A stretch of DNA of 64,000 bases from positions 1,550,001-1,614,000 of the forward strand of contig NZ_BLPG01000001.1 in the NCBI RefSeq assembly GCF_011764445.1. Direction: 5' to 3'. Origin of the DNA: Phytohabitans rumicis. Lineage in GTDB: Bacteria > Actinomycetota > Actinomycetes > Mycobacteriales > Micromonosporaceae. The translations under genes were made by a program, and so were the position numbers. The notes under the pieces were generated by a model. That model did not search any database. It was not told where the DNA came from and worked only from the letters and a program-made list of their open reading frames with translations. Below, piece after piece: positions 1 through 64,000 of this stretch. How positions within the stretch are numbered: position 1 is the stretch's first letter; each line of letters starts with the position of its first letter.

Positions 1-1173
1 GCCGCTGGCCCCGGAGGCCACCCTGGCGTTGAACGAGCTGGCGCCGGTGCCGAAAGCCACGCCTTTGAGCTTGATGTAGTCGCCATTTTCGATCCAGCCG
101 ACGCTCATTCCGCCCTCACTGGACGGCTCGGTCTCGATGCCACTCCCCCAGGCGATGGTCTCGGCCTCCTGGCGCACGTAAGGATTGAGCGTGCCGACCT
201 GGGGCACCCCCGCCGTGCTCATGTTGATGCTCGGGAACGAGCCGTCCGAGTTGTAGCTGAACTTCTCCACCGCGACGGAGCGGGTGAAGCCTCCGCCGCC
301 CGGCAACGCGCCGTTGTGGTAGAAGAAGTACGAGCCGCCGTTGAAGTCGATGACACCGGCGTGGTTCGTGAAGCTGCTGCCCTGCGTGGGCATGATGGTG
401 CCCCGATAGGTCCACGGTCCGGTCGGGCCGGGCGCGGTCGTGTAGGCGATGAACTCAGAGCAGCACTTCGCCGCGAACACCATGTAGTACAGGCCGCCGC
501 GTTTGTAGAACCAGGGACCTTCCTCGTACAGGGTCGGCCGGTTGGCGTCGCCGGTGCGGGTGCCGAATCCCGCGGTGGTAAGGGGTATCTGGGTCGGACC
601 GCCCGAGTACGAGATCATGTCTGCGTTGAGCTTGACGTACCACAGCCGCGGGTTGCCGTAGAACAGGTACGCCTGCCCGTCGTCGTCGATGTAGACGGTG
701 GGGTCGATCTCGGCGTTCTGGATCAGCGGGCGGCCGAGGGCATCGCGGAACGGCCCGGTCGGGCTGTCCGAAACCCCTACTCCGATCGCGTTGGCACCGT
801 TGGACATCCGCACCGGGACGTACCAGTAGAACTTGCCGTTGCGGTAGATGGCTTGCCCGGCCCACGCGTCTGAGCTCGCCCAGCTGAAGGTGGAAAGGCT
901 CATCGGCGAGCCGTGGTCGGTCCAGTTGACCATGTCGGCCGATGACCAGACCCGCCAGTCGCGCATCGTGAAGTAGGTCGAGCCATCTTCGTCATGTCCG
1001 GTGTACAGATAGACCCGGCCGTTGTACACCAGCGGTGCCGGGTCGGCGGTGTAGACCTGTTGCACGATCGGGTTGTCCGCCTTGGCGGCGCCCGGAAGCA
1101 ACGCGGCCAAGCAAAGGATACTTGCCATCAGGGCGAGCGCCCGCCGCGATGGCGATCGAAATGCGATTCTCAC
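1..1173 (-). CDS. Secreted GH43 arabinofuranosidase/xylosidase with CBM6 (3' end cut by window)
   Basis: The first 391 residues are in the window. GTG at 1173-1171 is chosen because GGGGGAG lies just upstream and a signal peptide follows (positive N-terminus, hydrophobic core, Ala-rich cleavage site near residue 33). The GH43 five-bladed propeller begins with TADPAPLVYNG, whose Asp is the likely catalytic base. EIDPTVYIDDDG supplies the pKa-modulating Asp and YEEGPWFYKRGG the acid Glu. A CBM6 domain starts at about residue 348 (RQEAETIAWGSG, then WIENGDYIKLKG) and continues past the window edge. The architecture resembles XynD-type arabinoxylan arabinofuranohydrolases, which remove arabinose from xylan; that substrate is inferred from family. 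Any further C-terminal module is outside the window. Confidence 0.88.
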   Translation of the reverse strand, partial: MRIAFRSPSRRALALMASILCLAALLPGAAKADNPIVQQVYTADPAPLVYNGRVYLYTGHDEDGSTYFTMRDWRVWSSADMVNWTDHGSPMSLSTFSWASSDAWAGQAIYRNGKFYWYVPVRMSNGANAIGVGVSDSPTGPFRDALGRPLIQNAEIDPTVYIDDDGQAYLFYGNPRLWYVKLNADMISYSGGPTQIPLTTAGFGTRTGDANRPTLYEEGPWFYKRGGLYYMVFAAKCCSEFIAYTTAPGPTGPWTYRGTIMPTQGSSFTNHAGVIDFNGGSYFFYHNGALPGGGGFTRSVAVEKFSYNSDGSFPSINMSTAGVPQVGTLNPYVRQEAETIAWGSGIETEPSSEGGMSVGWIENGDYIKLKGVAFGTGASSFNARVASGASG

Positions 1174-1205
1174 AGTCGCTCCCCCATCCGGTAGAAACCT
1201 CGAGA

Positions 1206-1235
1206 GTGGCGCCGGCACGGGTATGCCGGCGCCAC
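1206..1235 (-). terminator. Hairpin terminator after the CE1-lectin gene
   Basis: A perfect 12-bp stem (GTGGCGCCGGCA / TGCCGGCGCCAC) encloses a 6-nt loop. It lies 11 nt beyond the stop of the minus-strand esterase gene. There is no T-run, as is common for actinomycete terminators. Confidence 0.7.
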
Positions 1236-1246
1236 CGGTCGTCGGG

Positions 1247-2607
<1,361 letters not shown>

Positions 2608-2669
2608 GACTGCGACTCCTGTAGGTGATCAGTTGGATGATGGCGTCCCCGGCCCGGGGATGTGGTCGA

Positions 2670-7653
<4,984 letters not shown>

Positions 7654-8806
7654 TCAACGATGCCCAGCAGGATGGTCCGCTGCCCGGACGGGATCGTGCC
7701 GTCGGCCATGGGCGCGATGTTCGGCAGCATGTTGCCGTTCTTGCTGACCCGGTCGATCAGCGAGTGCAGCATCGCCTCGAGCGAGTAGTAGCCGATGCCG
7801 ACCGTGTAGCACCAACTGGAGCTGGAGATGCTGTCGTCGGTCAGCCAGTACGGGACCTGGACGCCGGCCGGGCCGCCCCGCTCGTAGTCGAAGACCGAGC
7901 CGCGGTTGTTCAGGCCGTCCTTGTAGGTGGCGACCACGTCCTTGTTCCAGGCGACCGCCTGGTTGAAGTAATAGGCGAGGAAGTTCAGCCGCCGCGACTC
8001 GTCGATCCGGGGCAGGTTGAAGTCCTGCCAGATGATGTCGGGCTGGTAGCCGTCGATGACCTCGCGGAGCTTGTCGTACCAGAGCTGCTGCTGCTCGGCG
8101 CCGCTCAGCTGGCCGTACAGCTTGCGCAGGCTCGCCGTGGGCTGCCCCGGCACCCGCTCGTAGAAACCGGTGAAGTTGTAGGCGTGGTGCAGCGACACGA
8201 TCAGCTTCAGACCCTTGGCCCGGATCGCGTCGGCGTGCAGGCGCAACAAGTCGAGCCGTGGGCCGGTCGCCACCGAGTTCCACTCGTTGACCCGACTGTT
8301 CCACATCGAGTAGCCGTCGTGATGCTCAGCCACCGGCCCGGCGAACCTCGCGCCCGCGTCGGCGAACAGCTGCGCCCACTCGTTCGGATCGAAGGCGCCA
8401 CCCGCCGACCGCAGCCGCGGCGCGAACTGCGTGAACCGGCCCGACCTGTCGTTGGCCCCGTTGATGAAGTTGTGGTACGGCCACGCGGACGGCTCACCAT
8501 AGGCACTGCGATGGTGGTTGTTCTCCGCCGAGCCGCTGAAGTACATGTTCCGCGGATACCACTCCTTCACGAACGCCGGGACGCTGAACACACCCCAGTG
8601 GTAGTAGATGCCGAACTTGGCGTCCTGAAACCACTCCGGCGCCGGCGGGTGCTGGTCGACCGACGCCCAGGTCGGTGTGTAGCTGGAGGGCCCGTCGGTG
8701 GCGAAGGCGACACCGCCCCTCCAGAGGCCGGTGGCCATGGCGGCACCGGTCAGCCGGCCGCGGCCACGAGCCTGCGCCGTGTGAACGTGAACATTGACGA
8801 GGACAT
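7654..8806 (-). pseudogene. Broken GH29 alpha-L-fucosidase
   Basis: The catalytic barrel is clearly GH29: FGIYYHWGVFSVPAF, HHDGYSMWNS, SLHHAYNF and IIWQDFNLPRID, whose Asp is the expected nucleophile. Two lesions are visible. At about 8752 the Tat-type leader starting at ATG 8806 (FTFTRRRLVAAAG) stops; adding one base joins it to the in-frame continuation LTGAAMATGLW. At about 7653 the protein leaves the conserved sequence after LLGIVDYL and runs into transposase DNA, so the C-terminal beta-sandwich is absent. The first lesion could be a sequencing slip; the second looks real. An internal ATG at 8738 could still start the barrel. The intact enzyme would cut alpha-linked fucose. The GntR gene at 8951 is divergent. 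Confidence 0.75.
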
Positions 8807-8950
8807 CGCGAGTGGATCCTCTCGAGATGGGTGCCCGGTGGCGCAGGAGCGCCAGACATCAGGGCAGGTGAGGTGAGATAAGCTGACTCGGCCCGCGGGG
8901 GAGCTGCCGGTTCGTGTCGCACCCTGGGACCGACGTAGGGAATGGGTGGC

Positions 8951-9661
8951 ATGTCTCGCGCCGACGTAGTGATCGACAGCATCAAGCGGATGATCCTCGA
9001 CGGGGTGTTCCGCCCGGGTGACCGGCTCCCCGTCGAAAAGGACCTCGCCGAGTCGCTCGGCGTCTCCCGCGGCTCGCTGCGTGAAGGGATCTCGGCACTG
9101 TCGATTCTTGGCGTGGTCGACACGCGCCAGGGAGACGGCACCTACGTCACCAGGCTCGACGTGGCGCAACTGCTGGCGCCCATGGGCTTCGTCGTCGACC
9201 TCGAGGGCAGGGGCGACGCGCGGCATGTCCACGCCATCCGTCGGGTGCTGGAGTGTGAGGCGGCCCGGTTGGCGGCGTCCAGGATCACCGACGAGGCGCT
9301 CGCGGAGGCGCGCGGGCTGCTCGACGAGGCCATCCGGATCGCTGGCGAGACGCCCCACGACCATGAGCGGGTCATCGAGATCGACATCCGGTTTCACCGG
9401 ATCATCGCGGCGCACACCGGCAACCCGGTGCTGGTCGGTCTGATCGACGCGTTCGCGGGCCGCACGGTGCGCGCGCGGCTGTGGCGCAGCCTGCACGAGG
9501 AGGGTGCCGACCTGCGCACGCACGGGGAGCATCTGGCGATCTGGAAAGCGCTCGCCGCGCGCGACCCCGAGCGGGCGCGGATCAGGATGGCCAACCATCT
9601 GATCGGCGTCGAGGAGTCCCTGCACGCCTTGCCAGACGATCAGGCGCGCGCGAGGGGCTGA
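8951..9661 (+). CDS. FadR-type GntR transcriptional regulator
   Basis: This protein of about 236 residues has an N-terminal winged helix (GDRLPVEKDLAESLGVSRGSLREG) and an all-helical FCD ligand-binding domain. The FCD domain carries the usual metal/ligand pattern (EIDIRFHRIIAAHTGN, THGEHLAIWKALAARD). An in-frame ATG at 8942 has AGGGA directly against it, so the ATG at 8951, about 10 nt away, is preferred. FCD proteins normally sense sugar acids or other carboxylates and repress nearby catabolic genes. It is divergent from the broken GH29 gene with a 144-nt gap, where I saw no clear operator. Its targets are unknown. Confidence 0.88.
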   Translation: MSRADVVIDSIKRMILDGVFRPGDRLPVEKDLAESLGVSRGSLREGISALSILGVVDTRQGDGTYVTRLDVAQLLAPMGFVVDLEGRGDARHVHAIRRVLECEAARLAASRITDEALAEARGLLDEAIRIAGETPHDHERVIEIDIRFHRIIAAHTGNPVLVGLIDAFAGRTVRARLWRSLHEEGADLRTHGEHLAIWKALAARDPERARIRMANHLIGVEESLHALPDDQARARG

Positions 9662-9742
9662 CCACCACCCCGTCGATAGGTCAGATGATTCGGGCCTCAA
9701 ACTGAGGCAACTTCCTAGCCACATACGGTCCAACGTCGACGG

Positions 9743-9772
9743 TTGACACGATAGATCTAATCTTTGTAGATT
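9743..9772 (+). promoter_or_regulatory. Vegetative-type promoter for the STAS gene
   Basis: TTGACA (9743-9748) and TAGATT (9767-9772) are 18 nt apart, close to the main sigma consensus. They lie 31 nt upstream of the STAS start codon, in an otherwise empty 141-nt gap. Confidence 0.6.
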
Positions 9773-9802
9773 GCAGAACCTCGATCCCTTGGGCGGCCGT
9801 CG

Positions 9803-10168
9803 ATGGACCATCGATCGTTTCGTGACCGGCAACTGTCGTATCACGTCGAGGTATGTGCGGACGGTGTACATCTGATCGTCTCCGGAGACCTCGACCACCA
9901 CACGTGCGACGTCTTCGACTGCGCGGTGCGCGCCGTGCTCACCGGCGCCCCGGGCTCGCTCGTCCTGGACCTGACCGCGGTGCGGTTCATCTCGGCGCAG
10001 GGCACCGCGGCGCTCGTCGACGGCTTGCACCGCGCGGCCGGGATCTGTGCCGCCGTCGCCATGCTGCCCAGCCCGGCAGTGCGGCGGCGACTCGAGCTGC
10101 TCGGCCTCGACCTGGCCGTCGGCGGAGAATCGGTGGACGAGACGGAGCCGCCAGCGGCGTCCGCTTAG
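9803..10168 (+). CDS. STAS-domain anti-sigma factor antagonist
   Basis: This 121-residue cytoplasmic protein consists of one STAS domain. The stretch LVLDLTAVRFISAQGTAALVDG holds the strand-turn and the Ser normally phosphorylated by a HATPase anti-sigma kinase (FISAQG here). LIVSGDLD starts the core. The family releases alternative sigma factors by binding their anti-sigma factors. No partner kinase or phosphatase lies nearby, so it is an orphan. It converges on the GH10 gene with a shared hairpin between them. Confidence 0.85.
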   Translation: MDHRSFRDRQLSYHVEVCADGVHLIVSGDLDHHTCDVFDCAVRAVLTGAPGSLVLDLTAVRFISAQGTAALVDGLHRAAGICAAVAMLPSPAVRRRLELLGLDLAVGGESVDETEPPAASA

Positions 10169-10177
10169 GACCATGGC

Positions 10178-10209
10178 GCCGGTACGGGGCTTGCCCACCC
10201 CGCACCGGC
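10178..10209. terminator. Bidirectional hairpin between STAS and GH10 genes
   Basis: GCCGGTACGGGG pairs with CCCCGCACCGGC around an 8-nt loop, with one A-C mismatch. The convergent genes end on either side, so it probably serves both. Confidence 0.6.
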
Positions 10210-10230
10210 TTTCCCCATGGAGGTGGTGGT

Positions 10231-11610
<1,380 letters not shown>

Positions 11611-13640
11611 TCAGGGAGTGGTGATGGCGAAGCGGTTGACGGTCACGGAGCCCCCGAGGGCCGTGGTGGCGTAGTTGAAGATGCCGAACCGGTAGCCCAT
11701 GAAGAACTGCCACGCGTTGTTGAGCGTGAACGCCGTACCGAGGTTGACGAAGTTGGTGCCGTCGGTGCTGTACGAGAAGCGGGCTTGCCGGCCGGAGCCG
11801 GGTCTGACGTCCGCGTTGACCCGTAGCCAGATCCGGCCGCCGGCGACGGCGGCGCTGGCCTGTTCGGAGCCGGTGCCGGTGGTCTGCCAGCTGGAGTTCA
11901 TGGTCAGGCCGTTGGTCATCACGACGCGGGTGGCGCCGTTGTCCCGCCGGACGCCGATCCACGCCGAGGAGTCCCGCAGCATCGCCAGGCCGGCCCGGTC
12001 GCCGTTGGCCATGCCCGCGTAGTCCAGCTCGATCGTCGCGGTGGAGGACGGGCCTTGGATGCGGTGGGTCAGCGTGTTGCGCGCTCCGTAGAGGTCGTTG
12101 GTGACGGTGGCGGTCTGCAGGCGCAGGCCGTTGTTGACCGACCACCGGGTGTTGTCCGGGTTGTGGTTCCACTCGTACTGCGGGCCCAGGGTGGTGCCGG
12201 TGAACGTGTCGGTGCCGATCATCGGCTTGACCTGCCGGGGCGGACGGGGCACGTTCGGGTACGGGTAGGAGGCGCCCCACCGGCCGTTGACCGTCTGTAG
12301 CACGGGCCAGCCGTCGCCGGTCCAGGTCACCGGAGCGAGCGCGGGCACCCGGCCGCCTGGGTAGGCGTCCACGAAGGACATGTAGTACCACTGGCCGTTC
12401 TGGGTCTGCACCAGGCCGCCCTGGTGCGGCACTCCCCCACCGGAGATCGGGCCGGGCAGGTCCAATAGCACCTGCCGCATCTCGTACGGACCGAACGGGT
12501 TGTTCGCCTTCAGCACGTACTGCCCGTTGGCCGGCCGGGTCAGCCAGATGTAGTAGCTGCCGTTGCGCTTGTAGAACCGCGCGCCCTCCAGCGTGCCCAC
12601 ACTGGAGGGGTCTGGAACACCTGCTGGCTACGCACCTGCGACAGCCCGTCCGCGGACAGCTGGGCGACGCTGATACTCGAGTTCCCGTAGGCGACGTACA
12701 TCGTGTCGTTGTCGTCGACCAGCAAGCCGGCGTCGTAGTAGCAGCCGTTGATCCGGGACCGCTTCGCCCACGGGCCTTCCACACTGGTGGCCGTGTACAC
12801 GTAGGTGCGGTTGAACTCGGTGCACCCGATCCAGTAGAACGTCCGGTTGCTCGGTCGGTAGTTGAACGCCGAGGCCCAGATCCCCTTCACGTAGGCCCGT
12901 CCGCCGGAAAGGTTGTAGGCGTTGGAGTCGAAGTCCAGGCTGGGCACCGAGTGTCCGGCGAACTCCCAGTTGACAAGATCGTAGGAGCGCAGGATCGGAG
13001 CGCCCGGCGAGTAGTGCATCGTGGACGCCGAGTAGTAGTACGCGTCACCGACCCGGATGATGTCGATGTCGGCGAAGTCCTGCCACAGCACCGGGTTGTT
13101 GAACGTGGACGATGGCGGCCAGTCGCCCGGCGGCGGGCTCGTCGGTGGCTGCGAGGTGGGCGGCACGGAGGTCGGCGGCGCCGAGGTCGGGGGCGATGAC
13201 GTGGGCGGGCCGGTTGTCGGTCCGGTGGATCCATTGCAGGCGGCGCCGTTGAGCGAGAAGCTCGCCGGGACGGCGTTGGTGCCGCCGCTCATCGAGGCGT
13301 TGAAGCCGAAGTTCGCGCTGCCGCTGGTCGGTACGTTGCCGTTCCAGCTGGCGTTCGTCACGGTCACGTCCTGGCCCGACTGGGTGTGGCTGCCGTTCCA
13401 CAGCTGGGTGATGGTCTGCGTGCCGCCGAACGACCAGGACAGCCGCCACCCGTTGATCGGGTCGCCGAGGTTGTCGACGACGACATTGGCGCCGAATCCG
13501 CCCGGCCATGAGTTCGTCACCGTGTAGGTGACCCGGCAACCGGCCGCCGCCTGGGCCGAGACGGCCGTGACGACGCCGACCGCGCTGACCGCGGCGACGA
13601 GCGTCGCGGCCAGCCCAAGTCGAAAGCGTTTGTTCTGCAC
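11611..13640 (-). CDS. Secreted CBM2 - GH43 beta-xylosidase/arabinofuranosidase; one apparent frameshift
   Basis: A signal peptide and CBM2 (about 35-140, CRVTYTVTNSWPGGF) are followed by a PTS linker of repeated PPTS units and then the GH43 domain. Catalytic motifs are DFADIDIIRVGDAYYY (base), YYDAGLLVDDND (modulator) and TLEGARFYKRNG (acid). A C-terminal concanavalin-like domain of the GH43_12 type ends near YRFGIFNYAT. The frame breaks at a G4 run (12607-12610) between QVFQTP and VGTLEGA. One added base gives TPSSVGTLEG and 677 codons including stop, so the gene is probably intact. It removes xylose or arabinose from xylo-oligosaccharides; exact specificity is not resolved. Confidence 0.85.
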
Positions 13641-13674
13641 GTGGTTCCTCCGGTGCGCCCGAGTGAGGAGGGGT

Positions 13675-13707
13675 GGCGGCGCGGGGTCGCCCGGACCCCG
13701 CGCCGCC
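13675..13707 (-). terminator. Strong hairpin terminator after the polyesterase gene
   Basis: A perfect 14-bp stem (GGCGGCGCGGGGTC / GACCCCGCGCCGCC) with a 5-nt loop lies 35 nt beyond the stop of the minus-strand polyesterase gene. Confidence 0.75.
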
Positions 13708-13741
13708 GTGCGGGACGTGGTCTAACAGGTGGAGTCGGTGG

Positions 13742-14974
13742 TTACGGGCTGGTGCAGGTGAGGGAGACAGGCGTGGGGCTGCCCGAGGCGAGGAAGCCGA
13801 AGGTGGTCGAGGCGTTCGCGCCGAGCGAGCCGTTGTAGGTGGTGTTTCGTACGGTCACGGCGGATCCGCTGACGCTCAGTGCGCCGTTCCAGACCTGCGT
13901 GACTGCCTGTCCACTAGCGAGGGTCCAGCGGACCGCCCAGCCGTCGACCGGCGTGGAGCCGGCCGACACGGTCACCTCGCCTTGGAAGCCGCCGGGCCAG
14001 GAGTTGACCGTCCGGTAGGTAGCGCTACAGGCACCGGTCGGGGGTGTGGTCGGCGGTGTCGTGGGTGGCGTGGTTGGGGCGGTGGTGGACGGGCTGGTCG
14101 TCGGGTTCGGCAGGAAGGGGCAGGTGCTGCGATAGCCACGGATGCCTGTGGAGTCCTGCAACGGGCACAGGAACTGGCTGTAGCGGTTGTCGCTGTCGAC
14201 GAAGATCTTGAGCCAGGGGATCAGGATCCGCATCTCGAGCGTGTTGGCGCGGGTCGGGAAGAGGTGGTCGGCGCCGGTGAACTCCATGTAGGCGCTCTCC
14301 GTAGTGGCCGGCAACGTGTTGTAGAGGCCGGTCGCGTAGGAGGGGGTGACCACCGTGTCGTTCTGCCCAGAGATGATCATCGTCGGCACGCGGACGTTGG
14401 TCGGGTTTCCCGAGGGCTTGTAAGGCGCCAGGCCGACGGCGGCCTTGAGTGAGGCGCGTTGGCCCGCGGCGTAAAGTGCGCCGCCGCCGCCCATGGAGTG
14501 GCCGACGACCGACTGCCGGCTGGCGTCGACCCGGTCGCGCACGCTGCTGCGCTGGGTCAGGTAGTCGAGCGCGGCAAGCAACTGGGTGCCGCGGGCTGTG
14601 TCGAAGTCGTTGGTGCTGTTGGTCTCGACCCCGATGACGACGAAGCCGAAGGAGGCGAGCCAATGCCCCATCCACGCTTCCTCGACGGAGAACCGGGCGG
14701 TGTAGCCGGGCACGATCGCGACAGCGCCGAACGTGCCCTGGCTAGTGTCGGTCGGGTAGTAGATCATGCCGCCGCCGAAGCCGTCTCCGGCCGGCACGGC
14801 CACCTGGGCCGTGGCGAACGTGCCCCGCTGGGCGGAGACACTGGCGAGAGTGGGGTCCGGACCCCGCTGGTACGGGTTGTCCGCGGCGGACGCCGACTGC
14901 GCCGCCACGGTCACCGCGACAAGCCCGAGTACGACCGCGATCACGGCCATGACCCGCCTGAATGGTCTATTCAT
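13742..14974 (-). CDS. Secreted cutinase/PET-hydrolase-like polyester hydrolase with C-terminal CBM2
   Basis: This 410-residue protein starts at ATG 14974 (MNRPFRRVMAV, AAGGGAG upstream), with a signal peptide ending at about residue 30. The mature start DNPYQRGPDPT and the overall pattern follow actinomycete cutinases of the TfCut2 family. The triad is Ser160 (GHSMGGGG), Asp206 (SGQNDTVV) and His237 (TGADHLFP). Cys270 and Cys285 (FLCP, STCPF) match the conserved C-terminal disulfide. The subsite Trp of TfCut2 is replaced by Tyr185 (APYKPSG), and the PGYT loop is longer (ARFSVEEAW). A PT linker and CBM2 (about 315-410) follow. Natural substrates are probably cutin or suberin esters; activity on synthetic polyesters is only inferred. 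Confidence 0.88.
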   Translation of the reverse strand: MNRPFRRVMAVIAVVLGLVAVTVAAQSASAADNPYQRGPDPTLASVSAQRGTFATAQVAVPAGDGFGGGMIYYPTDTSQGTFGAVAIVPGYTARFSVEEAWMGHWLASFGFVVIGVETNSTNDFDTARGTQLLAALDYLTQRSSVRDRVDASRQSVVGHSMGGGGALYAAGQRASLKAAVGLAPYKPSGNPTNVRVPTMIISGQNDTVVTPSYATGLYNTLPATTESAYMEFTGADHLFPTRANTLEMRILIPWLKIFVDSDNRYSQFLCPLQDSTGIRGYRSTCPFLPNPTTSPSTTAPTTPPTTPPTTPPTGACSATYRTVNSWPGGFQGEVTVSAGSTPVDGWAVRWTLASGQAVTQVWNGALSVSGSAVTVRNTTYNGSLGANASTTFGFLASGSPTPVSLTCTSP

Positions 14975-15006
14975 GGTTCGCTGGCTCCCTTCCAGATGTG
15001 CGGCGG

Positions 15007-16632
15007 TCAGCTTGCGCAGGCCTCGCCGTTGAGAGTGAACGAGGTCGGCTTCGCGGTGTTGCCGGTGTGGGTGGCTTGGAAGCCGATGCTGACCGACGCG
15101 CCAGGTGCGATGGAGCCGTTGTAGGAGACGTTCCGGGCGGTCACCTGCCCGGAGGTGGGTGTGTAGCTGGCGTTCCAGCCGTTGGTGATGGCCTGCCCGC
15201 CCGGCAGGGTGAATACCAGGGACCAGCCGTTGATGGCCGTGTTGCCGTTGTTGGTGATGGTGAGGTCCTCGGTCAGGCCGGTGTTCCAGGCGTTGACGGT
15301 GGCTGTGACACGGCAGGGGCCGGTCGTGGGCGGCGCAGTCGTCGGGGTCGTCGTCGTGGGTGTGACGGTGGGGCTGCTTGATCCGCCGCTGAGCCGGTAG
15401 ACGACGGTGCCATGGCCGGGCACGCTGGCCGAGATGGCGCCGGAGGTGCTGCTCGTCGCGTTCGTCCACGCGTCCCGCAGGGTGAAGGAGCTGCCCGACA
15501 GCCCGAGTGCGGACGCGGTGGTGCTAATCGTCGTGGTGCCGGTGCCCTGGTTGAACAGCGCCACCGCGACGTCGCCATTGGACAGTCGTTTGGCGAGCAC
15601 CCGGCGGGTGCCGTCGAAGGAGACCTGGCTGGCCTGGAGGGCCAGCGAGTCCTGGCTGATGCCGATGAGATTCGCGTTCTTCAGGATCGTCTGGGTGGCC
15701 GCGTTCATGTTTCGCAGGTCGTTTCCGGCGATCAGCGGCGAGGCCATAACGGCCCATAGTGCGAAGTGGCTGCGCATCTCGGTGTCGGTCATGCCACCCC
15801 GGCCGACCTCCATCATGTCCATGTCGTTGAACGAGCCGGGCCGGGCGTAGCCGGCCAGCGGCACCGTGACGTCGACGATGTTCTGGATACCCATGGGGTA
15901 GCCGTTGGTCTGGCCGGTGTTCCACGCGTTGGTGATGTCTTCGGTGGTGCGCCACATGTTCGACACGTCGCCCCAGTTGCGCTGCGGTCCGGTCTTGGAG
16001 TGCACGCTGTTGGAGTTGATGCTGAACACAATCGGGCGGCCGGCCGCGCGCAGCGCGTCACGCATGATGGCGAACGTGCGGACCTGGTCGTCGATGCTGC
16101 CGGCGGGCGAGCACCAGTCGTACTTGAGATAGTCGACACCCCACGCCGCGAACTGCCGGGCGTCCTGGGCCTCGTGGCCCTGCGCGCCGGTCCGGCCCGG
16201 GTAGGAGCCGAAGTACTGCGCGCAGGTCCGGTCCAGCGGGCCCTGGTAGATGCCGAACTTCAGGCCCCGGGCGTGGATGTAGTCGCCGAGCGCCTTCATC
16301 CCGCTGGGAAACCGGCTCGGATCGCCCTGCAAATTGCCGGCGCCATCACGGTTGGGGTTCATCCAGCAGTCGTCGACAACCACGTACTGGTAGCCGGCGT
16401 CCCGCATGCCCGAGCTGACCATCGCGTCGGTCATCTGCCGGATGAGCGTTTCGTTGATGTTGCAGCCGAACGTGTTCCAGCTGTTCCAGCCCATCGGTGG
16501 GGTGCGAGCCACGCCGTTCTCCAGCGCCTGCGCGTCGGAGGTCCGCAGCACCGCGGTCGCGGCCCCCGCCGCCACCAGCAGGCCGGCCGCCAATGCGGTC
16601 GCGAGGCGGCGACCGCGAGCGTGATGTCTCAT
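15007..16632 (-). CDS. Secreted GH27 alpha-galactosidase with CBM2
   Basis: This 541-residue protein has a signal peptide (LATALAAGLLVAAGAATA). The GH27 barrel begins TPPMGWNSWNTFGC. Asp172 in YLKYDWC is the nucleophile and FNDMDMMEVG (270-272) holds the acid/base Asp. Conserved DDCWM and SPLIAGNDLR are present. The greek-key C-terminal domain ends about 415, and a PT linker leads to a CBM2 (about 440-541). It removes terminal alpha-galactose from galactomannan or raffinose-type sugars. It lies 32 nt upstream of the polyesterase gene in the same direction. Confidence 0.94.
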   Translation of the reverse strand: MRHHARGRRLATALAAGLLVAAGAATAVLRTSDAQALENGVARTPPMGWNSWNTFGCNINETLIRQMTDAMVSSGMRDAGYQYVVVDDCWMNPNRDGAGNLQGDPSRFPSGMKALGDYIHARGLKFGIYQGPLDRTCAQYFGSYPGRTGAQGHEAQDARQFAAWGVDYLKYDWCSPAGSIDDQVRTFAIMRDALRAAGRPIVFSINSNSVHSKTGPQRNWGDVSNMWRTTEDITNAWNTGQTNGYPMGIQNIVDVTVPLAGYARPGSFNDMDMMEVGRGGMTDTEMRSHFALWAVMASPLIAGNDLRNMNAATQTILKNANLIGISQDSLALQASQVSFDGTRRVLAKRLSNGDVAVALFNQGTGTTTISTTASALGLSGSSFTLRDAWTNATSSTSGAISASVPGHGTVVYRLSGGSSSPTVTPTTTTPTTAPPTTGPCRVTATVNAWNTGLTEDLTITNNGNTAINGWSLVFTLPGGQAITNGWNASYTPTSGQVTARNVSYNGSIAPGASVSIGFQATHTGNTAKPTSFTLNGEACAS

Positions 16633-16659
16633 TGCTTCTCGTTCCTTCCCGGTGCCGGG

Positions 16660-19508
16660 TCAGGTCGTGGTGCAGGTGATGTTGGCCGGCGGGTTGTTGG
16701 CGCCGCTCACCGAGGCGATGAACCCGAATGTGGTGGAACCGCCGGCCGGAAGCGCGCCGTTGTAGGCGGCGTTGGTCACCGTCACGTTCGCGCCGCTCTG
16801 GGTGTACGTGCCGCTCCAGATCTGGTTGATGACCTGTCCATTAGGGAAGGTCCAGCTGACCGTCCAGCCCCGGATCGGCGACGACCCGGCGGTGACCGTC
16901 ACCTCCGCCTGGAAGCCGCCCGGCCACGAGCTCGTCACCGCGTACGTCGCCCGCGCGCCGGACGGCGGCGGTGAGCTAGTGGGCGGCGGTGAGGTTGTCG
17001 GGCTGACCGTCGGCGAAACCGAAGCGGTCGGGCTAACCGTCGGCGAGACGGAGACGGTGGCGCTCACGGTTGGCGACGCCGTGGCTCCCAGCCGCGCGGC
17101 GCGGTACGTGTGTCCAGCCTTGACGGTGAGCTGCACGACGTCGGTCTCTGGCCGGGTGGTGGCCGGTGTGCCGCCGTCGCCCACGTCGACGAGTGTGAAG
17201 CTGCCGGTGAACAGGCGGGCGCGCAGCCGCACCGTGCCGTCGCGGTCGGCCCGGACCAGGAGTTCGTCGGCCTGACCGCTGGTCCACGCCGCGCCGACGG
17301 TGTAGCCGCCCCTTCCTCGCAACCCGGCCACCTGCCCGGTCGCCCAGGCGGACGGCAGGGCGGGCAGCAGGTGCAGCTCGCCGTTGTGGCTCTGCAACAA
17401 CATCTCCGCGATGCCGGACGTGGCGCCGAAGTTGCCGTCGATCTGGAACGGTGGGTGCAGGTCGAACATGTTCGGCGCCAACCGGTCGGTCCGCACCAGG
17501 TCACGGATCAGCTTGTGGGCGCGGGCGCCGTCCTCCATCCGCGCCCAGTAGTTGATTTTCCAGGCGAGCGACCACCCGGTCCCGTCGTCACCGCGCAGTT
17601 CGAGGGTCCGGCGGGCGGCCTCGTACAGCTGCGGTGTGCCGCGCCGGGTGATCTGGTTGCTGGGGTGCAGCCCGTACAGGTGCGAGACGTGCCGGTGGTT
17701 CCGCTCGGTCTCCACCCAGTCGGCCAGCCACTCCTGAATGTTGCCGCGCGAGCCGACCCGCATCGGCGCCAGCCGGTCCTTGGCCGTGCGCACCTGGGTG
17801 CGGAAGGTGGTGTCCACACCGAGCACCTCACTGGCCCGGGCGACGCCTTCGAAGAGGTCGCGCAGGATCTGGTTGTCCATTGTGGGCCCCGCGCACACGC
17901 TGGCGTTGGCGTGGTGGGGCAGCTCCGGCGAGTTCGACGGGTTGGTGACCAGGTACCCGAGCGACGGATGGGCGACCAGCGTGTCGAGGAAGAACTGGGC
18001 CGCGCCTTTCATCGCCGGGTAGTTTGCGCGGAGGAACTCGACGTCGCCGGTGAACAGATAGTGGTCCCAGACCAGGGTGGACAGCCACGCACCACCGGTC
18101 TGCCACATCCCCACAACGCCCCGTCGACCACCGAGGCACCCCGCCACGCGTCGGTGTTGTGGTGGGTCACCCAACCACCCGCGCCGTACTGCGCCTGAGC
18201 CACCCGGGCGCCGGTCACCGTCAGGTCTCTGACCATGTCGAAGACGGGCAGGTAACACTCGGACAGGTTCGTGGTGTCCGTGGGCCAGTAGTTCATCGGC
18301 AGGTTGGCGTTGATGGTGTACTTCGAGTCCCACGGCGGAGCCATCGAATCGTTCCAGATGCCCTGCAGGTTGGCCGGCTGGGTACCCGGACGCGACGAGC
18401 AGATCAGCAGGTAGCGGCCGAACTGGAACAGCAACGCGGAGAACTGCGGATCGTTCACGCTCGCGTGCTGCGCGATCCGCACGTCGGTCGGCTGGTCGGC
18501 CGCCGCCGTGCGGCCCAGGTTGATCGCCACCCGGTTGAACAGCGCCTGATAGTCGGCGAGGTGCCGGCTGCGCAGCTGGTCGATGGCCACGTTTCGGGCC
18601 GCGTTGAGCCGGGTGCGCGCGATCCCTTGGTAGTCGCCGTTGACGGTGCGGAAGTTGACATAGCTGGAACCGATCGAGACCAGCACGGTCACGCTCGTCG
18701 CGGCGGAGACCCGCAGCGTGCCACCGGAACTACTCACCGTGCCACCGGTGACCGCGGCGTTGGCCAGAGCGAGGAAGCGGACCTGCCCGGTGACGCCCTC
18801 CATGTTGCCGGAGATGCCGTTCAGGCCGATCGTGGCACTGTCCGGGCTGGACACCGTCGTCCGCTGTGGACTGTCGAACGTGGCGCTGAACGTGATGGAG
18901 TTGGCCCGGTCGGCGGTCAGCCGGACCACGATCACCTGATCCGGCGCGCTCGCGAACACCTCACGCGTGTACCGCACACCGCCCTGCACATACGTGGTGG
19001 TAACCGTGGCGGTGGTCAGGTCGAGCGTCCGGTTGTACTGCGAAACCCCGCTCGCCGAGCCGACGGCCAGCCGCAGGTTGCCGACGGGCTGGTAGGCCAG
19101 CTGACCACCAGGGCTGCCCATCATGGTCTGGTTGATCAGATCCTGCGCCTGGGTCCACTGGTCGGCGAAGACCCGCCGCCGGATCTCCGCAAGGTTCGCC
19201 GCACCCCGGGTGTTGGCCGAGTCGTAGGGGCCGCCCGCCCAGACGGTGTCCTCGTTGAGCTGCAGCCGCTCGGTGTCGACGTTGCCGAACACCATCGCGC
19301 CCAGCCGGCCGTTGCCGACCGGCAGCGCCCGCAACCAATCGGCGCCGGCGGCCTCGTCGTACCACAGCGCCAGGTCGCCCGCGGCCAGCACCTGCGATGG
19401 TGCCGCCGAGTCGGCACGGGCGACCGCGGTCCAGGCCGCCGGCACGAGCGCGGCCCCGGCCCCCGCCGCCCCGGCCCTGAGCAGCTTCCTTCGTGTCACT
19501 TCAGGCAT
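16660..19508 (-). CDS. Secreted GH95 alpha-L-fucosidase/galactosidase with CBM2; one apparent frameshift
   Basis: The Tat leader (VTRRKLLRAGAAGAG) begins at ATG 19508. The N-terminal GH95 sandwich contains ALPVGNGRLGAMVFG and EDTVWAGGPYD. The (alpha/alpha)6 barrel carries NLQGIWNDSMAPPW and NANLPMNYWP, then HVSHLYGLHP and FQIDGNFGATSGI. A PTVSPT linker and CBM2 complete about 950 codons. The frame breaks at a C4 run (18109-18112) between VVDGALWG and WQTGGAWLS. One added base gives LWGMWQTGG, as in relatives, so the break is probably a read error. The family cuts alpha-1,2-linked L-fucose or L-galactose from xyloglucan side chains; which one is not resolved. Confidence 0.86.
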
Positions 19509-19530
19509 CGCGGCTCTCCTAATTGGACGG

Positions 19531-19788
19531 TTAGGGGCTAGTGCAGGTCAGCGATGGGATCGATGGCGTGCCGTCGGCGATGAAGCCGAACGTGGTCGAG
19601 GCTCCCGCGCCGAGCGTGCCGTTCCAGGCGACGTTCTTCACGGTCGCCGCGGAGCCGCTGGTGGTCAGCGTCCCGTTCCAGACCCCGCGCTGCCGCTGAC
19701 GCCGCCGCCCAACGTCGCTTCCTCCCACGGCTACGACGAGAGGCGCCGCGGCCGCGATGGGCCTGGCGATGAATCTGCGTCTCAACAT
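19531..19788 (-). pseudogene. In-frame stub: signal peptide joined to the last half of a CBM2
   Basis: An open frame of 85 codons runs from ATG 19788 (behind AGAGAGGCAG). Residues 1-24 are a leader (MLRRRFIARPIAAAAPLVV). A short Arg-rich joint follows. Residues 36-85 are the C-terminal half of a CBM2 (VWNGTLTTSGSAATV, STTFGFIADG, LTCTSP). The catalytic domain, linker and first half of the CBM2 are gone. It retains a full regulatory region upstream. It looks like an internal deletion of a cellulase or xylanase gene; a functional 85-residue secreted product is unlikely but not excluded. Confidence 0.65.
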
Positions 19789-19832
19789 CGTGGTCTGCCT
19801 CTCTGGCGAGTCGAGGGCCCGGCCGCCGCGCA

Positions 19833-19846
19833 TGTTAGCGCTAACA
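19833..19846 (-). promoter_or_regulatory. LacI-type 14-bp palindromic operator
   Basis: TGTTAGCGCTAACA is a perfect palindrome with the central CG-type half-sites of LacI/GalR operators. It lies 45 nt before the stub start and downstream of a promoter. A near copy occurs upstream of the GH10-lectin gene (25349-25362). Confidence 0.6.
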
Positions 19847-19911
19847 GTCCTCGATTCGAGCTGACCGCTTGCCCCGGTTGGGGGTACCGGAGAACGGTAG
19901 TCATCGACATA

Positions 19912-19925
19912 TGGGAGCGCTCCCC
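19912..19925 (-). promoter_or_regulatory. CebR-type operator
   Basis: TGGGAGCGCTCCCC matches 13 of 14 bases of the cellobiose-regulator (CebR) operator TGGGAGCGCTCCCA known from Streptomyces and Thermobifida cellulase genes. It sits just downstream of the promoter at 19967-19939, where binding would block transcription. Cellobiose control is inferred; no cebR gene is in the window. Confidence 0.65.
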
Positions 19926-19938
19926 ATCGATGCTTGGG

Positions 19939-19967
19939 AGATTGCCAGATTGTTTCCGTTCCTTCAA
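19939..19967 (-). promoter_or_regulatory. Promoter with an 'AAACAATCTGGCAATCT' core, first copy
   Basis: TTGAAG (19967-19962) and CAATCT (19944-19939) are 17 nt apart on the minus strand. The spacer and -10 (GAAACAATCTGGCAATCT) recur exactly in the GH10-lectin promoter at 25438-25410. It would drive the stub and possibly the GH95 gene beyond it. Confidence 0.55.
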
Positions 19968-20210
19968 GGGGCACCGCCAAACGCGTACCCATAAACGCGT
20001 TTTTAGATTGAGGACTTTCGACAACCGTCGTGAATAACACATTCTTGCTATCGAGCAGAATTAGCGAGTGGTGCACATGAGATAGAACTTTTTGTTATCT
20101 CGACCTGCGCGACTTGGTCGTGTCGGTCACCGCGCGAGTGGCGGGCGGGGGGTGGCGGGAGGCGTCCACTTGGAATGCGCCGCTCCTATCGGCCTGGTCC
20201 AACCGCAGCT

Positions 20211-20291
20211 CGGCGCTGCCAGCTCAGGCCTGGTTGGCCGGCCGGCGACCTCGAGCCACCACAGCGACAGCAGCGCGGTCTGGTCTTGCAA
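20211..20291 (-). pseudogene. Fragment of ECF sigma factor region 4
   Basis: The minus strand encodes LLSLWWLEVAGRPTRPELAA, close to LLSLWWLEAAGQLTRTELAA in the sigma gene at 25603-27188. Flanking DNA no longer encodes the rest of a sigma factor. It is a relic of a paralogue. Nothing recognisable was found between 20077 and 20210 or between 20292 and 20431. Confidence 0.6.
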
Positions 20292-20431
20292 CGCGGACGT
20301 GGCAGCGGGGGTCGGGGATTTCGGCTCGCCCCCGCGAGCCGCCGACCGCCGCGGTCTCCGGCGGGAGCAGCGGTCCGCAGCTGGCGCGGACCCGGGAAAC
20401 AAGGCGGAAGCGGTCCACGCCAGGGTGGGGA

Positions 20432-20543
20432 TCAGGCGTGGAGGATGGCGCGCAACCAGGCGTCCGACGTGTTGACGTGCAGCGGAGCGGCCGACTGGGC
20501 CAGGAAGGGGTCACCGGCGCGGAGGGCATCGTAGATGGCGCGG
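20432..20543 (-). pseudogene. C-terminal fragment of a FadR-type GntR regulator
   Basis: The minus strand reads AIYDALRAGDPFLAQSAAPL, then HVNTSDAWLRAILHA and a TGA stop at 20434-20432. This is the final helix pair of the FCD domain (compare IYERIAAHDPDGAAEAMFTH in the regulator at 32397). The upstream part is missing, and the fragment abuts a lectin fragment on the other strand at about 20544. Confidence 0.6.
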
Positions 20544-20643
20544 TACGGCAACAAGTGCCTGGACGCCAACGGACGGGGCACCGACAACGGCACCAGGATC
20601 CAACTTTGGGCCTGCCACGGTGGCGCCAATCAGCAGTGGAGCA
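20544..20643 (+). pseudogene. Ricin-B lectin fragment
   Basis: The plus strand encodes YGNKCLDANGRGT, then [19 protein letters not shown], about one subdomain of a ricin-B lectin. There is no leader or catalytic domain. It points opposite to the neighbouring GH62 gene. Confidence 0.6.
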
Positions 20644-20685
20644 CGCCAGTTGGAGAGCCTTGCGGGGTCGGGGGTTGCCGCGGCT

Positions 20686-20716
20686 CGGCGGGCTCGGCCT
20701 TGTGCCGAGCCCGCCG
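20686..20716 (-). terminator. Hairpin terminator after the GH62 gene
   Basis: A perfect 13-bp stem (CGGCGGGCTCGGC / GCCGAGCCCGCCG) with a CTTGT loop lies 27 nt past the GH62 stop. Confidence 0.75.
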
Positions 20717-20742
20717 CTTCCGTTGCGATGGGATCTGTGTCG

Positions 20743-22254
20743 TTAGCGCTGCAGGGTGAGTAGGCCTGGCCGGTAGGGCAGCAGGCCGTAGTCGCCGCCG
20801 GAGTTGGGGGCACGTCCCTGGTAGAGCAACTGCAGATTGCACGGATCAACAGTCATCGTCTGGTCCGCGTTGGAACGGATCAGCTCGCCGTGGCTGATGT
20901 CGTTGGTCCAGGTGGCGCCGCTGTTGGCCTTGCCGGCGAAGGGGTTGCTCTCGCTGGCGGCCTGGGGTGTCCACGAACCGCCCAGACTGGTCGAGGTGAA
21001 CGAGCGGAAATAGCGACCCTGCGCGCCGATCGCCTCGACGAGCATGAGGTACAGGTTCTGGCCCTGAAGCTTGTACACCTGGACCGCTTCGAACAGGTTG
21101 TTCGTCGAGTCGCTCATGATCACCGTCGAGGACGAGCCGAAACTACCCGGGAAGTTCCCGATCGGCATACTGGCCCGATAGATCTTCCCGTTGTCACCGG
21201 CGAAGAACAGATACATGGTGCTGCTGTCACCGATGACCGTCTGATCGATCGGCCCGGTGCCAGAACCCGAGATGCTCCCGGAGAACAACGTCTGCGGCGC
21301 CGACCACCCGTTCGGGTTGGTCGGATCGCTGGAGGTGCGGTACGAGAACGCCGGCCCACCCCACTGATAGGCGAGCACCCAAATATTGCGCGGCGCGAAG
21401 TAGAACAACGTCGGCGCCACCGTACCCGACGACATCCCGTTCTGACTGGCCGAGGCCATGTCCGACCAGTTCGAGAACAGGCTGAAGTTCATCGAACCCC
21501 AACTCGTACCAAAGTCATGCGTCGTGGCGTAAACCAGATGCCGACCGTTATACGGAGCATAAGTGAAGTCCTTCAACGACACCCAACCCGACCTCGGGTT
21601 CGCCAACGGACCCGTCGACGACCACCGGTAGCTCGACGGAAGGGAACACCCACCGGGCGGTGGCGTCGTCGGATTCGTCGGCGTCGTCCCGCCGAGGCGG
21701 ACCAGCTGCCACTGCTGGTTGCTGCCGCCCCAATCCGTGTACTGCACGACGTTCGCACCGTCGTTGGTCGCGGCACCCTGCACCTCGACCGCCTTGTTGC
21801 TGTTCCGGCCGATCAACCGCACGTAGCCGCCGTCCGAGTCGGCGAGCCGGAACTGCTGGTTGGCACCGTTACCGTCGGCCCACTGCACGATCGCGGCACC
21901 GTCGGCTGTCGACCAGTTGTAGACGTCCAGCACCTTGCCCGAAAGGCGGGACCTGACCCGGTAGTATCCGCCCCCGGAGTCGACGAACTGCCACTGCTGA
22001 TTGGTGCCGTCATGACGCGCCCACTGCGTGATCCGCGCACCGTCGTTGGTGGCCAGGTTGTACACGTCCAACGCCCTGCCACTGTTCCGATTCACCAGCA
22101 CATACCAGGCGGTGGTATCCACCGTGGCCGCCGACGCCGACGTCGCGGCCACCATCACCAGCGCGCCGCCCACGACCACCGCGGCAGTCACGGCGGCCAA
22201 CCCCGACCGCCACCCACGACGCCACCTCGCGGTGCGCGCAAACCCAACCGGCAT
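20743..22254 (-). CDS. Secreted ricin-B lectin - GH62 alpha-L-arabinofuranosidase
   Basis: This 503-residue protein starts at ATG 22254 with AAGGAG seven nt upstream; a longer reading from 22332 lacks such a site. The signal peptide ends near SASAATVD. A ricin-B domain with three QW-type repeats (NQQWQF, NQQFRL, NQQWQL) occupies about 48-185. After a PT linker the GH62 propeller begins [16 protein letters not shown]. The catalytic base Asp is in [12 protein letters not shown] and the acid Glu in [15 protein letters not shown]62 enzymes remove single arabinose residues from arabinoxylan. The lectin here is N-terminal, unlike most in this window. Confidence 0.93.
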
Positions 22255-22353
22255 GGCATCTCTCCTTTCACTCATCTGGAATCTCCGACATGAAGCGCGC
22301 CGCATCGGTGCGGACGCGGCCGGCACCCGCACAGACCGGCTAAACCTGTCCTT

Positions 22354-23646
22354 TCAGCTTGCGGTGCAAGTGGGCGCCATGCCGGCACCGCTGCCGCTGC
22401 CCTGGAACCCGAACTCGGTGACCTGGCCCGACCCGAGCCGACCGTTGTAGCTGACGTTGGCGAACCGGACCGTGCCGGTGCTGCCGCTCGCCGACGCGTT
22501 CCAGGTGTTGGTCACGCTGGCGCCGCTCGGCAGCGTCATGCTGACCGTCCATCCGTTGGTACCGGCCGAGCCGGCGGTCACCCGTACGGTCGCCACGAAA
22601 CCGCCCGTCCACTGGTTCAACGCCACGGACGCCGAGCAGCCCTCACCCGGAGGAGGCGAGGAGGGCGGAGGCGAGGAAGGCGGGGGTGTCGTGGTGGGCG
22701 GAGGTGTCGTCGGGCCCGGTGAGGTGTTCTGGAACTGGGCGAAGAACCTCCAGATCTCCCCCTTGGTCCAGGTCGTGATGCCGCTTTCGGCGTACGTTCC
22801 GTCGACCGGGCCGGGCATGTGTCCGTTGTCGAACGCGGCCCACTGCACCGGATACCCGGCCCGGCAGCCGGTGTAGGCGGTGGTGATGTGCGTGCGACTG
22901 CCAGCCCCCGGCTCGCGTGGGCTCTGCGGGGTGCAGCCGTTGTTTCTGACGAACGTGTCGCGCAGGGACCGCCCCTGGGAGATGTTCAGCACGTTGTCGC
23001 TGATGCCGTGCAGTCCGAAGTAGGCGATCGGCTGGGTGCCGCCGCTACAGCCACTGATCTGGCCGCCGGACATGACGGCGACGGCGCGGAAGACGGTCGG
23101 CTGTGCGCAGGCGAGCGCGTAGCTCATGCCACCGCCCCAGCTGAAGCCGGTGGCGAAGCGCTGCGTGGTGTCGATGCAGAGGTCGGCGTCGAGCCGCCGG
23201 ATCATGTCGTCGACGAAGGTGACGTCCTCGCCGCCGGAGTTGCCCCAGCCGTTGCCGAGGCCCTGCGGTGCGACGAGGACGGCGGTGTTGTTGGACTGCT
23301 CGAGCTGGCCGTAGTAGGACCACGGCCGCCCACTGGTGCCGCCCGAGTCGACCTCGTTGGCGGTGCCGCCCCGCCAGTGAAACGCGAAGATCAGCCGGTA
23401 CGGGTTGCTGTTGTTGTAGTTCGCGGGGAGTCGCAGGATGAAGCTGCGGCTCTTTCCGTTGCTCTGGATGGTGTGCGTACCACTTTGCAGCGCCGGCGCC
23501 CTACCGCATCCCGCGGTCGCGGCGGCGACGGTGAAGTCTCCGGCTGAGGCGCTGCCGAGGCCACCAGCCAGCGCGACGCCGGCCGCGGCCACGGCGAGCA
23601 TCGCCACCGCGGCGACGGGCCCCGGCAACGATCGATGTCTTGGCAT
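22354..23646 (-). CDS. Secreted CE1 feruloyl/acetylxylan esterase with CBM2
   Basis: This 430-residue protein starts at ATG 23646 (MPRHRSLPG) behind AGAGGGAG. It has a leader, then an alpha/beta hydrolase closely matching the esterase at 1247-2607. The nucleophile is in GFSWGGGMS, the acid in HGISDNV and the His in FDNGHMPGP. A Pro-rich linker (PPPTTTPPPSSPP) precedes a CBM2 at about 335-430 (CSASVALNQWTGGF). It probably releases ferulate or acetate from xylan. The pair of esterases differs mainly in the binding module. Confidence 0.9.
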   Translation of the reverse strand: MPRHRSLPGPVAAVAMLAVAAAGVALAGGLGSASAGDFTVAAATAGCGRAPALQSGTHTIQSNGKSRSFILRLPANYNNSNPYRLIFAFHWRGGTANEVDSGGTSGRPWSYYGQLEQSNNTAVLVAPQGLGNGWGNSGGEDVTFVDDMIRRLDADLCIDTTQRFATGFSWGGGMSYALACAQPTVFRAVAVMSGGQISGCSGGTQPIAYFGLHGISDNVLNISQGRSLRDTFVRNNGCTPQSPREPGAGSRTHITTAYTGCRAGYPVQWAAFDNGHMPGPVDGTYAESGITTWTKGEIWRFFAQFQNTSPGPTTPPPTTTPPPSSPPPSSPPPGEGCSASVALNQWTGGFVATVRVTAGSAGTNGWTVSMTLPSGASVTNTWNASASGSTGTVRFANVSYNGRLGSGQVTEFGFQGSGSGAGMAPTCTAS

Positions 23647-23749
23647 CACGAAAACTCCCTCTGTTGTCCAGCTCTGGTTGGCAACACTGGCGCACGGCCC
23701 CCGAACGTCGCTTGCTTCACTGCTACTCCTCATGGCGCGGTCGTCGGGC

Positions 23750-23785
23750 GGGCCGGTGCGGAGTCGGCTAGCTCCGCACCGGCCC
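23750..23785 (-). terminator. Hairpin terminator after the GH10-lectin gene
   Basis: A perfect 14-bp stem (GGGCCGGTGCGGAG / CTCCGCACCGGCCC) with an 8-nt loop lies about 115 nt beyond the stop at 23901. A second inverted repeat sits between it and the gene. Confidence 0.7.
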
Positions 23786-23848
23786 CTTCCAGGTCACGCC
23801 GGCTGTCGTGCATGTCGGCGCCATCCACCGCCGTCGTGACCTGGAAGG
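23785..23848. repeat. 14-bp inverted repeat with 36-nt spacer
   Basis: CCTTCCAGGTCACG (23785-23798) and CGTGACCTGGAAGG (23835-23848) are perfect reverse complements. The first arm overlaps the end of the hairpin at 23750-23785. There is no coding sequence between the arms. Confidence 0.6.
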
Positions 23849-23900
23849 CGCGCTCCGGGCGTTGCCCGGCCGCCCGTCTAGCAGGTGGAGCTGGGCACCG

Positions 23901-25565
<1,665 letters not shown>

Positions 25566-25602
25566 TTATCGGCGCCGGTGCCAGATGGTCCCCGGCTCGG
25601 CG

Positions 25603-27188
25603 CTATCCGGCCAGTGGTGGCCGAGGGCGGAAGGATGCGTCGGCGTCAAACCCGGGACTGCCGTCCGGCGGATCCACCCAGAGCTCCGTCCCGCGGTGGC
25701 GCAGAAACGCGCCGGGGTAGTTGGACGACTCCAACGACACCGAGCCAGGGACCGCGCCCACACGTACGCAGAACGTCGCGTCCCCGCGGAACAGCTCGGT
25801 GCTGTCGTCCTGGCTCAGTCGCAGCCGCCAGGACGAGTGGCGCAGATACCTGCCGTCCTGGGCACGAAACGAGACACATCTCGGCTGTGCCAGGCCGGGA
25901 ACCACCGCGAACGTCGCACGCTTGCGGCCTTCCGTGTCGCTGCCCGCGGCGACCTGTTCCAGCACGCCGAGGTCGGCGGCGGTCGTGACCATCAATCCCG
26001 CGGCGCTGACCGACTCCAGCGACGCCCGCCCTGACGCGAAGGGGTCTGTGCCGGGGTGGACGGGCTGGCGACGCTCGGGCTCCGCGGGCTGGGCGGCTTG
26101 GGCGCGGCCGACGGCTCCGGTGCCACCGCCGGGGCCGACGCTACCGGGGCCGGCGCGGATGTCGGCGCCGCGACCGCCGGCCGGTCCGGTGATGCCGGCG
26201 TGCTCCACGTCGCCGTGGTGACCGCGGTACCGGCGACGAGCGTGGCGGCCGCGAACATCGCGGCGAAGGGGTGCGTCCCGATCGTTTGCGCCAGCTGGCC
26301 GAGCAGTCCCGCCTTCACGCCGGCGGCGACCGCGGAGCCGGTCGCCGCCGAGCCGGCAGCCGCGGCAGTTCCGCCCTTGGCGAGCACCGCGGCCGACAGC
26401 GCCAGCGGCACGGGCAGCAGTGCGAGGCCGACGATGAGCCGCTCGAGGGGCACCAGTTCGCCGGGTTCGGTGTGGGAGCAGACCGGGCACGACCGGGTGT
26501 GCCGGGTGATGCGCTTGCGCCACAGCGGGCTCGGTATGCCGTCCCAGTCCTCCAGAACGGCGCTCAGCTGCGCGCACCGGGGACTGGCTTCGAGGGCGGC
26601 GACGAGTGACCGGCTCAGGTCAAGCTGGTGGCGCATGCGCTGGACGCGCACGCCGGCGTGCGCCACGCTCGTGCCCAGCGCGGCCGCGAGCTCGGTCCTG
26701 GTCAGCTGGCCCGCGGCTTCCAGCCACCACAGCGACAGCAGGGCGCGGTCGTCCGGGTCCAGCCATCGGCTGGCACGCACCACCCGCCGGCGGCGACTGG
26801 ACAGCTCCACATGGGCCAGGGCCAGGCTTTCCGCGTCGGCGTCGGGCGGATCGGTCAGCTCGTCGAGGGGCACGGTCCGCCGTGCGTCCGCCCGCAGCCG
26901 GTGCAGGTGGGTGCTGACCTGGCGGGTCGCGATCGTCGCCAGCCACGGCCGGAAGCTCTCCGGGGTGCGCAGCGTCCGCAGCTCGCGCAGGGCCCGCAGC
27001 ATGGTGTCCTGCACGACGTCGTCGGCATCGGGCAGCACGCCCAGCGCCCGGCGCACGATGGTGTACACCAGGGGCAGGTAGGCGGCGACCAGTTCGTCGA
27101 GCGCCCGTGGATCGCCGGCCTGCGCGGCGACGACCAGGCTCGTCTCGTCGGTGCTACCGGCTCGCGTCACGAGCCTGCGGGCCGGCAC
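25603..27188 (-). CDS. ECF-type sigma factor with zinc-binding motif, membrane segments and C-terminal AbfB sugar-binding domain; one apparent frameshift
   Basis: Sigma region 2 lies at about 30-95 (DADDVVQDTMLRALREL, PWLATIATRQV) and region 4 at about 140-195 (LLSLWWLEAAG, ELAAALGTSVAHAGV). A ZAS-like zinc motif follows (His230, Cys234, Cys237 in RHTRSCPVC), as in anti-sigma factors. Hydrophobic segments sit at about 251-270 and 309-327, followed by a Pro/Ala-rich stretch. A G4 run (26041-26044) breaks the frame. One added base joins STPAQTP to FASGRASLESV and an AbfB/CBM42-type domain (about 383-528; VSFRAQDGRYLRH, SNYPGAFLRH). The total is 529 codons. The start is uncertain: GTG 27188 or 27170. 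This could be a sugar-sensing, membrane-held sigma factor; topology is unproven. Confidence 0.78.
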
Positions 27189-27382
27189 CGCGGTGGCCTG
27201 GCTTTCATGTCCATGCCAGCCGGTAGACCTGCTGCGCGGTCCGCCTCCAGTGAGCTGACCGCCTGCACGACGACGGTCTGCGTGACACCCGCGGTCGCCG
27301 CCATCGTTTGGGGGTCGATCCAGTGCTGCCGGTGGCGGGCGCGGTTCCATAGATGATGGTGCGCGTCCACGACGGCTTCCAT
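27167..27382 (-). pseudogene. N-terminal fragment of a COG3618-type amidohydrolase (fuconolactonase-like)
   Basis: ATG 27382 follows GGAGG and opens MEAVVDAHHHLWNRARH, then WIDPQTMAATAGVTQTVVV and QAVSSLE. This is the first strand and metal-binding DxHxH region of amidohydrolases such as L-fuconolactonase. About 18 residues seem missing after TMAA, and similarity ends after QAVSSLE. The remainder overlaps the proposed start of the sigma gene. The native protein is about 280 residues, so this is a stub. Confidence 0.6.
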
Positions 27383-27412
27383 CGATCCTCCGTCCAAGCG
27401 ATGTCGACAAGG

Positions 27413-27456
27413 CCGCCGCGGAGGGCAACGGGTGCCTGCGATGCCCTCCGCGGCGG
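27413..27456 (-). terminator. Hairpin terminator after the beta-helix stub
   Basis: A perfect 15-bp stem (CCGCCGCGGAGGGCA / TGCCCTCCGCGGCGG) encloses a 14-nt loop directly beyond the stop at 27465. Confidence 0.7.
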
Positions 27457-27464
27457 GGTTCGCG

Positions 27465-27965
27465 CTATGGGGTCACGGCGAAGTCGGTGAAGCTGAACTG
27501 GCCGGTCACCCCGGCGGCGTGTGAGGTGGCGATCAGGTTGAGCGTGATGTCGGTGCGGGCGAGACGGATCCGGGCCCGCTGCGCAAGCGCTCCGTCCACG
27601 TAAAGCTGGCGGGCGTCGAAGCCGGTGCCGACGTGTGCCTTGTAGATGCCGGTCGCGGCGTCGTCAAGAGCCCAGCCGGTGACCGGCTGCGCTCCACTGA
27701 GGATGGTCGCTCCGCCCGACGCGCGCCAGGTGACCGTGTGGCCGCCGCGGCCGGAGTCGGCGGCGTCGAACCGGAGCGGCTCATTCAACCGGTAGGTGCC
27801 GGCGAAGGTACCCGGGCCCCGGTCGCTGGCATTCGTGGTGCCGGCAGGTGCTACCACGATCACGTGTCTTTTGAGAGCGGCTTGTGCGGGGGGTGTGAAC
27901 GGCACGAATACTCCGGTCGCGGTCAGGGTGGCGGCCACCGCCACGGCGGCTCTCGAGGGGCGCAC
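27465..27965 (-). pseudogene. In-frame stub of a secreted beta-helix enzyme
   Basis: An open frame of 166 codons keeps a signal peptide (AVAVAATLTATGVFVPFTPP). It also keeps the N-terminal cap of a beta-helix glycosidase: NEPLRFDAADSGRGGHTV, GAQPVTGWALDDAATGIY and GFDARQLYVDGALAQRAR, closely matching residues 85-155 of the protein at 36412-38772. It then jumps to a short C-terminal end (VTGQFSFTDFAVTP). The helix and any catalytic residues are gone. It could be a real internal deletion; expression is possible since start and frame are intact. Confidence 0.6.
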
Positions 27966-28000
27966 AGCGACTTCCTCTCCTTCGTGGGGTTCGGCGCAGG

Positions 28001-29176
28001 TCAGCTCCGGGCAACCTCGTATACGGCGCCGCGGTCGGCGACCGCGAGCAACCGCCGGCCGGCCTGCTCCGGTCGTACGTGAGGTCCGCCCGCTGCGGGT
28101 GCCTTGCCGTTATGGGCGGCGGCGATCGCCGTCTCATCCACCTTGATGCCCAGGCCCGGCGAGTCGCCGAGGACGAAGTCGCCGTCCTCGACGTGCAGGT
28201 CCATGGCCACACCGATCGGTGGCCGGAGGTCCTGCAGCTCGCTGGCGAGGTGGTTGGGCACCGAGGTCGCGGCGTGCAGCAGGGCGACAGGTGTGTTGCC
28301 GATCGGGCTTACCGGCAGGTCGAAGGCGTGCGCCAGAGCGGCGACGCGCAGGAAATGGGTGACGCCCCAGACCGCGGCGGTCTGGACGATGTCGAGGCCG
28401 CCCGCGGCGATGAGCGGACGGAACTGCTCGAGGCCGGTCAGGTTTTCCCCGCTGGCCACCGCCGCGCGGACGCCTCGGCTGACGGCGGCCAGGCCGTCGG
28501 CGTCCCAGCGCCGGACCGGCTCCTCGATCCAGGTCAGGTCCAGGGTGCGTTCGAGCTCACCGACGTGACGGACCGCCTGCTTGCGGCTCCAGCACTCGTT
28601 CGCGTCGAGCATCAGCCCCGGCCGCATCCCGTGCGCCGCCTCGGTCAACACGTCGCGTACGAGCGTCAGCCGGTGCCGGTCCCGCTCGATATCCAGGCCG
28701 CCCTTGAGCTTGGCCGCCCGGAGTCCGCGTTGCGCGTAGATCTCGTAGGTGGCGACGAGTTCCTCGTCGGTGAGGCCGATGTCCAGGCCGGAGGCGTAGG
28801 CGTGCACCCTGCGGTCGCGGCCACCGAGCAGGCGCCACAGCGGCTCGCCGGCCGCCTGTGCCTTGATGTCCCACAAGGCGGTGTCGAACGCGCCGATCGT
28901 GCCGAACACCACACCGGCGTGGCCGGCCTTGAAGGTCTGGCGCAGCATCCGGTCGTAGAGAGCGGTCACCGCGCGCGGATCCTGACCGTCGATCGCGGCG
29001 AAGATGTTCTCGGCCTCCACGTGCGATCCGAGGCCGACGCCCGTGATCCCCTCGTCGGTGTCGACCATGATGACCCGCACGGGCATGACGCCGTCCGGGT
29101 AGACGCCGTTGGCATCGCCGACGGGTCGGCCCCATTCCTGTGCCGTCGTCAGGGTCCGGTATCCGGTGATGCGCAT
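28001..29176 (-). CDS. Mandelate racemase/muconate lactonizing (enolase superfamily) sugar-acid dehydratase
   Basis: This 391-residue cytoplasmic enzyme starts at ATG 29176, one nt after the stop of the upstream permease gene. The N-terminal capping domain contains VDTDEGITGVGLG. The barrel carries AAKLKGG (catalytic Lys region) and metal ligands in LMLDANECW, IEEPVRRWD and ASGENLTG. SPIGNTP lies near the end. It probably dehydrates an aldonic acid taken up or formed from the transported sugar. Substrate (fuconate, rhamnonate, arabinonate or another) cannot be read from sequence alone. It is the last gene of the ABC operon at 28001-32260. Confidence 0.85.
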   Translation of the reverse strand: MRITGYRTLTTAQEWGRPVGDANGVYPDGVMPVRVIMVDTDEGITGVGLGSHVEAENIFAAIDGQDPRAVTALYDRMLRQTFKAGHAGVVFGTIGAFDTALWDIKAQAAGEPLWRLLGGRDRRVHAYASGLDIGLTDEELVATYEIYAQRGLRAAKLKGGLDIERDRHRLTLVRDVLTEAAHGMRPGLMLDANECWSRKQAVRHVGELERTLDLTWIEEPVRRWDADGLAAVSRGVRAAVASGENLTGLEQFRPLIAAGGLDIVQTAAVWGVTHFLRVAALAHAFDLPVSPIGNTPVALLHAATSVPNHLASELQDLRPPIGVAMDLHVEDGDFVLGDSPGLGIKVDETAIAAAHNGKAPAAGGPHVRPEQAGRRLLAVADRGAVYEVARS

Positions 29177-29177
29177 G

Positions 29178-30005
29178 TCAGCCCTTCGTCGCACCGGCGG
29201 TCACGCCGTCGGCAATCTGGCGCTGCAGGAACAGGTAGGTCACCAACACGGGCACCGCGGCGATCAGGACGCCGGCCGCGAAGGTGGGGATGTCGTCGGA
29301 GTACTGGCCGCGCAGGGAGGTGACGCCGACCATCAGGGTGCGGTGGTCGGCCGACGGCATCATCAGCAGCGAGATGAGCACGTCGTTCCAGCAGAACAGC
29401 GCGTTGAGGATGCCCACCGACAGCAGGGCCGGCTTGCCCATCGGCAGCATGATCCGCCGGTAGACGCCGTAGACGGTGTTTCCGTCGATCCGTGCCGCGT
29501 CGATGATCTCCGCTGGCACGGCCCGGTAGTAGCTGGTCATCAGGAAGACGGTGAACGGCAGCCACTGCGCGACATAGGCGAGGATCAGCCCCGGATAGGT
29601 GTCGATCAGGGCGACGTCGGCCATGATCCGCGCCAGCGGCACCATGATCACCTGGAACGGGATGAACAGCGCCGCCAGGCAGACCAGAAACAGCGCCGAC
29701 GAGCCGCGGAACCGCAGTTTGCTCAGCGCGAAGCCGGCCATCGACCCGATGAGCAGCAGTAGCACGACGGCGCAGGTCACCACGATGAGGGAGTTGAGGA
29801 AGTACCGGGCCATGCCGGCCCTGTTCCACGCCGTGGTGATGTTCTCCCAGTGCAGGGTGTTCGTCAGCGAGAACCGGTCGAGGATGTACTCGCGGCGGGT
29901 CTTCATCGCGACATTGGCGGTGAACAGCAGCGGGTAGATCGTCGCCAGGGCGAGGGCCGCCATCGGCACCGCGACAAGCCACCTACCCAGTCGGATGCGG
30001 GACAT
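29178..30005 (-). CDS. Carbohydrate ABC transporter permease (MalG type)
   Basis: This 275-residue inner-membrane protein has six predicted helices. The EAA loop for contact with the ATPase reads EIIDAARIDGNTVYGVYRRI LP-like, in the usual place (about 185-210). ATG 30005 overlaps the stop of the MalF-type gene (TGATG), indicating coupled translation. No ATPase gene lies in this operon, so it probably uses a shared MsiK-type ATPase encoded elsewhere. Confidence 0.92.
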   Translation of the reverse strand: MSRIRLGRWLVAVPMAALALATIYPLLFTANVAMKTRREYILDRFSLTNTLHWENITTAWNRAGMARYFLNSLIVVTCAVVLLLLIGSMAGFALSKLRFRGSSALFLVCLAALFIPFQVIMVPLARIMADVALIDTYPGLILAYVAQWLPFTVFLMTSYYRAVPAEIIDAARIDGNTVYGVYRRIMLPMGKPALLSVGILNALFCWNDVLISLLMMPSADHRTLMVGVTSLRGQYSDDIPTFAAGVLIAAVPVLVTYLFLQRQIADGVTAGATKG

Positions 30006-30984
30006 CAGTCTTCCCTCCCCGCGCGGCGCAGCAGGCCGATCTGCAGCAAGCCGACGATCAGCATGATCAGGAACAGCGCCGTCGAGGCGGCCGACGCCAG
30101 TGCCGGGCGGTTCATCTGTCCCTGCTGGACCCAGATGTAGAACTCGGGCAGGTAGGTCGACCCCTCCGGGCCGCCGCCGGTCATGATGTAGAGCAGCCCG
30201 AACATCGAGGTCAGCATCCCGATCATGGTGGTGACGAAGACGAACTGGATGGTGCGGTTCAGGCCCGGGATGATGACGTGCCAGATGGTCTGCGCCAGCG
30301 AGGCACCGTCCACCCGCGAGGCGTCCAGGAGCGCGGGGTCCAGGGTGGCGAACCCGGCCAAAAACACGACCAGCGCCATGCCGAACGTCGCCCAGATCTG
30401 CACACCGACGACGGCGAAGATGGCCACCTTCGGGTCGCCGAGCCAGTCGACCGGGCCGATACCGACCCCACCGAGGAGTTCGTTCAGCGGGCCGTCGAAG
30501 GCCAGCAGCAGGTTGAAGATCGCGCCGACGATCACCGGTGAGAGCACGGCCGGGAAGAAGTAGACGCTGCGGAAGAGCCGATGTCCCGGTACACGCAGGT
30601 AGATGAACGTGGCGAGCAGTCCCGGTATCGCGACCGCTATCGGTAGCAGCAGGACAAGCAGACCCACGTTGCGCAGGGCGGTGCGAAACAGTGGATCGTC
30701 GAGCAGGTCCCGGTAGTTGTCCAGGCCCACCATGGCGCCGTTGCGCTCGCCGTCGCCGGTGAAGGAGAAGTTGACGCCCAGCAGCAGTGGCCACAGCCGC
30801 AACACCACGATGATCAGGACGGCGGGGGCCACCAGGACGTAGGGGGCGAGGCGTTCGGCCCGGCGGCCGTCGCGGGCCCGGCGGGGGCTCCCACCCGGCC
30901 GCCTGCCGGGCGACCGGTCCTTGTCCCGTCGGCCCGCCCCGCTTCGGCGGCGGGGCGGACCGACGACGAGCTACCCAGCGGCAC
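30005..30984 (-). CDS. Carbohydrate ABC transporter permease (MalF type); one apparent frameshift near the N-terminus
   Basis: Six membrane helices and an EAA loop (ALLDASRVDGASLAQTIWHV) mark a MalF/UgpA-type permease. In the visible frame the only start is GTG 30832, inside the first helix. A better GTG lies at 30984, four nt after the binding-protein stop, but in another frame. One added base in the G5 run at 30883-30887 joins the two and gives RDGRRAERLAPYVLVAPA, the normal cytoplasmic N-terminus, and 327 codons. I therefore take the gene as 30984-30005. It forms the channel with the MalG-type partner. Confidence 0.82.
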
Positions 30985-30988
30985 GAGT

Positions 30989-32260
30989 TCAACCCGCCTG
31001 GTCGGATTTGGCCAACTGCTCCACCGCCTTGTCAACGGTGATCGACCCGCTGAGCAGCTGTTGCGACAACCGCCCCATCAGCTCGATCGTCTTGGAGGAG
31101 AGCGCCACGTGCAGCGCCGGCTTGCCTTCCTTGAGGTCCGACACGATCGCGGCGACCGCGGGGCCGGCGCTGGACACGTCGATCGTGGTGTCCGAGGCGA
31201 TGGCCCCCGCGTCGGCGTAGAACGCCTTCAGCGCGTCGGTCGAGGTCAGGGACCGCACCAGGTCGGCGGCGACCGTGGGATCCTTGGTCCACTTCGCGAC
31301 CGCGTAGCCGATGCCGCCGTCGTACGGCAGGCTCGGAGTGGTACCCGGGGTCACGACCGGTGCCTTCATGACGCCGACGTTGTCGGCCTCCAGGAACTCG
31401 GCGAAGTCCTTCCAGTGCCCGATGTCCGACATCAGCCCGATGACGTGTGAGGCCTTGCTGGACTGGAACACCGCGAACGCGTCGTTGAACATCGCCGTCG
31501 AGTTGGCCCCGTCACTGTTGAGGCCCTTGTCGTTGACCTCTTTCCAGAGCGAGAAGACCCGCTTGACGTTCGGTGAGTTCCAGTTGCGCTTGCCGGCGAT
31601 CCAGTCGTCGTACTCCTGCGTCGTGAGGATGCCCGACCCGAGGCCGGACAGGAAGAACTGGATGCCGATGCCTTCCTTGTTGCCCTGCGCGAAGCACTTG
31701 GCCTTGGTCGCCTTGGTGATCGCCTGGCAGTCGGCCACGAACGTGTCCCAGGTCGTGGCCGGCTGCTCCGGGTCGAGTCCGGCCTTCCTGTAGAGCGACC
31801 TGTTGTAGTAGATGGGATGACCCTGCAGGGTCACCGGGGCGGCGTAGATCTTGCTGTCCTTGGTGAAGGCGTCCCACCCCGCCAGCCGCTGCTTGTCCTC
31901 ACCGACGTACTGATCCAGTGGCAGGAGTGCGTCCACCCGGTCGCGGATCTGCCCGCCGCCGTTGAAGAGCATGACGTCCGGCCCCTTGCCGGCCTGGATG
32001 GCCGCCCCAAGCAGCGTGTAGTACTGCTCGAACGGCTGCGCGACGAACTCCACCGTCACGCCGGAGTGCTTCTTGGCGAAGTCGGCCTTCGCCTTCTCGA
32101 TGTATGACTTCGCGGTCGCGTCGCCGGACTTCCAGTCCCAGACGACGAGCTTGCCAGTCGCACCACCGGACGGCTTGTCGCCGGAGTCCGAGGCGCTTCC
32201 GCAGCCGGCCAAGGCCAGCCCCACGATCAGGACCGCCGACCACCGTGCTCGCTGCTTCAT
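30989..32260 (-). CDS. Sugar-binding lipoprotein of the MalEFG-type ABC transporter
   Basis: This 423-residue extracytoplasmic solute-binding protein (family 1) has a lipobox LALAGC (Cys20). The typical opening LVVWDWKSGD and the motif GKGPDVMLFNGGG (oligosaccharide-binding family) are present, as is IYYNRSLYRKAGL. It is the first gene of an operon with two permeases and a sugar-acid dehydratase. A divergent GntR gene and operator lie upstream. The ligand is unknown; an oligosaccharide from plant cell wall is likely. Confidence 0.92.
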   Translation of the reverse strand: MKQRARWSAVLIVGLALAGCGSASDSGDKPSGGATGKLVVWDWKSGDATAKSYIEKAKADFAKKHSGVTVEFVAQPFEQYYTLLGAAIQAGKGPDVMLFNGGGQIRDRVDALLPLDQYVGEDKQRLAGWDAFTKDSKIYAAPVTLQGHPIYYNRSLYRKAGLDPEQPATTWDTFVADCQAITKATKAKCFAQGNKEGIGIQFFLSGLGSGILTTQEYDDWIAGKRNWNSPNVKRVFSLWKEVNDKGLNSDGANSTAMFNDAFAVFQSSKASHVIGLMSDIGHWKDFAEFLEADNVGVMKAPVVTPGTTPSLPYDGGIGYAVAKWTKDPTVAADLVRSLTSTDALKAFYADAGAIASDTTIDVSSAGPAVAAIVSDLKEGKPALHVALSSKTIELMGRLSQQLLSGSITVDKAVEQLAKSDQAG

Positions 32261-32318
32261 TGCTGCTCACTCTCCTGAGGTGGCCGGCTGAGCGGCCGTT
32301 GGCGGAGGATCACACGGG

Positions 32319-32347
32319 AACGTAACTCGTATGACGTATGACGTCAA
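32319..32347 (-). promoter_or_regulatory. Promoter of the ABC operon with GntR operator in the spacer (site B)
   Basis: On the minus strand TTGACG (32347-32342) and TACGTT (32324-32319) are 17 nt apart. The spacer consists mostly of the tandem TATGACGTATGACG (plus-strand reading, 32330-32343), containing ACGTATGACGTC at 32334-32345. It lies between the ABC operon and the divergent regulator, the normal place for an autoregulated GntR operator. Confidence 0.65.
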
Positions 32348-32396
32348 CACAGTCGCGTATATAGTGAACACGGCCTGGCGGGTGACGGAGGGTGAT

Positions 32397-33167
32397 ATGA
32401 CGGCAGCAGCGCAGCCGACCGCGGGCGTCCCCGGGCCCCCTGCCTGGACTCGACGCCCGGCCAACCTCGCCACGGCGGTCACGGCCGAGCTGGTGGAGCG
32501 GATCGTCCGCGGAATCCACCCGTCGGGTACGCCGCTACCGCCCGAGCCGGTGCTCTGCGCGACCTTCTCGGTCAGCCGCACCGTCGTCCGCGAGGCGGTG
32601 AAGATCCTTCAAGAGAAGGGGTTGGTGCAGGTCCGCCAAGGCACCGGCACCATCGTCACCCCACCCGCGACGTGGAACATGCTCGACGAACTCGTCCTCG
32701 GCGCCACCATCGCGCAAGACGACAGCCTGGCCATCCTCGACGACCTGGTCGTGACCCGCCGCGTACTGGAATCCGACATGGCCAACGTCGCCGCCCGGCT
32801 GGCCGACGACGAGACTATCGACCGGCTGCGCCGGCTGGTTGACGAGATGGACAAGCTCGTCGATGACACGGATTCCTACCACGATCACGACCGGACCTTC
32901 CACGACACGATCATGCAGGCGTCGGGAAACCGCATCGCCCGCGCCGTCGTACGCGCCCTGGAAAGCCAGGTCGTCAACACGGCCCGGTACATGGGCCGCA
33001 CCGAGCGCGCCTTGTGCGTAGCGTCCAACCAAGGCCATCGGCGCATCTACGAGCGGATCGCCGCCCACGACCCAGACGGCGCGGCCGAGGCGATGTTCAC
33101 CCACATCACCGAGGCGTGGGTGGTGCGCCGCAGCGGGCCGGGCAAGCCGACCCGGCTGCAGCGCTAG
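32397..33167 (+). CDS. FadR-type GntR regulator, probable controller of the adjacent ABC operon
   Basis: This 256-residue protein starts at ATG 32397 with GGAGG upstream; an in-frame ATG at 32331 lies within the operator and is less likely. The winged helix reads EPVLCATFSVSRTVVREAVKILQEKG and VRQGTGTIV. The FCD domain has the acidic and His ligands DHDRTFHDTIMQASGN and GHRRIYERIAAHD. It is divergent from the ABC operon, so control by a sugar acid made by the operon dehydratase is a reasonable inference. The same motif at 7351 and 38882 suggests further targets. Confidence 0.9.
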   Translation: MTAAAQPTAGVPGPPAWTRRPANLATAVTAELVERIVRGIHPSGTPLPPEPVLCATFSVSRTVVREAVKILQEKGLVQVRQGTGTIVTPPATWNMLDELVLGATIAQDDSLAILDDLVVTRRVLESDMANVAARLADDETIDRLRRLVDEMDKLVDDTDSYHDHDRTFHDTIMQASGNRIARAVVRALESQVVNTARYMGRTERALCVASNQGHRRIYERIAAHDPDGAAEAMFTHITEAWVVRRSGPGKPTRLQR

Positions 33168-33179
33168 AGACCTTCGGCC

Positions 33180-34313
33180 TCAGTTGCGGAGGCTCCACTG
33201 CTGGTTTGCCCCGCCCCAGCAGCCGTACAGTTGGATCTTCGTCCCGTTACCAGTGCCGCCGGCGTCGAGGCACAACCCTGACTGCACTCCGGTGATGCTG
33301 CCGCTGGAGTTGACGTTCCACTGCTGGTTGGCCTGGCCGCTGCAGTCCCAGATGATCACTGCCGTGCCGTTGGTGGTGCCCTGACCCGAGGCGTCCAGGC
33401 ACTTCCCGTTCACCGTCAACTGCTTGCTCGACGTGTAGGTGAACCGCTGGTTCGAGCCACCCCAGCAGTCGTACAACTGCACCTGGGTTCCGTTGGTGGT
33501 GCTCGCGTTCGGTACGTCGATACACCGGCCGGACTGCTGACCCGCAATCATCTGGCCGGTACCGCCCGGCGGAGGACCAGTGGTGGGGTTGGTGCCACCG
33601 CCTTCCCGGACCGTGATGTCAGAGCTTCCCTGGCTCTGGTAGCCCTCGGTGGCCATGACCTGGTAGGCCCAGCTGCTGCCGAGGTTGAGGCCGGCGCGGG
33701 CCCAGGCGTCGAAGTGGTTGGCGGTGGTGATGGTGCCACTGCTCCGCTTCTGCTGGCGGACGCTCCAGAACTGGTAGAAGGTGGCGGTACCGTCGATCGA
33801 CGGCTGGTTCACCCGCTGGCTGCGGAGGATGTCGTAGGTGCCGCCGTCGGTGGTGACGGTGCCCATCCGTTGCGCTCCGCTGCTCGGGTTGTAGCTGCCG
33901 AAGTTCTCCACGACGTAGTACTCGATGAGCGGGTTCCGCGTCCACCCGTACAGGGCGAGATAGGTGTTGTTGTTGCCCGGGTTGTAGGTGCCCGAGTAGC
34001 TGACCGTCCGTCGGCTACCGGTGGCCCAACCCTTGCCGCCGACCCAGTTGTTGGTGCTCCTGCTCCAAGAGCTGGAGTACCGACCGTTCTCGCGCAGCAC
34101 CATGCAGGCGTCGCCACTGTCTTTCCAGAACGAGAAGTAGAACCCGTTGTGCGTGCCGGTGGTGTTCGAGCAGACCTGCCGGTCGGCTTCGGCGTTCGCA
34201 GCGGTGGCCGTGAGCGTGCCGCCGACGGCCAGCACTGCGGCGCAGGCGGCACCGATGAGCATCCTGGAGCGGCCGCGTCTGCGGCTATTCCGGTGAGCGG
34301 GTGCATCGTTCAT
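33180..34313 (-). CDS. Secreted GH11 endo-beta-1,4-xylanase with ricin-B lectin
   Basis: This 377-residue protein has a leader with an Arg-rich start and AANAEAD cleavage region. The GH11 beta-jelly roll spans about 46-237. Glu131 in [16 protein letters not shown] is the nucleophile and Glu223 in [12 protein letters not shown] the acid/base. [20 protein letters not shown] is also typical. A ricin-B domain (about 255-377) with NQRF, NQQW and NQQW repeats follows. It attacks unsubstituted xylan. The gene converges on the GntR gene with only 12 nt between stops. Confidence 0.95.
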
Positions 34314-34351
34314 ATGTGTGCTTTCCTTCCAAAGCGTTGATAGTGCTTGAA

Positions 34352-34394
34352 GGCGGTGGGGCCTGCGCCGCGCGACCAGACAGGCCCCACCGCC
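34352..34394 (-). terminator. Hairpin terminator after the GH6 gene
   Basis: A perfect 14-bp stem (GGCGGTGGGGCCTG / CAGGCCCCACCGCC) with a 15-nt loop lies 11 nt past the GH6 stop. Confidence 0.75.
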
Positions 34395-34404
34395 AGCTCT
34401 CCGC

Positions 34405-36192
34405 CTACAGGGGCGGGTAGGCGTTCTGCATCAGTTGGGTGACCTGCGCCGGGAAGAACGCGCCGGAGATCGGCGCGTTGTCGAGCGCCCCGGTCATGTT
34501 GAATCCGTTGAGGTCGTTGCCGGTGTATGTCGGGTCGCACATCCGGTCGAAGCCCTTGCCGTCCGGATTGTCGATCAGCCGGCTGGAGCCGTCGGACTCG
34601 CCCGGCGGCTTGACCCACACGTAGGCGTCGATGCCGGCCGGCCCGGGGTTGGCCCGCGGCCGCTCGCCGATGCCGGCGCCGGACTGGTTGCACCAGTTGC
34701 CCTTGTGAATACGGCGGTCGACCCGCGAGCCGTTGATCTGCTCATCCAACGTGCCCGTGGTCTTCGGACCGGTCGGGCGAGCCGAGCCGCCCCACCCGTT
34801 GCGGGACGTGTCGATCAGCATGCCAATGTTGTTCGGCATGCCCTGCGTGATCAGCTCGGTGCGGAACGCTTGGACGAAGCTCGTCTCGTCGTTGTAGCGG
34901 TTCCAGTCGATCCACTTCGACGGGCGGGTCTGGTCGTTCACCGTGATGTACGGCTCCACAAGCGCCGAGTAGTTCGACGTGTTGCTGATGAAGCCGGTCA
35001 CGTTGTTGATGCTCCCCGACAGCCGCACCGTGTTGGCGATCAACTGGGCGGCCGGGCGGAAGTTGTTGTCCCAACCGAGCCAGCCGTGGTGCGCCACGTC
35101 GATGTAGTTGTACACGTTCGGGATCGCGCCGAACTTCTGCAGCGCGTACGCGATGCCCTTCTCGTAGTTGCCGTTGGCCTTCATCGTGTCGCAGACCGGC
35201 TTCGGCGAGGTACCGCCGGACACGTTGGTGACCAGGTTCGGCAGCGAGTCGATTTCGACGATGTTGATGATCCGCAGGCTCCGGAACCGCGCGTCGCTCT
35301 GGTACGCCGCGATCGGATCGATGTACGCGGTCTTGTACCTGTCGATCTCGGTCGGGCCGAGCTCACCGTTGGACGCCAGCGCCGAGCAGTCCCGGCCGGG
35401 CAGGTTGTAGATCACGAACTGGATGTACGACGCGCCCTGGCGCACCGCCTCCAGCAGATGGTCCTCGACGCCCATGGGGCCGTTGGACTGGCTGCCCGCG
35501 GTGCCTTCGATCGCCGCGATCCGGTCGATCCACACCGCGGTCGAGTTGCCGGAGATCCGGTTGCCGCCGGCGACACCCTCCACCTTGGCCTTCCACTCCG
35601 GGTTGACATAGCCGCCGCCGCCCGCGTACGGGTTGTCGGCCTTCGGGCCCGTGGTGCCGGTCGGGCTGACGGTCGGCGACACGGTGGGCGGCACGGTGGG
35701 CGGCACGGAGACCGTCGGAGACACGGTCGGCGAGCTGGTGCTGCCGGTCGGGCTGGTCGTCACCGGAGAGCCGGTGCAGGCCACGTCGTTGACCGAGAAC
35801 GACGTCGGGGCGGCGTTGGTGCCGCTCCAGTTGGCGATGAAGCCGGGGGTAACCGTGCCGCCGGTGGGCACGTTGCCGTTCCACGACTCGTTGGCCACCG
35901 TGACAGCACTGCCGCTTTGCGTGAACCGGCCGGTCCACCCCTGCGTCACCTGCTGGCCGTTGGCGAACGAGAACTTCAGCGTCCACGACGTCCACGGGTC
36001 GCCCACATTGCGGATGGCGATGCTGCCCTGGAAGCCGGTGTTCCATTGACCGCTGACCGAATACGTCACACTGCAACCGGCGGCGGCGCTGGCTGGCAAC
36101 GCCTGTACCACCGAGAGGCCGCCCAACCCAAGCGCCGCGACGGCGGCCATCGCCAAGCGCTGTTTCCGGGTACGACTCGACACGAGTCTCAC
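34405..36192 (-). CDS. Secreted CBM2 - GH6 cellobiohydrolase
   Basis: GTG 36192 ([12 protein letters not shown]) behind GGAGAA gives 595 residues; longer readings lack a ribosome site. The signal peptide ends at ASAAAG. CBM2 occupies about 38-140 ([15 protein letters not shown]). A PTVSPT linker leads to the GH6 domain (about 190-595), with [16 protein letters not shown] and the acid-bearing [26 protein letters not shown] and [14 protein letters not shown] also match exo-acting GH6 cellulases. It releases cellobiose from the non-reducing ends of cellulose, which would induce CebR-type control. Confidence 0.94.
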
Positions 36193-36315
36193 TGCTGTTT
36201 CTCCTAGTTCGTCGCGGCGCGCACGCGCCTGACGGGTAGCTCGCTCGCCGGCCCGGATGGTGAGCGTGCTGGTGTCGTGACCCCTGGCCGTGAAGGCCAG
36301 GGAAGTGCCCCGCCG

Positions 36316-36341
36316 TGTGGGTCGGCTCGCACCGACCCACA
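36316..36341 (-). terminator. Hairpin terminator after the beta-helix-lectin gene
   Basis: A perfect 10-bp stem (TGTGGGTCGG / CCGACCCACA) with a 6-nt loop lies 70 nt past the stop at 36412. Confidence 0.6.
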
Positions 36342-36411
36342 TGCCCTGGCGGAGCACACTCGCGTCGGCTCCCTGGTGCGACGCCTCAGTCGAGGCGCTG
36401 GTCGGATCTGA

Positions 36412-38772
36412 TCATGGACGGTTCCATTGCTGGTTGGTGCCACCGTGGCACGCCCAGAGGTGGATCCTGGTGCCGTTGGCGGTGCCCGCGCCGCTGGCGT
36501 CCACGCACAGTCCGGATTGGACACCCGTTATGGTGCCGTTGGCGTTGACGTTCCACTGCTGGTTGTTCTGCCCGTTGCAGTCCCAGATGATGACGGCCGT
36601 GCCGTTGCTGGTGCCCCGCCCGCTGGCGTCCAGACACTTGTTGCCGTACACCATGAGCTGCTTGCCCGACGTGTATGTCCACTTCTGCTGCGCGGCACCG
36701 GTGCAGTCCCACAGCTGGGTCTGCGTGCCGTTGGTGGTGGTGCCGCCCGGCACGTCCAGGCACCGGCCGGACTGCCCACCCACGATCTGCGCGCCCTGCG
36801 GGGTCGGGGTGGTGCCGCCGGGGCCGGCCGAGGCCATCACGGCCTGTGCACCCGCGGGCCAGTTGCCGTTGGTGACCGTGACGTTTCCGGAGACCGCGTT
36901 GCCGCGGTCGCCGTTGGTCACGTTGGTGCTGCCGTTGGTCGACCAGTTGTTGGTCAGCGTCCAGTTGCCCATGTTCTCGCCACCCCAGTAGTTGGCCGTC
37001 GCCCACGTACCGGTGTTGGAGAAGACGTTGTTGGTGGCGGTGTAGTACTTCGAGCCCTCGTCGAAGTACAGGCCGTAGTAGCCGTTGGTCCGCAGGCAGT
37101 AGTTCTCGCTGATCTGCGCGCCCGGGTTCCACGAGAGGGTGTAGATGCATCCACCGTCGTTCATCTGTTGCATGACGTCGTGGACGTAGTTGCCGATCAG
37201 CCGGTTGTTGGACGCGGTGGTAGCCGTGGTGTAGCGCGGCTGGTAGTTGTACAGCCCGCGGTTGGCGTAGTTGTTGTTGCCGCCGGCGTCGTTGGCGCCC
37301 CAGCCGTACCCGATCGAGATGCCGGTGTACGGCAGGTTGTAGACCTCGTTGTGGGACACGGTGGCGTTGGTGACGTAGGTGTTGACGACCGAGACGATGC
37401 CCCGGTAGTCCGCGCCGAGGTCGTGGATGTGGTTGTTGCTGACGGTGATGTCCCGGTTGACCATCCGCTGGTCGCTGGGGTGGTGCGCGTCGGCGCGCAC
37501 GCCGCCGACCACGATGCCGCCGGCTGAGCTTCGGGCGATCTCCGACCGGGTGATGGTGATGTTGCTGGCCCCCAGGCCGACGCCGCTGGCATGGGCGTTC
37601 GCGTCGTTGCCGATGCCGATGGCGGTCTGGCCCAGGTTGACGAACTGGGAGTCGCTGAAGGTGACGGTGTTGGCGGCCGAGATCTGCACGGCGGCGGGCA
37701 TCTGGAACCAGTTCGGTCGGGTCGCCTCGAACTGCGTGCAGCCGTTGTGGCACGACGTGAAGCTGGGCCAGCTCCAGTTGCCGGCGATGTAGGCGCCGGT
37801 CTGCTGGTCCACGTAGCCCTGGTTGCTGCTGGGGCCCAGCCAGCTCGTGCCGGTGAAAGTGATGCCGCTCAACGTGATGTGGTGCGCCGGTGCGCCGTAG
37901 GTGCCGCCGATGTTCAGCAGTGACTGCAACGCCGGCAGCTCCACGCTGACGCTGCTCATGTTCTGCCCGGCCAGCGGGATGTAGGACAGCACGCCGGTGC
38001 CCGGGTTGAGGTACCACTCACCGGCCGAGTCCAGAAACTCGTAGGCGTTGGTCAGGTAGAGCGGACCGGCCCGGTGCGGGCTGGTGAAGGTGTCATAGCC
38101 GAAGTTGTTGTTGTTCCACGCCGGCTGCTGCATCGTGATGAGGTTTCCGCTGATGCTCTGCACCGGCGAGTGCCGGTCGGTGAAGGAGTTGACGCTCTCC
38201 ATCTCGACGCGGCTCTGGTTCGCCAGGTTGTTCAGGTAGCTGAGGGCGCCGTTGGTAAACCTCATGCCTGTGCTGGAGGCGGTGAAGTCGGCCCTGTTGA
38301 CCTGCGTGCGCGCCCGGGTGGCGATCGCGCCGTCGACGTACAGCTGCCGGGCGTCGAGCCCGGTCGGAACGTTGGCCCGCCAGATGTTGCGGCCCGCGTC
38401 GGCCACGGTCCATCCGGTGACCGCCCGGGCGCCGCTGATGACCGGCCGGGCCGACGGCGCCGCCTGCCACACGACCGTGCGACCGTTGGTGCCGGAGTCG
38501 TCAGCGGTCAGCCGCAGCGGTGCTGACAGCCGGTACACACCGTCGGCCAACTGCACCACGATGTCGTCGGACATCGCGTCGTTGAGTGACCGCACCGCGT
38601 CCTGCGCCGCCGTCAGCGAGCACGGTTGCGCGCTGGAGCATGCGGTGCCGGTGCCGGACGGTGACGCGTAGAGGGTGGTGGGGGCCGCCGAGGCGGGGGC
38701 TGCGAAGGCGAGCACAGCGCCGGCGACGAGCGCCACCGTGGCGACTCCGGCCAGCAGGTGTCTTCGCGGCAC
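36412..38772 (-). CDS. Secreted parallel beta-helix glycosidase-like protein (GH141-like) with ricin-B lectin
   Basis: This 786-residue protein starts at ATG 38772 (MPRRHLLAGV), with a leader ending ASAAPTT. The N-terminal cap contains SLTAAQDAVRSLND, RLTADDSGTNGRTVVW and GLDARQLYVDGAIATRAR. Beta-helix turns run about 290-620 (NITITRSEIARSSAGGI, HNEVYNLPYTGISIGYGWG, GCIYTLSWNP). A ricin-B domain fills about 655-786. Relatives are right-handed beta-helix enzymes of GH141 and neighbours; the activity is not proven. A site matching the GntR operator lies about 105 nt upstream. The stub at 27465 is a decayed paralogue. Confidence 0.8.
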   Translation of the reverse strand: MPRRHLLAGVATVALVAGAVLAFAAPASAAPTTLYASPSGTGTACSSAQPCSLTAAQDAVRSLNDAMSDDIVVQLADGVYRLSAPLRLTADDSGTNGRTVVWQAAPSARPVISGARAVTGWTVADAGRNIWRANVPTGLDARQLYVDGAIATRARTQVNRADFTASSTGMRFTNGALSYLNNLANQSRVEMESVNSFTDRHSPVQSISGNLITMQQPAWNNNNFGYDTFTSPHRAGPLYLTNAYEFLDSAGEWYLNPGTGVLSYIPLAGQNMSSVSVELPALQSLLNIGGTYGAPAHHITLSGITFTGTSWLGPSSNQGYVDQQTGAYIAGNWSWPSFTSCHNGCTQFEATRPNWFQMPAAVQISAANTVTFSDSQFVNLGQTAIGIGNDANAHASGVGLGASNITITRSEIARSSAGGIVVGGVRADAHHPSDQRMVNRDITVSNNHIHDLGADYRGIVSVVNTYVTNATVSHNEVYNLPYTGISIGYGWGANDAGGNNNYANRGLYNYQPRYTTATTASNNRLIGNYVHDVMQQMNDGGCIYTLSWNPGAQISENYCLRTNGYYGLYFDEGSKYYTATNNVFSNTGTWATANYWGGENMGNWTLTNNWSTNGSTNVTNGDRGNAVSGNVTVTNGNWPAGAQAVMASAGPGGTTPTPQGAQIVGGQSGRCLDVPGGTTTNGTQTQLWDCTGAAQQKWTYTSGKQLMVYGNKCLDASGRGTSNGTAVIIWDCNGQNNQQWNVNANGTITGVQSGLCVDASGAGTANGTRIHLWACHGGTNQQWNRP

Positions 38773-38873
38773 GGGGTTCCTCCTGAACGTGGGGTGGCGC
38801 GGGCGATCCCGCAGTGCGGCATCGAGGTGGTGCCGACCTCGATGCCGAGAGCGTCCCTATCGGCGGAGGGACA

Positions 38874-38893
38874 TTCATATGACGTATGATGTT
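38874..38893 (-). promoter_or_regulatory. GntR-type operator (site C) upstream of the beta-helix gene
   Basis: The plus strand reads TATGACGTATGATGTT (38878-38893), matching site B except for a C-to-T change and the last base. It lies between the isomerase gene end (38906) and the beta-helix start (38772). A clear -35/-10 pair was not identified here. Confidence 0.5.
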
Positions 38894-38905
38894 CCAGAGC
38901 GCACT

Positions 38906-39797
38906 TTAAGCGCCTCGCCGCCTTGGAGTCAAGTGAGCGGCGTCGATTCGTCTGATGACTGGGCGGAGGTAGGACAGTCCGTCCCGGGCGAGCGCGTCCT
39001 GCGACGGGGCGAGCGGGCGCCAGATAGACGCGGCGGTCGCGATGGTCTCGTTCTGTGCGGTGAACGACTCGATGCAGATCGCACCGCTGTAGCCGGTCGT
39101 CGCCAGAGCCGCGAAGAAGCGTGGCCAGTCGAAGTGGTCCGCGCCGGGAGCGCCGCGGTTGGTGCCGCTGACCTGGACGTGCTTGATGTGCGCTCCGGCG
39201 ACGGTGACGGCGGCGTAGGGGTCGGCCTCCTCGATGTTCATGTGATAGGTGTCGAGCATGAGCCCGACGTTCGGGGCAGGCCGTCGACGAGCTCCACCGC
39301 CTGTGCCACGGTGTTGACGACGCTCGTCTCGTACCGGTTGAGCGCCTCCACACCGAGGTTCACGCCCCGCTCCCCGCGTAGTCGGCCACCGGCCGCAGGG
39401 CGCGGCGGAAGTCCGTGTAGCAGGCGCTGCGGGCCGCCGGTGACATGCGCCAGGTGCGGCCCACCGCGGCGTAGACCGGGCCGCCGACGCAGGGAGCGCC
39501 GACGGCCGCGGCACTGTCGACACAGGTCTTCAGGTACGCCGCGGTCGACTCGACCACCTCCCGTGGGGCGTCCACGAGGTCGCGTCCCGGCGGGGTGACC
39601 GCGCAGACGGCGGCCGCGGCCAGGCCATGGGAGGCCAGCAGGTCGCGCGTGCGGACCGGATCCCAGTCGCCGGGCCGTTCGATCGGCAGCTCCACCGCGT
39701 CGAAGCCGAACCCGGCGATCCGCGGAACCAGCTCCGCCAGGGCCTCGTCGTCGACCGGCGAGGCCCACACCCACGGATTGACACCGATGGCGTACAC
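38906..39797 (-). CDS. Sugar phosphate isomerase/epimerase (xylose-isomerase-like TIM barrel); two apparent frameshifts
   Basis: ATG 39797 lies four nt after the binding-protein stop. The three open segments read IGVNPWVWASPVDDEAL, then GVNLGVEALNRYETSVVNTV, then NVGLMLDTYHMNIEEADPY and HIKHVQVSGTNRGAPG, a complete IolE/DTE-type barrel with metal ligands Glu, Asp, His and Glu (CIESFTAQ). Breaks fall at a C4 run (39372-39375) and a G4 run (39273-39276). Adding one base at each gives YAGERGVNL and DGLPPNVGL and exactly 298 codons. An intact cytoplasmic ketose epimerase or isomerase is likely, acting on the sugar imported by the operon. Confidence 0.82.
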
Positions 39798-39801
39798 GGA
39801 C

Positions 39802-40986
39802 CTACTTCCACCGCTGCGGATAGCCGGGCAGATCCGTACAGCCGCACATCGCGTAGTGCAGGGGCGGCATGTCGGCGTCGACGTACCCGTCCAGGTTGTC
39901 CTCGGTGATGGTCGGCTGCGGCAGCTTCCACGGGCTGGACACCTGCTCTCCGCCGAGCACCTTCAAAGCCGCGATGATCGGCGTGCGCCACTGGTACGTC
40001 GGGTAGGTCGGCGCGATCGCGGTGAGCTTCTTTTCCTTCCACAGCTTCAGGAAGTCGAGCTGGTCCTCGCCGTTGATCGGTGGCACCGGCTTGCCCGCGT
40101 CCAGGAACGCCTCGACCGCCGCGACCGCGACCGCACCGGCGTCCATCCAGACGCCGTCGATCGTGCCGTACCGCTGGATGTAGTCGCCAACGATCTTCTT
40201 GGTCTTGGCCGGATCGCCGTCGGTGAACTCGACCCCGACGACGTCGACGCCCGCCTTGTCGAAAGCGACCTTCGCCGCGGACCAGCGCGTCTCCAGCACG
40301 TCGACGCCGGGCAGGATGCGCAGGGCGAGCACCTTGCCGCCGGGCTTCATCTTCTGGCTGACGAACTCCGCGGCGACGTGGCCGAAGCCGTAGCCGCCGA
40401 TCGGGTTGATGAACGTCACCGGGCAGGTCGTGTCGACGCCGCGGTCGAAGACGATGACCGGCAGGCCCTTCTGGCAGGCGGCTTCGACGGCCGGGGTGAG
40501 CGTGGCGGTGGTGTTCGGCGAGACGATGAGCGCGTGGCAGCCCTTGCCGAGCAGGTCGTTGATGTCCGCGATCTGCTTCTGGTCCTTGCCTTCGGCGTCG
40601 ACGTGCACGAACTCCTTGATCTGGCTCCGGTGCGTGGCGACCTCGGCCTGCATGGTCTTGAAGCCGACCTGCCGCCAGGGGTTGTTCAGACCGGCGTTGG
40701 AGAAGCAGACCTTGTACGGGCCGGACTTCTTGAACTTCGCTGTCTCCACCATCTTCGGGTTGAGCACCTGCTCCCACGGCTTGCCGGCCGGCCCGGTGGG
40801 CGTGGCGTCGAGCAGCGCGAGCTCGTTGTCGTAGTCGGCCTGCACGAAGAACTTCGACTGCTCCCCCGTGCCCGACCCGGCGGCCTGGGACGCCGTGCTC
40901 GACGGGGTGGCGGTCGGTTCGTCGGTGGCGCAGCCGGCGAGCGCCAGCAGGGCGGCGGTGGCCACGACGGCTATGGCACGTCTCAC
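39802..40986 (-). CDS. Sugar-binding lipoprotein of a ribose-type ABC transporter
   Basis: This 394-residue protein has lipobox LALAGC (Cys19). The periplasmic-binding fold (Peripla_BP_4/RbsB-type) shows YKVCFSNAGLNNPWRQ, IKEFVHVDAEGKDQKQIAD and LPVIVFDRGVD. It follows the second permease by 10 nt. It is larger than RbsB and has an N-terminal insertion. The ligand is probably a pentose or hexose monosaccharide. Confidence 0.9.
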   Translation of the reverse strand: MRRAIAVVATAALLALAGCATDEPTATPSSTASQAAGSGTGEQSKFFVQADYDNELALLDATPTGPAGKPWEQVLNPKMVETAKFKKSGPYKVCFSNAGLNNPWRQVGFKTMQAEVATHRSQIKEFVHVDAEGKDQKQIADINDLLGKGCHALIVSPNTTATLTPAVEAACQKGLPVIVFDRGVDTTCPVTFINPIGGYGFGHVAAEFVSQKMKPGGKVLALRILPGVDVLETRWSAAKVAFDKAGVDVVGVEFTDGDPAKTKKIVGDYIQRYGTIDGVWMDAGAVAVAAVEAFLDAGKPVPPINGEDQLDFLKLWKEKKLTAIAPTYPTYQWRTPIIAALKVLGGEQVSSPWKLPQPTITEDNLDGYVDADMPPLHYAMCGCTDLPGYPQRWK

Positions 40987-40996
40987 GAGATCCCCT

Positions 40997-41968
40997 TTAC
41001 CTCGACGATGAACGCATGGATGAGACCGCCACGGCGAGCAGGATGATCGCGCCCTGGACGGTCGACTTGAGGGCGCCGGAGACGCCGTAGAAGTTCATGA
41101 GGGCGAAGAGCGTCTCGAGGGTCAGCGCGCCGAGCATCGCGCCGGACACCGAGCCGCGGCCGCCGCCCAGAGCGACACCGCCGAGCACCACCGCGGTGAT
41201 CGCGCCGAACTCCAGACCGGCGCCGGCCTGGAACGACACGCCGCTGTACCCACCGAGCAGGATCGCGGCGAGGGCCGCCGCGAGTCCACTGAGGACGAAA
41301 GCGATCGTCTTGGCACGCCAGACCCGCACGCCGCTCAGCTCGGCGGTCCGCGGGTTGCCGCCGACCGCGACCAGGGTGCGGCCGAAGTCGGAACGGGTCA
41401 GCAGCACGGCCAGCCCGGCCGCGGCCAGCAGGACGAGCAGCGCGTACGGTACGCGACCCAACCCGGGCACGTCCTCGAACGCGCGCCGGCCGAACCGGCG
41501 GAACGCCTCGGAGAGCCCACCCTTCGGAGCGCCGTCGGACCACAGGTACACCGCGCCGACGAGGATCAGGAACATGCCGAGGGTGGTGATGAACGACGGC
41601 ACCCCCAGCCGCGTCGTGACGATACCGTTGACCAGGCCGACGATCGCGCCGAACGCGAGCAACAGCACGACGACCGGCCAGGTACGCGACGGCTCGCTGT
41701 CGATGAGTCGGGCCGCGACGACAACCTGCGCGGTGACCAGCGAGCCGACGGAAAGGTCGAACTCGCCGGAGACGACGACGAAGTACTGGCCGGCGGCGAG
41801 CAGGATGATCGGCGCCGACCGGCCGAGGAACGACATCAGCGACGGTGGGGAGAGGAAGTCGGGCTGGCGGATGGCGAGCAGGACCACCAGCACGGCGAGG
41901 ATGGCGACGATCGGTACGACGCTGCCGGGGCGAACCCGCGGCAACGGCCGAAGCTCGGCGACTCGCAT
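40997..41968 (-). CDS. Ribose-type ABC transporter permease
   Basis: This 323-residue multi-spanning membrane protein is of the BPD_transp_2 (RbsC) type. GEFDLSVGSLVT and the conserved GGNPRTAELSGVRV segment are diagnostic, as is VVLGGVALGGGRGSV. ATG 41968 lies two nt after the stop of the other permease. It pairs with that protein to form the channel. Confidence 0.93.
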   Translation of the reverse strand: MRVAELRPLPRVRPGSVVPIVAILAVLVVLLAIRQPDFLSPPSLMSFLGRSAPIILLAAGQYFVVVSGEFDLSVGSLVTAQVVVAARLIDSEPSRTWPVVVLLLAFGAIVGLVNGIVTTRLGVPSFITTLGMFLILVGAVYLWSDGAPKGGLSEAFRRFGRRAFEDVPGLGRVPYALLVLLAAAGLAVLLTRSDFGRTLVAVGGNPRTAELSGVRVWRAKTIAFVLSGLAAALAAILLGGYSGVSFQAGAGLEFGAITAVVLGGVALGGGRGSVSGAMLGALTLETLFALMNFYGVSGALKSTVQGAIILLAVAVSSMRSSSR

Positions 41969-41970
41969 GG

Positions 41971-42945
41971 CTAGGCCGCCGCCTTTCGCCGGGCCCGACG
42001 GGCGTAGATGGCCACCGCCGCGATGATGATCAGGCCGCGGATCACCTGCTTGAAGAAGGCGTCGACCTCGAGCTGGTTGAAGATCGCGTCGATGCTGGCG
42101 AGCAGCAGCACGCCGCCGACGGTGCCGGCGACGCCGCCGCGCCCACCCGCCAGAGCGGTGCCGCCGAGCACCACCGCGGCGATCGACTCCAGGTCGTACA
42201 GGCCCTCGGTGCCCACCCGCGGCGCACCCGAGCCCAGCCGGCTGGCGAGGTAGATCCCGGCGACGCCGGCGCAGAGCGAGCACAGCATGTGGGCGGTGAC
42301 GAGCACCCGGTGGTTGCGCACGCCGGAGAGCCGGGCCACCTCCGGATCGCCGCCGACGGCGATCAGGTGGTGGCCGAAGCGGGTGCGGGCAAGCGCGAAC
42401 CAGGCCGCGGCGGCGACGGCGAGAAGCAGCAGGAACGACACGGGCACCGGTCCGACGCGCTGGTACCCGAGGCCTTGCACGAGGGCGGGTGCAGTCTTGC
42501 CGGCCGGGCCGTCGTAGCCGTTGTCGAGGTATCCCTTCAGCAGCAGGCCGACGCCGACGGTGGCGATGAACGCGTTGATCCGTGCCTTGGTGACGAGCAG
42601 CCCGTTGACGAGGCCGATCGCGACGCTGACCGCGAGTGCCAGGCCGATCGCCGGGACCAGTGCGCCGTCGTCACCGTTCATGGTCTCGGCCGCGACGAGG
42701 GTGCTGAGGCTGACCACGTACGCCACGGACAGGTCGAGTGAGCCGCCGATGATGACCAGGGTCTGGCCGACGGCGACGAGCCCGAGGCCGGCCGCGACAT
42801 GCAGCAGGCTCACCGTCGTCGGCAGGCTGAACAGTTGGCCGCCGTCGACCGTGACGACCAGCCAACCGATCGCCAGGGTGAGCGCCAGGGCCAGGAACAC
42901 GCCCGACGAGGCCCGGCGGGCTGGCAACGTCAGCACGCCGCTCAT
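41971..42945 (-). CDS. Ribose-type ABC transporter permease
   Basis: This 324-residue RbsC-type membrane protein has GGSLDLSVAYVVS, GGDPEVARLSGVRNH and VVLGGTALAGGRGGV. ATG 42945 overlaps the ATPase stop by ATGA, so translation is coupled. Two different permeases imply a heterodimeric channel. Confidence 0.93.
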   Translation of the reverse strand: MSGVLTLPARRASSGVFLALALTLAIGWLVVTVDGGQLFSLPTTVSLLHVAAGLGLVAVGQTLVIIGGSLDLSVAYVVSLSTLVAAETMNGDDGALVPAIGLALAVSVAIGLVNGLLVTKARINAFIATVGVGLLLKGYLDNGYDGPAGKTAPALVQGLGYQRVGPVPVSFLLLLAVAAAAWFALARTRFGHHLIAVGGDPEVARLSGVRNHRVLVTAHMLCSLCAGVAGIYLASRLGSGAPRVGTEGLYDLESIAAVVLGGTALAGGRGGVAGTVGGVLLLASIDAIFNQLEVDAFFKQVIRGLIIIAAVAIYARRARRKAAA

Positions 42946-44453
42946 GCGGCCGCCTCCGGCGCGGCGCCGACCGCCAGCGCGACGACGTCCTGCTCCGTCG
43001 CGCCGGCGGGCAGCTCGCCGGCGATGCGGCCGTCGCGCATGACCGCGATCCGGTCGCTCATGCCGAGCAGCTCGGGCAGCTCGGACGAGACCATCAGCAC
43101 CGCCGCGCCGTCGCGGGCGAGCTCGCGGACGAGATCGTGGATCGCCGACTTGGCACCCACGTCGATGCCGCGGGTCGGCTCGTCGAAGAGCAGGATCCGG
43201 GGAGCGAGCGCGAGCCACCTGGCCAGTACGACCTTCTGCTGGTTACCGCCGGACAGGAAGCGGATCTCCTGGTCCTCCCCGGCGGCACGCACGTCGACGG
43301 CGGCCAGCAGCTCCCGCACGCGCATGGCCCGCGCGCCGCGGGCGGTCCATCCCGGCAGGACGGCGCGGCTGGCCAGCAGCGCGTTGTCGAGCACCGACTG
43401 CCCGGCGACGATGCCCTCGCCCTTGCGGTCCTCGGTGACGTAGGCGATGCCGGCTCGCATCGCGGCGCGCGGCGAACGGAGCCGGACCGGCACACCGTCG
43501 AGCGTGACCTCACCGGTGGTGAACGGCGACACGCCGAACAGCGCGCGGGCCAGCGCCGACCGCCCGGAGCCATGCAGGCCGCCGATGCCGAGCACCTCGC
43601 CGGCGCGCAGACTCAGGTCGATCCCGCGCAGCTTCCGGCAGCCTCCATTGCGGACGGTGAGCCGGACCGAGCCCACCTCCTCCGGTCTCGCGCGGTCGGG
43701 GTAGTAGCTGGACAGCTCGCGGCCGACCATGTGCCGCACCAGCTCGTCGGCGCTCGTCTCGGCAGTGTCCAATGTGGTCACCCTGCTGCCGTCCTTGAGC
43801 ACGGTGATCCGGCTGGACAGGTCGAAGACCTCCTTGAGGCGGTGCGAGACGTAGAGCATGCCTATCCCCTGCCCTTGCAGCCGCCGCACGAGTGCGTAGA
43901 GCTGCTCGACCTCGTGGTCGGCGAGGGCCGCGGTGGGCTCGTCCATGATGAGCAGTCGTGCGTCGAGGGCGAGGGCTTTGACGATCTCGACGACCTGCTG
44001 CTGCGCCACGCGGAGCTGTCCGACCAGGGCGTCGGGCGGCAACGCGCTCTCCCCGACCGAGTCGAGAAACGCCGCGGTACGACTGAGCATCGCCCTGCGG
44101 TCGACGAGCCCGCGGCGCACGGGTTCGTGCCCCAGGTACACGTTTTCCGCGACGGTGCGCTCGGGCAGCAGGTTGAACTCCTGATGGACGATGCCGATGC
44201 CGGCCCGCTGGGCGTCGCGTGGACCGCGGAAGGTACGGAGCGTGCCGGCGAGCGCGACCGTGCCCTCGTCGGGCGCGTACACCCCGGACACCACGTTCAT
44301 GAGCGTGGACTTGCCGGCCCCGTTCTCGCCGACGACGGCGTGCACCTCGCCCGGCCGGACGTCGAGGTCGACGCCTTCGAGCACCCGCACGCCGAGGAAC
44401 GACTTGCCGATGCCACGGAGGGTGAGCAACGGCGACGGCGGATCGTCGGACAT
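42942..44453 (-). CDS. Ribose-type ABC transporter ATPase (tandem nucleotide-binding domains)
   Basis: This 503-residue RbsA/AraG-like protein starts at ATG 44453 behind GGGGG. The first domain has Walker A GENGAGKST, signature VAQQQVVEIVKAL and Walker B LLIMDEPTAAL. The second has the degenerate Walker A GLHGSGRSAL, signature SGGNQQKVVLARW and LLFDEPTRGIDVGAK. It powers import by the two permeases. It is the first gene of the operon and is divergent from the ThuA-dehydrogenase gene. Confidence 0.94.
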   Translation of the reverse strand: MSDDPPSPLLTLRGIGKSFLGVRVLEGVDLDVRPGEVHAVVGENGAGKSTLMNVVSGVYAPDEGTVALAGTLRTFRGPRDAQRAGIGIVHQEFNLLPERTVAENVYLGHEPVRRGLVDRRAMLSRTAAFLDSVGESALPPDALVGQLRVAQQQVVEIVKALALDARLLIMDEPTAALADHEVEQLYALVRRLQGQGIGMLYVSHRLKEVFDLSSRITVLKDGSRVTTLDTAETSADELVRHMVGRELSSYYPDRARPEEVGSVRLTVRNGGCRKLRGIDLSLRAGEVLGIGGLHGSGRSALARALFGVSPFTTGEVTLDGVPVRLRSPRAAMRAGIAYVTEDRKGEGIVAGQSVLDNALLASRAVLPGWTARGARAMRVRELLAAVDVRAAGEDQEIRFLSGGNQQKVVLARWLALAPRILLFDEPTRGIDVGAKSAIHDLVRELARDGAAVLMVSSELPELLGMSDRIAVMRDGRIAGELPAGATEQDVVALAVGAAPEAAA

Positions 44454-44827
44454 GAGAAAGCCCCCACTGAACGGTAAAGCCGTGCGCGGTCGAATCGTTT
44501 CGTCCGGCCGGGATGCCGAGAGTAAGGGCATTCGACGGGAGCCTGCAATAGCAAACTGATGCACGGAAATGTGTTATCGAATCGATCCCGCCGAAGTCGT
44601 ATTGACTTCCCGCTATGCCTGCCCGCATGCTGACCGGGCAGACCACGGGACAAGGTGGCATCTGATGTGACGCTGCGTTACGTCCCGGAGGAAACTGACT
44701 GCCCGTCGCGGCGGACGGCATGACGATCTGACTGGCATACGCACGCCTTCGGCAAGCCTGGCACATCGGAGGTGTGGCCAACGCGTGCCCGTGGTCGCAG
44801 CCTCGTTCCGCCGAAATAGGAGACGGC
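44454..44827. promoter_or_regulatory. Divergent regulatory region with repeated TCGAATCG
   Basis: This 374-nt gap holds no gene I recognise. TCGAATCG occurs at 44490-44497 and again at 44577-44584, where it forms an ATCG-AAT-CGAT inverted repeat (44576-44586). These could be operators for the ABC operon, the ThuA-dehydrogenase gene or both. No convincing -35/-10 pair was identified. Confidence 0.35.
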
Positions 44828-47800
44828 ATGCGTCGCAGCACATTGATCATGGGGGCGATCACGGGTCTGTTACTGTCGCTCGCGATCGTCCATCCGGCGT
44901 CAGCGGCCCCGGCCTTCCGCGCCCTGCTGTTCACCAAGACGACCGGCTTCCGGCACGACTCGATCCCCGCCGGTGTCGCGATGTTCCAGGAGCAGGCGGC
45001 GGCCAACAACTTCGAGCTGGTCCATTCCGAGGACTCGAGCGTCTTCACCCCGGCCAACCTCGCCACGTTCGACGTTCTCATCATGTTCCAGACCTCGGGC
45101 ATGGTGTGGACCGCGGCGGCCCAGCGCCAGGCGGTGGAGGGATTCCTCGCCAGCGGCAAGGGCATCGTCGCCGTCCACAACGCAACCGACATGGGCATCG
45201 AGAACGAGTACCCGTGGTGGGACCAGACCATCAACGCCGGCGCGCACATGCCGGAGCACTCCCCCGGCGTGCTGCCCGGCACCGCCATCGTCGCCGACAA
45301 GAAGCATCCGTCGACGGCCGGCCTGCCAGACCGCTGGAGCCGCAGCGAGGAGTGGTACAACTTCGACCGCAACCCGCGCGGCGACGTCCACGTCCTGGTC
45401 ACCGCCGACGAGCGCACCTACAACCCGGGCTCCCGCGCGATGGGCCCCGACCACCCGATCTCCTGGTGCCGCAACACCGCGGGCGGGCGGGTGTGGGCCA
45501 CCGCGATGGGTCACGCCATCGCCTCCTACAGCGAGACCAACTTCCGCAACCACGTCCTCGGTGGCGTCAAGTGGGCCGCCGGCAACGAGCCAGGCGACTG
45601 TGGCGGCACGGTGTGGGGCAACTTCGAGAAGCGGACCCTCGACGACAACACCGCCGACCCGATGGCCCTCGCGGTCGCACCGGACGGACGCGTGATCTAC
45701 GTCCAGCGAGCCGGGCAGGTAAAGATCTTCAAACCGGCCACGAACTCCACCGTCACGGCGGGCACGCTCAGCGTCTACACCGGCGGTGAGGACGGGCTGA
45801 CCGGGATCGCGCTCGACCCGAATTTCGCCACCAACGGCTACGTGTACCTGTACCACTCGCCGGCCAGCAGCACGACGGACATCAACCGGGTCTCCCGGTT
45901 CACACTCACCGGCGACACCCTCAACACGTCCAGCCCTGTCACCGTCATCGACGTCCCCGCCTACCGGGACCGCACCTTCCCCGAGCCGGGACACACCGGC
46001 GGGTACATCGAGTTCGGCCCCGACGGAAACCTCTACATCGGCACCGGCGACGACACCCCACCGAACCTCGACCCCAACTGGCAGGGCTACGCCCCGCTGG
46101 ACTGGCGGTCCGGCAAGTCCAACCTCGACGCCGCCCGGACCGCCGGCAACACCAACGATCTGCGGGGCAAGCTGCTGCGCATCCGGCCCTCGGCCGGCGG
46201 CGGCTACACCATCCCGGCCGGCAACCTCTATCCACAAGGGACGGCGCAGACCCGGGCTGAGGTCTACGCGATGGGCTTCCGCAACCCGTTCCGCTTCTCG
46301 ATCGACCCGGCCAACGGGTGGGTCTACCTCGCCGACTACGGACCCGACCGCGGCGGCCCCACCACCAACCGCGGCCCTGAAGGGCTTGTCGAGCTCAACG
46401 TCATCAAGTCCGCGGGTAACTACGGCTGGCCGTTCTGCCACGGCGACAACCAGCCTTACGCGCCGTTCAACCCGGACACCGGCGCCGTCGGGGCGAAGTT
46501 CAACTGCAACGCACCGGTCAACAACTCGCCCAACAACACCGGCCTGACCAGCCTCAAGCCGATCGTCGCACCGAACATGTGGTACGGGTACGGCACCTCG
46601 CCGAACTTCCCTGAGCTCGGCGCCAACGGCGCGGGCCCGATGGGCGGCCCCGTCTACCGCTACGACGCGGCGAACCCGTCCGCGACGAAGTTCCCGCCGT
46701 ACTACGACGGCGTCCACTTCTTCTACGAGTGGATGCGTAATTACCTCAAGGAGGTGCACTTCGACTCGGCGACGGCGGTCACCCGGACCAACCCGTTCCT
46801 GCCGGCGGGAAACTTCAACAAGCCGATGGACATGGAGTTCGGCCCGGACGGCTCGCTGTATCTGCTGGAGTGGGGCACTCAATTCGGTGGCGGCAACAAC
46901 GACTCCGGTCTCTACCGTATCGACTACATCCATGGTGGACGGTCGCCGGTCGCCAAGGCCGCCGGTACGCCCACAAGCGGGAACGCGCCGCTGACCGTGC
47001 AGTTCAGCAGCGCCGGCACCACAGACCCGGACGCCGGCAACACCCTCAGCTACCAGTGGACCTTCGGCGACGGCACCACCTCCACAGCGGCCAACCCGTC
47101 GCACACCTACACCGCCAACGGCAACTACACGGCGCAGCTGAAGGTGACCGACAACACCGGCCGTTCCGCCTTCGCCAACGTGCAGATCACGGTCGGCAAC
47201 ACCGCACCGGTGGTCACGGTCACCGTTCCACCCGACGGCGGCATGCTCAACTTCGGCGACCGCGTCTCGTACACGGTCAGTGTCACCGACCCGGACGGCG
47301 GGACCGTCGACTGCACCAAGGTCTTCGTCAACCCGGGCCTGGGCCACGACGACCACGTGCACGAGACCACCGACTATCCGGGGTGCTCGGGCACCATCTC
47401 CACCGACCTGCTCGGCGGGCACCCGGACGGCGCCAACCTGTACTACGTGCTCAACGCCAGGTACACCGACAGCGGCGGTGCCGGCGGCGCGTCTCCGCTC
47501 ACCGGCTACGCGCACGTGCTGCTGCAGCCCAAGCACAAGCAGGCCGAGTACTACACCAACCAGTCGGGAGTCCGGGTGGTCGACCAGGCCGCCGCGGAGA
47601 GCGGCAAGCGGGTCGGCGACATCTCCAACAACGACTGGGTGGCGTTCAACCCAATGAACCTGTCGGGCATCAGCAGCATCAGCTACCGGCTGTCGTCGCC
47701 GAGCGGCGGCGGATCCATCGAGCTGCGCGCCGACTCACCGACCGGCACCCTGCTCGCCACGACGCCGGTGCCCAGTACCGGCGGCTTCGACAGCTACCAG

Positions 47801-48376
47801 TCGACGCCGGCGGTCAACACCGCGGCCCTCTCCGGCAGCCACGCGCTCTACGTGGTGTTCAAGGGCAGCGCCACCAACTGGTTCGACCTCGACTCGTTCA
47901 CCTTTGGCGGCAACGGCGTCGGCACGCCCAATACCGGCGGCGGTATCGCCGGCCGGACCTGGACCGTGGCGGCGCAACACAGCAACAAGCTCATGGACGT
48001 CAGCGGAGTGTCCGCAGCCGACGGTGCACAGATCGTCCAGTGGGCGGCAACCGGTGGCAACAACCAGAAGTGGCAGGCCGTCGACGCCGGTAGCGGCGCC
48101 GTCTACCTGAAGGCGGTGCACAGCAACAAGTGCCTCGACCTCACCGGCGGCTCCACCGCCCAAGGGGCGTTCCTGCAGCAGTGGACCTGCAACAACAGCA
48201 ACCAGCAGAAGTTCCTCGTCACCGCGACCGCCACCTCCGGCGTGTACACCGTCAAGAGCGTCCCCAGTGGACTCTGCGTCGACGTCAACGGCGCCTCGAC
48301 CAGCGACGGCGCGCGACTCCTGCAATGGAGCTGCCACGGCGGCACCAACCAACAGTGGCGGTTCAGCGCCGTATAG
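44828..48376 (+). CDS. Secreted ThuA - PQQ-type sugar dehydrogenase - PKD - CBM6 - ricin-B lectin protein
   Basis: This 1182-residue protein starts at ATG 44828 behind TAGGAG, with a signal peptide ending HPASAAP. The ThuA-like domain (about 27-255) has LLFTKTTGFRHDS and AVHNATDMG. A glucose/sorbosone dehydrogenase propeller (about 258-700) contains GGEDGLTGIALDPNF, PGHTGGYIEFGPDGNLYIG and AMGFRNPFRFSIDP. PKD (about 707-790) shows YQWTFGDGTTSTAANPSHTY. CBM6 spans about 902-1031 and ricin-B about 1044-1182. The dehydrogenase type uses PQQ to oxidise aldoses outside the cell. Activity, cofactor and the ThuA role are inferred. Confidence 0.9.
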   Translation: MRRSTLIMGAITGLLLSLAIVHPASAAPAFRALLFTKTTGFRHDSIPAGVAMFQEQAAANNFELVHSEDSSVFTPANLATFDVLIMFQTSGMVWTAAAQRQAVEGFLASGKGIVAVHNATDMGIENEYPWWDQTINAGAHMPEHSPGVLPGTAIVADKKHPSTAGLPDRWSRSEEWYNFDRNPRGDVHVLVTADERTYNPGSRAMGPDHPISWCRNTAGGRVWATAMGHAIASYSETNFRNHVLGGVKWAAGNEPGDCGGTVWGNFEKRTLDDNTADPMALAVAPDGRVIYVQRAGQVKIFKPATNSTVTAGTLSVYTGGEDGLTGIALDPNFATNGYVYLYHSPASSTTDINRVSRFTLTGDTLNTSSPVTVIDVPAYRDRTFPEPGHTGGYIEFGPDGNLYIGTGDDTPPNLDPNWQGYAPLDWRSGKSNLDAARTAGNTNDLRGKLLRIRPSAGGGYTIPAGNLYPQGTAQTRAEVYAMGFRNPFRFSIDPANGWVYLADYGPDRGGPTTNRGPEGLVELNVIKSAGNYGWPFCHGDNQPYAPFNPDTGAVGAKFNCNAPVNNSPNNTGLTSLKPIVAPNMWYGYGTSPNFPELGANGAGPMGGPVYRYDAANPSATKFPPYYDGVHFFYEWMRNYLKEVHFDSATAVTRTNPFLPAGNFNKPMDMEFGPDGSLYLLEWGTQFGGGNNDSGLYRIDYIHGGRSPVAKAAGTPTSGNAPLTVQFSSAGTTDPDAGNTLSYQWTFGDGTTSTAANPSHTYTANGNYTAQLKVTDNTGRSAFANVQITVGNTAPVVTVTVPPDGGMLNFGDRVSYTVSVTDPDGGTVDCTKVFVNPGLGHDDHVHETTDYPGCSGTISTDLLGGHPDGANLYYVLNARYTDSGGAGGASPLTGYAHVLLQPKHKQAEYYTNQSGVRVVDQAAAESGKRVGDISNNDWVAFNPMNLSGISSISYRLSSPSGGGSIELRADSPTGTLLATTPVPSTGGFDSYQSTPAVNTAALSGSHALYVVFKGSATNWFDLDSFTFGGNGVGTPNTGGGIAGRTWTVAAQHSNKLMDVSGVSAADGAQIVQWAATGGNNQKWQAVDAGSGAVYLKAVHSNKCLDLTGGSTAQGAFLQQWTCNNSNQQKFLVTATATSGVYTVKSVPSGLCVDVNGASTSDGARLLQWSCHGGTNQQWRFSAV

Positions 48377-48394
48377 CCCACCTCGGTGGGGGAA

Positions 48395-48424
48395 CGCTCC
48401 GGTGCGCCACCACGCACCGGAGCG
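48395..48424 (+). terminator. Hairpin terminator after the ThuA-dehydrogenase gene
   Basis: A perfect 12-bp stem (CGCTCCGGTGCG / CGCACCGGAGCG) with a CCACCA loop lies 18 nt past the stop. Confidence 0.75.
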
Positions 48425-48457
48425 CCCCGCTCTCCCCGCGACCCGTAAGGAGCCGTC

Positions 48458-49969
48458 ATGGTAGTTCCGAAAATCCGCGGTCACCGGTACGGACGGCTGT
48501 CCGTGCTGGGTGCCGCGGTCATCCTCGTCCTCGCCGCCGGCACCGCGGTGGCGGCCACCATCCAGCCGGGGCAGAGCGCCCCGCTCGTGGGCGGACAGTC
48601 CGGTCGCTGCCTGGCCGTACCGAACTCCAGCACCAGCAACGGCACGCAGACCCAGCTGTGGGACTGCACCGGGGCCGCCAACCAGATCTGGACCTACACG
48701 TCGAGCAAACAGCTGACGGTCTACGGCAACAAGTGCCTCGACGCCTCCAGCCGCGGCACCAGCAATGGCACCCCAGTCATCATCTGGGACTGCAACGGAC
48801 AACCCAACCAACAGTGGAACGTCAACGCCAACGGCAGCATCAGCGGTGTGCAGTCCAGCCGCTGCGTCGACGCCAACGGGCAGGGCACGGCCAACGGCAC
48901 GAACATCATCCTCTGGGACTGTCACGGCCAGAGCAACCAGCAGTGGAACTCGCCAACCACCACACCGACGGCGACACCCCCGACGACCACACCGCCGCCC
49001 ACCGGCGGCGGCCCGTGCGACGTCTACGCCTCCGGCGGTACGCCCTGCGTCGCCGCACACAGCACGGTGCGCGCGCTCTACGGCGCCTACAGCGGCAACC
49101 TCTACCAGGTGCGGCGCTCGTCCGACAACACCACCCGCAACATCGCCGTGCTGAGCGCGGGCGGCGCAGCCAACGCGGCGACGCAGGACTCGTTCTGCGC
49201 CGGCACCGCTTGCGTCATCACCGTCGTCTACGACCAGTCCGGGCGCGGAAACGACCTGTGGTACCAGGGATCGACCGTGGTACCCGGCTCGACCCAGAGC
49301 CGCCCGGCGGTCGCGACCACCGAGTCGCTGACAGTCGGTGGCAACAAGGCCTACTCGCTCTACATCAACCCCGGTAACAGCTACTGGCGGGACGGCCATC
49401 TGACCGGTGTGCCGACCGGCAGTGCCCCCGAGGGCATGTACATGGTGACCAGCGGCACGCACGTCAACGGCGGCTGCTGCTTCGACTACGGCAACAGCGA
49501 GACCACCCGTTCGGCCGACGCCGCCGGAGCGATGGACGCCATCAACTTCAGCACACAGTGCTGGTTCGGCGGCTGCTCCGGCAGCGGCCCGTGGGTCCAG
49601 GCGGACCTCGAGTGGGGGCTCTACCCCGGTGGCAGCCAGTCCTGGAACCCGAACCAGCGCGCCTTCAACAGCAAGTTCGTGACGGCCACGCTCAAGAACA
49701 ACGGGACGTCCCGCTTCGCCATCAAGGGCAGCAACGCCCAATCCGGCACCCTCTTCACGCTCTACGACGGCTCGCTCCCGCCCGGTTACAGCCCGATGAA
49801 GAAGCAAGGAGCCATCATCCTCGGCAGCGGCGGTGACTGCTGCAAGCCCGGCGGCGGCGCCAACCTCAGCGCCGGCACCTTCTACGAAGGGGCCATGGTC
49901 GCCGGCTACCCCTCCGACGCCACCGAGAACGCGGTGCAGGCCAACGTCATCGCCGCCGGTTACCGCTGA
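48458..49969 (+). CDS. Secreted ricin-B lectin - GH54 alpha-L-arabinofuranosidase
   Basis: This 503-residue protein starts at ATG 48458 behind AAGGAG. Its leader (VVPKIRGHRYGRLSVLGAA) resembles that of the CE1 esterase at 2607. Ricin-B occupies about 40-165 with NQIW, NQQW and NQQW repeats. After a PT linker the GH54 catalytic domain (ArabFuran-catal) opens CDVYASGGTPCVAAHSTVRA. VVYDQSGRGNDL, GGCCFDYGNSETT and QADLEWGLYPGG (nucleophile Glu) follow, then GSGGDCC with the acid/base Asp region. Unlike fungal AbfB it lacks the C-terminal CBM42 and carries a lectin instead. It removes arabinose from arabinan and arabinoxylan. Confidence 0.92.
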   Translation: MVVPKIRGHRYGRLSVLGAAVILVLAAGTAVAATIQPGQSAPLVGGQSGRCLAVPNSSTSNGTQTQLWDCTGAANQIWTYTSSKQLTVYGNKCLDASSRGTSNGTPVIIWDCNGQPNQQWNVNANGSISGVQSSRCVDANGQGTANGTNIILWDCHGQSNQQWNSPTTTPTATPPTTTPPPTGGGPCDVYASGGTPCVAAHSTVRALYGAYSGNLYQVRRSSDNTTRNIAVLSAGGAANAATQDSFCAGTACVITVVYDQSGRGNDLWYQGSTVVPGSTQSRPAVATTESLTVGGNKAYSLYINPGNSYWRDGHLTGVPTGSAPEGMYMVTSGTHVNGGCCFDYGNSETTRSADAAGAMDAINFSTQCWFGGCSGSGPWVQADLEWGLYPGGSQSWNPNQRAFNSKFVTATLKNNGTSRFAIKGSNAQSGTLFTLYDGSLPPGYSPMKKQGAIILGSGGDCCKPGGGANLSAGTFYEGAMVAGYPSDATENAVQANVIAAGYR

Positions 49970-50005
49970 ACCGCACACCCCGAGAGATCGGGAGCAAGAG
50001 CCCCG

Positions 50006-50036
50006 CACCGGCCCGCGGCATAGCCGCGGGCCGGTG
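50006..50036 (+). terminator. Hairpin terminator after the GH54 gene
   Basis: A perfect 13-bp stem (CACCGGCCCGCGG / CCGCGGGCCGGTG) with a CATAG loop lies 36 nt past the stop. Confidence 0.75.
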
Positions 50037-50053
50037 TCTGGTGCGGCCTCGGG

Positions 50054-50185
50054 TCAGGTGGTGTCGAGGTCGGGGGTTTGCTTCGGCCTCCACCGGTACT
50101 GTCCGGCAAGCGGGAAGTCGCCATCGTACGGGTACAGGCCCCGCCTGTCGCCCCACGGGAGGCTGAGCCCAGTGGCTGCGCCGCC
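50054..50185 (-). pseudogene. Possible C-terminal tail of an unidentified protein
   Basis: The minus strand reads LSLPWGDRRGLYPYDGDFPL, then AGQYRWRPKQTPDLDTT and a TGA at 50056-50054, with codon use like real genes here. I do not recognise the family, and no start or upstream domain is visible. The rest of the gap to 50523 shows nothing I can support. Confidence 0.3.
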
Positions 50186-50523
50186 CCGACGGACTTCGCG
50201 AGTTAAGCGGTCCACAAACGCCACGCGGGGGTGAGAAACCGAACTTCAGCAGCTTCGACAACGCACGAGACCCGATGTTGAGCTGCAGAAACGACCTGTT
50301 CCCAGGCGACGCGCGTTACCCCAGCCGCTCCCCTTGACCCCCAGTACTCCGGTGGCCCAGCGGCATGCTCACGCACGTTTGCCCAGTTCGCTGCAAGCAT
50401 AAACCGGCCGAGTAAAGGGGTCGCTTCCATCGGTCGGCGTCGTGGCCTCGTTCCGCACTCAAAGTCGTGATCCAGCCCGACGTTGCTGCGGCATCCTAGG
50501 ACTGACCGTCCGTTCCGTCTGGC

Positions 50524-53193
50524 TCAGGGGAGGTAGGTGGCGCGCTTGGCGGTGCTGAGGATCGTCTCGCTGTCAGCCGGGGTCAGCAGACCGGCGTCTG
50601 CCCAGGCGTTCACGGTGTCGTGGACGTGGAGCAGCAGCTGAGCCTTGTTCTTGAACGGCGCGGCCGCCCAGATCTCATCGAGCAGGCTGACATCGCTGTT
50701 CATCGGGTTCGTTACACCGGAGCGGAGGTTCCCGAAGACGACCTCTGGCTCCGATCGCCGGAAATAGACGTGCGTCGGATCTCCGGTTCCTTCGTAGAAG
50801 GGCGCAATCTCGACTCCGTCGAGCAGGTAGTGCAGCGGCTTGCCGGGCACGGGGGTCAAGGTGAGTAGCAGGTCACCGGAGAGTGCGGCGTTGCGGTAGA
50901 GCCCAAGCTCCAGGTAGGTGCGCCGGCTGTGGCGGGCTACCAGGTTGACCGGCCCGTAGAACAGCGTCTGGATCGCCGAGTCGTCGGGCGCCTTCTCGAC
51001 CCGCAGTCGGAAAGGCATGGTGATCCGTACGGTGTCTCCGGTCCGCCATCTCCGGGAGATGGTGAGATAGGTGCCGGGGACGCCGTCCTGCGCCACGATT
51101 TGGTCGTTGACGGTCACGTTGAAGCCGTCGCGTACCCAGTGGGGGACCCGCAGTTGCAGATCGAAGGTGGCGGTGCCAGCGAAGGTGAGCTCGGTGTGCT
51201 GTTCGACCGGGAAGCTGGTCGTCTGCGTGACCGTGATGCCCTTGTCCGCCCAAGTCACGGTGGACGGGGCGTAGAGGTTGACGTACAGGGCGCTGCCGTC
51301 GGACTGCGCGAAATACACCGAGTCCTGGTACTTCGTCGCGCTCTCCATGCCCGTGCCTTCGCAGCAGGTGGTCCCCTGCTTCGGTGTGTAGTCGCGGACG
51401 TGGCCCGGCGCCAGCCCGATGAAGTACGTGACAAGGGGCTTCTCGGCATCCGGCTGGTCCGCCTTCGAGCCGAGGATCTGGTTGTACATGGCACGCTCGT
51501 AGTAGTCCATGTACTTCGGGTCCGGCTCGCGGCAGAAGAGCATGCGGCTCAGCTTGAGCATGTTGTACGCGCAGCAGGTCTCCGCGTCGGTGTCGCTGAG
51601 CGTCCCGGCGATCACGCCCGGCGCGCGCCAGAACTCCGTGCTGCTCGTGCCGCCGATGCTGTACATCCGGGTCGGCACCACCATTGTCCAGAAGTTCTTC
51701 GCCGCGGTGAGGTAGCGCTGCTCCCCGGTCTCGTCGAAGAGCCGGAGCAGGCCGGTGAAGATCGGGATGTGCTGGTTGGCGTGCATGCCATCGAGGACGT
51801 CGGCGCCGAAGAAGCAGGCGTCGATGAGTTTGTCGAGATCGAAGAGGCGGGCCAGTGCCAGGTGCTCCGGCCTGCCGGTGATCCGGTGGACGTCGCAGAT
51901 CGTCTCGACGATGCCGCCGTACTCGCCGCTGGAGAAAATGCCCCACATTCGTTGCAGGGTGGTCGCCGGGAGCTTCGACAGGCGTGAGTGCATCCAGTCG
52001 CACATGCCGGAAGCGAGGTCGAGCGCTCGCTCGTCACCCGTGGCCAGGTAGGCGTCGAGGAGACCCTGCAGGATCTTGTGAGCGGTGTAATAGGGTGCCC
52101 ACACCACCGTGTAGTCACCATTGTTCATCGATTCCAGGGCGATGAACTGGGTCTCCGGGTATGCGGCAAGGAAGCCCGGATGGCTTGGCCCGCCCCAGGT
52201 ACGCCGAAGCGTGGCATCCCGTTTCCGGCCGGAGGCGTCGGCGAAGGCGCCACCGCCGGTCTCGTCGAAGGCGTAGGAGGCGAGGTCGCCGACGCCTGCG
52301 GAGGTCTCGCGGGCCGTGGTCTTCTGCAGTTCGGCGATCTCGGCCGCCGTAAGTGCTCGCGACCAGAGGTTGAGCTCGGCGAAGGCGCCGGCGAAGACCG
52401 CATCGGCGAACGCGGAGCGCCCGAGCCAGGTCCTGACGAAGCCCAGCTTCGCCGGGTTGAGGGTCATGGTGGTGTGCACGCCGACCGGGACCCCGTTGAC
52501 GTAAAGCGTGCCGGTGGTCCCCTCGATGGTCACCGCCAGGTGACTCCATTCTCCCGGTGGCAGCGGCTCGGTGCCGTTGACGCCCTGTTCCTTCCCGGCG
52601 CCGTCCACCGTGATGGCGAAGCGCGGCACGCCGTCCGCGTTGTTGGCGGCGAGGTAGCCGTAACGACCGGAGTCGTCGCCGAACTCGATCACCCGTGCGC
52701 CGCCGGCGGCGTGTGTCGGCTTCACCCAGACCGCCAGGGTGACGGCGGCCGACGTGTTCACGATATTGGTGGGCAACTCGATGTACTGGTAGGAGCCGCG
52801 GACGTTCTCCGCGGCCACGCCGAATCTGCCCGGAACGCTGAGCACGGCCGGGTCCTTGCGGAGCGCGTCACGGACGTCGATCAGGGCACCGATCATGTAG
52901 CGAATCTTCTCGGCGTAGACCACGTCTCCGGTGCTGGCAAAGGCATGGGCAAGCATCGTGAGGAAGTGACCGGTGTAATGCCCGCGCAGGTTTCCGTTCG
53001 CCTCGCCGTCCAGGCCCTCCCAACCGCCGGGTGCGACGGCGCCGTGGGGGGAAAGGCCGGCGTTCGCCCGGAACACCTGCAACAACCGGTCCACGTCATA
53101 CGCTCGCGCGTAGTCGAGCATGAGGGCGCGCTTGGCGGCGAAAACGCCGTCGCCCAAGGCCACATCCTGCAGCGCGAACGGCTGCACGCTCAC
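50524..53193 (-). CDS. Cytoplasmic GH127 beta-L-arabinofuranosidase with inserted LamG-type domain
   Basis: This 889-residue protein has no signal peptide. GTG 53193 overlaps the upstream stop (GTGA). The N-terminal part (about 1-120; VQPFALQDVALGDGVFA, GLDGEANGNLRGHYTGHFL) and residues about 335-889 form a GH127-type (alpha/alpha)6 barrel. The Zn-thiolate/nucleophile motifs are DAETCCAYNMLKL and GTTCCEGTGMES. A concanavalin-like LamG domain (about 120-330; YIELPTNIVNTSAAVTLAVW, GEWSHLAVTIEGTTGTLYVNG) is inserted inside the barrel. GH127 removes beta-L-arabinofuranose using a Cys nucleophile; GH146 is a close alternative. It ends the arabinoside operon. Confidence 0.87.
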   Translation of the reverse strand: MSVQPFALQDVALGDGVFAAKRALMLDYARAYDVDRLLQVFRANAGLSPHGAVAPGGWEGLDGEANGNLRGHYTGHFLTMLAHAFASTGDVVYAEKIRYMIGALIDVRDALRKDPAVLSVPGRFGVAAENVRGSYQYIELPTNIVNTSAAVTLAVWVKPTHAAGGARVIEFGDDSGRYGYLAANNADGVPRFAITVDGAGKEQGVNGTEPLPPGEWSHLAVTIEGTTGTLYVNGVPVGVHTTMTLNPAKLGFVRTWLGRSAFADAVFAGAFAELNLWSRALTAAEIAELQKTTARETSAGVGDLASYAFDETGGGAFADASGRKRDATLRRTWGGPSHPGFLAAYPETQFIALESMNNGDYTVVWAPYYTAHKILQGLLDAYLATGDERALDLASGMCDWMHSRLSKLPATTLQRMWGIFSSGEYGGIVETICDVHRITGRPEHLALARLFDLDKLIDACFFGADVLDGMHANQHIPIFTGLLRLFDETGEQRYLTAAKNFWTMVVPTRMYSIGGTSSTEFWRAPGVIAGTLSDTDAETCCAYNMLKLSRMLFCREPDPKYMDYYERAMYNQILGSKADQPDAEKPLVTYFIGLAPGHVRDYTPKQGTTCCEGTGMESATKYQDSVYFAQSDGSALYVNLYAPSTVTWADKGITVTQTTSFPVEQHTELTFAGTATFDLQLRVPHWVRDGFNVTVNDQIVAQDGVPGTYLTISRRWRTGDTVRITMPFRLRVEKAPDDSAIQTLFYGPVNLVARHSRRTYLELGLYRNAALSGDLLLTLTPVPGKPLHYLLDGVEIAPFYEGTGDPTHVYFRRSEPEVVFGNLRSGVTNPMNSDVSLLDEIWAAAPFKNKAQLLLHVHDTVNAWADAGLLTPADSETILSTAKRATYLP

Positions 53194-54122
53194 GGTGCTG
53201 CCTCCGGTGGCGACATGGTGATTTGAGTGAGGCGGTCGCGCTCGCAGTGCAGGGTGCCGTCGCGCAACTCCAGCTCGGTGACGTGGACGGCGCTGCGACG
53301 CTCCTCGCGCCCCGCCCCGATGGCTGCGAAATAGAACAGGAAGGCCCGGTCACCGCTCACCACGACGTCGGCGTGGTGACCGATACCGGCGGCGCCACCT
53401 CTCGCCGGTTCTGCCAGCAGGTTGCCGGGTTGGCGTACCCAGCGCAACGCGTCGTCGGAACGGTAGACGGCCAGCCCCTGCCAGACGTCGGTGATCATCC
53501 AGTACTGGCCACGCCAGTGGAACGCCTTCGGCCCCTCACCGGGCTGGTCGCCGATGGCTTTGCCGCGGTCGGTCCAGCCACGCAGATCCGGGCTGTCGGC
53601 GAAATAGATGGACTTGTTGTCGTCTTCCTCGTTGTACCAGAGCCGCCAGGTGCCGTCGGGAAGACGCAGCAGGCTGGCGTCGATCACCCGTCCCGATGCG
53701 AGGTCAAGCGGTCTGGGGTCGCCCCACGTACGAAGGTCGGTGCTGGTCAGGTGCACGATCGCGCGCGGGTGTGCCCAGTTGTCGAAGATGCCCGGCACGA
53801 CGGTGAGGAACATGTGGAACGTGTCGCCGTCGAATACGACGTCCGGTGCCCAGTGGGTGACCTGTTTCCCGAGGCCGGTGCCGTCGTCGATCTCGGCGGT
53901 GCCGGCGTAGGTCCAGGTCGCACCGGCATCGGCCGACTCGGCGATGCCGATGCGGGTGCCGTGCACCCATGAGGCGCCGGGCAGTCCTGCCACGTTCGCC
54001 CGCCGGCTCGTATAGAACATCCACCAGCGCCGGACCTGGGGATTCCACACCACGATCGGGTCGGTGGGACCGTCGAGGATCGGGTCCCGGTAGAGCGGAT
54101 CGGCGGCGAAACGGTCAGGCAT
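53190..54122 (-). CDS. Cytoplasmic five-bladed beta-propeller glycosidase (GH43-like)
   Basis: This 310-residue protein has no leader. ATG 54122 overlaps the GH51 stop by eight nt. The propeller opens DPILDGPTDPIVVWNPQ, where an Asp could be the base. VTHWAPDVVFDGDTFHMFL, SGRVIDASLLRLPDGTWRLW and the acidic EGPKAFHWRGQYWMITD give candidates for the other carboxylates. The fold belongs with GH43/GH32-type hydrolases, but the exact family is unclear. Position between GH51 and GH127 points to arabinose- or xylose-containing oligosaccharides. Confidence 0.75.
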   Translation of the reverse strand: MPDRFAADPLYRDPILDGPTDPIVVWNPQVRRWWMFYTSRRANVAGLPGASWVHGTRIGIAESADAGATWTYAGTAEIDDGTGLGKQVTHWAPDVVFDGDTFHMFLTVVPGIFDNWAHPRAIVHLTSTDLRTWGDPRPLDLASGRVIDASLLRLPDGTWRLWYNEEDDNKSIYFADSPDLRGWTDRGKAIGDQPGEGPKAFHWRGQYWMITDVWQGLAVYRSDDALRWVRQPGNLLAEPARGGAAGIGHHADVVVSGDRAFLFYFAAIGAGREERRSAVHVTELELRDGTLHCERDRLTQITMSPPEAAP

Positions 54123-55635
54123 GGGAAAGCCGAATCACGTTCCAGGACACCGGCGGCAGCGTCGCGCGCAGCGAGCCCGAGTCGGCGACGGCGGACGAGT
54201 TCGGCCGTGGGGACACCCGGTCGGGCTCGTCGGCGGTGTTGCGCGCATACGGGTCGTCTCCGGCCAACGTGTACGCCTCGGTGACCCGTGTCTTGCCGAG
54301 CGCACGGGTGTCGATCTCGAGGGACAGGGGCGCGTCGGTTGAGCGGTTGACGGCGAACACTACCGTCGTGGCGGTCTGCTCGTCGTGGGTGGCGACCGCG
54401 TGCAGCACCGGCACGTCGCCGTACTCCGTGGTCTTGTAAGTCGGTGAGGTCGGCTCCACCCGGAGCACGTCGCCGGTCGCGTGCCGGGATGCTTGCGCGA
54501 AGGGGTGGAAGGTGGTCTGCTTCCAGGCCCGCCCGCCGGGCTCGGTCATGATCGGTGCGATCACGTTGACCAGCTGGGCGAGGCTCGCCGAGGTCACCCG
54601 GTCGCTGTGCCGCAGCAGCGTGATCAGCAGGCTGCCGACTACGACGGCATCGGCCAGGTTGTAATGGTCTTCCAGCAGCCGCGGCGCGACCGGCCAGTCC
54701 TGCCCCTTCGGGAGCTCGTCGGCGAGCCGGCTGAGGTACCAGACGTTCCACTCGTCGAACGAGATGTTGATCCGCTTTTGGGAACGCTTCTTCGCGCGTA
54801 CGTGGTCGGCGGTGGCCACGACGTCGGCGATGAAGTTCTCCATGTTGACGGCGCTGGCCAGGAAGCTGCCGAGGTCGCCGTCCTTCTCCTCGTAGTAGGC
54901 GTGGCAGGACACATAGTCGACGACGTCGTACGCGTGCTCGAGGACCGTGGCCTCCCACTGCCCGAAGGTTGGTATCGCCGATCCGCTGCTACCGCAGGCC
55001 ACCAGCTCCAGGTCGGGGTCGACCATGCGCATCGCCCGGGCCGTCTGCGCCGCGAGCCGGCCGTACTCGTCGGCGTTCTTGTGGCCGATCTGCCAGGGCC
55101 CATCCATCTCGTTGCCGAGGCACCACATGCGTACGCCGTGCGGTTCCTTGGCGCCGTTGGCGATGCGCAGGTCGGACAGGCGCGTACCGGAGGCGATGTT
55201 GCAGTATTCGAGGACGTCGAGCGCCTCCTGGACGCCGCGGGTGCCGAGGTTGACGGCCATCATGGGTTCGACCCCGGCTTTGCGGGTCCAGCGGATGAAC
55301 TCCTCCAGGCCGAACGTGTTCGGTTCGGTGCTGTGCCAGGCGAGGTCGAGCCGGGTCGGGCGGTCGGCCAACGGCCCGATGCCGTCCTCCCAGCGGTAGC
55401 CGGAGACGAAGTTGCCGCCCGGGTAGCGCACGGTGCTGATGCCCAGCTCTCGCGTCAGTGCGAGCACGTCGCTACGCAGGCCGTCCTCGTCGGCTGCCGG
55501 ATGCTCCGGCTCGAAGATGCCGGTGTAGACGCACCTGCCCAGGTGCTCGACGAACGTCCCGAAGGTGCGTCGTGAGACCGGCGCTACCCGAAAGGCCGGG
55601 TCAAGAGTGAAACGTGCGGTGGCGGACATGGTCAT
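54115..55635 (-). CDS. Cytoplasmic GH51 alpha-L-arabinofuranosidase
   Basis: This 506-residue enzyme starts at ATG 55635, overlapping the permease stop as ATGA; ATG 55629 is also possible. There is no signal peptide. Conserved motifs include TFGTFVEHLGRCVYTGIFEP, VRYPGGNFVSGYRWEDGIGP, WCLGNEMDGPWQ (acid/base Glu) and ISFDEWNVWY (nucleophile Glu). It releases arabinose from imported arabino-oligosaccharides. Length and motifs fit the typical intracellular AbfA form. Confidence 0.95.
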   Translation of the reverse strand: MTMSATARFTLDPAFRVAPVSRRTFGTFVEHLGRCVYTGIFEPEHPAADEDGLRSDVLALTRELGISTVRYPGGNFVSGYRWEDGIGPLADRPTRLDLAWHSTEPNTFGLEEFIRWTRKAGVEPMMAVNLGTRGVQEALDVLEYCNIASGTRLSDLRIANGAKEPHGVRMWCLGNEMDGPWQIGHKNADEYGRLAAQTARAMRMVDPDLELVACGSSGSAIPTFGQWEATVLEHAYDVVDYVSCHAYYEEKDGDLGSFLASAVNMENFIADVVATADHVRAKKRSQKRINISFDEWNVWYLSRLADELPKGQDWPVAPRLLEDHYNLADAVVVGSLLITLLRHSDRVTSASLAQLVNVIAPIMTEPGGRAWKQTTFHPFAQASRHATGDVLRVEPTSPTYKTTEYGDVPVLHAVATHDEQTATTVVFAVNRSTDAPLSLEIDTRALGKTRVTEAYTLAGDDPYARNTADEPDRVSPRPNSSAVADSGSLRATLPPVSWNVIRLSHA

Positions 55636-56444
55636 TTCAGTCCCGAGGTGGAGAAGCCGGCGACGAAGCCGCGCTGGGCGAACAGGAACAGGGCGAGGAC
55701 GGGCACGATGTAGATGATCGACCCGGCGGCGAGCAGGTTGTTGGAGGGAATGCCTTGCGGGTTGGTGTAAAGGGTCGCGATCGCCACGGGCAGGGTGGTG
55801 CGGTCGGCGCTCAACAGCAACACCGGTCCGACGTAGTCGCCCCAGCTCCAGGTGAACGACAGCACCAGGCTGGCGGCGAGCACGGGCCAGGACTGCGGGA
55901 CGAAGATGCTCCAGAAGATGCGCGGGTAGCTGCAGCCGTCGAGGACCGCGGCCTCCTCCAGTTCCCGGGGCATGTTCGCGAAGAACTGCCGGAACAGGAA
56001 GATGAGGAACGCGGCTCCGGACAGTCCCCACAGGACCCAGGGCCAGTAGGTGTCGACCATGCCGAGCTTCGAGAAGATCAAGTAGGTCGGGATCAGCGTG
56101 ATGATCTGCGGCAGCATCATCGTGGCCAGCAGGATGGTGAAGAGAATCCGCTTTCCCGGGGCGCTCAGCCGGGCGAAGCCGAACCCGACCCAGGCCGAGG
56201 TGAGCGTGACCAGTACGGAGTAGATGCCCGCGATCATCAGCGAGTTGCGGGCGTACCCGAGGAACGGGATGGAGGTCACCGCTTCGACGAAGTTGCCGGG
56301 CCGCGGATGCTCCGGGAGCCAGTGCAGCGCCGCCAGTTCCGACGGGTCTTTCAGTGCGACGATCACCAGCCAGGCGAACGGGCTGAGAAACAGCCCGACG
56401 ATGGCGACAAGCAGGATGAACAGGGCGAACCGGCGAGTGCTCAT
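55632..56444 (-). CDS. Carbohydrate ABC transporter permease (MalG type)
   Basis: This 270-residue protein has six helices. Its EAA loop reads RELEEAAVLDGCSYPRIFW. ATG 56444 overlaps the MalF stop as ATGA. It partners with the protein at 56441-57442. Confidence 0.93.
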   Translation of the reverse strand: MSTRRFALFILLVAIVGLFLSPFAWLVIVALKDPSELAALHWLPEHPRPGNFVEAVTSIPFLGYARNSLMIAGIYSVLVTLTSAWVGFGFARLSAPGKRILFTILLATMMLPQIITLIPTYLIFSKLGMVDTYWPWVLWGLSGAAFLIFLFRQFFANMPRELEEAAVLDGCSYPRIFWSIFVPQSWPVLAASLVLSFTWSWGDYVGPVLLLSADRTTLPVAIATLYTNPQGIPSNNLLAAGSIIYIVPVLALFLFAQRGFVAGFSTSGLK

Positions 56445-57442
56445 CGGTCGCCCTCCTTGGGGTCGACGCCGTAGAAGACGGTTCGCGCCCCGACCTTGAA
56501 GATCAGCGCGGTGACGATGAGGATGATGACGAACAGGACCCACAGCAGCGCCGAGGCATAGCCGAAGCGGGCGCTGTTGAAGTATTGCGCGTACACATGA
56601 ACCATGTAGAGGGTGTTGCCCTGCGGGAGGGCCTTGACATCGCTGGTGGCGCCGGCCGTGGGTGCGAGCAGGACCGGTGGCAGAAAGGTCTGCAGGGCGG
56701 CGATGATGCCGGTGACGACCTGGAAGAACAGCACCGGCGAGATGATGGGCACGGTGATCCGGCGAAACGACTGCCACGTGCTGGCGCCGTCGACCATCGC
56801 GGCCTCGTGCAGCTCCCGCGGCACGTCCTGCAGGCCGGCCAATGAAATGATCATGCAGTTGCCGCATCCCCAGAGGACGAGCATGACCAGCACGTACCGG
56901 GCGAACGGGTCGGTCAACCAGGTCACCGGCTTGACCCCGACCGCCTCCAGGAGGGCGTTGGCGGCGCCCGTGTCCCGGTCGAAGATGAGCTTGAAGGTGA
57001 GGGACGCGGCGACCGGAGGCACCACCGCCGGCAGGTACAGCAGGGTGCGGAACACGGCCCGTCCGGGTATCGGACGGTTGACCAGCAGCGCCAGGAAGAG
57101 ACCGCCGACGATCGTCGCGGGCACGGTCACAGCGGTGAACAGTCCAGTACGCGCGAGCACCTGCAGCGTCTGGGGATCACTGAGGAGCTCACGGTAGTTG
57201 CGCAGGCCGACGAAGCGCGCATTGGGCGACAGGCCGTCCGAGTTGGTCATGCTCAGCCACAGGGCGTACCCGAGGGGGAACACCGTCAAGCCGATGAGAC
57301 CGACGAGCCATGGGGCGACAAACAGGTAGAACGCGCCGGCCCGCCGACAGCCCCGCCGCGCTGGCTTGGTCGTGGGCGAGGCCGCAGCCGGGCGCACCCG
57401 GCTGGGCGCACCGGCGGTGGCCGTCAGCGGACTCGCGGTCAC
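56441..57442 (-). CDS. Carbohydrate ABC transporter permease (MalF type)
   Basis: This 333-residue protein starts at GTG 57442 overlapping the binding-protein stop (GTGA). A Pro/Arg-rich cytoplasmic N-terminus precedes six helices. The EAA loop reads RELHEAAMVDGASTWQSFRR. It has the usual MalF length and opens FYLFVAPWLVGLIGLTVFPL. No ATPase is encoded here. Confidence 0.93.
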   Translation of the reverse strand: MTASPLTATAGAPSRVRPAAASPTTKPARRGCRRAGAFYLFVAPWLVGLIGLTVFPLGYALWLSMTNSDGLSPNARFVGLRNYRELLSDPQTLQVLARTGLFTAVTVPATIVGGLFLALLVNRPIPGRAVFRTLLYLPAVVPPVAASLTFKLIFDRDTGAANALLEAVGVKPVTWLTDPFARYVLVMLVLWGCGNCMIISLAGLQDVPRELHEAAMVDGASTWQSFRRITVPIISPVLFFQVVTGIIAALQTFLPPVLLAPTAGATSDVKALPQGNTLYMVHVYAQYFNSARFGYASALLWVLFVIILIVTALIFKVGARTVFYGVDPKEGDR

Positions 57443-58800
57443 CGCACGAGCTCCTTGCCCGCTTTGAGCTGCTTGTTCATTTCGGCGTTCAACGTGTCCG
57501 CCAGGGCGGCGACCGAGGTGCCAGCCTTGATGGCGCCCGGAAGCTGCTGGTTGAGGATGGCGTCGAGGGCCTCGACCCGTACGTACGGGGTGAACGACAG
57601 CACCGAGAAGTGCGAAAGCTCGGCGTCCTGCACCGCGTAGGCCTGCTTCTGATACGGCTTGTCCTGCGGCATCTTCGTCCGCAGTGACTTCAGCGACGGG
57701 ATGCCCCAGCCGCTGGCGGCACGCTGCTGGGCCGGTTCGCCGCCGAAGTACCACTCGAAGAACTTCCAGGCCGCGTCCTTGTTCTTGCTGGCCTTGGGGA
57801 TCCAATAGCCCGTCGCACCGAAGCACGGGCTGACCCGGTTGCTGCCGAGCTGCGGGGCCGGAGCGAAGCGGGAGGTCGCGGCGATCTTCGCGTCGCCGGC
57901 GATGGCGCCGCCGAACCAGTAGCCGTCCTGGGCCATCGCCATGCGCCCGGCCTGGAAGGGCGGCCAGTCCCAGCCGTCCGGGTTGGGGTTGATGACGCTG
58001 GGCCCGACGTTGGCCTTGGCGTAGTCGAAGTACCAGGCGAGGGCCGCCTGCGCCTCCGGGCTGGTGAAGTCGACCGTGGCCAGGTCGTCGCTGAACAGGT
58101 GACCGCCGGCGGAGGTGACCATGTTCATGAAGGACACGAACAAACCAAGGCCGGTGGCGTTCATGCCGTACTGGATGGTCTTGCCACCCTTGGTCTTGGT
58201 GAGCTTCTTGCCCAGCGCGAGCCACTCGGCATAGCTCAACGGAGTGGTGTCGCTGGGGTAAGCGACCTTGGCCGCGTCGAACAGGGCGGTGTTGTACCAG
58301 ACCATGGTGTCCTGCGAGTAGTCCTTGGCCATGCCGTACCGGGGACCGGCGCCCTGCTTCGTGCCGTCGAAGCGCCAGACGTCGTTGACCGGGTCTAGGT
58401 CGTCCACCTTGAGCACCTGGCTCTTGGCGAAGTAGGGGTCAAGGTCCTCCGCGATGCCGCGCGCGGCGATGTACGGGGTGTCCAGGGCGCCGAAGCCGCG
58501 GACGATGTCCGGCGGCGAGCCGCTGGCGAGCATGGCCGTCAGCTTGGTGATGTCGTAGACCACAACGTTGACCTTCGTGCCGGTCGCCTTCTCAGCCGCC
58601 GCGCGCGCGGCGTCGTCGAAGTCGTTGGTCACGGTCATCACGGTGAGGGTCGCCTGACCCGATGAGCCCGCGCCGCTGCTGGAGACGGAACTCGCACAGG
58701 CGGAGAGGAAGCCGCCACCGGCGACCGTGGCCGCGAGACCGGTCGAAGTGGTGAGGAACCGGCGGCGCGACATCGAGGCGCCGGAATGGGGAGTCGTCAT
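57439..58800 (-). CDS. Sugar-binding lipoprotein of the arabinoside ABC operon
   Basis: This 453-residue solute-binding protein (family 1) has a Tat-type leader (SRRRFLTTSTGLAATVAGG) with lipobox LSAC (Cys35). SGSPPDIVRGFGALDTPYI and VWYNTALFDAAKV match MalE-type proteins. It is first of six overlapping genes: binding protein, two permeases, GH51, GH43-like and GH127. The ligand is probably an arabino-oligosaccharide, inferred from the operon. Confidence 0.93.
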   Translation of the reverse strand: MTTPHSGASMSRRRFLTTSTGLAATVAGGGFLSACASSVSSSGAGSSGQATLTVMTVTNDFDDAARAAAEKATGTKVNVVVYDITKLTAMLASGSPPDIVRGFGALDTPYIAARGIAEDLDPYFAKSQVLKVDDLDPVNDVWRFDGTKQGAGPRYGMAKDYSQDTMVWYNTALFDAAKVAYPSDTTPLSYAEWLALGKKLTKTKGGKTIQYGMNATGLGLFVSFMNMVTSAGGHLFSDDLATVDFTSPEAQAALAWYFDYAKANVGPSVINPNPDGWDWPPFQAGRMAMAQDGYWFGGAIAGDAKIAATSRFAPAPQLGSNRVSPCFGATGYWIPKASKNKDAAWKFFEWYFGGEPAQQRAASGWGIPSLKSLRTKMPQDKPYQKQAYAVQDAELSHFSVLSFTPYVRVEALDAILNQQLPGAIKAGTSVAALADTLNAEMNKQLKAGKELVR

Positions 58801-58872
58801 GGGGGATGCCCACCCTTCTACCAGGAGTTTGGGCGATGAGTGGACAGAGTTTGTTCCCAGCGCGTTAAGTAT

Positions 58873-58887
58873 GTCAAGAGTGTTGAC
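58873..58887. promoter_or_regulatory. Candidate ROK operator between the arabinoside operon and regulator
   Basis: GTCAA-GAGTG-TTGAC is a perfect 5-bp inverted repeat with a 5-nt centre. It overlaps TTGACA (minus strand, 58878-58873 area) that could be the -35 box of the operon. It lies 33 nt upstream of the ROK start. Confidence 0.5.
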
Positions 58888-58919
58888 GAAGTTTGTTGGG
58901 GCCTGACATCCTCATCGCC

Positions 58920-60134
58920 ATGGATCGGGACACCGGCGGATCGCTGCGGTCGCTGCGCATGATCAACCAGGAGCGTCTTCTTAGCCTGCTGCTGACCCAC
59001 GGACCGATGCACCGTGCGGGACTGGCCCGGCGCGCGGACCTGTCCCGCACCACCGTCTCGACCATCATCACCGAGCTGATGGCACACGGCCTGGTCGTGG
59101 AGTCCGATGGGGACTCCGGCATCCACCACGACGGGCGCGCCCGCGAGATGCTCGCCGTCAACCCGACCGCCGCCGCCGTCACCGGCATGGACTTCACCTT
59201 CAACGCGGTCTGGGTGCACGTCAGCGACCTGGGCCGCCAGGAGATCGCCAGTGGCGGCGCGCCCCTCGATCCCGCCCTCACCCCGGCCGGGCGCATCGAC
59301 ATCGGCATAACCCTGCTGGACCGCCTGCTCGCCCAGCACGGCCTCGATCGCGGCCGCGTCATCGGCGCGGGCATCGGGGTGCCCGGCCCCATCGACCGGG
59401 CCACCGGCGTCGTTGGCGTCTCCCTGCCCGGACAGCCGTGGTCGCACGTGCATGCTGCCGAGGAGTTCGGCCGCCGGCTGGGGGTGCCGGTCTTCATCGA
59501 GAACAACACCCGGCTGGAGGCGATCGCCGAAGCCCATTGGGGCGCCGGAAGCGGCGTGTCCAACCTGTTCTACTTCGGCCTGTCCAGCGGCATCGGCTCC
59601 GGACTCGTCCTCGACGGCCGCGTCTACCGTGGTGCGATCGGAGCCGCCGGCGAACTGGGGCACGTGTCGGTCAACATCGACGGTCCGGCCTGCCCGTGCG
59701 GCAACCGCGGCTGCCTGGTCGGCTACGCCGGCATCCCGGCCGTGCTCGCCGCACTGCGCCCCGCGTTGGGCGACGACGTCACCATCGAGCGCGTGCTCGC
59801 CGCGACCGCCGCCGGCGACCGCGCGTGCCTGGGCGTCCTCGCCGACGTCGGCACCGTCGTCGGGCGCGTGCTGGCCAACCTGTGCAACCTGCTCAACCCG
59901 GAACGCATCGTGGTCGGCGGCGAACTGTCGCGCGCCGGAGAGGCGCTGCTGTCGCCGATCCGGGACGCGGTCCGGCGATACGCGCTGTCGCTTGTCCGTG
60001 ACGTCGACGTGGTGCCCAGCGCGCTGGATCTCGGTGCCCGGGCCGGCGCGGTCGGTGGCGCCGCACTGGTACTCACGGAGACGCCGTCGTTGGCCGCAGC
60101 GCTGGACCGCCTGGCGACGAAGGAGGCCACATGA
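58920..60134 (+). CDS. ROK-family transcriptional regulator
   Basis: This 404-residue protein has an N-terminal winged helix (RMINQERLLSLLL, LARRADLSRTTVSTIITELM). The ROK/ASKHA domain contains VIGAGIGVPGPIDRATG, GELGHVSVN and the zinc site CPCGNRGC. ATG 58920 was chosen over a weaker TTG at 58893. It is divergent from the arabinoside operon and is the first gene of its own operon with an SDR and DgoD. It probably represses both until a sugar binds; XylR/NagC-type action is inferred. Confidence 0.93.
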   Translation: MDRDTGGSLRSLRMINQERLLSLLLTHGPMHRAGLARRADLSRTTVSTIITELMAHGLVVESDGDSGIHHDGRAREMLAVNPTAAAVTGMDFTFNAVWVHVSDLGRQEIASGGAPLDPALTPAGRIDIGITLLDRLLAQHGLDRGRVIGAGIGVPGPIDRATGVVGVSLPGQPWSHVHAAEEFGRRLGVPVFIENNTRLEAIAEAHWGAGSGVSNLFYFGLSSGIGSGLVLDGRVYRGAIGAAGELGHVSVNIDGPACPCGNRGCLVGYAGIPAVLAALRPALGDDVTIERVLAATAAGDRACLGVLADVGTVVGRVLANLCNLLNPERIVVGGELSRAGEALLSPIRDAVRRYALSLVRDVDVVPSALDLGARAGAVGGAALVLTETPSLAAALDRLATKEAT

Positions 60135-60877
60135 ACCGCTTCGCCGGCAAGGTCGCCGTGGTCACCGGCGGCGCCAACGGCATCGGCGCGGCCTGCGCCC
60201 GCCGGCTTTCCGCAGAAGGCGCCACAGTGATCATCGCTGACATAGACGCGGCCGGCGGCGAGCAGGTCGTCGCGGAGCTGAACACCGCAGGAGGCGCTGG
60301 ACGGTTCGTCGAGTGCGACGTGGCCAGCGCCGAGGACTGGCGCCGCCTCGCCGACATCACGCTCGCCGACCACGACGGCGTCGACGTGCTTGTCAGCAAC
60401 GCGTACGCCATGCACGTCGCCCCGACACACGAGCTGCCGGAGGCCGCCTGGGACCGCACCGTCGACGTCTGCCTCAAGGCCACCTACCTCGGTGTACAAG
60501 TACTGGCGCAACCACTGCTGCAGGCGCGAGGTGCGATCGTGGCGGTGTCCTCCGTCCACTCACTGTCCAGCCTGCCCGGCTTTGCCGCCTACGCCGCAGC
60601 CAAGGGCGGCCTCAACGCGCTGGTGCGGCAACTGGCCGCCGAGTACGGACCCGACCTGCGCGTCAACGCCGTGCTGCCGGGACCGATCGTGACCCGCCAG
60701 TGGGGAGAACTACCCGACACCGTCGAACGCGCGCAGGCGGAGGCCACGATCCTGCGCCGGATGGGGCGGCCGGACGAGGTCGCCGCCGCCATCGCGTTCC
60801 TCGCGTCCGACGAGGCCAGCTTTATCACCGGCGCAGCGCTCGTCGTCGACGGCGGGTGGAGCATCCGCCACCGATAG
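60131..60877 (+). CDS. Short-chain dehydrogenase/reductase, probable sugar dehydrogenase
   Basis: This 248-residue classical SDR starts at ATG 60131 overlapping the ROK stop (ATGA). Cofactor motif TGGANGIGAACA is followed by ADIDA, which favours NAD(H). NAYAM replaces the usual NNAG. The catalytic set is Ser in AVSSVHS and Tyr/Lys in YAAAKGG. Next to a DgoD-like dehydratase it may oxidise L-arabinose or D-galactose to the lactone; this is inferred from context. Confidence 0.9.
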   Translation: MNRFAGKVAVVTGGANGIGAACARRLSAEGATVIIADIDAAGGEQVVAELNTAGGAGRFVECDVASAEDWRRLADITLADHDGVDVLVSNAYAMHVAPTHELPEAAWDRTVDVCLKATYLGVQVLAQPLLQARGAIVAVSSVHSLSSLPGFAAYAAAKGGLNALVRQLAAEYGPDLRVNAVLPGPIVTRQWGELPDTVERAQAEATILRRMGRPDEVAAAIAFLASDEASFITGAALVVDGGWSIRHR

Positions 60878-60922
60878 CCGACCCTTCGGGCAAGCCACAC
60901 CGGCACAGAGAGAGTTGAGTAC

Positions 60923-62066
60923 GTGAAGATCGTCAAGGTCGAAACCTTCCTCGTCCCCCGCGATGGCTATTCCTGCGTATGGAGACCGATGAGGGCATCG
61001 TCGGCTGGGGCGAGCCGATCGTGGAAGGGCGCGCCGAGACCGTCGCCGCCGCGGTCGGCGAACTCGCCGAGCAGTTGCTCGGCGCAGATGCGGCCCCCAT
61101 CGAGGATCACTGGCAGATCCTTGCCAAGGGCGGCTTCTACCGCGGCGGCCCAGTCCTGTCCAGCGCCCTGGCCGGCATCGATCAGGCACTGTGGGACATC
61201 AAGGGCAAGGCTCTGGGCGTACCGGTCCACGAACTGCTCGGCGGGCCGGTGCGGCAGAAGATCCGCGTCTACCGGTGGATCAGCGGCGACAGCGACGCCG
61301 CGCTGATCGAGGACGGGCTGCGCGCCGCCGAGTCAGGATTCGACGCGGTCAAATACAACGCGACCCGGCGCCTCGCGCCCATCGAGAACGCCGCCGGGAT
61401 CTGCCGGATCGTCGACCGGCTGGCCGCGCTGCGCGAAACGGTCGGCCCCGAGGTGGACATCGCCATCGACTTCCACGGCCGCTTCTCCACCGCCATGGCG
61501 CGGCGCGTCCTGCCGCTGCTCGAACCGCTGCTGCCACTGTTCGTCGAAGAACCGGTCCTGCCGGAGTTCTCCCGCGACCTAGCCCGGATCACCGACAGCA
61601 CCGCGATCCCCATCGCCGCAGGCGAACGGCTCTACTCGCGCTGGGACTTCCGCGACGTCCTGCCCACCGGCATCGCCGTGGCCCAACCCGACCTGTCACA
61701 CGCCGGCGGCATCTCCGAGGTGCGGCGCATCGCCGCGATGGCCGAAGCCTACGACGTCGCCCTCGCCCCCCACTGCCCGCTCGGCCCGATCGCTCTGGCC
61801 GCGAGCATCCAGGTCGACCTCGCCACCCCAACTTCCTCATCCAGGAACAGAGCCTCGGCATCCACAACAACAAGGGCAACGACCTGCTCGACTATCTCGT
61901 CGACCCAACCGTCTTCCGGTTCACCAACGGCTACGTCGACCGTCCCACCGGACCGGGGCTCGGCATCGACGTAGACGAGGCCGCGGTACGCCAAGCCGCC
62001 CGCGACGGCCACCGGTGGCGCAACGAGATCTGGCGCCACGCCGACGGCTCGTTCGCCGAATGGTGA
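60923..62066 (+). CDS. dgoD: D-galactonate dehydratase family protein; two apparent frameshifts
   Basis: GTG 60923 follows AGAGAG. The three segments read MKIVKVETFLVP, then METDEGIVGWGEPIVEGRA to APHCPLGPIALAASI, then FLIQEQSLGIHNNKGNDLLD to WRHADGSFAEW. These follow E. coli DgoD throughout, including AIDFHGRFS, FVEEPVLPE, AAGERLYSRWDF and the catalytic His in APHCPLGP. Breaks lie at a C5 run (60955-60959) and a C4 run (61826-61829). One base added at each gives FLVPPRWLFL and ATPNFLIQEQ and exactly 382 codons, the length of the E. coli enzyme. It converts D-galactonate to 2-keto-3-deoxygalactonate; related pentonates are possible. Confidence 0.85.
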
Positions 62067-62228
62067 CAGCTGCGTGTCAAGGTCCGCCAGTGCGAGGCCG
62101 ACGACTGCGTCATGCTGTTCCTGCCCGCCCACCCGCGCCGCCGCTGGTGTTCAGGCGCCTGCTGCGGCAACCGCACCCGCGTGGCGTGGCATTACCAACG
62201 CCACGCCGCTTCGACCAGGCAGGCGTAG
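62067..62228 (+). pseudogene. C-terminal CGNR zinc-finger fragment
   Basis: Directly after the DgoD stop, and in its frame, the plus strand reads VRQCEADDCVMLFLPAHP and RRRWCSGACCGNRTRVAWH before TAG at 62226. This is the zinc-finger end of CGNR/ABATE-domain regulators. No start codon or N-terminal domain remains. Apart from an inverted repeat, the following DNA to 62459 shows nothing recognisable. Confidence 0.6.
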
Positions 62229-62358
62229 GGCGCCGGGTGGCCCCCGGTCACGACGCGCTGAGCGTAGCCTTGCCACTTGAACAGGGCGCACGATCGACCA
62301 TGGTGGACAGATCATCGACATCATGGTCAGTACCGGTCTCCGCGCCACACTCCGTCCA

Positions 62359-62391
62359 ATTTGGAATCCTTCAAAAGTATTTACTGGTTCC
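62359..62391. repeat. Inverted repeat TTGGAA-N21-TTCCAA in an AT-rich gap
   Basis: The arms lie at 62359-62364 and 62386-62391. The surrounding 70 nt are unusually AT-rich for this window. The site is about 70 nt upstream of the response regulator start and could be its promoter or operator. Confidence 0.35.
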
Positions 62392-62459
62392 AATGTTTTC
62401 GGTTTCTTTTTCGGTTCCGCCTTCATGACAATCACGCCAACTGCTGTCATGATGTTGGA

Positions 62460-63140
62460 GTGGATGAGGGTTCAACCGTCGACTCGCGTCGACTTCTCCT
62501 TGTGGAGGATGACGGTGAGCTTGCGGGAATGTTGGTTGACGTGTTCGCCGCCGAGGGTTACCCCACCGACCATGCGTCCGACGGTCAACGCGGACTCCAC
62601 TTCGGACTGACCCGGTCGTACCGGCTGATCGTCGTAGATCGAGGGCTGCCGGGAATGGACGGCCTGGACGTCGTCGTACGGTTGCGTCAGCAGGCCGTCA
62701 GCGCCCGAATACTCATGTTGACCGCGCTCGGCGGCACCGCCGACCTGGTCGAAGGGCTCGACGCCGGCGCCGACGACTACCTGGCCAAACCATTCGAGGT
62801 AGCGGAGTTGCTGGCCCGAACGCGGGCCTTGAGTCGACGCGCGGTCGACGACGCCGAGGTGATTCCGTTGGGTTCGGCGCGGCTCGACGTGACACTACGC
62901 GGAGTCCATTTGGCCAGCGGTAAATTCGTCAGTCTGTCCGGCCGGGAGTTCGCACTGATCCGATCGCTGGCGACGCGCCCCCGGGTGGTGCACAGCCGCA
63001 CCCAGCTGCGCGGCAGGGTATTCCGCGGAGCCGACTCCGAGTCCATAGTGGATACGTATGTGCACTATCTGCGACGTAAGCTGGGACCCACCATAGTGCG
63101 TACCGTACACGGGTTGGGTTATCAGATCGGCGCCCTATGA
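62460..63140 (+). CDS. OmpR-type response regulator
   Basis: This protein of about 226 residues has a receiver domain with acidic pocket VEDDGE, phospho-acceptor Asp60 in LIVVDRGLPGMDG and Lys in DYLAKPFEVAELL. The winged-helix Trans_reg_C domain ends SESIVDTYVHYLRRKLGP and VHGLGYQIG. GTG 62460 is the most sensible start because earlier codons encode an unrelated basic stretch; no strong ribosome site is visible, so the start is uncertain. It overlaps the kinase gene by ATGA. Confidence 0.88.
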   Translation: MDEGSTVDSRRLLLVEDDGELAGMLVDVFAAEGYPTDHASDGQRGLHFGLTRSYRLIVVDRGLPGMDGLDVVVRLRQQAVSARILMLTALGGTADLVEGLDAGADDYLAKPFEVAELLARTRALSRRAVDDAEVIPLGSARLDVTLRGVHLASGKFVSLSGREFALIRSLATRPRVVHSRTQLRGRVFRGADSESIVDTYVHYLRRKLGPTIVRTVHGLGYQIGAL

Positions 63141-64000
63141 TCGGAGCACCCCACAATCGGGAAAGGCGTATTCTGTGCCGGGTCCGACTGGTAGTGGCAT
63201 CGAGCCTCGCCGCCGCGGTCAGCGGCACGGTCCTAATGGTCGGCGGTCTGGCGTGCCTCCTCGTCGGCCTCGTCGTGGCATCGACCTTCGGCGTTCTGGT
63301 CGCCTGGCGGGCGCTGCATCCGATGGTGCAGCTGCTGGACCGGCGCCGGCGGTTCGTCGCGGACGCCAGCCACGAACTGCGGGCACCGCTTACCCGCCTG
63401 CACGTTCGAGGTCAGCTTCTGTTGCGCCGGGCGGAAGAACTGCCCGAGCCGCTCGTGACCGAACTGCGCCGGATGGTAGCGGGCACCCGCGAACTCGGTG
63501 AGGTCCTCGATGACATGCTGCGCACCGCCCGACTATGGTCGGATGCTCCCGGGAGCGAGCGGGTCGACCTGGACGCCGTCGCCACGGACCTGCTAGCGGC
63601 GGAGGCGGGGCGCCTCGCCGAGCGAAAACTGGTCGCGGTCCTGCGGGTCGGGCCTGAGCCGCTCGTCGTGTTGGGAGTCAAGCCCGCCCTACGACGGATG
63701 CTCTCCGCCCTGCTGGACAACGCCATCGGACACACCCCACCCCAGGGTCGGATCACGGTCTCCATCGCGACCGTGGACCACGGCCGAACGGTGGAACTGG
63801 TCGTCGGGGACACCGGCGTCGGCTTCGATCCGGTGCAACACCGCACGATGTTCGACCGGTTCAGCCGGGGCGCCGCTGGTCAGGGTCAGCGGTTCGGTAT
63901 CGGGCTCGCTCTCACCCGGGAGGTGGTCGAAAGCCACGGCGGGACGATCGCCGGCGTCGGCCAGCCTGGGCGGGGCGCGCGATTCATCGTGAGGTTGCCT
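63137..64000 (+). CDS. Sensor histidine kinase (3' end cut by window)
   Basis: ATG 63137 overlaps the response regulator stop (ATGA). 288 residues are visible. A hydrophobic stretch (about 18-58) probably spans the membrane once or twice, leaving almost no sensor loop. HisKA has His79 in ADASHELRAPLTRLH. HATPase boxes are LLDNAIGHTP (N), GDTGVGFDP (G1), MFDRFSRG (F) and FGIGLAL (G2). The reading is open to the window edge, and only a short end is missing. The signal is unknown. Confidence 0.88.
   Translation, partial: MIGAPHNRERRILCRVRLVVASSLAAAVSGTVLMVGGLACLLVGLVVASTFGVLVAWRALHPMVQLLDRRRRFVADASHELRAPLTRLHVRGQLLLRRAEELPEPLVTELRRMVAGTRELGEVLDDMLRTARLWSDAPGSERVDLDAVATDLLAAEAGRLAERKLVAVLRVGPEPLVVLGVKPALRRMLSALLDNAIGHTPPQGRITVSIATVDHGRTVELVVGDTGVGFDPVQHRTMFDRFSRGAAGQGQRFGIGLALTREVVESHGGTIAGVGQPGRGARFIVRLP

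Follow-up and report, generated by a model that had tools for sequence, protein, structure and literature searches.

A putative one-protein transcription switch for arabinose-decorated xylan in Phytohabitans rumicis, read through a probable sequence error

AbfB (CBM42) domains are of the kind that recognises the arabinose side chains of plant fibre. In a 64,000-nucleotide stretch of the Phytohabitans rumicis genome (contig NZ_BLPG01000001.1, positions 1,550,001 to 1,614,000; hereafter the window, with positions counted from its first letter), a preliminary description saw one gene that appeared to join such a domain to an ECF sigma factor by way of a zinc motif, two hydrophobic segments and a Pro-rich stalk. 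Does this locus encode a single protein that couples the sensing of a plant polysaccharide to transcription? We found every one of these parts, and in relatives they are fused in frame, but in the window they do not form a single open reading frame. We nevertheless consider it fairly likely that, behind a frame break that is probably erroneous, the locus represents a transmembrane transcription switch for arabinose-decorated xylan made of a single protein.

All of the parts are encoded on the minus strand, where the sigma ORF spans 25992-27428, with its stop at 25992, and the AbfB ORF occupies 25603-26577 in a different frame. The sigma protein likely starts at the GTG at 27168-27170, and the ORF sequence upstream of this codon shows no conservation. 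From there, sigma part through stalk run from 27170 to 26040, the Pro-rich stalk itself covering 26204-26040 in the sigma frame, and the AbfB domain extends from 26028 to 25606 in the second frame (25603 with its stop). The sigma part (26577-27170) matches Sigma70_r2 (Pfam, E 1.8e-15) and the ECF model TIGR02937 (E 1.1e-18, residues 109-269), both above cut-off, and no separate match to sigma region 4 appeared in the Pfam search of the window ORFs. As a short protein with regions 2 and 4 it is assigned, on its sequence, to the ECF sigma factors.

To place this arrangement among its relatives, we classified 109 related sequences (the window included), drawn from a scan of named genomes and a scan of 41 genomes; L038 was left out as a duplicate of L079, and L132 is cut by a contig end. 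The named loci belong to the Actinomycetota according to their tree labels. AbfB is in frame with sigma in 46 of the 109, 45 of them recognised by script and one, L049, labelled 'none' by the script, relabelled on reading and confirmed as L169. The other in-frame tails comprise 15 GH128-like, 15 CAP, six unnamed beta-rich, three beta-helix, one lysozyme-like and one GH99-like, while three sequences carry their tail out of frame (AbfB in the window, GH128 in L043, CAP in L126) and 19 have no recognised tail. Pfam names of the tails were verified on ten representatives; neither the lysozyme-like tail, which was labelled by eye, nor the beta-rich group had a Pfam match. The closest comparison is L037, from the same genus, which is 78% identical in the sigma part and has AbfB in frame. 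Among 81 genomes sampled from the window's family, at least 19 have an in-frame copy (17 in which the match extends to the profile end, and in addition G018 and G052), as do 4 of 101 genomes of the order sample. The fusion, whose absence from relatives would have counted heavily against the initial proposal, is thus genuine. In a tree of the 109 sigma regions, whose bootstrap had not settled, all AbfB sequences except L049 fall within one clade of 61 (support 99/92).

The window is the sole one of the 109 in which AbfB is out of frame, and among the loci fetched from the family and order samples AbfB in another frame occurred only at the window's own locus. When the genes of relatives were aligned to the window with tblastn, the frame changed between about 26160 and 26079-26022. 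We placed the break by eye, comparing the linkers with that of L037, at 26041-26044, the run of four identical bases already flagged in the preliminary description, where coding switches from the sigma frame to that of AbfB. A frameshift between the two halves, which if confirmed would count against a one-protein reading, is therefore present in the assembly, yet an error is its probable cause. That the AbfB half might be a shadow frame is ruled out by its constraint relative to L037 (dN/dS 0.22/0.81, compared with 0.13/0.43 in the sigma part).

The linker is one of three breaks that tblastn located in the window, the others being near 12606 in a GH43 gene (4 queries) and at 18108 in a GH95 gene (13 queries), with 36 queries for the linker itself. 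All three shift in the same direction, from frame -3 to frame -2, and all lie at or beside four-base G/C runs, the window holding 377 runs of at least four in total. The GH43 gene (11611-13640) changes frame at 12600-12612 by a four-base run and is uninterrupted in four relatives of 74-84% identity; the GH95 gene (start at 19508, minus strand) changes frame at 18105-18122 by four-G runs and is uninterrupted in 13 relatives. Under a stricter homology test, which required two query loci and 60% identity, the window had two breaks over the 21,683 bases that this specific test covers, against one in 464,817 bases of 80 other loci. The sigma-AbfB break is not counted in this test because its linker is too diverged. 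Two single-query candidates, near 21150 and 29250, were dropped under the two-locus rule.

Codon usage gave a different picture. A census of strict frame switches found 11 in 179,229 coding bases from ten stretches of the source genome (6.1 per 100 kb) and 4 in 57,721 coding bases of the window (6.9 per 100 kb), compared with 36 in 706,720 coding bases of the 80 named loci (5.1 per 100 kb). The source genome thus shows no excess in this census, which lends the error reading no support. We gave more weight to the homology test than to this cruder count and, because homology breaks number two in 21.7 kb here and one in 465 kb elsewhere, regard a sequencing or assembly error as the likeliest origin of the break, and as quite likely in its own right. 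In another genome of the genus, G091 (L156-L165), the same census gave 26 strict switches in 181,894 coding bases (14.3 per 100 kb, against 5.1 in the named loci); that assembly may be indel-rich.

The flat codon census would also fit a real break. Here the strain would have lost its sensor, leaving a lectin-free sigma/anti-sigma/membrane protein with the AbfB half as a fresh relic. Such losses have precedents close by: the window belongs to a subclade of 16 (support 100/99) that consists of itself, L037 and 14 sequences devoid of AbfB (L077, L079 and 12 from Streptomyces). In the 12 truncated Streptomyces sequences, most of which retain the first hydrophobic stretch and stop before or around the second, selection still acts on the sigma part (median dN/dS of 0.34, and 0.49 for the zinc part), therefore the sensor was lost and the sigma factor kept. 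These truncated relatives, however, stop before the membrane helix or are scrambled, and none holds an AbfB in another frame, whereas the AbfB of the window remains constrained and its frame open. The nearby GH43 and GH95 genes, broken in the same direction by similar G/C runs, and the result of the stricter homology test likewise speak against a real loss, which we consider rather unlikely. Far less plausible still is a reversible or programmed switch, in which slippage within C-rich Pro codons would toggle the sensor or ribosomes would shift frame in the linker. Breaks between sigma and an intact tail do recur in L043 and L126, and a similar one is described for the Streptomyces clavuligerus ortholog of SCO4117 in the available part of that report, whose authors suspect a sequence error (PMC5826349). 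The run is merely four bases long, however, such breaks are rare (3 of 109), and the other genes broken alike in the window implicate the assembly.

Taking the break as a probable error, we can follow the protein from its sigma part outward. The zinc motif lies at 26478-26576. The HxxxCxxC core noticed at the outset is part of a longer pattern, C-x24-H-x3-C-x2-C, which the window shares with 44 of 45 AbfB sequences, and all four of its ligands (C200, H225, C229, C232) are unchanged in each of the 29 aligned relatives. Pfam gave no zinc finger match for the window ORFs or the representatives, and it is by the four-ligand pattern that we class this part as a putative zinc anti-sigma (ZAS) domain.

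Two hydrophobic stretches follow, as had been described, and they bear on a doubt raised with them, namely that two membrane passes would leave AbfB inside the cell. The first, LIVGLALLPVPLALSAAVL (26382-26438), probably does not span the membrane. A proline sits at its centre in all 46 AbfB sequences; L066, L069, L072 and L078 have an arginine in it, and several forms that lack the second stretch retain the first, with an arginine. The second (26205-26267), free of charged residues in 45 of 46 and with a central proline in 16 of 46, is likely the sole membrane helix. Because the first stretch is always broken by proline and survives in forms without the second, a single pass with AbfB outside the cell appears likelier, and two passes with AbfB inside are disfavoured. 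The doubt is thereby largely answered, although the first stretch is the more hydrophobic of the two (Kyte-Doolittle mean 2.12 versus 1.77). We also considered a degron in the second stretch and rejected it, as its hydrophobic-Ala-Ala sequence occurs in 21 of 45 sequences, too few.

Beyond the stalk, the AbfB half matches PF05270 (E 1.2e-39) and, among PDB entries, an arabinofuranosidase (3akf, E 1.1e-18), the RsgI5 sensor (9fnk, E 4.3e-18) and fungal AbfB (1wd3, E 2.7e-14), in that order. We ran AlphaFold once, on the in-frame relative L080 aligned with 28 relatives. The predicted AbfB fold (about 90 pLDDT) has a TM-score of 0.82 to RsgI5 9fnk over the target and also matches 1wd3 and 3kmv; apart from these AbfB and zinc parts the model is poor (pTM 0.35; below 50 in stalk and helix). 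By its sequence match and predicted fold the domain is assigned to the CBM42 beta-trefoils. Its YLRH...DATF site is conserved, with H464 and D483 (L080 numbering) invariant in 29 sequences; we take these to be His416 and Asp435 of the A. kawachii AbfB (AkAbfB). Arabinofuranose side chains are the predicted ligand.

The neighbouring genes fit such a ligand, and the setting amid arabinoxylan-degrading genes that first drew attention to the locus is borne out. All on the minus strand, the next gene downstream encodes a secreted GH10 xylanase with a ricin-type lectin domain (23901-25316, ATG at about 25316; PF00331, E 4.3e-106), and further on lies a GH62 arabinofuranosidase with a ricin-type lectin domain (20743-22332; PF03664, E 6.1e-151). 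Upstream of the sigma gene are an MLE/enolase-family enzyme and an ABC sugar importer with permeases and solute-binding protein (28001-32260), an order that recurs in L066, L072 and L078. A CBM2 protein is also nearby, with an esterase match below the Pfam cut-off. Counting up to 5 kb of flanks, GH10, GH62 or GH43 accompanies 36 of 38 named in-frame loci and none of the 27 named loci that fall outside the AbfB clade and have other tails. The 38 are not independent cases because many of the Streptomyces loci are near relatives, so that the link leans heavily on one Streptomyces clade (30 of 30) and the other loci (6 of 8) weigh more. A GH10+GH62 protein is the next gene in 28 of the 38 (Pfam on L098). 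The 15 sensorless named relatives have GH10 in four, GH5 in ten and MLE in 13 of their loci.

Two short segments of the window look like debris of enzyme genes. A relic at 19531-20076 retains the C-terminal half of a CBM2 domain, together with an exact copy of a 17-mer found upstream of GH10, and is probably the remnant of a deleted enzyme gene. Between the MLE and sigma genes, a 166-aa ORF (27465-27965) opens with a signal-like sequence and matches no Pfam family; it resembles a secreted enzyme that has suffered an internal deletion.

Upstream regions yielded no ECF-type target promoter in our search, and across 29 Streptomyces loci the sequences upstream of sigma and those upstream of GH10 had no dyad or 7-mer in common beyond what a reversed-sequence null gave. 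The GH10 upstream region of the window contains a LacI-type palindrome, GTTAGCGATAAC, and a block TTGAAC-17-CAATCT, at 25350-25361 and 25410-25438. Such blocks are common to the window, L077, L079 and L081, the palindrome being present in three of the four and absent from L081; together they look like a housekeeping promoter with an operator. The exact 17-mer at 19940 and 25411, once a candidate ECF site, was rejected as part of this conserved block. That no target promoter was found would fit a view in which AbfB only anchors the protein or binds the wall and another signal, such as envelope stress, is what the sigma factor answers. In relatives the same chassis carries CAP, beta-helix or lysozyme-like tails, not all of which would sense sugars. 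That AbfB tracks arabinoxylan genes while other tails do not, and that its lectin site is conserved, makes this an improbable account.

We therefore return to the arabinoxylan switch. In the proposed mechanism, the fused zinc anti-sigma domain would hold the ECF sigma domain inactive in cis, while one membrane helix and the Pro-rich stalk would present the CBM42 lectin outside the cell. Cleavage at the membrane would follow when the lectin binds arabinofuranose side chains, or when growing xylan fragments display them; the zinc domain would be lost or displaced, and the freed sigma factor would then transcribe the nearby xylanase and arabinofuranosidase genes. The proteolytic course is suggested by analogy with RsgI and with the ECF52/ECF53 proteins.

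C-terminally extended ECF factors are indeed known in actinobacteria, as the preliminary description stated. In the available portions of the literature, ECF52 and ECF53 proteins have the same build, with sigma release by proteolysis proposed (PMC5826349, PMC8999054) and hydrolase or lectin domains predicted on them without experimental proof (PMC10766802). In-frame relatives of the window gene share this ECF52/ECF53-type architecture, a class confined to Actinobacteria (sigma, zinc domain, one or two helices, long Pro-rich C-terminal extension, extra domain); in the window the last domain is out of frame. SCO4117 of Streptomyces coelicolor (ECF52) likewise unites sigma, zinc finger, membrane region, Pro-rich stretch and a carbohydrate-binding module in one protein, and its activation by proteolysis has been proposed, but its module is smart00776 and it controls development and antibiotics, whereas here an AbfB/CBM42 domain lies by xylanase genes (PMC5826349, as excerpted). 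In ECF53 proteins, too, a zinc finger and a membrane helix are fused to the C-terminus, and some have predicted glycosyl hydrolase or carbohydrate-binding domains, comparable to our GH128-type relatives; the available parts of these descriptions name no AbfB (PMC8999054, PMC10766802). We infer that the present family is ECF53. An AbfB version of such one-piece fusions was not found in the literature searched, and the classification papers of 2015, 2019 and 2021 may name one. The sigma-AbfB protein thus fits an AbfB variant of known one-piece ECF/anti-sigma fusions, an architecture already described without AbfB.

The parallel with clostridial RsgI-SigI drawn in the preliminary description is apt because the AbfB of the window matches the solved CBM42 sensor of RsgI5. 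According to the accessible text, RsgI5 of Clostridium thermocellum is listed as RsgI_N-UNK-CBM42 (PMC4711584), and RsgI sensors, which include CBM42, GH10 and others, are cut by RseP and ClpXP (PMC12203970). Like RsgI5, the present protein would couple a CBM42 sensor outside the membrane to a sigma factor, and both systems have interchangeable sensors (in RsgI CBM3, CBM42, PA14, GH10 and others), but RsgI5-SigI5 consists of two proteins, its sigma factor is of the SigI type, and it has an RsgI N-terminal domain and a periplasmic domain that cleaves itself (PMC4711584, PMC12203970), whereas here there is one protein, of ECF type, with a zinc anti-sigma domain. No RsgI N-terminal domain appeared among the Pfam and NCBIfam matches of the window ORFs, which places the protein outside RsgI; the likeness is one of working, without common descent of the sigma parts. 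Another fusion of sigma and membrane anti-sigma, freed by proteolysis, is IutY of Pseudomonas putida (ECF243); unlike the present protein it answers an iron siderophore via an outer membrane receptor and, as far as the available description goes, has no lectin (PMC8999054).

On a broader scale, L044, L061, L064, L141, L045, L048 and L128 combine the same sigma/zinc/membrane chassis with GH128-like, Pel9A/beta-helix, GH99-like, lysozyme-like, CAP and unnamed tails. There is about an even chance that these proteins form a plug-in family of the Actinobacteria, in which one chassis carries CBM42, GH128-like, GH99-like, beta-helix, CAP, lysozyme-like or unnamed outer domains. The CBM42 form would be its arabinoxylan switch, arrived at independently of RsgI5 with a shared lectin, and gains and losses of the sensor would go together with those of the target enzymes.

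To our knowledge, the extracellular sensing of insoluble plant polysaccharides by actinomycetes is little understood. Because an outer lectin, a likely ligand and neighbouring putative target genes agree, this locus offers one definite switch that is open to direct testing. It would have a structurally known counterpart for comparison in RsgI5, and the close relatives that have the sigma factor but lack the lectin may serve as natural experiments.
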